NCBI GenBank assembly: GCA_905233535.1
Contig: CAJOEO010000055.1
Span: forward strand, 1-32,069
Source: an uncultured Treponema sp.
Lineage (GTDB): Bacteria > Spirochaetota > Spirochaetia > Treponematales > Treponemataceae
Length of the DNA: 32,069 nt
Direction: 5' to 3'
The notes below the pieces were generated by a model, which ran no database searches, was not told the DNA's origin, and saw only the letters and a list, made by a program, of their open reading frames with translations. Every line of letters starts with the position of its first letter. Within the stretch, counting starts at the first letter, position 1. Of this stretch, positions 1 to 32,069 are shown in pieces. A program made the translations under genes and the position numbers.

Positions 1-11
1 CCAAATATAGA

Positions 12-63
12 AATAAAAAAAGAGATTTAGAAAAATATATTTTCCTAAATCTCTTTTTTTATT
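12..63. terminator. Strong palindromic terminator, probably bidirectional
   Basis: A perfect 19-bp inverted repeat (12-30 pairs with 45-63) closes a 14-nt A/T loop. The outer arms are A-tract and T-tract, so the hairpin can act as an intrinsic terminator in both directions. It begins 1 nt past the stop codon of the minus-strand fragment gene at 65-259, showing that no further coding sequence of that gene exists downstream. Confidence 0.8.
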
Positions 64-64
64 T

Positions 65-259
65 CTAAACTGCTGCCCTTTTGAACGCGCAAATCGCTCC
101 GCCTTCGCCCCAGCCCAAAATCGCCCGCCCGCCTTGTTGCCAAAGGTCAGTTAGGCGCACATTTTTTGCCGTGTACAAAAAACAACCTCGCGCACGACGA
201 ACCGTGCCGTAACGCGCAGTCATGTTAGAAATCAAGATTTTAGAAAATTGTTCGGACAT
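65..259 (-). pseudogene. Short 64-residue protein, likely N-terminal remnant of a longer treponemal protein
   Basis: The reading frame encodes 64 residues beginning MSEQFSKILISNMTARYG and containing RGCFLYT, VRLTDL and GGRAILGWG. This resembles, from memory, the start of a much longer protein found in treponemes (perhaps aminotransferase-like), where similar RGxFLYT...VRLTDL...GGRAILGW text lies near residue 20-50. Here the frame ends 12 residues after that motif and is followed directly by a 19-bp terminator hairpin, so the remainder is absent. It could also be a genuine small protein. No clear Shine-Dalgarno sequence is seen. I cannot assign a function; the homology is recollection, not a search. 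Confidence 0.4.
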
Positions 260-301
260 AAAGCCGATTATAGAAGATTTTTGTTGAATTGGAAATCGGC
301 A

Positions 302-328
302 TAAAAAAAGACCCGAAAAATCGGGTCT
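302..328 (-). terminator. Intrinsic terminator of the tRNA-Lys/tRNA-Gly transcript
   Basis: On the minus strand a stem AGACCCGA / TCGGGTCT (309-328) with a TTTT loop is followed by a run of seven T. It lies immediately 3' of tRNA-Gly and would end the two-tRNA transcript. Confidence 0.85.
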
Positions 329-329
329 A

Positions 330-401
330 AGCGGGAAATGGGAATTGAACCCACGACATCCACCTTGGCAAGGTGGCGCACTACCACTGTGCTATTCCCG
401 C
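330..401 (-). tRNA. tRNA-Gly (anticodon GCC)
   Basis: Read on the minus strand, the 7-bp acceptor stem GCGGGAA/TTCCCGC, D arm with AGTGGTAG, anticodon loop TTGCCAA (GCC) and T arm with GGTTCAATTCC are all present. CCA is not encoded. It is the second gene of a tRNA pair, 4 nt after tRNA-Lys. Confidence 0.95.
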
Positions 402-405
402 ACGT

Positions 406-478
406 TGAGCGACCGGGGGTTCGAACCCCGGACCCACAGATTAAGAGTCTGTTGCTCTACCAGCTGAGCTAGTCGCCC
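406..478 (-). tRNA. tRNA-Lys (anticodon CTT)
   Basis: On the minus strand the acceptor stem GGGCGAC pairs with GTCGCTC (one G-U pair), the D arm contains AGCTCAGCTGGTAGAGC, the anticodon stem ACAGA/TCTGT encloses loop CTCTTAA (anticodon CTT), and the T arm carries GGTTCGAACC. Discriminator base A is at 406; CCA is not encoded. It is the first gene of the pair and sits just downstream of a canonical promoter. Confidence 0.95.
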
Positions 479-491
479 GTTACAGAAAACC

Positions 492-520
492 ATTATTTCA
501 TAAACGGGCTGACGTGTCAA
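492..520 (-). promoter_or_regulatory. Promoter of the tRNA-Lys/tRNA-Gly pair
   Basis: Minus-strand -35 TTGACA (515-520), 17-bp spacer and -10 AATAAT (492-497) predict a start near 485, just before the tRNA-Lys 5' end at 478. The -35 box overlaps the stop codon of the upstream PARG-like gene (517-519). Confidence 0.75.
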
Positions 521-1335
521 GCGTGCGAAACGAAAACCTCTTCAAAAACTCTAAAATTTTCTACATCGCGTGAAGAACAGTATACAGCGAATTCGATTTT
601 TGAAAACGAACGACTAAAATCTACAAGTTCTTCTTTGAAAACTTCGGCTACAATTTGTGGCGAATTTCCAAACGCACCACAACCGAACGCCCCCAAAACG
701 AGAGCGTCGCATTTATTTTTTTCGGCAACCAAAAGAATCCGACGAATCCGCGAACGGAACAAATCTCGAAGAAAATCGTCCGAAATATCAAAAGAATCGT
801 ACAAATCAGGAGCGGCACACGTCAAAACGTCCGCGCAAAACCACTCGTCTTGCGGAAGGAGCGTGGGCGCGTCCGTGTCACTTTTAAAAACGACGACGTT
901 CGGCGTAAAAATCACGTCGTCGTTGGCAAGCGAATTTTGTTCTTTGCGATGCGGCGCGTAAAAAGCGCGAAATGCCTGGTCAGAAGAAATCGCGTCGTAA
1001 AGCGTGGAAACGCGACAAAGACATTCTTCTTGCGCACGCGCCCCGTGAATCACGCCTCCGCCTGGACAAAAACTGTTTGCAAAATTCAAAACGCACGTTT
1101 TTAGCCCCGCCCGCGCGTAATCGGCAGCCGCTTCAAAAGTTCGTTTTTTTGAAACGACGATTTGAAAATCGCAATCAAATCGAGCGTCTTCTTTTTGAAT
1201 CTCGTCGTTTGAAAGGTAAATTTTTTGTTCTTTTTTTGATTTTTGGCACGCCAAAACGAGTTTTTCGTTCGTTTTGTAAAGGTTTTGCGTATCCGCAAAA
1301 ATGCTCGCAAGTAAATTTTTATTCATATTATTCAT
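517..1335 (-). CDS. PARG-like macrodomain protein (TIGR02452 family), probable poly/mono-ADP-ribose hydrolase
   Basis: The 272-residue product carries the bacterial-type poly(ADP-ribose) glycohydrolase signature: GGG at 92-94 and QEE at 102-104, separated by seven residues, preceded by VLNFANSFCP and followed by CLCRVSTLY. In this family the second Glu of QEE is the catalytic acid and the GGG loop contacts the diphosphate. A C-terminal LVLGAFGCGAFGN stretch is the usual second macrodomain loop. It would hydrolyse ADP-ribose from modified protein or nucleic acid in the cytoplasm. No partner ADP-ribosyltransferase is visible nearby. It has its own promoter, whose -35 overlaps the end of the gluQ remnant, and appears leaderless. 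An alternative start is Met4. Confidence 0.82.
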   Translation of the reverse strand: MNNMNKNLLASIFADTQNLYKTNEKLVLACQKSKKEQKIYLSNDEIQKEDARFDCDFQIVVSKKRTFEAAADYARAGLKTCVLNFANSFCPGGGVIHGARAQEECLCRVSTLYDAISSDQAFRAFYAPHRKEQNSLANDDVIFTPNVVVFKSDTDAPTLLPQDEWFCADVLTCAAPDLYDSFDISDDFLRDLFRSRIRRILLVAEKNKCDALVLGAFGCGAFGNSPQIVAEVFKEELVDFSRSFSKIEFAVYCSSRDVENFRVFEEVFVSHA

Positions 1336-1341
1336 AAAAAA

Positions 1342-1370
1342 ATTCTAGGTGAAAAGAATTGAATCGTCAA
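1342..1370 (-). promoter_or_regulatory. Canonical promoter giving a leaderless PARG-like mRNA
   Basis: Minus-strand -35 TTGACG (1365-1370), 17-bp spacer, -10 TAGAAT (1342-1347). Only six T residues separate the -10 box from the ATG at 1335, so the expected transcription start coincides with the start codon. No ribosome binding site is possible in between. Confidence 0.75.
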
Positions 1371-2253
1371 ATCGAATTTTCAAAAAATCGCGAAATTGAA
1401 ATGTCGTTTTTTGGAAGTTTTTTCAAATCGAAAATCGAAATCGCTTCACAAAGTTCAAGTGGACAAGGTTTTTCCAAAAATCCACAAAGATGAAGAATTT
1501 TCCCGACAATTTGTTTTGCGTCAAACTTTTCGCGCAAAAATCCAAAATCTAAATCGCGCTCGCGCTTTGAAAGTCGTCGCCCGTCTTCGGAAACTAGCAG
1601 AGGAATGTGCGCATACTGGGGCGGGGTAAAATTTAGAACGCGATACAAAAAAAGTTGCTGATGCGTTGACGTTAAAAGGTCGCGCCCGCGCATAATTTGC
1701 ACAACGTGAGAATCCGCGTCGTCAACGCAAACGGCGAGTTGATAAGAAAAATTCCCGTCGGCACGACGCACAATAAAATCGCCCGCATCTTTTTGCAAAT
1801 CGATTTTTTGAAATCCGTAATGCTCGTCAAAAAAAGTCGATTCGCCAAAAACTTTTACGCGATAAGACGGACGGCGAATTTTTGAAAGTTCCGCGATTTT
1901 TTCCGCGCAAAAATTGCGACACGTTCCCGCGTAAACGAGATTTTCGTGCGGAGCGGACGAGGCGAGAATGTCAGCGCGGCGACAAAAACACGGATACAAA
2001 AGCCCCGCGTCAAAAAGGCGGTCGAACGCTTTTTTGTAAAAATCGGTTCGTTTTGATTGCCATACGATTTCGCCGTCCCCGTTCATTCTTTTTTACAACG
2101 TTGTTTGTCCAAATCTTCAATGCGAACAAGCCAGCGTTTTCCGCTTTTTCGCGCGTAAAGCCACGACAAAAGAGCAGTATACACGTTTCCCAAGTGCATT
2201 CGCCCGCTCGGACTTGGCGCAAATCGGGCATTTTCAAATTCAGAATTTTCCAT
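1367..2253 (-). pseudogene. gluQ: Glutamyl-Q tRNA(Asp) synthetase, frame-disrupted by an internal deletion
   Basis: GluQRS attaches glutamate to queuosine in tRNA-Asp. The N-terminal part (2253-2083) reads 56 codons with the class I signature [13 protein letters not shown] and RIEDLD, then stops at TGA. The rest (2086-1367) reads in a different frame from GDGEIVWQSKR through the KMSKS-like GRRLSKRERD to the end. Compared with E. coli GluQ, about 13 residues between EDLD and WDGE-type sequence are gone; the frame offset requires a net loss of 3n+1 nt, about 40. The junction sequence AAAAAAGAATGA reads plausibly in both frames. Frameshifting alone could not restore the missing segment. It begins 2 nt after tatD, so it was probably co-transcribed with tatD. 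Identity is firm; loss of function is inferred and a sequencing error is possible. Confidence 0.85.
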
Positions 2254-2255
2254 GA

Positions 2256-3107
2256 TTACGTTCGTTCAAAAAACAATTTTTGAATATTTTTATCGACGAT
2301 TTCGCTTAGATTTTCTGCAGAAATCGAGCGAGCGTCCGCGATAAAACGAAAAACCGTTTCCACTAAAATCGGCGTGTTCGTTTGTCCGCGAAACGGAACG
2401 GGCGCAAGATACGGCGCGTCGGTTTCCAAAAGAATCATGTCGTCGGGGACAAAACGCAAAAGTTCTTTCATTTCGTCCATTTTGGATTTTTTTGCGTAAG
2501 TCGTCGCGCCTCCAAACGCAATGTGCCAACCCAAATCAAGAAAAATCCGCGCTTCCTTAATTCCGTAAGAAAAACAATGAATCACGCCACAATTCCAGCC
2601 GACGTTTCGAATCGAATCCACCGTTCCGTCAAACGCCTCGCGACTGTGAATCACGACGGGAAGATTTTTTTCGCGCGCAAACGAAAGTTGCATTTCAAAA
2701 AGTTCGCTCTCCCCTTTTAGCGTTTTTTCGTCGAATTCATTTTGAATCCAATGATGGTCGAGTCCACATTCGCCAATCGCAACGATTTTTTCGCCAGATT
2801 TTTCAAAACGCGCAATTTTTCCCGTCAAAATATTCACGCGCTCTTCTCGTTCTGCGATTTCTTCCTCCGACGGCCAAATTCCCGCAGAATAATGCAAAAA
2901 TCGCTTTGCCTTTGATTTTTCGTCGTCCGAAAGTTTTTCCAAAGCGTCCAAAATAAAACTGTGCCGTTCGATTAGGTCGTCCGCCTCCGTTCCAATGTCC
3001 AACGCAAAAAACGTGTTTCGTTCCGCGAGTGCAGAAAGAATTTTCGTGCCGTCAAGTCCGCGGTCTCTTACAATGTGCCTAAAATGAAAATGCGTATCAG
3101 AAAACAT
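2256..3107 (-). CDS. tatD: TatD family metal-dependent hydrolase (3'-5' DNase type)
   Basis: The 283-residue product starting MFSDTHFHF has the TatD metal ligands in order: DTHFH (residues 4-8), [26 protein letters not shown] and [11 protein letters not shown] followed by RGQTNTP. These build the amidohydrolase-fold binuclear site. TatD proteins trim DNA 3' ends and some act in oxidative damage repair or in tRNA/D-aminoacyl processing contexts. A much longer in-frame extension upstream to 3482 runs antisense across tRNA-Leu and is not credible. The start at 3107 is fixed by the extended -10 box six bases upstream, predicting a leaderless mRNA. The broken gluQ follows after 2 nt. Length is normal for the family (about 260). 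Confidence 0.9.
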
Positions 3108-3113
3108 GAGAAA

Positions 3114-3122
3114 ATTGTAGCA
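3114..3122 (-). promoter_or_regulatory. Extended -10 promoter of tatD (leaderless)
   Basis: On the minus strand TGC-TACAAT lies with its end 6 nt before the tatD ATG, placing the predicted transcription start at the start codon. The -35 region is weak, as is common with extended -10 elements. Confidence 0.6.
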
Positions 3123-3146
3123 GATTTTTGAAAAATAGCGCACATC

Positions 3147-3175
3147 TTGAATACTCAAAAAAAATCTTGTATAAT
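3147..3175 (+). promoter_or_regulatory. tRNA-Leu promoter
   Basis: -35 TTGAAT (3147-3152), 17-bp spacer, -10 TATAAT (3170-3175). The predicted start is near 3182, six bases before the tRNA-Leu 5' end. Confidence 0.8.
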
Positions 3176-3187
3176 GCTTAGAGTCAT

Positions 3188-3274
3188 GTCGGAATGGTGG
3201 AATTGGTAGACACAAGGGACTTAAAATCCCTCGACATTCAAAACGTCGTGCCGGTTCGATTCCGGTTTCCGGCA
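3188..3274 (+). tRNA. tRNA-Leu (anticodon TAA)
   Basis: Acceptor stem GTCGGAA/TTCCGGC (one G-U pair), D arm GGTGGAATTGGTAGAC, anticodon loop CTTAAAA (TAA), a long variable arm (CGACATTCAAAACGTCG) typical of class II tRNAs, and T arm GGTTCGATTCC. The discriminator is A at 3274; CCA is not encoded. Confidence 0.95.
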
Positions 3275-3302
3275 ATCCTCGAGAAATCGAGGATTTTTTT
3301 TT
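3275..3302 (+). terminator. tRNA-Leu terminator
   Basis: An 8-bp stem ATCCTCGA/TCGAGGAT closes a GAAA tetraloop and is followed by an uninterrupted T run, starting directly after the tRNA. Confidence 0.9.
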
Positions 3303-3306
3303 GCAC

Positions 3307-3336
3307 AAAAAAAGGACGGATTTTAAGCCGTCCTTT
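3307..3336 (-). terminator. Terminator of the 3376-4792 minus-strand operon
   Basis: On the minus strand AAAGGACGGC/CCGTCCTTT-type hairpin (stem 3314-3319 with 3328-3333, extended by A-T pairs) is followed by seven T. It lies 40 nt past the stop of the gene at 3376-3924. Confidence 0.8.
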
Positions 3337-3375
3337 AGATAAACTCTTCTCCGACTCCGCGGAAAATAAAACAAT

Positions 3376-3924
3376 TTAACGAACTTGACTAAAAAGACTC
3401 GCGATTTTGTTTCTCCAATCAAGTCGATTTTCTCGATTTTCCCATTCAATCGTTTTTCTAATCGAGAATTTTCGTAAATCATGCGGATTTACAAAAGTCA
3501 AAACGGCAAACTTTCCTTGCCCGATATACGTTACGCGCTCGTTTGCTTTTAACTGCTCGCGTTCTGTCAACTGTTTCAAAACGCAATCAAAATGAACGGG
3601 ATTTTCCGAATCATGTTTTGCAAACGCGCTTTCAATATCCTCCGCCGAAATCTGCCGACCGCAAATCTCGCACGTCCAAACATTTTCGCGGAATTCCCGA
3701 ATCGCGGTTTCGTTTTCCGCCGAAACTTTTTGCAAAATCCGCTGAATTTCTCGTTGAATTCCACGCTGACCGCCATTTTTCTTGGAATCTCGCTCGCGAT
3801 AATTGCGTCGCTCTCGAGAATCCCGCGCGTGTTGTCCGTTTCGATTTTCCCGAGAATGTCCTTGCCGTTCGTTTCGTCTGCGATTTCTTCGACGATTACT
3901 AGAATAACTGTCATTTCTGTTCAT
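3376..3924 (-). CDS. Arg-rich, putative zinc-binding protein of unknown function
   Basis: The 182-residue product begins MNRNDSYSSNRRRNRRRN. Residues 9 to about 55 are almost entirely Arg, Asn, Gly, Glu and Ser, a basic low-complexity tail typical of nucleic-acid binders. The folded part holds a CEICG pair and a later HFDC pair, spaced like a four-ligand zinc finger, followed by a basic C-terminus (TYIGQGKFAVLTF). I recognise it only as a conserved treponemal-type hypothetical. A role in binding RNA or ribosomes is a guess from composition and from linkage to yraN and the rpsP operon. The chosen start overlaps the upstream gene by 14 nt and has GGGGC upstream; a longer start at 3963 is possible but less likely. 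Confidence 0.7.
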   Translation of the reverse strand: MNRNDSYSSNRRRNRRRNERQGHSRENRNGQHARDSRERRNYRERDSKKNGGQRGIQREIQRILQKVSAENETAIREFRENVWTCEICGRQISAEDIESAFAKHDSENPVHFDCVLKQLTEREQLKANERVTYIGQGKFAVLTFVNPHDLRKFSIRKTIEWENRENRLDWRNKIASLFSQVR

Positions 3925-4105
3925 ATTCGCCCCATTGCAATCGTTGTTCGTCCCCCTCCACAATTTTACGGCTCAAAACCTGTGCAATCCGCTGAATTGC
4001 GAAATCCAAATAATCAGGATTTCGAATTTTTTCGCGCAACTCCAATATGCGCGGCGGCAAATTTTCGTCTTCAGACGATGCCACAGATTTTGATGAAACT
4101 GTCAT
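3911..4105 (-). CDS. Small conserved-looking hypothetical protein (64 aa)
   Basis: A 64-residue acidic/basic helical protein (PPRILELREKIRNPDY, AIQRIAQVLSRKIVEG) with no membrane segment or cysteine. Its ATG overlaps the yraN stop codon by 4 nt (ATGA), and its 3' end overlaps the next gene by 14 nt, so it is translationally coupled on both sides, which is the main evidence that it is real. The pattern of charged heptads suggests a two-helix hairpin. I do not recognise the family. The function is unknown. Confidence 0.7.
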   Translation of the reverse strand: MTVSSKSVASSEDENLPPRILELREKIRNPDYLDFAIQRIAQVLSRKIVEGDEQRLQWGEYEQK

Positions 4106-4482
4106 ACGAACTCCGCAAAAGCATCTTGAATATGATACACAGGCGAAAATTCGGGCATATCTACGACCAGTACATCAAACCGAACTTTGCTGTTACTATA
4201 TTTTCGATTACTCAAAAGAAAAAATTGAGCCGTTTCAATGATTCTCTTTTGTTTCCTTTTGTCCAATTCGTGCGAAAGCGTTTCAAGATTTCCGCTAGGA
4301 AGCGTTTTTACTTCCGCAAAAACTAAAACTCCGTCTTTTTCTGCAATTATATCTATTTCTCCGCCTCGCGTCCTCCAATTTCGCTCGACAATCTCAAATC
4401 CATTTTCGACCAAAAAATCCGCTGCTTTTTTCTCCCCCGCGTCCCCAATTTTTTTCGTTGATTTTTTACTATACACAGGCAA
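4102..4482 (-). CDS. yraN: YraN/UPF0102 family nuclease-fold protein
   Basis: A 126-residue protein with the UPF0102 core: GDAGEKKAADFLVENGF, then ERNWRTRGGEIDIIAEKDG and LVFAEVKT. The Glu/Asp and the E-V-K triad form the restriction-endonuclease-like PD-(D/E)xK site of this family. UPF0102 proteins usually sit near rnhB, rplS and trmD, as here. The cellular role is unclear; a link to DNA uptake or Holliday-junction processing has been suggested from the fold. It overlaps the upstream gene by 14 nt and the downstream 64-residue gene by 4 nt, so the four genes at 3376-4792 form a tight operon. Confidence 0.88.
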   Translation of the reverse strand: MPVYSKKSTKKIGDAGEKKAADFLVENGFEIVERNWRTRGGEIDIIAEKDGVLVFAEVKTLPSGNLETLSHELDKRKQKRIIETAQFFLLSNRKYSNSKVRFDVLVVDMPEFSPVYHIQDAFAEFV

Positions 4483-4792
4483 CAGATTTTAGTTCCTCGT
4501 TGTTTTTTTCTGTAAACTCTGGGATTTCTTCAACTTCCTCAACATCTTCTTCCTCTTGTGGAGCTTCAATTTCGTCTAGGTTTTCAATGTCTTCAAAATC
4601 ATCGTCTGTAATTATATGACCAAACGTCAAAAGTTCTTTGATATTCCAACGTGCAAGCGCAACGATGTGATATTGCTTAACGGCTCTTTCTTCTGCCAAA
4701 AACATATTTTCCCCATCGTCAAAAAAAACAGGTGCAGAAAAACGCATTCCAAGTCTGATTTCGTTACTGTCAATCTTATTAAAATCTCTCAT
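4469..4792 (-). CDS. Lone N-terminal module of a treponemal HD-type regulator, probably truncated
   Basis: The 107-residue product starts MRDFNKIDSNEIRLGMRFSA after a strong GGAGGGGG ribosome binding site. Residues 1-70 (PVFFDDGENMFLAEERAVKQYHI...LARWNIKELLTFG) resemble the N-terminal domain that, in treponemes, usually precedes an HD or HD-GYP phosphodiesterase domain (from memory). Residues 73-97 form an acidic linker rich in Glu and Asp, and the protein then ends inside the start of yraN. No HD motif follows in any frame. Either the catalytic domain was deleted and the gene fused up to yraN, or this is a stand-alone sensor module. The function is uncertain. Confidence 0.65.
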   Translation of the reverse strand: MRDFNKIDSNEIRLGMRFSAPVFFDDGENMFLAEERAVKQYHIVALARWNIKELLTFGHIITDDDFEDIENLDEIEAPQEEEDVEEVEEIPEFTEKNNEELKSVACV

Positions 4793-4829
4793 AAAGCCCC
4801 CTCCAAGCAATTTTCCCAACCTATTATAG

Positions 4830-4838
4830 ATTATACCA
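4830..4838 (-). promoter_or_regulatory. Extended -10 promoter for the 4792-3376 operon
   Basis: On the minus strand TGG-TATAAT lies 38 nt before the ATG at 4792, with a second TATAAT at 4823-4828. A TTGACG occurs just upstream but too close for the usual spacing, so the extended -10 is probably the functional element. Confidence 0.5.
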
Positions 4839-4943
4839 CGTCAATAAAAATTTGGTAGAAAATTTTGTACAATAACGATATTTTCTTTAATTTTTCCAAT
4901 GCGAATTATAAAAATCTCCAAAATCTCCATTTTTTCGGAAAAA

Positions 4944-4979
4944 AAATAAAAAAATCGCCCAAATTTTTTGGACGATTTT
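4944..4979 (-). terminator. Terminator of the rpsP-rplS operon
   Basis: On the minus strand AAAATCGTCC pairs with GGGCGATTTT (4951-4979; one G-U pair) around an A/T loop, followed by TTTATTTTTTT. It lies about 22 nt after the rplS stop codon. Confidence 0.8.
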
Positions 4980-5001
4980 CGATTTTCAGAAAAAATGAAA
5001 A

Positions 5002-5472
5002 TTATTTTTTCGCTGCTGCAGATTTTTCTGCTGCAATTTCCGCTTTTTCCTCAGCGTTGATTTTTGCCTCAAGAGCCTCGGCAGCCTTTGTCATGCCACG
5101 CGACCATTTGAGGTATTCAACCGCTTTTTGTCCAACAAGTTCCTTGACTTTCGCGCCTTTGCCAACCTTGTCGCGAATATAGTAGAGTTTTGAGCGGCGA
5201 ACTTTTCCAACACGCACAACGTCAACTTTAATAACGCGCGGGCTGTAAACAGGGAATACGCGCTCAACACCAACACCATAAGAAATTTTACGAACGGTAA
5301 ATGTTTTTCTAACGCCACTGCCTTTTATTGCAATAACAAGTCCCTCGTAAATCTGGATTCGCTTTGTTTTTCCTTCGATGATTTCAAAGTGAACTTTTAC
5401 AGTATCGCCAACTTTGTAATTGAGAGCGTGTTCGTTTTTCTGTCGCTCTTCGATTGTTTTAATCAAATCCAT
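5002..5472 (-). CDS. rplS: 50S ribosomal protein L19
   Basis: The first 115 residues match L19 along its length: the [10 protein letters not shown] strand, [26 protein letters not shown], and [15 protein letters not shown]19 lies at the 30S-50S interface. The product is 156 residues, about 35-40 longer than usual, because of an Ala/Glu/Lys-rich tail ([15 protein letters not shown]...AAAKK) that looks helical and disordered. It is the last gene of the operon; its ATG overlaps the trmD stop by one base (TAATG), coupling it to trmD translation. Confidence 0.96.
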
Positions 5473-6207
5473 TATTTTCTTCCTTTGTAAAATTTTTTGC
5501 GATTATGCTTTGCAAAACACTGTTCCGTTATTTCTTCAATCATCTTTTCGATTTCAGAAGAAACGCCGTTCATTCGCGCCAAAGCAATCAAATCTGGTCT
5601 ATTCGCAAGCGTCTTTGCAATTCGCTTTTTTAACCGCCATTTCCGAATCAACTCGTGATTTCCACTCGTCAAAACGTCAGGAACTTCCAAGCCTTGATAA
5701 ATCGCGGGTCGCATGTACTGCGGATATTCCAAAAGTCCGTCGGAATAACTTTCTTCGTCCAACCGCATCGACGATAACAGTCGCCGCAACTTCTCCGCTC
5801 GACATTACGAAATCCCCGATTGAGATTTCGTCATCAACATACAAGTCGATTATTCTTTGGTCAATTCCTTCGTATCGCCCGCAAACCAAAACGATTTCGT
5901 CTTTTTGGCTTAAAATCCGCGCCTTTTCTTGCGTGAACGGCTTTCCAGAAGGTGTAACGTATACAACGTATTTTTTATACGCCTTTACGCTGTCCAAAGC
6001 ACGCCCAAGCGGTTCTGGCATCAAAAGTTGCCCTGCTCCACCACCGTAAGGTTTGTCGTCGCAAGAACGATGTTTGTCAAAAGCAAAATCCCGAATGTTC
6101 ACCAAATCGTAAGCAATGATTCCCCGTTCAACCGCTTTCGCCATAATTGAATTTTCAAAAAAGGCTCGCGGAATTTCAGGAAATAAGGTCAGCACAGTAA
6201 ATTTCAT
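5472..6207 (-). pseudogene. trmD: tRNA (guanine-N1)-methyltransferase TrmD, split by an internal out-of-frame deletion
   Basis: TrmD makes m1G37 in tRNAs and is normally essential or nearly so. The N-terminal half (6207 to about 5750) reads [29 protein letters not shown], and the knot motif [10 protein letters not shown]...VIVDAV. The C-terminal half continues from [15 protein letters not shown] in a different frame to the end at 5472, including SGNHELIRKWR. Against E. coli TrmD, about 14 residues (the ARFIPGVLG-type loop after the knot) are missing; the frame offset requires a loss of 3n+2 nt, about 41. Positions 5750-5762 read plausibly in both frames, suggesting deletion between short repeats. 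The missing part lies in the knot/linker region, so the product should be inactive. Sequencing or assembly error is a real alternative. Confidence 0.85.
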
Positions 6208-6211
6208 GGAT

Positions 6212-6790
6212 TTACTCCAGAATCCAGAGGTGCATTAACTCGATTTTCTTGTTTTTAACGTCGATTTTGCCAATAAATCCAGCCTCTTTTTTTAGCGGAA
6301 CGTAAACGGTCCGTGCAATTTTTGAGCCGTCTTTTGCAATTTCAACATTTTCACGAAGAATCTCGCAGTTCTCGGCAAGAACAACCTCCAAGAGGTCGCC
6401 TGAGCCGCCTTCCATTACGTCTGTAACAACTCCAACAACAACGGGATTTTTGCCCCCGTAAACAAGAGAGCAACCTTTTAAGTCTTCAATGTACCACTCG
6501 TCTTTGCCCAACGGGCAAGCGTTTTCTCGCGGAACAACAATTTCCCACTGAACGAATTTTTTTGCGCTTTCAGGAGAATCAATCCCCGCAAGTTTCATGT
6601 ACAAATCTTGACTTGAAAAATCTACACGCTCCACTTTAAACGAACGCGCTTCGCCAGTTTTGCCGTTTTTCAAAACGACTTCGCGCATCGACGCAAAATG
6701 CTCGTACTTTCCAGACGTGCTTTCAACTTTGAATTCGCCCGAAATTCCGTGGGAAGAACGGACAAATCCCACAACGAACTGCTCTAACAC
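6212..6790 (-). CDS. rimM: Ribosome maturation factor RimM
   Basis: A complete 192-residue RimM. The N-terminal barrel starts [18 protein letters not shown], the linker carries the acidic [10 protein letters not shown], and the C-terminal PRC-barrel domain ends with [21 protein letters not shown]. RimM binds S19 and assists assembly of the 30S head. It lies 8 nt after khpA and 4 nt before trmD, the conserved order for this operon. Confidence 0.93.
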
Positions 6791-6798
6791 TTCGATTT

Positions 6799-7032
6799 TT
6801 AATCCAAAATCTCAAGGCTACAGTGCCGTCCATCTTTGTTTGTAGACGCACTAAGCACAGTTCGCAACGCCTTCGCAATTCGCCCGTACTTGCCGATGAC
6901 CTTGCCAATATCCCCAGGAGCAACGCGAAGTTCCAAAACGCTACCGCGCTCCCCTTCGGTTTCGTTCACCGAGACTGCATCTGGTTCATCGACCAATGAT
7001 TTTGCAATGTATTCAATCAGGTCTTTTTCCAC
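6799..7032 (-). CDS. khpA: KH-domain RNA-binding protein KhpA
   Basis: A 77-residue single-KH protein with the signature GKVIGKYGRIAKALR in the GxxG loop. KhpA proteins bind RNA, often as heterodimers with KhpB/Jag, and are nearly always encoded between rpsP and rimM. A GGAGGC ribosome binding site precedes the ATG, and the gene starts 20 nt after rpsP. Confidence 0.93.
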   Translation of the reverse strand: MEKDLIEYIAKSLVDEPDAVSVNETEGERGSVLELRVAPGDIGKVIGKYGRIAKALRTVLSASTNKDGRHCSLEILD

Positions 7033-7052
7033 AGTAGCCTCCTATTTTTGAA

Positions 7053-7301
7053 CTATTTGTTCGCGAAACCTTTTTTGTTGAAAATCTTGCGAACGGTATC
7101 AGTCGGTTGCGCACCAACGCCAATCCAATACTTTGCGCGCTCTTCGTTGAACGAAATTTGCGCATCGCTAGCAGCAATTGGCTGGTAATATCCCAATTCT
7201 TCGATTGTAGTGCCGTCGCGTGGTTTGCGCGCATCTTGAACCACAATTCGATATGTTGGGCGAGCCTTTGTGCCGAACCTCTTGAGTCTAATTTTGACCA
7301 T
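7053..7301 (-). CDS. rpsP: 30S ribosomal protein S16
   Basis: The 82-residue product is full-length S16: [20 protein letters not shown], then [13 protein letters not shown] and [17 protein letters not shown]. It is the first gene of the rpsP-khpA-rimM-trmD-rplS operon. GGAGG precedes the ATG by 6 nt. A consensus promoter and a leader hairpin lie upstream. Confidence 0.97.
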
Positions 7302-7314
7302 AAATCCTCCAAAT

Positions 7315-7336
7315 GAAAGCAGAATCTTCTGCTTTC
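7315..7336 (-). promoter_or_regulatory. Leader hairpin upstream of rpsP
   Basis: GAAAGCAGAA (7315-7324) is perfectly complementary to TTCTGCTTTC (7327-7336), giving a compact hairpin that starts right after the predicted transcript 5' end and ends 4 nt before GGAGG. There is no T run, so it is not a terminator. It may stabilise the 5' end or bind a regulator such as S16; that is inference. Confidence 0.55.
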
Positions 7337-7350
7337 AGCAATGAAGTTCT

Positions 7351-7379
7351 ACTATATATTTTTTTAGCGTACTCGTCAA
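7351..7379 (-). promoter_or_regulatory. Consensus promoter of the rpsP operon
   Basis: Minus-strand -35 TTGACG (7374-7379), 17-bp spacer and -10 TATAGT (7351-7356). The rplM promoter has near-identical elements (TTGACC, 17 bp, TATAGT), suggesting a shared growth-rate-type promoter. Confidence 0.85.
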
Positions 7380-7434
7380 CGTTGGATTTTTTATCGTTTA
7401 AAAATCCCCAATCAATCGAATAAAAAATGCCTTC

Positions 7435-7464
7435 TTGAATCCTAGAATTTTCTTGTGGTAAAAT
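7435..7464 (+). promoter_or_regulatory. Promoter of the methyltransferase gene (leaderless)
   Basis: -35 TTGAAT (7435-7440), 18-bp spacer, extended -10 TGG-TAAAAT (7456-7464). Six bases separate the -10 from the ATG at 7471, so transcription should begin at the start codon. Confidence 0.65.
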
Positions 7465-7470
7465 CTCCGA

Positions 7471-9142
7471 ATGGATTTTTCGACCCCTTTTTTGACGGAG
7501 CAACTCATCGCGTATATTGGAAACAAGCGCAAACTTTTGCCGCTCATTTTTAACGCGATAAAATCTACGGGCTTGCCGATTGTTCCTGGGTTAAAATTCT
7601 TTGACGTTTTTTCTGGAAGTGGCGTTGTTTCAAGGCTCGCAAAATCTTTGGGATTTGAACTTTTTGTAAACGATTGGGAATTTTACGCAAACGTTATAAG
7701 TCATGGTTACATTGGAACGGACGAATGTGAAATCGAACATTTGTTTGGAAACGAGGAAAATTTTTGCAAACTTATTGAAAAAATCAACGCGCTGCCCGCG
7801 CCAAAAGAAAACGAACAATATATTGCAAAATATTACGCACCGCGCGAAATCGACGAAGAAAAAGCGGATTGGAAAACGGAGCGTCTTTTTTACACGCGAA
7901 AAAACGCGCTTGCAATCGACAAAATTCGCAATTATATAGAAGAAAATTTTTCGTCGAATCCAAAAATCAAAAATCTTTTGGTTGCAAATCTCGTTTATGA
8001 ATCGTCCACGCACACAAACACGTCGGGCGTTTTTAAGGCGTTTCACAAAGGTTTTGGCGGACACGGAAAAGACGCGCTCAGGCGGATTTTGGCAGAAATC
8101 AAATTGAATCGACCAGTTTTGATAAATTCGCGTGCGCCATACCAACGGCGAAAATATTTTTCAGCGCGGGGTTCGCGGCGTATAAAATCTTCCATTTCGT
8201 CACGAGTGAAAAGATAATTGCCGTCGTCGATAGGTTTGTTGCCGATACCGATAGCGGGTACGAAGTCTTGAAGGTGTGTCGGTCGGCTCTCAACAAAAAT
8301 ATTGGGCGCGTCGAGCAGATAGGCGTTGATGTTGCTCGCGATAATTTTTTTGTCGCCGTCGAAAATAATTTTGGGCAAAACACATTCTTGTAAGTTACAG
8401 CACGGACGGCATCATTTCGTTTGAAAAAATGCGCGAAATCTGTATGAAAAAAGGCAGACTTTCAATCGTTACAAACGAATACACGACGTATCGTGGCGGA
8501 AAAAAAAGCAACGCACGCAAAAACACGAACATCGAATTTATTTTGTGCATCGACACGCAGAAAAAAAACGACAAAGAATCGCTTGCAAAACTCGACGCGG
8601 TTTTGGCACGAAGGCGACTTTTGCTTCTTTTTAAGCAGACTTTTTGCGAAAAAAAAATCCGCGCGGCGATTCGCCATTTTGTTCCAAAAGAAAACGGTTT
8701 TATTCGCGAGGCGAAAATCGCGCAATCCACAAAAACGCGAAAATCAGCCGAACAGTCGATTTTTTTCACGATTGACGAAAAACAAATCGAAATCCGCACA
8801 AAACAATTTTTTCAACTTGCAACAAACGACGACGTTTCCGCGCTATCGACGGACGCACTTTGCGAAATTCACGCGCTTCTTTTTCCGTGTGCTTGCCAAA
8901 CAAAAGAAGACGAACTTTCTGAACTCATTTTAAAAGCAAAAAAAGACGAAATTTCGCCCGCGCTTTTGAAAAAAATTCCGTCAACGCTCAAAAATCTTGC
9001 GCACAAAAAAAACAAAAAATCGTTTCAAAAATGGCTCAAAAAAATCGAGCAGATTGAACAAATTTCTCCAAAAAATTACGAAAAAATCAAAGAAAAATTG
9101 GAAATCGTAAAAAATTTGGCGAATCTGCGTTTTTCAACGTGA
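7471..9142 (+). pseudogene. D12-class DNA adenine-N6 methyltransferase with its catalytic core replaced
   Basis: The N-terminal part (7471 to about 8130) holds the SAM-binding start LTEQLIAYIGNKRKLLP and motif I FFDVFSGSGVVSR, running to SGVFKAFHKGFGGHGKDALRR. The C-terminal part resumes at about 8378 in another frame as HILVSYSTDGIISFEKMREIC, continues with VTNEYTTYRGGKKSNARKN and ends at 9142. Proteins of this family should have a DPPY catalytic motif between these parts. It is absent in every frame; instead about 260 bp read on the opposite strand as an MmeI-like fragment. The locus therefore encodes no active enzyme. The C-terminal piece (8429-9142) could still be translated alone from ATG 8429. 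Before the damage it was probably an orphan or restriction-linked m6A enzyme. Confidence 0.75.
8117..8384 (-). pseudogene. Inverted fragment of an MmeI-like DNA methyltransferase/restriction enzyme
   Basis: Read on the minus strand this stretch encodes about 88 residues, including PKIIFDGDKKIIASNINAYL, DAPNIFVESRP, GIGNKPIDDGNYLFT and EPRAEKYFRRWYGAREFI. These match, from memory, the region of class I SAM-dependent DNA methyltransferases of the MmeI type that joins the catalytic and target-recognition parts (NINPYL...GNKPxDGGN...EKYIRxxxGAxEFI). Neither the methyltransferase motifs nor the nuclease are present. Outside the fragment, the minus strand shows only antisense of the D12 gene, so it is an inserted or substituted piece, not the end of a neighbouring gene. 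Confidence 0.65.
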
Positions 9143-9160
9143 ATTTTCAAAGGACGAAAA

Positions 9161-10102
9161 ATGAAAAAAATCTTCGAATTTGATGGCGAAAAAAGTCGGC
9201 TTGACGTTTTTTTGAGAAAAAATCTTCCAAAAATCGTCGGCGAAATTTCAAATTCAAAAGTGCGCAGGCTAATCGTTTGCGGAGAAGTGCGCGTGAACAA
9301 AAATCAGGTGCGTTTTCCGTCGTTTGAACTTCGTGGCAACGAAAAAATTTTTGTGCAGATTGACGACGAAAAACTTTTTGCGCAAAAATCGACGAACGAT
9401 ATAAAATTCGACTTAACAAACAACGAGATTTTGTTTGAAGACGAAAAAATCATCGCCGTGAACAAGCCCGCACATTTTCCGACGGAGGGAACATTTGTGG
9501 AAAGTCGCGACAATCTTTGTGCGGCGGTCAAACGATTTTTGTTTGAACGACAAAAAATCGAACGTCCAAATGCAAAAAATCCGCCATACGTCGGAATAGT
9601 TCACAGACTAGACAGAGATACGAGCGGCGTGATTGTTTTTGCGAAAACTCGCGACGCAAATAAGGAAATGCACGCTCTTTTTGAAAATCGCACAACTAAA
9701 AAAACGTATAGGGCAGTTGTTTTGGCGAAAAGAAACGTACCTTCTGAATTTTTTGTGGAATTTCCAATGGGCAGAATCAGCAAAAAAGGCGAAGCGGCAA
9801 AATGGGGGCGCGTTGAAGAAAATGCTGGTGGCGTTTTTTCGCGAACAGAATTTTCTGTTTTGGAAGAAAAAACACTTGACAAAACAAGAGTTTTGATTTT
9901 GGAATGTCGTCCGATTACGGGAAGAACGCACCAAATCCGCGTTCACTTAGCTTCGCTTAAAATGCCGATTGTGGGCGATACACGCTACGGCGGTTTGCCA
10001 TACTCACGTATGCTATTACACGCGCACACGCTCGCCATTCCCTACCCGACTTCGCAAAAAATTCTCAAAATCGTCGCCCCAATTCCAAAGATGATTGAAT
10101 AA
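9161..10102 (+). CDS. RluA-family 23S rRNA/tRNA pseudouridine synthase
   Basis: A complete 313-residue synthase. Residues 1-80 are an S4-like RNA-binding domain (SRLDVFLRKNLP, SKVRRLIVCGEVRVN). The catalytic domain has HRLDRDTSGVIVFAKT, with the Asp of RLDRDTSG as the nucleophile, then RPITGRTHQIRVHLAS and a GDTRYGG motif. The target site cannot be told from sequence; RluC/RluD-type 23S positions are likeliest. AAAGGACG is placed as ribosome binding site 5 nt before the ATG. It follows the methyltransferase remnant by 18 nt. Confidence 0.9.
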   Translation: MKKIFEFDGEKSRLDVFLRKNLPKIVGEISNSKVRRLIVCGEVRVNKNQVRFPSFELRGNEKIFVQIDDEKLFAQKSTNDIKFDLTNNEILFEDEKIIAVNKPAHFPTEGTFVESRDNLCAAVKRFLFERQKIERPNAKNPPYVGIVHRLDRDTSGVIVFAKTRDANKEMHALFENRTTKKTYRAVVLAKRNVPSEFFVEFPMGRISKKGEAAKWGRVEENAGGVFSRTEFSVLEEKTLDKTRVLILECRPITGRTHQIRVHLASLKMPIVGDTRYGGLPYSRMLLHAHTLAIPYPTSQKILKIVAPIPKMIE

Positions 10103-10183
10103 ATACGAAAAACCTCCAAAATGTCAAAAAAATATCTGCCCAAGCAGACAAAAAATGACTACAATAAAAGTAAGGGGAACGTG

Positions 10184-11272
10184 ATGAAAACTTTGAAAAT
10201 CGCATTTTTCGATACAAAATCACACGAGCGCGATATTTTTAATAAAATAGCGACGCGCATTGCAGAAGAAACGGCAGAAGAAACGGCAGAAGAAACGGCA
10301 GAAGAAACGGCAGAAGAAACGGCAGAAGAAACGGCAGGTTTTAAATTTAAACTTGATTTTTTTTCTGACCATTTAAATATGACAACTGTTGAAGTATGCG
10401 CGGGACATGATGCTATATGTATATTTGCTAACGACCAAATTACATTGCAAATAGCAACAAGACTTTCAGAACTTGGCATAAAATTAATTGCGCTGCGTTC
10501 TGTGGGGTACAACAATGTTGACATAAAAGCGTGTTCTTCCGTTGGGATAAACGTTGTTCATGTAGACGAATATTCGCCTCATGCCACAGCGGAATATGCT
10601 GTTGCATTATTGCAGACGTTAAATCGCAAGATTCATTCTGCTTATATACGAACACGAGATAAGGATTTTCGTACAGAAGAATACGTCGGCACGGAAATAT
10701 ACGGCAAAACCGTTGGAATCGTGGGCGCGGGAAAAGTCGGAAAAATCGCAGCAAAAATTTTCTGCGGATACGGCGCGCGCGTTCTTTTGAACGCAACTCA
10801 CCCGAACAGCGAGTTCAGCCGAAACATTGGCGCAGAATACGTTAATCTGACTGAAATATTCAGAAATTCGGATATTGTAATGCTTTTCTGCCCTCTCGTA
10901 AACGAAACTCGTAATATCATAAATGAAAACTGTATTTCTTTAATGAAAAAAGGCGTTTTTATCGTGAACACGGGTCGAACGAGTTTAATCGATTCTAACG
11001 CGCTTTTGGACGCTTTGAAAACGGGGCGTGTTAAAGGCGTGGCGTTCGACATTTTTGAAGAGGACAAACAGAACCTTTACGGCGACGAGTGGTCTGACAA
11101 ACCGATTCAAAACGAGGATTTTGAGCAGTTTTTGAAAGTTCCGAACGCGCTCATAACGTACCATCAGGCGTATTTGACGAGTGAAAATCTTACGCACGTT
11201 GCCGAAGTTACACTCGAAAATATTTACAATGTTCTAACAAAGAAACAGTGTAAAAACATCATTTATTCGTAA
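10184..11272 (+). CDS. ldhA: D-lactate dehydrogenase (D-2-hydroxyacid dehydrogenase) with a repeat-encoded insertion
   Basis: The 362-residue NAD-dependent enzyme should reduce pyruvate to D-lactate. It has the substrate-side ALRSVGYNNVD (about 103-113), the NAD loop GIVGAGKVGKIAA (about 178-190), NTGRTSLID with the catalytic Arg265, FDIFEED with Glu292/293, and catalytic His327 in ITYHQAYLT. Residues 27-51 are (AEET) repeated six times, inserted in the first helix of the catalytic domain where normal enzymes have a few residues. The ATG at 10184 is chosen for the AAGGGG site seven bases upstream; an upstream in-frame ATG at 10121 lacks one. A full-length frame is kept despite the repeat, so it is probably functional. 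Confidence 0.88.
   Translation: MKTLKIAFFDTKSHERDIFNKIATRIAEETAEETAEETAEETAEETAEETAGFKFKLDFFSDHLNMTTVEVCAGHDAICIFANDQITLQIATRLSELGIKLIALRSVGYNNVDIKACSSVGINVVHVDEYSPHATAEYAVALLQTLNRKIHSAYIRTRDKDFRTEEYVGTEIYGKTVGIVGAGKVGKIAAKIFCGYGARVLLNATHPNSEFSRNIGAEYVNLTEIFRNSDIVMLFCPLVNETRNIINENCISLMKKGVFIVNTGRTSLIDSNALLDALKTGRVKGVAFDIFEEDKQNLYGDEWSDKPIQNEDFEQFLKVPNALITYHQAYLTSENLTHVAEVTLENIYNVLTKKQCKNIIYS
10262..10337 (+). repeat. 12-bp tandem repeat, 6.3 copies, inside ldhA
   Basis: The unit GCAGAAGAAACG occurs six times without any mismatch, plus GCAG. Because the unit is a multiple of three, copy-number change adds or removes Ala-Glu-Glu-Thr without shifting frame. Perfect identity of the copies implies recent expansion by slippage. 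Confidence 0.95.
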
Positions 11273-11308
11273 AATTCAATATAATCTTGTGTTCTATGAG
11301 GGCGAAAT

Positions 11309-12350
11309 ATGGCGGGAAACACAATCGGCACGATTTTTAAGGTTACGACTTTTGGCGAAAGCCACGGCGCAGCGTTGGGGTGCGTTGTGGACGGCGTTTG
11401 TGCGGGCTTAAAAATCGACGAGGAAAAAATCCGTAACGTCGCGAAAAGAAGATGACAAAGCGGAAATTCTTTCGGGGATTTTTGAAGGCAAAGCCGAAGG
11501 TACGCCTATCGCGATTTTGATTCGGAACACAAGCCAACGAAGTCGCGATTACGGAAATCTCGCAACAACGTTTCGCCCTGGACACGCAGATTTTTCGTAT
11601 TTTGAAAAATACGGCGTTCGCGATTATCGCGGAGGCGGTCGTTCTAGCGGACGCGAAACTGCCGCTCGCGTGGCGGCTGGAGAAATTGCGCGTCAACTTT
11701 TGTGCGCGCTTTATCCGAACGTAAAAATTACGGCGTACACGGAACGCGCCGCTGGAATTTCAATCGAAAGCGTGGATTTTGACGAAATCGAAAAAAATCC
11801 ACTGCGCACGCCTGACAAAAACGCGGCTGAAAAAATGCAAAAAAGAATTGAAGAGTTGCGGAAAAACGGCGACAGCGCGGGCGGAATCGTAACGTGCGTA
11901 ATAGACGGAATTGGGGCGGGTTTGGGTGAGCCTGTGTTTTCAAAACTCGACGCGGAGTTGGCGAAGGCGATTCTTTCAATCGGAGCGGTAAAAGGAATCG
12001 AGTTTGGCGCGGGGTTCGACGCGGCGGACAAAACGGGAAGCGAAAACAACGATGAGATGCGCCTTGACGGCGACGCGGTGCGTTTCTGCACGAACAACGC
12101 GGGCGGAATTTTGGGCGGAATCTCGAACGGGAACTCGATAATTTTTAGAGTTGCAATTAAGCCTGTTCCGTCGATTTTTCAAAAACAAAAAACGCTTTGC
12201 ACAACGGAAAATAGTTTTGAGGAAACTGACCTTGTAATCGAGGGGCGACACGACGTTTGTCTGTGTCCGCGAATTGTGCCTGTAATCGAAGCGATGGCGG
12301 CAATCGTTCTTGCGGATTTTGCTCTTCAAAATCGAGCGGCAAAAATCTAA
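11309..12350 (+). pseudogene. aroC: Chorismate synthase, split by an internal out-of-frame deletion
   Basis: AroC makes chorismate from EPSP with reduced FMN. The first 48 codons (11309-11452; [27 protein letters not shown]) end at TGA 11453. The rest reads in another frame from [15 protein letters not shown] (11445) through RPGHADFSYFEKYGVRDYRGG, AGLGEPVF and RHDVCLCPR to 12350. About 14 residues equivalent to E. coli DRRRPGTSRYTTQR are missing, including the conserved RRRPG substrate/cofactor segment; the frames require a loss of 3n+2 nt, about 41. GAAAAGAAGA (11443-11452) reads AKRR in one frame and (R)KEDD in the other, fitting both flanks, as expected from deletion between direct repeats. 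GAGGGC precedes the ATG. The fragment from 11517 on could be made but would lack the N-terminus. Confidence 0.88.
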
Positions 12351-12360
12351 AAATCGAAAA

Positions 12361-12762
12361 TTATTTTTTTAAGAGGTCGCGGATTTCTTCGAGAAGTTTC
12401 GCTTCTTCGCTTTTTTTGGGCGGAGTCGGCGGATTTGCTGGAGTTTTCTTTTTGAATCGCTCGATTACGCGGACGACGATGAAAATACAAATCGCGATGA
12501 CCAAAAAATCCACGATAGATTGGAGAAATTTGCCGTACGCGATGACGCTTTCGCCGATTTGCAAACTAAGCGACTTGAAGTCAAGCCCACCAAGAGCCAC
12601 GCCAACAAGTGGCATAACGATGTCGTTCACGAGGCTCGTAACTATTTTTCCAAATGCACCACCGACAATCACGCCCACCGCCATATCGACGACGTTCCCG
12701 CGCGAAACGAATTTTTTGAACGCGCCAAGTTCTTCTTTCGCGCCTTTTTTTATGTTTGCCAT
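12361..12762 (-). CDS. mscL: Large-conductance mechanosensitive channel MscL
   Basis: A 133-residue MscL. The N-terminal amphipathic helix and TM1 read KKFVSRGNVVDMAVGVIVGG with AFGKIVTSLVNDIVMP, TM2 is FLVIAICIFIVVRVIERF, and the cytoplasmic helix ends LLEEIRDLLKK after a Pro-rich PANPPTPPKK linker. It releases solutes in hypo-osmotic shock in the inner membrane. GGAGG sits 6 nt upstream of the ATG. It converges on the broken aroC with only 10 bp between. Confidence 0.95.
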   Translation of the reverse strand: MANIKKGAKEELGAFKKFVSRGNVVDMAVGVIVGGAFGKIVTSLVNDIVMPLVGVALGGLDFKSLSLQIGESVIAYGKFLQSIVDFLVIAICIFIVVRVIERFKKKTPANPPTPPKKSEEAKLLEEIRDLLKK

Positions 12763-12785
12763 TTTTCCTCCAAAAAATTTGATTC

Positions 12786-12822
12786 AAAAAAGACGACGAA
12801 AAATCTCTTTCCGCCGTCTTTT
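12786..12822 (-). terminator. gpmI terminator
   Basis: On the minus strand AAAAGACGGCG pairs with CGTCGTCTTTT (one G-U pair) and leads into a T run, between the gpmI stop and the mscL ribosome binding site. Confidence 0.75.
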
Positions 12823-12833
12823 CAAATTCGCGA

Positions 12834-14435
12834 TTATTTCAAGTTGATGATGCTCTTGTCGTAATCTGTCGGCGGAACATAGCCCATAAGCGTCATAAGC
12901 GTTGCAGGCCAAGAAGAAATGCCCAAGCCTTCGTTGAGCTTCTCTGTGTCATACTCGCCCTTGTACTCTGGGTCGTAGATAATGCCAGGAACTGGGTTCA
13001 AGCTATGAGAAGTCTTTGCCTTTGGCTCGCCTGACTTGTCCTTTTTCACAGAACCGTCTTTTGCGTGCTCGTACATATCGTCGCTGTTGCCGTGGTCTGC
13101 TGTCAAGCACAAGATACCGCCAGCCTCGTCGATTGCAGCCTTGAGGCGACCGAGCTGCAAATCCATACCCTCCATTGAGCAAACAACCGCATTGAAAACG
13201 CCCGTGTGTCCAACCATATCGCCATTCGGGAAGTTAAGGCGAATGTGGTCGTATTTGCCAGACTTAATCGCCTCAATAACCTTGTCGGTAATCTCTGCGC
13301 ACTTCATCCACGGGCGCTGTTCGAACGGCACAACGTCAGAAGGCACTTCGATATAATCTTCGAGCTTCTCATCGAATTTGCCCTGCTTGTTGCCGTTGAA
13401 GAAGTAGGTAACGTGTCCGTATTTCTGTGTCTCAGAGATAGCGAGGAGCTTAACGCCTGTCTTTGTGAGATACTCGCCCATTGTTCTGTCGATTGAAGGC
13501 GGGTTCACGAGGTACTGTGCTGGAACGTGCGCGTCGCCGTCGTACTCCATCATGCCTGCATACTCAACGCTTGGAACTCTCTTTCTGTCGAATGGCAAAT
13601 CGCCGCCCTTTGGTGTCTCGAATGCGCGAGTCATCTCAAGAGCGCGGTCGCCGCGGAAGTTGAAATAAAGCATATCCTGGTCAAGAATGCCAGGGACTTC
13701 TGCGCGGTATGTCTCGATAGCCTTTGTCGCGCTCTCAAACTGACGACCTTCGCCCAAAACGTGAGCCTTCCAGCCACGCTCAACCATTGACCAGTCTGCA
13801 TTGTATCTGTCCATCGTAAGATACATACGACCGCCGCCAGAGGCTATTCTGTAATCAACGCCACTGAACGAAGCGAGGAACTCCTCGAGCGGAGTGATGT
13901 AGTTCAAAGCTGAAGTCGGGTCAACGTCGCGACCGTCGAGAAGCGCATGCACGCGCAAGCGTTTTACGCCGTCCTTGCTTGCCTGCGTAACCATCGCTTT
14001 GAGGTGGTCGATGTGTGAGTGAACATTTCCGTCAGAAACCAAGCCGATGAAGTGCAATGTGCTTGACTTGTCGTTTACGTTCTTGATGAGCTTTTTCCAA
14101 GTGTCAGCGGCGAACATTGAGCCGTTCGCGATTGACTCGCCGACGAGTTTGGCTCCTTGAGCAAACACGCGACCGCAGCCCATTGCGTTGTGACCGACTT
14201 CGCTGTTTCCCATATCGTCATCGCTCGGAAGCCCCACGGCAGTTCCGTGCGCCTTGAGACGAGTGTACGGGCAGTTCGCTGTGAACCAGTCGAGATACTT
14301 CATCTTTGAAGCCTTCACCGCGTCGCCTTCTTCGTACTTGCCGTATCCCACGCCGTCCATAATCACGAGGACGACAGGACCGCGACGCCCCTTCCAAGCA
14401 GGATTTTTTTCCAATGCTCTCATTGTGTCAGCCAT
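12834..14435 (-). CDS. gpmI: 2,3-bisphosphoglycerate-independent phosphoglycerate mutase
   Basis: The 533-residue glycolytic enzyme interconverts 3- and 2-phosphoglycerate. It shows the metal site VLVIMDGVGYGKYEEGD near residue 25, the phospho-serine loop DMGNSEVGHNAMG near residue 80, GRDVDPTSA, and the C-terminal metal ligands GDMVGHTG, LTADHGNSDDM and KTSHSLNPVP. TAGGAG precedes the ATG. Codon use is visibly different from its neighbours (Lys AAG, Asn AAC, Asp GAC, Tyr TAC favoured and far fewer A-runs), as in very highly expressed genes. Confidence 0.96.
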   Translation of the reverse strand: MADTMRALEKNPAWKGRRGPVVLVIMDGVGYGKYEEGDAVKASKMKYLDWFTANCPYTRLKAHGTAVGLPSDDDMGNSEVGHNAMGCGRVFAQGAKLVGESIANGSMFAADTWKKLIKNVNDKSSTLHFIGLVSDGNVHSHIDHLKAMVTQASKDGVKRLRVHALLDGRDVDPTSALNYITPLEEFLASFSGVDYRIASGGGRMYLTMDRYNADWSMVERGWKAHVLGEGRQFESATKAIETYRAEVPGILDQDMLYFNFRGDRALEMTRAFETPKGGDLPFDRKRVPSVEYAGMMEYDGDAHVPAQYLVNPPSIDRTMGEYLTKTGVKLLAISETQKYGHVTYFFNGNKQGKFDEKLEDYIEVPSDVVPFEQRPWMKCAEITDKVIEAIKSGKYDHIRLNFPNGDMVGHTGVFNAVVCSMEGMDLQLGRLKAAIDEAGGILCLTADHGNSDDMYEHAKDGSVKKDKSGEPKAKTSHSLNPVPGIIYDPEYKGEYDTEKLNEGLGISSWPATLMTLMGYVPPTDYDKSIINLK

Positions 14436-14472
14436 TTATTTCTCCTAACAAAAGATTTATTTCGATTTTTCG

Positions 14473-14478
14473 ATTATA
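14473..14478 (-). promoter_or_regulatory. Probable -10 box of gpmI
   Basis: Minus-strand TATAAT ends 37 nt before the gpmI ATG. No good -35 hexamer is seen at 16-18 bp, so only the -10 is claimed. Confidence 0.4.
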
Positions 14479-14531
14479 GAAGAATCCTTAAAATAAAAAA
14501 AGCGAGCCAGATGATTTCGTTCGATTTAGAT

Positions 14532-14969
14532 TTACATTAGAGAAATGATTTCGGGCGTAGAAAAATGAATGCTTGAACGGCTAACTACAAACGCGATTCC
14601 TGCGGAAAATGCCAAAAAAGCAAGAACAAAAATCGCGCGCAAAAATTCTGCGTCTAGCGTTTGCAAAAACAGCGGAAGTTTTGAAAATGCGTAAGGCGCA
14701 ACAAACCAGCCTGCAATCGCGCACGAAATCGGCACGATAAACGATAAAATGCCGTGAATCGCACGCGAAATTCGCGGCAAACCGATTCTTACGGCGCAAC
14801 CTTTTCGCAATTTAAAATTCGCGCTGTTTTTTACAAGAAACGGTTTTCCTTGTCGCAAACACCCCGTTCTGCATTTTAAGCACGCCATCGTTAGCATTGG
14901 AAGAACGTAGATTTGTTCGCTGTCGTCGGAATTTTTTTTGAGTTCTTTTACGATTGCAAATTCTCTCAT
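14532..14969 (-). CDS. rseC: SoxR-reducing system RseC/MucC-like membrane protein
   Basis: The 145-residue protein has a cysteine cluster MACLKCRTGC in the first 45 residues and two membrane segments (about 75-100, SFIVPISCAIAGWFVAP, and 110-133, AIFVLAFLAFSAGIAFVV). This layout, a four-Cys-type N-terminal region plus two TMs, is that of the PF04246 SoxR_RseC family. It is often linked to Rnf electron-transport genes, none of which are in view. GGAGGAAAG precedes the ATG. It ends the polyprenyl synthase-TPR-rseC operon. Confidence 0.75.
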   Translation of the reverse strand: MREFAIVKELKKNSDDSEQIYVLPMLTMACLKCRTGCLRQGKPFLVKNSANFKLRKGCAVRIGLPRISRAIHGILSFIVPISCAIAGWFVAPYAFSKLPLFLQTLDAEFLRAIFVLAFLAFSAGIAFVVSRSSIHFSTPEIISLM

Positions 14970-14989
14970 TCTTTCCTCCGCTTTTTCGT

Positions 14990-15520
14990 CTATTCGCTTT
15001 GAGTCGCTTTGATTAAACGCATTTGTTCGGCACAGCGTTCTTTTCCCGCTGTGTTTCCCAACTCGTCATAAGTATCGCGCAAATTAAAAAGCGCGTCGTA
15101 ATAATACGGATTTAGCGTTACCGCGTGTTCAAAAGATTCACACGCAAGGTCTAAAGCGTCTTTTTTAAAATAAAGAACTCCAAACGTATTCCACAATCTT
15201 GGATTCAATTCATTTTTGGAAAGTCCTTCGGCGCAAAGCGAAAGCGCGCTATCCAAATCGCCGTCGTTCATGCAAGCGATTGCAAGCGCGTCCAAAATTT
15301 CTTCGTCGTCTTCGTTTAAATCGTGGGCGCGTTGAAGCGTGGCACGCGACTGCGAAATCTCGCCAATATCGCGCAAAGTAATTCCAAAATTAAACCAAAT
15401 CAAATGATTTTCAGGCTCAAGCGTAAGCGCGCGTTTAAAACACGCAATCGATTCTTCGATTTGCCCGCCTTGAAAAAGAGAAAGCGCGTGATTGTTTAAT
15501 TTTTCTGCGGATTCTGTCAT
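14990..15520 (-). CDS. Tetratricopeptide-repeat protein
   Basis: A 176-residue protein made almost wholly of TPR helices: consecutive 34-residue units with the usual positions, for example ALSLFQGGQIEESIACFKRA, ENHLIWFNFGITLRDIGE and NPYYYDALFNLRDTYDELGN. Four repeats are visible. There is no signal peptide, so it is cytoplasmic and probably a protein-protein adaptor. Its ATG overlaps the stop of the polyprenyl synthase by 4 nt (ATGA). The partner is unknown. Confidence 0.85.
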   Translation of the reverse strand: MTESAEKLNNHALSLFQGGQIEESIACFKRALTLEPENHLIWFNFGITLRDIGEISQSRATLQRAHDLNEDDEEILDALAIACMNDGDLDSALSLCAEGLSKNELNPRLWNTFGVLYFKKDALDLACESFEHAVTLNPYYYDALFNLRDTYDELGNTAGKERCAEQMRLIKATQSE

Positions 15521-16572
15521 TTTTTTAACGTAGAAAATAATTCATAAATCAAAATCGACGCACGACTTTTTCCAAAAAGATTCACGAGTTCAGCGGTTTT
15601 CGTTTCGATTAATTTTCGACCTTCTTCAAACGCCTTTTTTATCGAACCGCTTTTTGTAAGCAATTCAATCGCTTCTTCCACCGCTTTAGATTCGATGCCC
15701 TCTTGACGCGCACGCGAAACCAAACCCGCCAATTCTGTTGCGTCGTTCGGACATTCAAGCAAATGAAGAAGAACTGGAAGACTTTTTTTGCCTTCAACGA
15801 TGTCATCGCCGCGTTTTTTTCCAGGATTTCCGTCGGTAAGATTTTTTACGTCGTCCAAAATCTGAAATCCCGTTCCAATGTCCTCGGCGATTTTTCCCGC
15901 TTTTTTGCAAAGTTCTTCGTCGCCACCGCCCGCAACGATTCCAGTTTTTACGGCAAGACGAACGAGCGTTCCCGTTTTGTTTCTGACCATCGAAATGTAT
16001 TCCGCGGTCGTCGGAATCAAACTCGGATTTTTGTGCCAAAGAATGTCCATCGCCTGCCCCAAATGAAGTCGGCGCAATTCTTGATTAAAAAGTTCGAACA
16101 AAATCAATCGTTCCGTGTCAAAAATCGGCGCGGACGAAATGCACGTTGACGCTTGAAAATAAAGCCAACTCGCAGAATTTAACGCAACGTCAAGACCAAA
16201 AGAAATGTGCGCCGCAACTTTTCCGCGTCGCTCGTCAGAATTATCCTCGATGTCGTCGTGAATCAAACTCGCCGTGTGCGCAAGTTCCACAAGCGGCGCA
16301 AGCGCGAACGCCGCGTCGTTCGATTTTCCGCAAACCGCTTCCGAACAAAGAACAAGTAAAAGCGGTCGCCATCGCTTGCCGCCGTTTTCCACAAGATAAC
16401 GCGCAGGCGCAATCAACGTGTCGAATTGTTTTTCGCTTGCAAAAACTCCATTTTTTCCAAAAGAGTCGCAAATCCATTCTGAATTTGGATTTTTGGGAAG
16501 CAATTTATAAATCATCGATTCTATTTGTTTTAATCGCAAAGAAAATTCAGTTTGAAAATCCAATTTTTCCAT
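15517..16572 (-). CDS. Polyprenyl (isoprenyl) diphosphate synthase
   Basis: A 351-residue trans-prenyltransferase. The first Asp-rich motif is SLIHDDIEDNSDERRGK, followed by the characteristic KTGTLVRLAVKTG and the second motif FQILDDVKNLTDGNPGKKRGDD. GGKRWRPLL near residue 65 is the substrate diphosphate-binding site. It condenses IPP with an allylic diphosphate for quinone or carrier-lipid chains; chain length cannot be read from sequence. A -10 box TATAAT lies 8 nt upstream of the ATG, so the mRNA is nearly leaderless. It heads an operon with the TPR and rseC-like genes. Confidence 0.88.
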   Translation of the reverse strand: MEKLDFQTEFSLRLKQIESMIYKLLPKNPNSEWICDSFGKNGVFASEKQFDTLIAPARYLVENGGKRWRPLLLVLCSEAVCGKSNDAAFALAPLVELAHTASLIHDDIEDNSDERRGKVAAHISFGLDVALNSASWLYFQASTCISSAPIFDTERLILFELFNQELRRLHLGQAMDILWHKNPSLIPTTAEYISMVRNKTGTLVRLAVKTGIVAGGGDEELCKKAGKIAEDIGTGFQILDDVKNLTDGNPGKKRGDDIVEGKKSLPVLLHLLECPNDATELAGLVSRARQEGIESKAVEEAIELLTKSGSIKKAFEEGRKLIETKTAELVNLFGKSRASILIYELFSTLKK

Positions 16573-16580
16573 ATCGTTCG

Positions 16581-16586
16581 ATTATA
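16581..16586 (-). promoter_or_regulatory. -10 box of the polyprenyl synthase operon
   Basis: Minus-strand TATAAT, 8 nt from the ATG at 16572. The transcription start would be within 1-2 nt of the start codon. No strong -35 box. Confidence 0.45.
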
Positions 16587-16604
16587 AACACAAGCAAAAA
16601 AATC

Positions 16605-16613
16605 TGCTATCAT
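16605..16613 (+). promoter_or_regulatory. Extended -10 of the resolvase-like gene (leaderless)
   Basis: TGC-TATCAT followed by seven T and then the ATG at 16621. A weak -35 (TAAACA, 16585-16590) overlaps the -10 of the divergent polyprenyl synthase gene, so the two promoters cannot be occupied together. Confidence 0.55.
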
Positions 16614-16620
16614 TTTTTTT

Positions 16621-17085
16621 ATGGCGAATTTGCTTGAAAATGCTGCAAAAGGTCAAATTTTTTCCGTGATTTTATTGATTCTTGCAGTCGTCGGAATTAT
16701 TTTGATTTTTAGCGCATTTGCATTTTTTTTGGGGCAAGCAAGCGTAAAACATTTTTCGATTAGAAATCTAAAAAAACGAATCGCAAAAGAACGAAAAGAA
16801 GCCGTAAAACGAAGTCGCGCCGTGATTGGCGGACAAGTAAGCGAGCAAATCGCGCCGTTTTTGCCGAATTTTCCGTGCAATCCTGGCGACGTTAGATTTG
16901 TAGGAAAACCGATAGATTTTGTAGGTTTTCCAGGGGCTGCCGAAGGGAAACCTATAAAGGAAGTTCTTTTAATCGAAGTAAAAACAGGGCGGTCGCAACT
17001 TTCGCAACGAGAAAAGGAAATAAAAGCCGCCGTTGACGCTGGAAAAGTTCGCTATGTGGTTTGGCGTGCAAACGGTCAACCGTAA
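16621..17085 (+). CDS. Membrane-anchored Holliday-junction-resolvase-like endonuclease (PF10107 type)
   Basis: The 154-residue protein has an N-terminal membrane helix (about 13-38, IFSVILLILAVVGIILIFSA), a basic helix KRIAKERKEAVKRSRAVIGG, and a C-terminal nuclease-like fold with PIDFVGF and LLIEVKTGRSQLS. The D...E-x-K pattern is the PD-(D/E)xK catalytic set; this architecture is that of the Endonuc_Holl family related to archaeal Holliday junction resolvases. Activity is inferred only. It has a leaderless promoter overlapping that of the divergent isoprenoid operon. Confidence 0.78.
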   Translation: MANLLENAAKGQIFSVILLILAVVGIILIFSAFAFFLGQASVKHFSIRNLKKRIAKERKEAVKRSRAVIGGQVSEQIAPFLPNFPCNPGDVRFVGKPIDFVGFPGAAEGKPIKEVLLIEVKTGRSQLSQREKEIKAAVDAGKVRYVVWRANGQP

Positions 17086-17096
17086 ACGCAAAATTA

Positions 17097-17105
17097 TGGT
17101 ATAAT
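17097..17105 (+). promoter_or_regulatory. Extended -10 promoter of the small membrane protein
   Basis: TGG-TATAAT, the same sequence as at pgi and on the minus strand at 4830-4838. It lies 32 nt before the ATG at 17138. Confidence 0.6.
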
Positions 17106-17137
17106 TTTGTGTTTTGTAAAATCATAAGGAGAACAAA

Positions 17138-17428
17138 ATGATTGCTGTAATTTTTGGAATTATACTATTTGCGTTTACCGTATTTTCGTGTCTTCCAAAA
17201 GAATTTTTCGGGCTTGGCTGGAGCGGCGATGTTCTGCTCGTTCTAAAAGGCGCGTCGCCTGTAATTGCGTTTATCGTGGGCGTATTTTCAATTATGGTTG
17301 GCATTGCCGACGTTCGCGACAAACGCGAAGCAAAACGCGATGAAGAAGAAGCGCGCCTTGCAGAAGAAGAACAATCTCGCAAAAAAAATGTCGAAGAAAA
17401 GCAAAAAAGTGAAAAAAAGAAATCATAA
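17138..17428 (+). CDS. Small membrane protein with charged coiled-coil tail
   Basis: A 96-residue protein with two membrane segments (about 2-18, IAVIFGIILFAFTVFSC, and 34-55, VLKGASPVIAFIVGVFSIM) and a cytoplasmic tail (about 58-96) of Glu, Lys and Arg that forms a continuous charged helix. AAGGAG precedes the ATG and it has its own extended -10 promoter. I do not recognise a family. A scaffold or envelope-associated role is a guess. Confidence 0.75.
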   Translation: MIAVIFGIILFAFTVFSCLPKEFFGLGWSGDVLLVLKGASPVIAFIVGVFSIMVGIADVRDKREAKRDEEEARLAEEEQSRKKNVEEKQKSEKKKS

Positions 17429-17573
17429 CGAAAAAACAGAATCTAATATTTTTTTATCACAAAATAAAATCTGCTATATTATTTAACTCATATAAAAAAG
17501 GAAATTTTACAAAAGAAATCGACAACAGAATATTTGTCTACATTTTGCCATTGTATACTCTAAAAACTTTAGG

Positions 17574-17602
17574 TTGACCAATTCCTCAAAAAAATTTATA
17601 GT
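17574..17602 (+). promoter_or_regulatory. Consensus promoter of rplM-rpsI
   Basis: -35 TTGACC (17574-17579), 17-bp spacer, -10 TATAGT (17597-17602); transcription should start near 17609. A second TATACT lies at about 17554. Confidence 0.85.
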
Positions 17603-17620
17603 GAACGTCCCCGTACATTT

Positions 17621-17650
17621 TGCTCAAAAGAAAGATGCGTCTTTTGAGCA
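17621..17650 (+). promoter_or_regulatory. rplM leader hairpin, possible autoregulatory element
   Basis: TGCTCAAAAGA (17621-17631) pairs perfectly with TCTTTTGAGCA (17640-17650) over an 8-nt loop, within the 5' leader of rplM. CTTTTT follows a few bases later, so it could also work as a weak attenuator. L13 leaders of other bacteria are known to bind L13, but the shape here is not one I can match. Confidence 0.5.
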
Positions 17651-17684
17651 AGAACTTTTTACAAACAAAATGCAAGGTACACAA

Positions 17685-18113
17685 ATGAAAACCATTTTTA
17701 TCAAAGACGCTGAACAGAAGCGGGATTGGTACATTATCGACGCTGCAGGAAAACCGCTCGGTCGTGTGGCTGCAAAAGCCGCTGCGATTCTTCGTGGAAA
17801 AAACAAGGCATCGTTTACGCCAAATCAAGAAATGGGCGATTACGTTGTCATAATCAACGCGGAGAAAGTCGCGGTTTCTGGAAACAAACGAAGCGACAAA
17901 CTTTATCGCCACTACACAGGATTTGTTCGTGGACTTCGTTCGTACACTTTTGAAAAACTCCTCGAACGAAAACCAACAGAGCCACTCATTCGTACAATCA
18001 ACGGAATGTTGCCAAGCGGTCGGCTCGGTCGCAAAATCGCGGGCAATCTAAAAGTTTACGCGGGTTCTGAGCACCCTTACAAAGCGCAAAACCCAAAAAC
18101 AATTGAGTTGTAA
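17685..18113 (+). CDS. rplM: 50S ribosomal protein L13
   Basis: A 142-residue L13 of exactly the usual length: [61 protein letters not shown] and [14 protein letters not shown]. An in-frame upstream start at 17574 would lie inside the promoter and is rejected. AAGG is 9 nt before the ATG. It is followed by rpsI after 14 nt, the conserved pair. Confidence 0.96.
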
Positions 18114-18127
18114 ATCGAGGTCGAATC

Positions 18128-18523
18128 ATGGCAGTTAAAAACATCGCAATCGGAACAGGAAGAAGAAAAACATCGGTCGCGCGCGTGTTCGTCCGCGAAG
18201 GTTCAGGAAAAATCGTTGTGAACGGAAAAGACATCGCAGAATATTTCCCAACGGAAGCGTCTGTCAAAGTCGTTCATCAGCCACTTCTCGTAACAAATTA
18301 CGAAAACAAATATGACATTTTGATTAGCGTAGTCGGCGGCGGAGTTAAAGGACAGGCTGGCGCGTGCCTTCATGGAATTGCGCGAGCGTTGCTCCAAATT
18401 GACCCAGACGTTCGAGCATCGCTCAAAGCGAACGGATTTCTTACACGCGATTCTCGCATGGTTGAACGCAAAAAGTACGGTCAGCGTGGTGCGCGTCGCA
18501 GATTCCAGTTCAGCAAGCGTTAA
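18128..18523 (+). CDS. rpsI: 30S ribosomal protein S9
   Basis: The 131-residue product matches S9: [40 protein letters not shown], and the C-terminal tail [17 protein letters not shown] that reaches the P-site tRNA. GAGG sits upstream. It is complete and co-transcribed with rplM. Confidence 0.97.
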
Positions 18524-18541
18524 TTTGCGCATTTTCGCCGT

Positions 18542-19321
18542 ATGCAAAACGAGTTTTTTCAAAAGTTCGGCAACGACGGCGAAGAAAGTCGGCTGACGTT
18601 AGATTCACTGAAAGTCGTTTCGCCTTTTATGGATTTTTCTTCGGTCGATTTGTTGGAAAACGCAGAAAAAGCGGTTGAAAGAATCGAACAAATAGAACGG
18701 ACTTCGCCCGACGGTCTTGTTGCAGAACTTGGCTCGTCGGGCGGGTCTGTTTTTTTTATCCGAACGAAATATTTGAAAACGATTTCGTTTGTGCAAATTG
18801 CAAAAAAGATTTTTGAAAACACGAGCGCACAATTCGACGAAATCGAATCGGCGGATATAATTTTTGCGTTTGGCGCGTTCGGCGCGGAAAAAAAGGCGTT
18901 AAAAACATTGGAACGCGGCGAAAATTCAAAATTTCTGCTTTTACAAAAACTTCAAAACAAAGGATTCGGGCGGGAAAACGCAAAAGTCGCGCTAGATTTT
19001 TTGGAATCAAAAGGATATTTGGACGACGCGAGGTTTGCAAAAGTTTGGCTTCGTTCGCATTGTGCCACAAAAGCGCAAGGTCGCACTCGCCTACTTTTAG
19101 AACTTCGTTCGCGTGGAATTTCTAAAGAAACGGCGGAAAATACCGTAAACGAATATTTTGAAACCACGGACGAAACGGAAGAATGTATGCGCGCCGCAAA
19201 AAAAGCCGCGCTTCACAAAAAATCAGGTGAAAAACTAATAAAATATTTAATTGACGCAGGATTTCCATATAAAATGGCGGTTTATACATCAAAAGCAATA
19301 GAATCTACGAATAAAATCTAA
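18542..19321 (+). CDS. recX: Regulatory protein RecX
   Basis: A 259-residue RecX-like protein. The C-terminal two thirds contain the three-helix repeats typical of RecX, with LLLQKLQNKGFGRENAKVALDFLESKGYLDDARFAK and, further on, GISKETAENTV and LIKYLIDAGFPYKMA. RecX binds RecA filaments and limits recombination. It is longer than the usual 150-180 residues because of an N-terminal domain of about 115 residues (LTLDSLKVVSPFMDF...), also seen in some longer RecX proteins. There is no clear ribosome binding site; it starts 18 nt after rpsI, so it is probably translated from the same transcript. Confidence 0.82.
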   Translation: MQNEFFQKFGNDGEESRLTLDSLKVVSPFMDFSSVDLLENAEKAVERIEQIERTSPDGLVAELGSSGGSVFFIRTKYLKTISFVQIAKKIFENTSAQFDEIESADIIFAFGAFGAEKKALKTLERGENSKFLLLQKLQNKGFGRENAKVALDFLESKGYLDDARFAKVWLRSHCATKAQGRTRLLLELRSRGISKETAENTVNEYFETTDETEECMRAAKKAALHKKSGEKLIKYLIDAGFPYKMAVYTSKAIESTNKI

Positions 19322-19384
19322 AAGTTCAATTTTGAAAATCTAAATCACTTCGTCTTTTAAAATGTCGGTTTTATAATAGAGATG

Positions 19385-19497
19385 TTCGGAAACTTCAGTT
19401 TCCGAATCATCAACTTTAAAGAAGTCAGTTTTCGCAAGGCTTTAGCCTTGCGAAAACTGATTGACCTGTGAGGAAATGACTGATTTCCGAACAGGTC
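19385..19497. repeat. Cluster of three intergenic hairpins
   Basis: The 303-bp gap between recX and the next gene (19322-19624) contains no credible reading frame but three successive palindromes: 19385-19406 (TTCGGAAACT / AGTTTCCGAA), 19425-19460 (a perfect 16-bp stem with TTTA loop) and 19463-19497 (GACCTGT...ACAGGTC enclosing GGAAAT...ATTTCC). They share words (GGAAAC/GTTTCC, CAGTTT). No T run follows any of them, so they are not ordinary terminators. A TATAAT at 19372-19377 lies just upstream, so this could be the core of a small structured RNA of roughly 120 nt, or a REP-like palindromic element. Confidence 0.7.
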
Positions 19498-19581
19498 TAA
19501 TAATTCACATCAAAAAATAATTTTAACAAACATATTTTTGAGAATTCTACAAAAACAATCGAAAAAAAACGAAAATTCGGA

Positions 19582-19587
19582 TATAAT
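19582..19587 (+). promoter_or_regulatory. -10 box of the HTH-receiver gene
   Basis: TATAAT 37 nt upstream of the ATG at 19625, with a poorly conserved -35 region. Confidence 0.45.
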
Positions 19588-19624
19588 GGGGCGAAAAATT
19601 TGCGCATGACAACGAAGGTACTGC

Positions 19625-20224
19625 ATGAAACAAAATGACGAAAAACTGACCGTTTTTTCGGCGATGGAAGTCGCAAAAATTTGCGGAGTCGTCAATCAAA
19701 CTGCCATAAATTGGATTAAAAACGGTGCTTTAAAGGCGTACTCCACGCCTGGAAAGCAGTATCGTGTTTATCCCGACGACCTCGTTTCTCTTATGGTACG
19801 CAAAAACATGAACGTTCCAAACGAGATTTTGTCGCTATGCAAACGTCGTCCTGCCGAAACAAAACGCCTTTTGATTGTGGACGACGACAAGGGACTGAAT
19901 ACTGTATTAAAAATGTATATACAAAAAAGAATAACGGGGCTTTCGGTCTTTCAAGCATTTGACGGTTTTGAAGCGGGTGCGCTTTTGGTTGAAAAACAGC
20001 CACAATGTTTGATTCTTGACCTTGACCTTCCAGGAATCGATGGATTTGGACTTTGTAAAAAAATCAGCGAAGCGGAAGTTTACGGAAATCCGTCGATTAT
20101 CGTTGTAACCGCTTTGGAAAATGGAAATTTGGAAAGCGAAGTAATGTCGCTAGGCGTGAAACGCTTTTTCAAAAAACCTCTAAATCTTCTTTCGCTCGTG
20201 GACAGCGTAACAGAATATCTTTAG
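19625..20224 (+). CDS. HTH-receiver protein: MerR-like DNA-binding domain fused to a C-terminal response-regulator receiver
   Basis: Residues 1-60 form an excisionase/MerR-like helix-turn-helix (SAMEVAKICGVVNQTAINWIKNG...GKQYRVYPDDLVSLM). Residues 80-199 form a receiver domain: acidic pair in LLIVDDDKG, phospho-acceptor Asp in LILDLDLPGIDGFG, Thr in IVVTALENG, and Lys in KRFFKKPLNL. This order, DNA-binding domain first, reverses the common response-regulator order. AAGG precedes the ATG. No histidine kinase is near. The SPOR protein gene starts 2 nt later, so the two are co-expressed; regulation of envelope or division genes is a possible inference. Confidence 0.85.
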   Translation: MKQNDEKLTVFSAMEVAKICGVVNQTAINWIKNGALKAYSTPGKQYRVYPDDLVSLMVRKNMNVPNEILSLCKRRPAETKRLLIVDDDKGLNTVLKMYIQKRITGLSVFQAFDGFEAGALLVEKQPQCLILDLDLPGIDGFGLCKKISEAEVYGNPSIIVVTALENGNLESEVMSLGVKRFFKKPLNLLSLVDSVTEYL

Positions 20225-20226
20225 TT

Positions 20227-21201
20227 ATGCAAAAAACGATTTTCTTAATTTGTTTAATTTTTGCATTTGTTTCGTCCGCGTTTGCGCAAAAAACGGCGAA
20301 AGCGGTCGCGGAGGAAGCAACGCGAAAAAGAACTCTCACGGAATCCGTGGAGTATCTGAAAAACGCAATCGAACAGTTGTCTGGCGCGGAAAAGCGTTCG
20401 GCGACGGCATTTTTGGCGAGTATTCAAGAGCAGATGGGAAAATACGCAGACGCGCAACAATATTACGAGCAAGCAGCGGCGATTAACGCGAAAGACGCTT
20501 CTGGTATGCCGAAAAAATCCACAGAACAGTTGACATTAGACGCGATTCGCTGCGCACTTTCGCTTGGAGATTCGGCGGCGGCGGACGAACTGCTCAATTC
20601 AAACATCAAAAAATCCAAAGATTCTAAAATAATTGCGTATACTAAACTATACGAACAATGGAGCGTTTTGTGTAAAGCGCAAAACGAAAAAGAAACGCGG
20701 GGCGCGGTCAGTGCGCTAAAGGAGTATTCGACGCAAGATTCGATGAAAGAAGTTGCGCCGTCGATTTTATTGACACTTTGGCACATTACAGGCGACGAGT
20801 CATGGGCAACAAATCTCAAAAAATCGTACCCAAAAAGCATTGAAGCGGGAATTGTAAAAGGCACGGTGCAGCAGTTGCCAACTCCGTTTTGGTATTTTGT
20901 TCCAAGAATTGGCGCGGATATTCCAGAAATCGAAAGCGAGGACAACGTTGAAATCCAAAAAACGTCTTCCGTTCCGCAACAAATTGCAACAAAACAGCAA
21001 CTTGGACTTTTCCGAGACGAAGAAAACGCAAAACGTCTTGTGGAAAAATTAAAAGCGAGCGGATTTTCTGCAAAAATCGACGTGGAACAACGACCAACTG
21101 GCATGAAATATTATTTGGTTTACGTTCCAGAAAAAGCAGACGGCTCTGTCGGCGAACTTTTGCGAGCAGCGGGCTTTGAATGTTACCCGCTTTTTGAATA
21201 A
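20227..21201 (+). CDS. Periplasmic SPOR-domain protein with TPR-like helices
   Basis: A 324-residue secreted protein. Residues 1-20 are a signal peptide (IFLICLIFAFVSSAFA cut before Gln21). Residues 50-200 are helical repeats of TPR character (AFLASIQEQMGKYADAQQYY). The C-terminal 70 residues form a SPOR peptidoglycan-binding domain: QLGLFRDEENAKRLVEKLK, GFSAKIDV, YYLVYVPEKADG. SPOR domains bind denuded glycan at division sites. Co-transcribed with the HTH-receiver gene. Ends at the shared terminator with gltX. Confidence 0.8.
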   Translation: MQKTIFLICLIFAFVSSAFAQKTAKAVAEEATRKRTLTESVEYLKNAIEQLSGAEKRSATAFLASIQEQMGKYADAQQYYEQAAAINAKDASGMPKKSTEQLTLDAIRCALSLGDSAAADELLNSNIKKSKDSKIIAYTKLYEQWSVLCKAQNEKETRGAVSALKEYSTQDSMKEVAPSILLTLWHITGDESWATNLKKSYPKSIEAGIVKGTVQQLPTPFWYFVPRIGADIPEIESEDNVEIQKTSSVPQQIATKQQLGLFRDEENAKRLVEKLKASGFSAKIDVEQRPTGMKYYLVYVPEKADGSVGELLRAAGFECYPLFE

Positions 21202-21232
21202 AAAATCCCGCGGTTTTCGCGGGATTTTTTTT
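21201..21232. terminator. Bidirectional terminator between the SPOR gene and gltX
   Basis: AAAAATCCCGCG pairs with CGCGGGATTTTTT over a short GTTT-type loop, A run on one side and T run on the other. It serves the converging 20227-21201 and gltX transcripts. Confidence 0.9.
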
Positions 21233-21267
21233 ACGCTAGAACGACGAAATCGTGCGCTCAAGCCGAT

Positions 21268-22800
21268 TCAAAGAACAAGAATCGAGCCGATGAGCGGAGG
21301 TGAAACGCGACTTCCAGTTACAGCAAGGCGAATCGGCATCATAAAATCGCCGAGTTTGATTCCGAGTTTTTCCGCAGTGGATTTTGCAAACGCTTCCGCG
21401 TCGTCGTGACTCGCTTCAAAAATCTTCGCGATAAAATCCCTCGCGTTTTCCAAAACCTCTTTCGTTTTCGCTTCGTCGAGTTTCTTCGGAATTATCTGCT
21501 CTTTCGGCAAAACAGCAGGCTCAGAGAACATAAAATGCACCATCTCCGCCGCCTCGGTCAAAAACTTCAAGCGTTCTTTGATGAGCGGCATAAGTCCCAA
21601 AAGCGTCTTTTTGATTTCATCGCTCGTCATCTGCAAAGAAGAATCCGTACATTCCAAATCGCCGTTTTCTTTCATACGAACGCCAGAAAATTCAGGTCCG
21701 ACTTTCGGCTTAGGCTGCGGATTTTCGGGATTGATTTCGAGCGTCGCGTCTCCCGTTCCAGTGATGAACGGAAGCGTCCATTTGTATAGTTCTTCGTCCG
21801 AAAGCATACGAATGTAGTTTGAATTGTAGAATTCCAACTTTTTGTAATCAAAAACCGCGGGCGATTTGTTCAAATGCTCAAGGCTGAATTTCTGCGCAAG
21901 TTCCTCAAGCGTGTAGAATTCCTTGCCTTCCTCGTAGGAACAGCCCAAAAGCGCGACATAATTGACGATTGCCTTAGGCAAATAGCCGCGTGCGCGGAAT
22001 TCGTTCAGAGAAGTCGAGCCGTGGCGTTTGGAAAGTTTTTTTCCGTCCGCGCCGTTTACCATCGGCAAATGGCAGACTTCAGGCGGATTCCAGCCGAACG
22101 AGCGGTACATCTGAACGTGGAGCGGCGTTGACGGAATCCACTCCTGCGCGCGCATTACATGGCTGATTTTCATCAAATGGTCGTCCACGATGTTCGCAAG
22201 GTGATAAGTCGGAAAACCGTCACTTTTCAAAAGAACGGGGTCAGGCGAAATCGCCTCGTTTTCCCATTCGATGTCGCCCAAAATGTGGTCGTGAAAAACG
22301 GTTTTTCCTTCAAGCGGAACTTTCAAACGAATGACGAACGGTTTTCCCGCATCAAGATTCGCTTTTACCTCTTCAGGCGTAAGGTGTCGGCAATTTCTGT
22401 CGTAGCCTGGAGCCATTTTATTTTCGGTCTGGATTTTTCGGATTCGCTCCAATCTCTCCGCGTCGCAAAAACAATAATACGCCTCGCCGTTTTCTATCAA
22501 TTTGTGTGCATATTCTTTGTATAGTTCAAATCGTTCCGACTGAACATAAGGACCAAAATTTCCGCCTTTGTCGCCGCCCTCGTCCCAATCGATTCCGAGC
22601 CATTCAAGCGTATCGTAGAGATTTTTGACATATTTTTCATCGAATCGCGTTCGGTCTGTGTCTTCAAGGCGCAGAATGAATTTTCCGCCCTGCGAGCGCG
22701 CGTAAAGATAATTGAAAAGAGCCGTGCGCACGCCGCCGATGTGCTGCATTCCCGTAGGACTTGGCGCGTAGCGCACCCGAACTTCCTTAATGTTTTCCAT
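21268..22800 (-). CDS. gltX: Glutamyl-tRNA synthetase
   Basis: The 510-residue class Ic synthetase charges tRNA-Glu. It shows the HIGH-type YAPSPTGMQHIGGVRTALFN near residue 10-28, FILRLEDTDRTR, the HXXEWIPSTP-like AQEWIPSTPLH and KMSKS-type KKLSKRHGS. The start at 22800 is chosen because homologues begin at about this point; a longer frame to 22890 is unsupported. A TTTACAAT-type -10 lies near 22835-22840. The C-terminus is odd: after GSRVSPPLIGSILVL the frame stops, yet the next 30 nt read RLERTISSF in another frame, which resembles the expected continuation. The last 10-20 residues of the anticodon-binding domain may thus be lost or frameshifted. Confidence 0.93.
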   Translation of the reverse strand: MENIKEVRVRYAPSPTGMQHIGGVRTALFNYLYARSQGGKFILRLEDTDRTRFDEKYVKNLYDTLEWLGIDWDEGGDKGGNFGPYVQSERFELYKEYAHKLIENGEAYYCFCDAERLERIRKIQTENKMAPGYDRNCRHLTPEEVKANLDAGKPFVIRLKVPLEGKTVFHDHILGDIEWENEAISPDPVLLKSDGFPTYHLANIVDDHLMKISHVMRAQEWIPSTPLHVQMYRSFGWNPPEVCHLPMVNGADGKKLSKRHGSTSLNEFRARGYLPKAIVNYVALLGCSYEEGKEFYTLEELAQKFSLEHLNKSPAVFDYKKLEFYNSNYIRMLSDEELYKWTLPFITGTGDATLEINPENPQPKPKVGPEFSGVRMKENGDLECTDSSLQMTSDEIKKTLLGLMPLIKERLKFLTEAAEMVHFMFSEPAVLPKEQIIPKKLDEAKTKEVLENARDFIAKIFEASHDDAEAFAKSTAEKLGIKLGDFMMPIRLAVTGSRVSPPLIGSILVL

Positions 22801-22915
22801 AAAATTCCTCGAATCTTTTTGATTTTTTAAGTTTATTGTAAACGCGCCTTTTCGGAAAGATTCAAAACCGCGTAAGTTGCGCAAAGTCAAAAACGCGAAA
22901 ATCTAAAATTTCAAA

Positions 22916-24007
22916 ATGAAATTCGATAAAATCGAAAAAATGAAAAAAATCTTAATTTTTCTCGCGCTTTTTGCGGGATTTTTTGCAAAAACTTTTGCGG
23001 ACGACACCGAAGAAAAGCCGTCAAAAATCCAAAAAGCAAAGGAACTTTATTCCGAGTACCGCGAAAAAAGCGACGAAGTCCACGATTCCCAAAAGATTTC
23101 AGGCGTTCAGCTGGTGGCGGATTTTATCACCGACAAACTGCCGCTCACGCTCGATTTGGGCGCAGAGCCTGGCGAAAACGGCAGCACGATTTTTGGAATT
23201 CTGCAATACGACTGGACGGAACATTTTTCGAGCCGAATAAAACTCGAATACGATTCTCGCTCGACTTCGCGCAAAACGGATTCTACGCTGATTTTTTCGT
23301 CAAAGCAAATCGGCGTTACTATTCTTCCGTATATGCGATATTTTGGCGACGACGACAACAACGCAAAAACTCCGCTTTTTTGGGTCGGCGGCGGCGCGTT
23401 TTACGCTTTCAACTGGGGAAAAATCGACATTTTTCAATCGCAGACGCAATATTTTCTTTTTGGAACGATTGATTTTCGATACCACATTTTTGGACCTGTG
23501 GCGCAAGGCGGCATAAAATTGCCACTCGGACGCGCTTTCGTTTTGTGCGCGGAAGCGTCGTACCGCCCGATTAGCCGAATCGTTCAAGCGATTTCGCTTG
23601 ACGGCTACACGACGGGCTTTGAAGAAAATTCAAAGGAAATTGCAGACACGCCGTTTTCTCAGGCTTCCCAAACTTCAACTTGGAGTCAGCCATACATTTA
23701 TCAAGCGGTGATGCTGGACATTTTTTCGTATTTCAGAATAAAAACATCGCTGGAATATAATCGGCTTGTGCTTCAGCAACGCGAGCAGAACAGCGACGGC
23801 ACGCTTTCTGGCGACGACGAAACGCAGGAAACTCTTTCATGGCGAATCGGAACGGAAATCGTTTTGCCATCGTCGAACAAAACGCGGAAGAAAAATTCGC
23901 ATTTGTGGGCGGGCGTTTACTATGAATCTGAATGGCAGAAAAACACAAAAAACGACTCGTCAAACACAACGCGCACGGGAAAAATTCTTTTCTGCTTTGG
24001 AAAATGA
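22916..24007 (+). CDS. Probable outer-membrane beta-barrel protein
   Basis: A 363-residue protein. Met9 begins a clear signal peptide (MKKILIFLALFAGFFAKTFA, cleavage before Asp), so the true start is probably 22940. The rest has alternating hydrophobic/polar strands rich in Tyr, Phe and Trp (YDWTEHFSSRIKLEYDS, ILPYMRYFGDD, LWAGVYYESEW), typical of a treponemal outer-membrane barrel, ending near GKILFCFGK. A short acidic/lysine-rich linker (residues 30-60) follows the signal. I do not recognise a family. There is no good ribosome binding site at either ATG. Confidence 0.7.
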   Translation: MKFDKIEKMKKILIFLALFAGFFAKTFADDTEEKPSKIQKAKELYSEYREKSDEVHDSQKISGVQLVADFITDKLPLTLDLGAEPGENGSTIFGILQYDWTEHFSSRIKLEYDSRSTSRKTDSTLIFSSKQIGVTILPYMRYFGDDDNNAKTPLFWVGGGAFYAFNWGKIDIFQSQTQYFLFGTIDFRYHIFGPVAQGGIKLPLGRAFVLCAEASYRPISRIVQAISLDGYTTGFEENSKEIADTPFSQASQTSTWSQPYIYQAVMLDIFSYFRIKTSLEYNRLVLQQREQNSDGTLSGDDETQETLSWRIGTEIVLPSSNKTRKKNSHLWAGVYYESEWQKNTKNDSSNTTRTGKILFCFGK

Positions 24008-24051
24008 TTTTTCTTTTCCAAGAAATCAAAATCCACTTTCTTTATTTTTCA

Positions 24052-24080
24052 TGGACGTAAATAAAATCCTGTGTTACAAT
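24052..24080 (+). promoter_or_regulatory. Promoter of the 24107 gene
   Basis: -35 TGGACG (24052-24057), 17-bp spacer, extended -10 TGT-TACAAT (24072-24080). Confidence 0.7.
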
Positions 24081-24106
24081 TTTTTTTCAAAAAAAGGAGA
24101 TGAACT

Positions 24107-24550
24107 ATGTTAAAAAAAATCATAGCAACGTTTATCTTTGTTTTGTCGTTGACGACCGCAACATTTGCGGCAAAACCCAAAACAAAATCCACAGGTCTAA
24201 ACGACGAGAACTATACTTGGTACGAGTTCAAAGCGAAAGTTTTTGGTGTTAGTTACAATTTTGTAGCATTCAAAACGGAAACCCAGCGCGACAATTTGGC
24301 TCTTCAACTTATAAATACGGGTTTTGGCGTTACGCCAACGGAAACAATCACGGAGTTTTTCAACGAAGGCGCGTATGAAAAAACGGTTCTTTACAACGAG
24401 GAATTAAAGCCCACCATGAAAGATAAAGGCTACAAATATGCGTTTACGACGTATAAAAAGACCACAAAAGACAATACAACGCTTTATCTTAAAACATTTT
24501 TGTACGACGATAGAACGGACACGCTTTACGTTCAAACGTCAATGAAATAA
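24107..24550 (+). CDS. Small secreted protein of unknown function
   Basis: A 147-residue protein with signal peptide (MLKKIIATFIFVLSLTTATFA, cleaved before AKPKTK). The mature part is about 125 residues, rich in Thr, Lys and Tyr (NYTWYEFKAKVFGVSYNFVAF, KDNTTLYLKTFLYDDRTDTL), with alternating strands and no cysteine. AAGGAG is 7 nt before the ATG, with its own promoter and terminator, so it is monocistronic and probably well expressed. No family recognised. Confidence 0.78.
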   Translation: MLKKIIATFIFVLSLTTATFAAKPKTKSTGLNDENYTWYEFKAKVFGVSYNFVAFKTETQRDNLALQLINTGFGVTPTETITEFFNEGAYEKTVLYNEELKPTMKDKGYKYAFTTYKKTTKDNTTLYLKTFLYDDRTDTLYVQTSMK

Positions 24551-24568
24551 GAAAAATGCGAAAATTAC

Positions 24569-24595
24569 CGCCCGCAAAACGCGGGCGTTTTTTTT
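24569..24595 (+). terminator. Terminator of the small secreted protein gene
   Basis: CGCCCGC / GCGGGCG stem (24569-24575 with 24581-24587) followed by eight T. Confidence 0.9.
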
Positions 24596-24612
24596 ATGTA
24601 AACGGAGGAAAA

Positions 24613-25914
24613 ATGAACGATTTTACGCAAAAAATGCTCGACTTTATAAACGAAAGTCCAACGTGTTTTCAAGCGGTTCAAAACATTGCGCAAAAATTGC
24701 AAAAAGACGGATTTTGCGAATTGAACGAACGAAAAAAATGGAAAATCGAAGCGGGAAAAAAATATTTTGTAAAACGAAACGCATCTTCGATTATCGCGTT
24801 TGCGATTCCAAAGGAAGATTTTTGCGGTTTTTCGATGGTGGCAAGCCATTCCGATTCTCCGCTATTCAAAATTAAAGAAAACCCAAATCAAACGGAAGCG
24901 GGCGTTGTGCGTTTGAACGCGGAAAAATACGGCGGAATGTTGCTTTTTCCATGGTTTGACCGCCCGCTCAGCGTAGCTGGACGAGTTGCGGTTTTTGACG
25001 AAAACGCGCCTGGAAAAATCGCGTCGCGCCTTGTAGATTTGAAAAAAAACGTCGCGCTAATTCCAAATCTTGCGATTCATTTTGACAGAACGGCAAACGA
25101 CGGACGAAAAATCGACGTTCAAAATGAAATGCAAAGCGTGATTTCTTTGGAAAACGGCGAATCGATTTTGTCGCTCGTTTCAAAATCGCTAAAAATCGAC
25201 GAATCGAAAATTCTTTCCACGGATTTGTTTCTTTACAACGCACAAAACGGCACATTCTTTGGAACAAATGACGAGTTCATAACTTCGCCACGCTTGGACG
25301 ATTTGGAATGTGTTTGGACGACGCTTTTGGGATTTTTGGATTCGCTAAAATCTTTGGAAAAAATGCAAAACGTCCCGATTTTTGCGGTTTTTGACAACGA
25401 AGAAGTCGGAAGCGGAACTCGGCAGGGAGCGGCTTCCACGTTTCTTTTGGAAACGTTAAAGCGCGTTTCGATGAATTGCAAAAAAGACGAAGAATCGTTT
25501 TTTGTTTCGCTTGCAAATTCATTTTTGGTGAGCGCGGACAACGCGCACGCAATTCACCCCGCGCACACAAAATCTTCAGACCCCGTAAACGCGCCAAAAA
25601 TTAACGCAGGTCCAGTCATAAAATTGAGCGCGGCACAAAAATACACAACGGACGCTATTTCGTTTGCGGTTTTTAGGCGAGCGTGCGAAAACGCAAACGT
25701 TCCGTTCCAAGTTTTCACGAACAATTCAAACGTGGCAGGCGGTTCAACGCTAGGAAATATAAGCCAAACGCACGTTTCAGTGCGCAGCGTGGACGTTGGA
25801 CTTTCGCAGTGGGCAATGCACTCGCCTATGGAAAGCGCAGGCGCACACGACCCGCAATTACTCTACAAATCAATAGAAGAATTTTACAAAATCGAAGAAT
25901 TCCCAGAAGATTGA
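24613..25914 (+). CDS. apeB: M18-family aspartyl aminopeptidase
   Basis: The 433-residue metalloprotease starts MNDFTQKMLDFINESPTCFQ after GGAGG; an in-frame ATG at 24556 lies in the preceding terminator and is rejected. Family features: the first zinc His in MVASHSDSPLFKIK, the Glu pair and Gly in VFDNEEVGSGTRQGA, and the dinuclear site in SADNAHAIHPAHTKSSDP, with C-terminal MHSPMESAGAHDP. M18 enzymes remove N-terminal Asp/Glu from peptides in the cytoplasm. It appears complete. It has its own ribosome binding site but no clear promoter of its own. Confidence 0.92.
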   Translation: MNDFTQKMLDFINESPTCFQAVQNIAQKLQKDGFCELNERKKWKIEAGKKYFVKRNASSIIAFAIPKEDFCGFSMVASHSDSPLFKIKENPNQTEAGVVRLNAEKYGGMLLFPWFDRPLSVAGRVAVFDENAPGKIASRLVDLKKNVALIPNLAIHFDRTANDGRKIDVQNEMQSVISLENGESILSLVSKSLKIDESKILSTDLFLYNAQNGTFFGTNDEFITSPRLDDLECVWTTLLGFLDSLKSLEKMQNVPIFAVFDNEEVGSGTRQGAASTFLLETLKRVSMNCKKDEESFFVSLANSFLVSADNAHAIHPAHTKSSDPVNAPKINAGPVIKLSAAQKYTTDAISFAVFRRACENANVPFQVFTNNSNVAGGSTLGNISQTHVSVRSVDVGLSQWAMHSPMESAGAHDPQLLYKSIEEFYKIEEFPED

Positions 25915-25937
25915 TTTTCAAAAAAATCAATCTTTTC
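25908..25937 (+). terminator. apeB terminator
   Basis: GATTGATTTT pairs with AAAATCAATC and is followed by TTTTCG; the stem overlaps the apeB stop codon. Confidence 0.7.
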
Positions 25938-25955
25938 GTGGAAGAGCAAAAATTG

Positions 25956-25964
25956 TGGTATAAT
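25956..25964 (+). promoter_or_regulatory. Extended -10 promoter of pgi
   Basis: TGG-TATAAT (25956-25964), 30 nt before the pgi ATG; the AAAGGAG ribosome binding site lies between. Confidence 0.65.
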
Positions 25965-25994
25965 TTTTGAACAAAAATTCAAAAGGAGAATTTA

Positions 25995-27581
25995 ATGGCA
26001 ATTTCTTGGGAAAATCTCGACACGCTTTCGTCGTTCAAAAAACTTCAATCGCTAAAAGGCGCGGTTTCTGTAAAAACGGCACTTTCTGCGCCAGACGCGG
26101 CAAAGCGCGTTCAAGAATACGATATTCCGATGGGCGGCGGGCTTTCTTACAATTTTGCGGCAAAGCAAGTTGACGAAAAAGTTCTTTCGGTTTTGAGTGA
26201 ACTTTCGGAAGAATCGCAACTTTTGGACAAATTCGCCGCTCTTTATAACGGCGAAGTCGTGAACACGGGAGAAAAACGCCTCGTTCTTCATCATCTTACG
26301 CGCGGACAACTTGGAAACGCGGTGAACGCTGACGGTGGCGACAAGCGCGAATTCTACGTCAAAGAACAAAAAAGAATCGCGGATTTTGCAAACGACGTTC
26401 ACAGCGGAAAAATCGCGAATGCATCTGGCGAAAAATTCACTACGGTCGTTCAAATCGGAATCGGCGGAAGCGATTTAGGTCCACGCGCAATGTATCTTGC
26501 TCTTGAAAACTGGGCAAAAAAAGAAGGCACGTTCAAAATGGAAGCGAAATTCATTTCGAACGTTGACCCAGACGACGCGACGGCGGTTCTAAAATCGATT
26601 GACCTACCCCACTCGCTTTTCATTCTTGTTTCAAAATCAGGCACTACGCTTGAAACGTTGACAAACGAATCGTTTGTGAAAGACGCTCTCAAAAAAGCGG
26701 GTTTGAATCCAGCAAAACACATGATTGCCGTTACAAGCGAAACGTCGCCTTTGGCGCACAACGCAGATTATCTTGCGGCGTTCTACATGGACGATTACAT
26801 TGGCGGACGATATTCGTCAACGAGCGGCGTGGGTGGCGCGGTTTTGTCGCTTGCGTTTGGCGCGGACGTTTTTGCGCAATTTTTGGAAGGCGCGGCGGAA
26901 GAAGACAAACTTTCCACGAACCGCGACATCAAGAAAAATCCCGCACTTTTGGACGCGCTTATTGGCGTTTACGAGCGAAACGTGCAAGGCTATCCTTCGA
27001 CGGCGGTTCTTCCGTATTCGCAAGCACTTTCGCGTTTCCCTGCGCATTTGCAACAACTCGACATGGAATCGAACGGAAAAAGCGTGAATCGTTTTGGCGG
27101 GAAAATCGCCTACGCAACAGGTCCAGTTCTTTTTGGAGAGCCAGGCACGAACGGACAACATTCGTTCTATCAACTTCTTCATCAGGGAACGGACACAGTT
27201 CCGCTTCAATTCATTGCGTTCAAGGAAAATCAAACGGGCAACGACGTGGAAATTGAAAATTCCACGAGCCAGAAAAAACTCGGCGCGAACGTTACGGCGC
27301 AAATCATGGCGTTTGCGTGCGGAAAAGACAACGACGACCCGAACAAATTTTTTGCGGGAAATCGTCCGTCAAGTTTGATTCACGGCGACCGCTTAACGCC
27401 AAAATCGCTTGGCGCACTTCTTGCGCATTTTGAAAACAAAGTCATGTTCCAGGGATTCGTTTGGAACGTGAACAGTTTTGACCAAGAGGGCGTGCAACTC
27501 GGCAAAGTTTTGGCGAAAACCGTTTTGTCGGGCAAAGCGGACGGTGCGCTAAAAGCATACACGAATCTTTTGGGAATCTAA
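25995..27581 (+). CDS. pgi: Glucose-6-phosphate isomerase
   Basis: A complete 528-residue PGI: VVQIGIGGSDLGPRAMYLAL (about 151-170), SKSGTTLETLTNESF for sugar phosphate binding, the signature SSTSGVGGAVLSLAFG near 275, catalytic Glu in LFGEPGTNGQHSFYQ, and Lys in the last 30 residues. It interconverts glucose-6-P and fructose-6-P in glycolysis. It has its own promoter and terminator, hence a single-gene transcription unit. Full length and without frame problems. Confidence 0.96.
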   Translation: MAISWENLDTLSSFKKLQSLKGAVSVKTALSAPDAAKRVQEYDIPMGGGLSYNFAAKQVDEKVLSVLSELSEESQLLDKFAALYNGEVVNTGEKRLVLHHLTRGQLGNAVNADGGDKREFYVKEQKRIADFANDVHSGKIANASGEKFTTVVQIGIGGSDLGPRAMYLALENWAKKEGTFKMEAKFISNVDPDDATAVLKSIDLPHSLFILVSKSGTTLETLTNESFVKDALKKAGLNPAKHMIAVTSETSPLAHNADYLAAFYMDDYIGGRYSSTSGVGGAVLSLAFGADVFAQFLEGAAEEDKLSTNRDIKKNPALLDALIGVYERNVQGYPSTAVLPYSQALSRFPAHLQQLDMESNGKSVNRFGGKIAYATGPVLFGEPGTNGQHSFYQLLHQGTDTVPLQFIAFKENQTGNDVEIENSTSQKKLGANVTAQIMAFACGKDNDDPNKFFAGNRPSSLIHGDRLTPKSLGALLAHFENKVMFQGFVWNVNSFDQEGVQLGKVLAKTVLSGKADGALKAYTNLLGI

Positions 27582-27612
27582 ACTTTCGTCGATTTTGAAA
27601 GTCTAAATTTTC

Positions 27613-27650
27613 AAAAAACGCGGGGAAACGAAAAAATCTCCGCGTTTTTT
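27613..27650 (+). terminator. pgi terminator
   Basis: AAAAAACGCGG pairs with CCGCGTTTTTT (G-U and A-T pairs extend it inward), followed by C-A-TTTT. Confidence 0.85.
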
Positions 27651-27675
27651 CATTTTGTCGAAAAATCGCGTAGGA

Positions 27676-27705
27676 TTGAAAATCATTCAGAAAAAGCGGT
27701 AAAAT
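27676..27705 (+). promoter_or_regulatory. pyrG promoter
   Basis: -35 TTGAAA (27676-27681), 18-bp spacer, -10 TAAAAT (27700-27705); start near 27712. Confidence 0.6.
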
Positions 27706-27734
27706 ACGGAAAAAAATCAAGGCGTAAAAGGGAA

Positions 27735-27770
27735 AAGCCAGTTTCAAAATCTGAAACTGGCTTAATTTTA
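27735..27770 (+). promoter_or_regulatory. Possible attenuator hairpin upstream of pyrG
   Basis: A perfect 12-bp stem AAGCCAGTTTCA/TGAAACTGGCTT (27735-27746 with 27752-27763) followed by AATTTTAATT, located between the promoter and the pyrG ATG at 27793. The T run is short. Position and shape suggest attenuation, as known for pyrG in Gram-positives, but the T tract is weak and it may be only a stabilising leader. Confidence 0.5.
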
Positions 27771-27792
27771 ATTAGGCAATTTTGGGAAAAAT

Positions 27793-29350
27793 ATGAGCAA
27801 ATTCATTCTTGTTACGAGTGGCGTGTGTTCTGGGCTTGGCAAAGGCGTTGCGACTGCGACGATTGGAAGTCTGCTTGAATCTGGCGGGCTAAAAATCGCG
27901 ATGATAAAATGCGACCCTTATATCAACATTGACGCGGGAACGATTAGCCCGTATCAGCAAGGCGAAGTTTTTGTTACGGAAGACGGCGCGGAAACGGATT
28001 CCGACCTCGGAAATTATGCGCGTTTTACGAGCGTAAAATTGAACACGGACAATTTAATCACAATCGGCAAAGTTTACGATTGCGTGATTCGTAACGAGAG
28101 GGCGGGACGATACAACGGGCGAACGGTGCAAGTGATTCCGCACATCACGGACGAAATCAAACGACGAATTATGGCGATGGGCGCGAAAACGGGCGCGGAC
28201 GTTGTAATCGTGGAAATTGGTGGCACGGTTGGCGACATCGAATCGATTCCGTTTTTGGAAGTGGCGCGTCAACTTGCGCGAGAACTCGGAAAAACGAATT
28301 GCCTTACTATTCATTTGACGTTGATTCCAACGATAATCGGCGGGGAATTAAAAACGAAGCCGACTCAGCAATCCGTAAAAAAATTGCAAGAAACTGGAAT
28401 CCAGCCAGACATTCTACTTTGCAGATGCGACAGAATGTTGGACGAAAACAATCGACAAAAAATCGCAATGTTTTGCAACGTTGGCAAAGGCTCGGTCTTT
28501 ACGTCAACGGACATCGACAAATCGGTTTACGAACTTCCGATTCTTTTTCACGAACAAGGAATCGACGCGAAAATCCTCGAAAAACTCAAACTCAACGAAA
28601 TCAAAACGAACGTTATCGGCTGGAAATCGTTTATTCAAAAACTCAATTCGCCGATTTCGCGCGGGCGAAAACTGGCGATTGCGATGGTCGGAAAAAAAGA
28701 TTATCTCGACGATTGTTTTAAAAGCGTGCGCGAAAGCCTTTTTCACGCGGCGGTTACGGGATTCAACGCGGAGTTTGAAATCAAAAAAATCGACGCGGAA
28801 AGTCTTGAAGAAACGAACGACATTTCGCCGATTTTTGCGGGAATCGACGCGATTGTGATTCCTGGAAATTACGGACAACGCGGATTTTTGGGGCTTTTGC
28901 AAACCGTAAAATACGCGCGCGAAAACAAAATTCCGTTTTTGGGAATCGATTTGGGAATGCAACTTATGGCGATTGAAACGGCGAGGTCGCTTTTGCAGTG
29001 GAAAGACGCGGATTCGACCGAGTTTATTCAAAATTCCGCGCACGCGCTTATTTCGCTTCCCGAAGAGCAGACGGGACAACTTTCTTCTGGAATTATGAAA
29101 CTTGGCGCGAGCAACGTTAAAATCAAAGAAGATTCCAAACTCAAAGAAATTTACGGCGCGCAAATCGTCAGCGAACGACATCGTTCAAAATACACGTTTG
29201 ACAAAAAATACGCGACGGCATTGGAAGAAAAAGGGCTTTTTACCATGGGGAATTGGCGTTCAATATCACCCAGAATTTCTTTCAAGCCCGTCAAAACCGC
29301 ACCCGATTTTTACGGCGTTCATTGGCGCAGCCCTCAGCCAAAAAAAATGA
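27793..29350 (+). pseudogene. pyrG: CTP synthase, split near its glutaminase C-terminus
   Basis: PyrG aminates UTP to CTP. The first 485 codons or so read correctly: FILVTSGVCSGLGKGV with the P-loop, KCDPYINIDAGT, GEVFVTEDGAETDSDLGNY, and the GATase part, FLGIDLGMQLMAIE. This nucleophile position reads GIDLGMQ where other CTP synthases have GICLGMQ, so the catalytic Cys appears to be Asp. After [10 protein letters not shown] the frame leaves the family and ends at 29370. The expected end, [19 protein letters not shown] with the catalytic His/Glu, is in another frame and ends at 29350. About 19 residues are missing between them; the frames require a loss of 3n+2 nt, about 56. The gene is normally essential. 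Confidence 0.85.
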
Positions 29351-29366
29351 ATTTAATGGAAGAAAA

Positions 29367-29861
29367 ATGAAAAAAATCGCCGTTTTTTTTGTTCCGATTC
29401 TTTTTTCGTGTTCGCTCAATTACGAAAAAGAAAAAAATCCCGAAAGCACAACGCCCGAATTCGTTTTTACGAATGCGCAGTTTTCGCGAGTGGAACAAGA
29501 AAAAACGACTATGCGTTTGACAGCGCAAAAAATTGAACAATACAAAAACGACGGTGTTTCGGTTGCAAAAAACGCGGAGTTTAGCACGTTCGACAAGGAC
29601 GGCAACGACGAAACGGCGGGAAGTTGCCAAAGAATTAGCGCGGACACAAAAAACGAACGCTACATTCTTTTGGGCGACATCAAAATGAATCTGATTTCGC
29701 AAGAAATGAAAATCAACGCGGAAAGTTTGAATTTTGACAAAAAAAACGAACAGATTACGAGTGGCACGGAACAAGTCGTTACAATTATTCGCGACGACGC
29801 AGAAATCACAGGCACGGGCTTTGCGGCGAGCGGCGTGAGCAAAACGTTCAGTTTTTTCTAA
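29367..29861 (+). CDS. lptC: LptC-like lipoprotein of the LPS/lipid export bridge
   Basis: A 164-residue protein with a lipoprotein signal: MKKIAVFFVPILFSCS gives a lipobox ILFS-C at Cys15. The mature part has beta-jellyroll-type text (FVFTNAQFSRVEQEKTTMRLTAQKIEQY, RISADTKNERYILLGDIKM, AESLNFDKKNEQIT) typical of LptC/LptA. It starts 16 nt after the real pyrG stop, with GGAAG as ribosome binding site. It is followed by lptA and lptB genes, which fixes the identity. In treponemes, which mostly lack LPS, the pathway may carry other lipids. Confidence 0.8.
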   Translation: MKKIAVFFVPILFSCSLNYEKEKNPESTTPEFVFTNAQFSRVEQEKTTMRLTAQKIEQYKNDGVSVAKNAEFSTFDKDGNDETAGSCQRISADTKNERYILLGDIKMNLISQEMKINAESLNFDKKNEQITSGTEQVVTIIRDDAEITGTGFAASGVSKTFSFF

Positions 29862-29945
29862 ATGAAAATCGTCGGACATTGCGGCTTTCAAAATGTTCGC
29901 GTGGTGGTTACGAGAACCTCAAGCACCAAAAAATTCGGAGGGAAA

Positions 29946-30599
29946 ATGCGGAAAGTTTTTGCGTTGCTTTTCTTTGCTTTTTGCGCGTCGGCGTTTGCCG
30001 AAAAAATCATTTTCAGCGCGGATTCGATGACGGGACGAAGCGGAAGCAAATCGGACGACACAAAACTGATTGGCGACGCTTTTGTGAAAACTGAAACGAT
30101 GGAAATCAAGGCGGAAGAAATCACGCTTTCGGGCGAAAATTTCCGCTACATTCTTGCCGAAGGTCGCGTGGAAGGCGTGAATTCCGAAAGCGAACTGACA
30201 TTTTCGTGCGGAAAAATGCGCTACGACCGCTCCACAAAAATCGCGTTTTTGGAAGATTCCGTTCATCTAATCGACTCAAAAAACGATGTTACTGCGGACG
30301 CGCAAATCATCGAGTACAATCAGGATACAGAAATCGCGCTTATGCAAATCGGCGTGAAGATTCTGCAAAAAGACAATACTTGCACCGCGGCGCACGCGAT
30401 TTACAAAAAAAACGAGCAGACGCTTGATATGAGCGGGAATCCAAAAATCGTGCAGGGCGAAGACACTTTTCGCGCGCAGGAAATTTCGCTCAATCTGGAA
30501 ACGAACGAAATCACGCTCGACGGGCGCGTGAGCGGAATCGTAACCGACACAAAGCAGGAATCTTCGGCAGAAGATTCAAAAACGACCGAAAAAAAATAG
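29946..30599 (+). CDS. lptA: LptA/OstA-like periplasmic bridge protein
   Basis: A 217-residue secreted protein. The signal peptide [18 protein letters not shown] is cleaved before Glu-Lys. The mature part repeats the OstA pattern of beta strands ([63 protein letters not shown]). GGAGGG precedes the ATG at 29946; the longer in-frame start at 29862 has no signal directly behind it and is rejected. It lies between lptC and lptB. Confidence 0.85.
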
Positions 30600-30622
30600 A
30601 ATTTTTCAAAACGAGGAAAAAA

Positions 30623-31492
30623 TTGAACGCCGAAAATTCAGAAAATCGCGAAAACGAATTTGCAGAAAACGCAGAAAATCAAATTTCTGAAAACGAAAAA
30701 TCGAATTTGCAAAATTCTGATTTTCAAAACGGCGAAAATCAAAACGAAGATTTTGGCGGGCGAAAAATCCACACGCTACGGGCGGAGGAACTCAAAAAAG
30801 TGTTCGGCAAAAAAACTGCCGTGAACAGCGTTTTTTTTGAGGTTCATTCGGGCGAAATCGTGGGGCTTTTAGGTCCGAACGGCGCGGGAAAAACCACATC
30901 GTTTTATATGGTCGTGGGTTTTCACAAGCCCACGGCGGGAAAAATCCGACTTGACGGCGAGGACATTACAAAATTGCCGATGTTCAAGCGGGCGCGACTT
31001 GGCATTTCGTATTTGCCGCAGGAAGCGAGCGTTTTCAAAAAACTCACGGTGGAAGAAAATATTTGGTCGATTTTGGAAACGAGGCGAGACCTTTCGCGTG
31101 CGGAAAAACGCAAAACGCTGGAAGATTTAATCGACGAGTTTTCAATCGGGCATATCAGAAAACAGTTTGCGTTCACGCTTTCGGGCGGCGAGCGGAGGCG
31201 AACGGAAATCGCGCGAAGCCTTGCGATTGAGCCGAAGTTTCTGCTTTTGGACGAACCGTTTGCGGGAATCGACCCGATTGCAGTTTCTGACATCAAAGGA
31301 ATCATAAAGCACCTTGCCGAGCGCGGAATCGGCGTTTTGATTACAGACCACAATGTGCGCGACACGCTTGAAATCACGGAGCGGGCGTATATAGTAAACA
31401 AAGGCGAGGTTCTAGTTTCGGGCAGCCAGGAAGAAATCATCGCAAATCCTGCCGCCAGACAAATATATCTCGGCGAGAATTTTCACATGTAA
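30623..31492 (+). CDS. lptB: LptB-like ABC transporter ATPase with an Asn/Glu-rich N-terminal extension
   Basis: A 289-residue ATPase, about 45 residues longer than usual LptB. Residues 50-289 contain Walker [15 protein letters not shown]-loop YLPQEASVF, signature [15 protein letters not shown], Walker [14 protein letters not shown], and H-loop [17 protein letters not shown], the standard LptB text. The start is TTG at 30623 after GAGG. Residues 2-45 are low-complexity Asn/Glu/Ser ([16 protein letters not shown]); an internal start nearer residue 50 cannot be ruled out. It energises lipid extraction to the LptC/LptA bridge. The partner LptF/G genes are not in the window. Confidence 0.92.
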
Positions 31493-31504
31493 AAATCACG
31501 GCGT

Positions 31505-31553
31505 TTCGACTTCGCTCAACGACCAAAAACGCGGTCAGTTAGCGTTAGTCGAA
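31505..31553. repeat. Imperfect inverted repeat of the TTCGACT type
   Basis: TTCGACT-tCGCTcAACgACC pairs imperfectly with GGTcaGTTaGCGttAGTCGAA around an 8-nt centre. Short palindromes with this TTCGAC...GTCGAA core occur in multiple copies in many bacterial genomes, so this is probably one copy of a dispersed repeat. It fills the lptB-phosphatase gap. Confidence 0.55.
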
Positions 31554-31578
31554 CTGAACAAACAAAAACGAGGAAAAA

Positions 31579-32069
31579 ATGGACATTTATTTTATGCGGC
31601 ACGGCGAAACGGACTGGAACACTGTCAAGCGTCTTCAGGGGCGCACCGACATTCCGCTCAACGAAAACGGAATCGAAAAAGCGCGGGAAGTTTCGCTTGC
31701 AGTTCACAAAAATGGGATTTTTTTTGACGAGATTTTCACAAGTCCGCTTGTCAGAGCGCAAAAAACGGCGCAAATTATGAACGCTTTTTCCGATTCTCCA
31801 ATCAAAATCGACGGGCGGCTGACGGAATTTTGCTTTGGAGAAGCGGAAGGCGTTACGCTCGACGAAATCAAAAACGGCACGAAGTTTGAAAACATCAAAA
31901 ATTGGTTTTTGAATCCGAGCGAATATCGCGCTCAAGCGGGTTCGGAAAGTTTTGAGGATTTTTTTTCGCGAATCGACGATTTTCTGAACGACCTAAAAAA
32001 AATCGCTGACAAAAAATCGATTCTTGCGGTTTGCCTCGGCGGCGTGGTGCGCGGTCTTTTTTTGCGAAT
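31579..32069 (+). CDS. Histidine phosphatase superfamily protein (partial)
   Basis: At least 163 residues, running off the window end. The phosphatase signature FMRHGETDWN (catalytic His of RHG) is at residues 5-14, followed by LQGRTDIPLNENG, TSPLVRAQKTAQI with the second Arg, EFCFGEAEG, and near the end VCLGGVVRGLF, where the usual second His (often VSHGGV) reads CLGG. The family includes phosphoglycerate mutases and alpha-ribazole phosphatases (CobC), whose opening text is similar. GAGG precedes the ATG. The product is cytoplasmic with unknown substrate. Confidence 0.85.
   Translation, partial: MDIYFMRHGETDWNTVKRLQGRTDIPLNENGIEKAREVSLAVHKNGIFFDEIFTSPLVRAQKTAQIMNAFSDSPIKIDGRLTEFCFGEAEGVTLDEIKNGTKFENIKNWFLNPSEYRAQAGSESFEDFFSRIDDFLNDLKKIADKKSILAVCLGGVVRGLFLR

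Follow-up and report, generated by a model that had tools for sequence, protein, structure and literature searches.

The 32,069-nucleotide window, a stretch of DNA from an uncultured Treponema sp., contains one copy of what is very probably a miniature inverted-repeat transposable element (MITE), the partner of which would be a DDE transposase, probably of the ISL2 type. The element has a length of 121 bp, is non-coding, has inverted ends, and lies between two duplications of the form ANT. Copies of it are dispersed, the corresponding gap in relatives is without it, and its ends resemble those of an IS5-like insertion sequence. The features of the window copy and its neighbours are as follows.

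19378–19498, plus strand: complete 121-bp element, very probably a MITE, oriented by the conserved loop AAGGCTTTAGCC, with boundaries set where the aligned copies cease to resemble each other.
19375–19377, no strand: left target-site duplication AAT (form ANT), identical to 19499–19501.
19499–19501, no strand: right target-site duplication AAT, identical to 19375–19377.
19378–19393, plus strand: left terminal inverted repeat AGAGATGTTCGGAAAC, an inverted match to 19483–19498 that resembles both ends of the IS5-like insertion sequence, for example AGACTTGTTCGGAAAC.
19483–19498, minus strand: right terminal inverted repeat, reading AGACCTGTTCGGAAAT on the minus strand, from the aligned copies and their comparison with the insertion sequence ends.
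19381–19411, plus strand: hairpin 1, loop TTCA, with the outer arm within the terminal repeat and the inner arm an inverted copy of the outer one (folds and covariation, helix 1).
19425–19460, plus strand: hairpin 2, 16 perfect pairs, loop TTTA (folds and covariation, helices 2 and 3).
19463–19497, plus strand: hairpin 3, loop GACTG, with the outer arm within the right terminal repeat (folds and covariation, helix 4).
18542–19321, plus strand: upstream neighbour, a recX-like gene (Pfam RecX_HTH2, PF02631, E 1.7e-12; synteny in relatives).
19625–20224, plus strand: downstream neighbour, a gene with HTH_17 and response-regulator receiver domains (Pfam PF12728 and PF00072).

The segment 19360–19520 folds with an energy of −66.5 kcal/mol, compared with −29.3 ± 3.6 kcal/mol for 200 dinucleotide shuffles (z −10.3), none of which was as low, and the three hairpins are real, beyond chance. 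The initial annotation, made from the sequence alone, had correctly described three successive palindromes and a middle stem of 16 bp without mismatch. It had also noted related words among the palindromes; hairpins 1 and 3 indeed share TTCGGAAA / TTTCCGAA, because both include the terminal inverted repeat. The start that it gave, 19385, has to be moved to 19378. The motif AGANNTGTTCGGAAA is present at both ends of the window copy, giving it the terminal inverted repeats of a MITE, and the covariance model match extends over 19375–19501, duplications included. The gap between the stop codon of recX at 19321 and the ATG of the response-regulator gene at 19625 measures 303 nt and, as had been stated, is free of reading frames: no open reading frame of at least 80 amino acids covers the interval, and the element is non-coding, as is a MITE. 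A promoter-like site at 19559–19587 is positioned between the element and the downstream regulator gene. A separate 30-bp A+T-rich inverted repeat, 97% complementary and without spacer, occupies positions 8–67 at the start of the window.

A search for further genomic copies, which had been proposed with the first description, was productive. The genome from which the window derives (2.21 Mb in 237 contigs, 92.7% complete) was searched with a query of 161 bases, and yielded 60 local matches, 25 of them at least 70 bases long. Of these 25, 14 are full-length and the remaining 11 are further long copies. Together with the adjoining bases, the copies fix the ends of the element as AGAGATGTTCGGAAAC ... 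ATTTCCGAACAGGTCT, with ANT outside each end. In 13 of the 14 full-length copies the three bases on the left recur on the right, as AAT, ATT or AGT; only L020 differs (ACT/ATT). No open reading frame of at least 90 amino acids is overlapped by 19 of the 23 copies examined. Seven copies (L021, L022, L023, L026, L027, L028 and L030) are truncated within hairpin 1 at differing points and retain an intact right end. Among the loci read, in this genome or in relatives, there are also solo single hairpins of about 40 bp, which consist of two facing end repeats (L035, L036, L037, L046, L053, L103 and L106); judged by eye, most of them are without matching 3-bp flanks, unlike the full copies. Among the 14 full-length copies, the middle stem is uninterrupted only in that of the window; the others contain an internal loop there, apart from L010 (1934–2060). 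The hairpin-2 stem of L010 is nearly perfect and carries one of the two changes of the window copy, and the two look as if a quasi-palindrome had been corrected in steps.

The copies selected from this genome and its relatives form a set of 131, which combines 51 copies aligned on the covariance model with 80 chosen from among the best-scoring matches listed and is thus not a random sample; one of the copies (L262) is clipped on the left by the end of its contig. ANT is present on both sides of 116 of the 131. The two duplications are identical in 103 of these 116, whereas 2000 shuffles gave 51.5 on average and never more than 68, and the remaining 13 are without a matching middle base.

The insertion can also be followed at the recX locus. 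At the DNA level the downstream gene has a match in 47 of the 118 genomes searched in the genus, the own genome included, and 29 loci of relatives that contain the gene were fetched for comparison of the orthologous gap. In 24 of the 29, recX adjoins the regulator gene, and the two genes are −17 to 263 nt apart as against 303 nt here; the gaps of the two nearest relatives (73% and 72% protein identity) measure 46 and 5 nt. The covariance model has no match in the 24 gaps between recX and the regulator gene, and the two weak matches that it gave in the 29 loci both lie elsewhere. Since 24 relatives keep both neighbouring genes without the element, it is an insertion in this lineage, although the relatives, whose protein identity does not exceed 73%, are not close enough for the exact empty site to be aligned.

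A first search of relatives gave a DNA match in seven of 59 genomes, the own genome among them. A covariance model built from 23 copies extended the distribution within the order: at E ≤ 0.001 it matches 178 of 390 genomes, from 51 of 91 genera, and with a best E ≤ 1e-12 it matches 107 of 390 genomes, from 36 genera. The model also catches the sister family described below, so these are counts of a superfamily; 178 is an upper figure for the exact family and 107 the stricter figure for the superfamily. Matches with E between 1e-3 and 1e-12 were counted without individual reading, and wrong-strand hairpin matches reach about 47 bits. The best nine candidates were scored per genome, and a genome that reached nine has at least nine matches. 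Copies were aligned and read from 44 genomes of 21 genera (counted by hand), the dispersal that belongs to a MITE. A scan for the hairpin-2 core in a collection of named genomes gave at least 117 stretches, and the 80 listed were all from Treponema, Spirochaetaceae or Spirochaetales, several of them from rumen samples. Plasmid and phage collections were negative by blastn, as were viral contigs in one scan for the exact pattern. Three full-length variants have a length of 142 nt (L150, L237 and L263); the extra length in L150 is a longer tip of hairpin 3.

The covariance analysis in relatives, likewise proposed at the outset, established that the stems covary. Alignment with MAFFT alone underrates the structure, with the arms being shifted, and we therefore used an alignment fitted to the model together with shuffled and slid controls. 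In the 51 copies on the model, 95.7% of the pair cells hold standard pairs, compared with 83.1 ± 0.5% in shuffled and 32–52% in slid controls. Changes on both sides occur at 23 of the 38 pairs (14.1 when shuffled), and cells with two-sided changes number 255, against 78 ± 7.7. Unconstrained folding agrees: 129 of the 131 copies form exactly three hairpins of at least seven pairs each, as do 34 of 655 shuffles. Two of the outcomes that would have refuted the first description, a lack of conservation and a lack of further copies, are thereby contradicted. A GCA/GA internal loop in hairpin 2 is present in 78 of the 131 copies by a strict motif and in 100 by a relaxed one.

The ends of the element match those of an IS5-like insertion sequence of about 895 bp, which was found in other genomes of the order. 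The domain DDE_Tnp_4 (PF13359) is present in 42 of 390 genomes. Pairs of terminal repeats 600–1300 bp apart were found at seven of 30 PF13359 loci, six of the pairs at 892–902 bp and one at 640 bp, and the other 23 loci have no end pair. The same holds for all 63 control loci (30 with PF01609, four with PF01797 and 29 with recX). When the end of one element copy is compared with that of one insertion sequence (L043 and L170), 19 of 19 bases are identical, three of them belonging to the ANT flank. In other genomes of the order, the element has ends in common with an autonomous element, as a MITE does.

The partner insertion sequence on L154 encodes the domains HTH_Tnp_4 (PF13613, E 4e-08) and DDE_Tnp_4 (PF13359, E 2.2e-17), a pair that we take to be the mark of the ISL2 group. 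The target duplications of ISL2-group elements generally follow an ANT rule. The best NCBIfam match of the partner transposase is IS5_4, below its cut-off; for NF033581 the best match has 117.2 bits against a curated 140, with a 262-amino-acid frame ending at the edge of the locus as the query. Because the equivalog cut-off for IS5 is not reached, we call the partner IS5-like, and it is probably of the ISL2 type. The flanks of the six full-length insertion sequences (892–902 bp) have a 3-bp match in L152, L153, L161 and L170 and a mismatch in L159 and L168. Two overlapping frames are present in the insertion sequences of L152–L170, in L154 a single frame as it stands, and ribosomal frameshifting probably joins the two.

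With a profile built on the second of these frames, 43 genomes are positive, all of one family of the order (f5) and none of the own family. A match to the covariance model is present in 39 of the 43 (all except G056, G091, G203 and G271), and in 28 of the 43 at E ≤ 1e-12, compared with 178 and 107 of 390 genomes overall; this co-occurrence is confounded with family, because all 43 transposase-positive genomes belong to f5. Domain and specific-profile searches of the 92.7% complete own assembly found no partner transposase. Four genomes of the own family (G202, G390, G096 and G161) have PF13359 matches and are negative with the specific profile, and three PF13359 loci of this family (L175, L176 and L178) are without element ends. 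Two other candidates were rejected. DDE_Tnp_1 (PF01609) is absent from the own genome, and the 30 loci of relatives that encode it have no end pair. A pair of ends 1516 bp apart on contig 14 of G021 is not an insertion sequence, since the ends belong to two solo hairpins on either side of a pectate lyase gene. This stretch (L050, 158–2919) holds two adjacent pectate lyase genes (PF00544), the second of which is flanked by the solo hairpins.

The trimmed interiors of the 131 copies, compared with the six full-length insertion sequences, gave 71 match places from 18 copies. In 69 of them the inner arm of hairpin 3 matches an insertion sequence end, and the other two are 13-base matches elsewhere. 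At least 16 of the 131 copies have such an inner arm. What the element shares with the insertion sequence is thus the end repeats, together with one of them in inverted copy, and no other notable likeness was detected. As only end repeats are common to the two, descent of the element by deletion from this insertion sequence is no more than a possibility.

A transposase of the ISL2 type would bind the ends of the element in trans, excise or copy it, and insert it at ANT by means of cuts staggered by 3 bp. Its spread in this lineage would date from a time when the genome had a matching transposase, none being visible in the assembly now. With each end folded on its own inverted copy, the two transposase-binding arms would lie in hairpins 1 and 3, hairpin 2 being an addition to them. 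RNA read through from recX would form three stable hairpins and, by analogy with ERIC and Correia elements, could affect the decay of the message.

The three-hairpin fold is also found with other ends. We inspected 92 matches to the hairpin-2 core with 75 bases on each side, and many of them have quite different ends. Among them is a sister family of 27 distinct copies that run from GAGGCTGTTCCAAAAC to GTTTTGGAACAGGCTC or variants of these (L318, L321, L330, L334, L340, L350, L351, L356, L377, L399 and others). A 4-bp duplication flanks ten of the 27, compared with 0.86 in shuffled flanks and a maximum of four in 1000 shuffles; matches of 2, 5 and 6 bp are without excess, and 3-bp matches number four against 1.4. 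Twenty of the 27 copies, and 13 of the 14 of simple length, fold into three hairpins. Between the families (123 versus 14 copies), the outer arms have identities of 0.57 and 0.59 and the inner arms of 0.63 and 0.46. The linker has an identity of 0.61, loop 1 of 0.76, hairpin 2 of 0.80 and loop 3 of 0.84. Since it was the hairpin-2 core that led to the sister copies, the likeness of hairpin 2 is inflated, whereas loops 1 and 3 are free of this bias. The sister end pattern fits none of the 131 main-family copies. Among 615 loci there are six pairs of sister ends, none of them around a transposase recognisable by eye. A Treponema socranskii locus (L337, 225–344) was rejected as a copy; it has hairpin 2 and the internal loop amid other hairpins, with neither type of end.

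MITEs are usually regarded as leftovers of one insertion sequence. Here, a sister family combines the same hairpins and loops with other ends and 4-bp duplications, and the fold therefore outlasts the ends. The ends may have been exchanged, or may have diverged with paired changes in both arms, the fold being the lasting part. We tentatively suggest that one three-hairpin fold with fixed loops changes its vehicle across treponeme genera, travelling with differing ends and with 3- and 4-bp duplications. The core, as RNA or single-stranded DNA, would be the selected unit, and the ends would be exchangeable and re-paired into stems. One architecture in 44 genomes of 21 genera, with three hairpins, both transposase-binding ends folded, and paired changes in the stems, makes selection on the fold and a change of transposase testable in a MITE. 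It also provides a source for many of the unexplained intergenic hairpins in the annotation of Treponema genomes.

The fold may be kept by selection on a transcript, the element being a functional structured RNA, cis-acting or small, as well as mobile; we regard this as possible rather than probable. The strong covariation and the excess of paired cells over the slid controls are in its favour. If RNA is selected, intermediates on the transcribed strand should be G-U more often than A-C, and the plus strand has 54 inferred changes by way of G-U against 32 by way of A-C (23:13, 16:7 and 15:12 in hairpins 1, 2 and 3) and 176 G-U against 56 A-C cells. This bias, suggestive only as a sign of selection on RNA, is modest and is slight in hairpin 3, and the inferred changes come from parsimony on a rough tree of about 120 nt. 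Hairpin 2 and loop 3 are closer between the families than the arms of hairpins 1 and 3, a comparison in which the likeness of hairpin 2 is raised by the core-based choice of the sister copies. The orientation of the element relative to genes is inconsistent: of 20 own copies with both neighbours, seven are opposite to both, six have the same direction as both, and seven are mixed. Rfam matches in the window at gathering score are tRNAs only, and all 42 weak matches at the element are below the gathering scores. The -10-like TATAAT to which the initial annotation pointed is present at 19372–19377. It consists of TAT from the flank and the AAT target duplication, is used by no promoter listed in a promoter scan, and lies in a flank that is unrelated in other copies, so that a small RNA with its own promoter is not supported. 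The scan lists four sites in the region, against 2.8 expected, and a weak promoter-like match, at 9 of 12 positions, spans the right end of the element at 19476–19504.

Alternatively, the paired changes could stem from repair of the palindrome in DNA, by template switching between hairpin arms, rather than from selection on RNA, a reading that we consider arguable and short of an even chance. Repair of this kind should leave few intermediates and make the stems perfect. Hairpin 2 fits this, with 77 inferred double Watson-Crick changes against 26 one-sided ones; two neighbouring changes jointly perfect its stem in the window copy, one of them shared by L010, and several genomes have copies with a perfectly palindromic hairpin 3. 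However, one-sided changes exceed double ones in hairpins 1 (81 versus 31) and 3 (63 versus 52), and the G-U bias of the plus strand would be unexpected. Repair should also erase the internal loop of hairpin 2, yet 78–100 of the 131 copies retain it, which argues against repair as the sole cause.

It is very unlikely that the element serves to terminate transcription, whether that of recX or antisense. The hairpins are stable, begin 56 nt past the recX stop, and on the minus strand hairpins 2 and 1 were scored terminator-like; the initial report of no T runs holds for the plus strand. With no T-run on that strand, a terminator of recX is not supported; the element is absent between the same two genes in 24 relatives, and its orientation to genes is inconsistent. 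Of the two identities first suggested, structured RNA or mobile REP-type element, mobility has stood, and the REP type, with movement by a Y1 tyrosine transposase (RAYT), has next to no probability: the element is intergenic, palindromic and of high copy number, single-hairpin versions of about 40 bp exist, and Y1 genes occur in two element-bearing genomes of other genera (G042 and G048), but PF01797 is in none of the five genomes of the own genus that were searched (G000, G015, G021, G027 and G035), the four Y1 loci examined hold no element copy at E ≤ 1e-6, and the 121-bp element ends in AGA..TCT, not in a GTAG or CGTC tag, with long terminal inverted repeats and matching 3-bp duplications.

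In the open-licence PMC literature we found no published description of the element; T. pallidum is among the genomes included in one study (PMC1590033). REP elements, as described in PMC3733652, are intergenic palindromes of 20–40 bp with a GTAG or CGTC tag and a Y1 transposase. They are likewise intergenic palindromic repeats, and their size, tag and transposase do not fit the treponeme element. Two described members of the ISL2 group are ISCaa3, which has 914 bp, two overlapping open reading frames, 275 amino acids and, in the account of PMC3196728, no direct repeats, and ISDge6, which has 1122 nt, an end AGACCtGCTGCGAAA... and a 3-bp repeat TCA (PMC7674623), in place of the ANT in treponemes. 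Both are autonomous, come from other phyla, and resemble the treponeme partner insertion sequence, not the element. A tree in PMC12730594 lists ISL2 as one of the IS5 groups and also includes Harbinger elements, the canonical members of which make 3-bp duplications.

Transcripts of MITEs are described as forming stable stem-loops (PMC10969869). The ERIC / IRU and Correia / NEMIS elements are, like the treponeme element, structured MITEs in the size range of 100–200 bp, with reported effects on host transcripts (PMC2229807). Apart from CIR, bacterial repeats are described in the same source as one long stem-loop in which end pairs with end, whereas in the treponeme element each end is paired with an inverted copy of itself. 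The CIR repeats of Caulobacter and Brucella have separate arms with a linker and are phylogenetically conserved, as is the case here; they have two arms, and the table of that source gives '-' (footnoted) for their terminal repeats and '?' for duplications (PMC2229807). The arms of the treponeme element are three in number, and it has both terminal repeats and duplications.

Ends borrowed from an insertion sequence have their closest precedent in RUP, the repeat unit of pneumococcus, which is described as about 107 bp long, with terminal repeats like those of IS630-Spn1, target duplications and a predicted folded transcript (PMC3049150). RUP and the treponeme element are alike in size, in ends that resemble those of a separate insertion sequence, and in their duplications. 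The partner of RUP is an IS630 element, and RUP is reported to be nearly confined to S. pneumoniae and S. mitis (PMC3049150), whereas the treponeme element has an IS5-like partner, occurs in many genera, and has covarying stems that form three separate hairpins.
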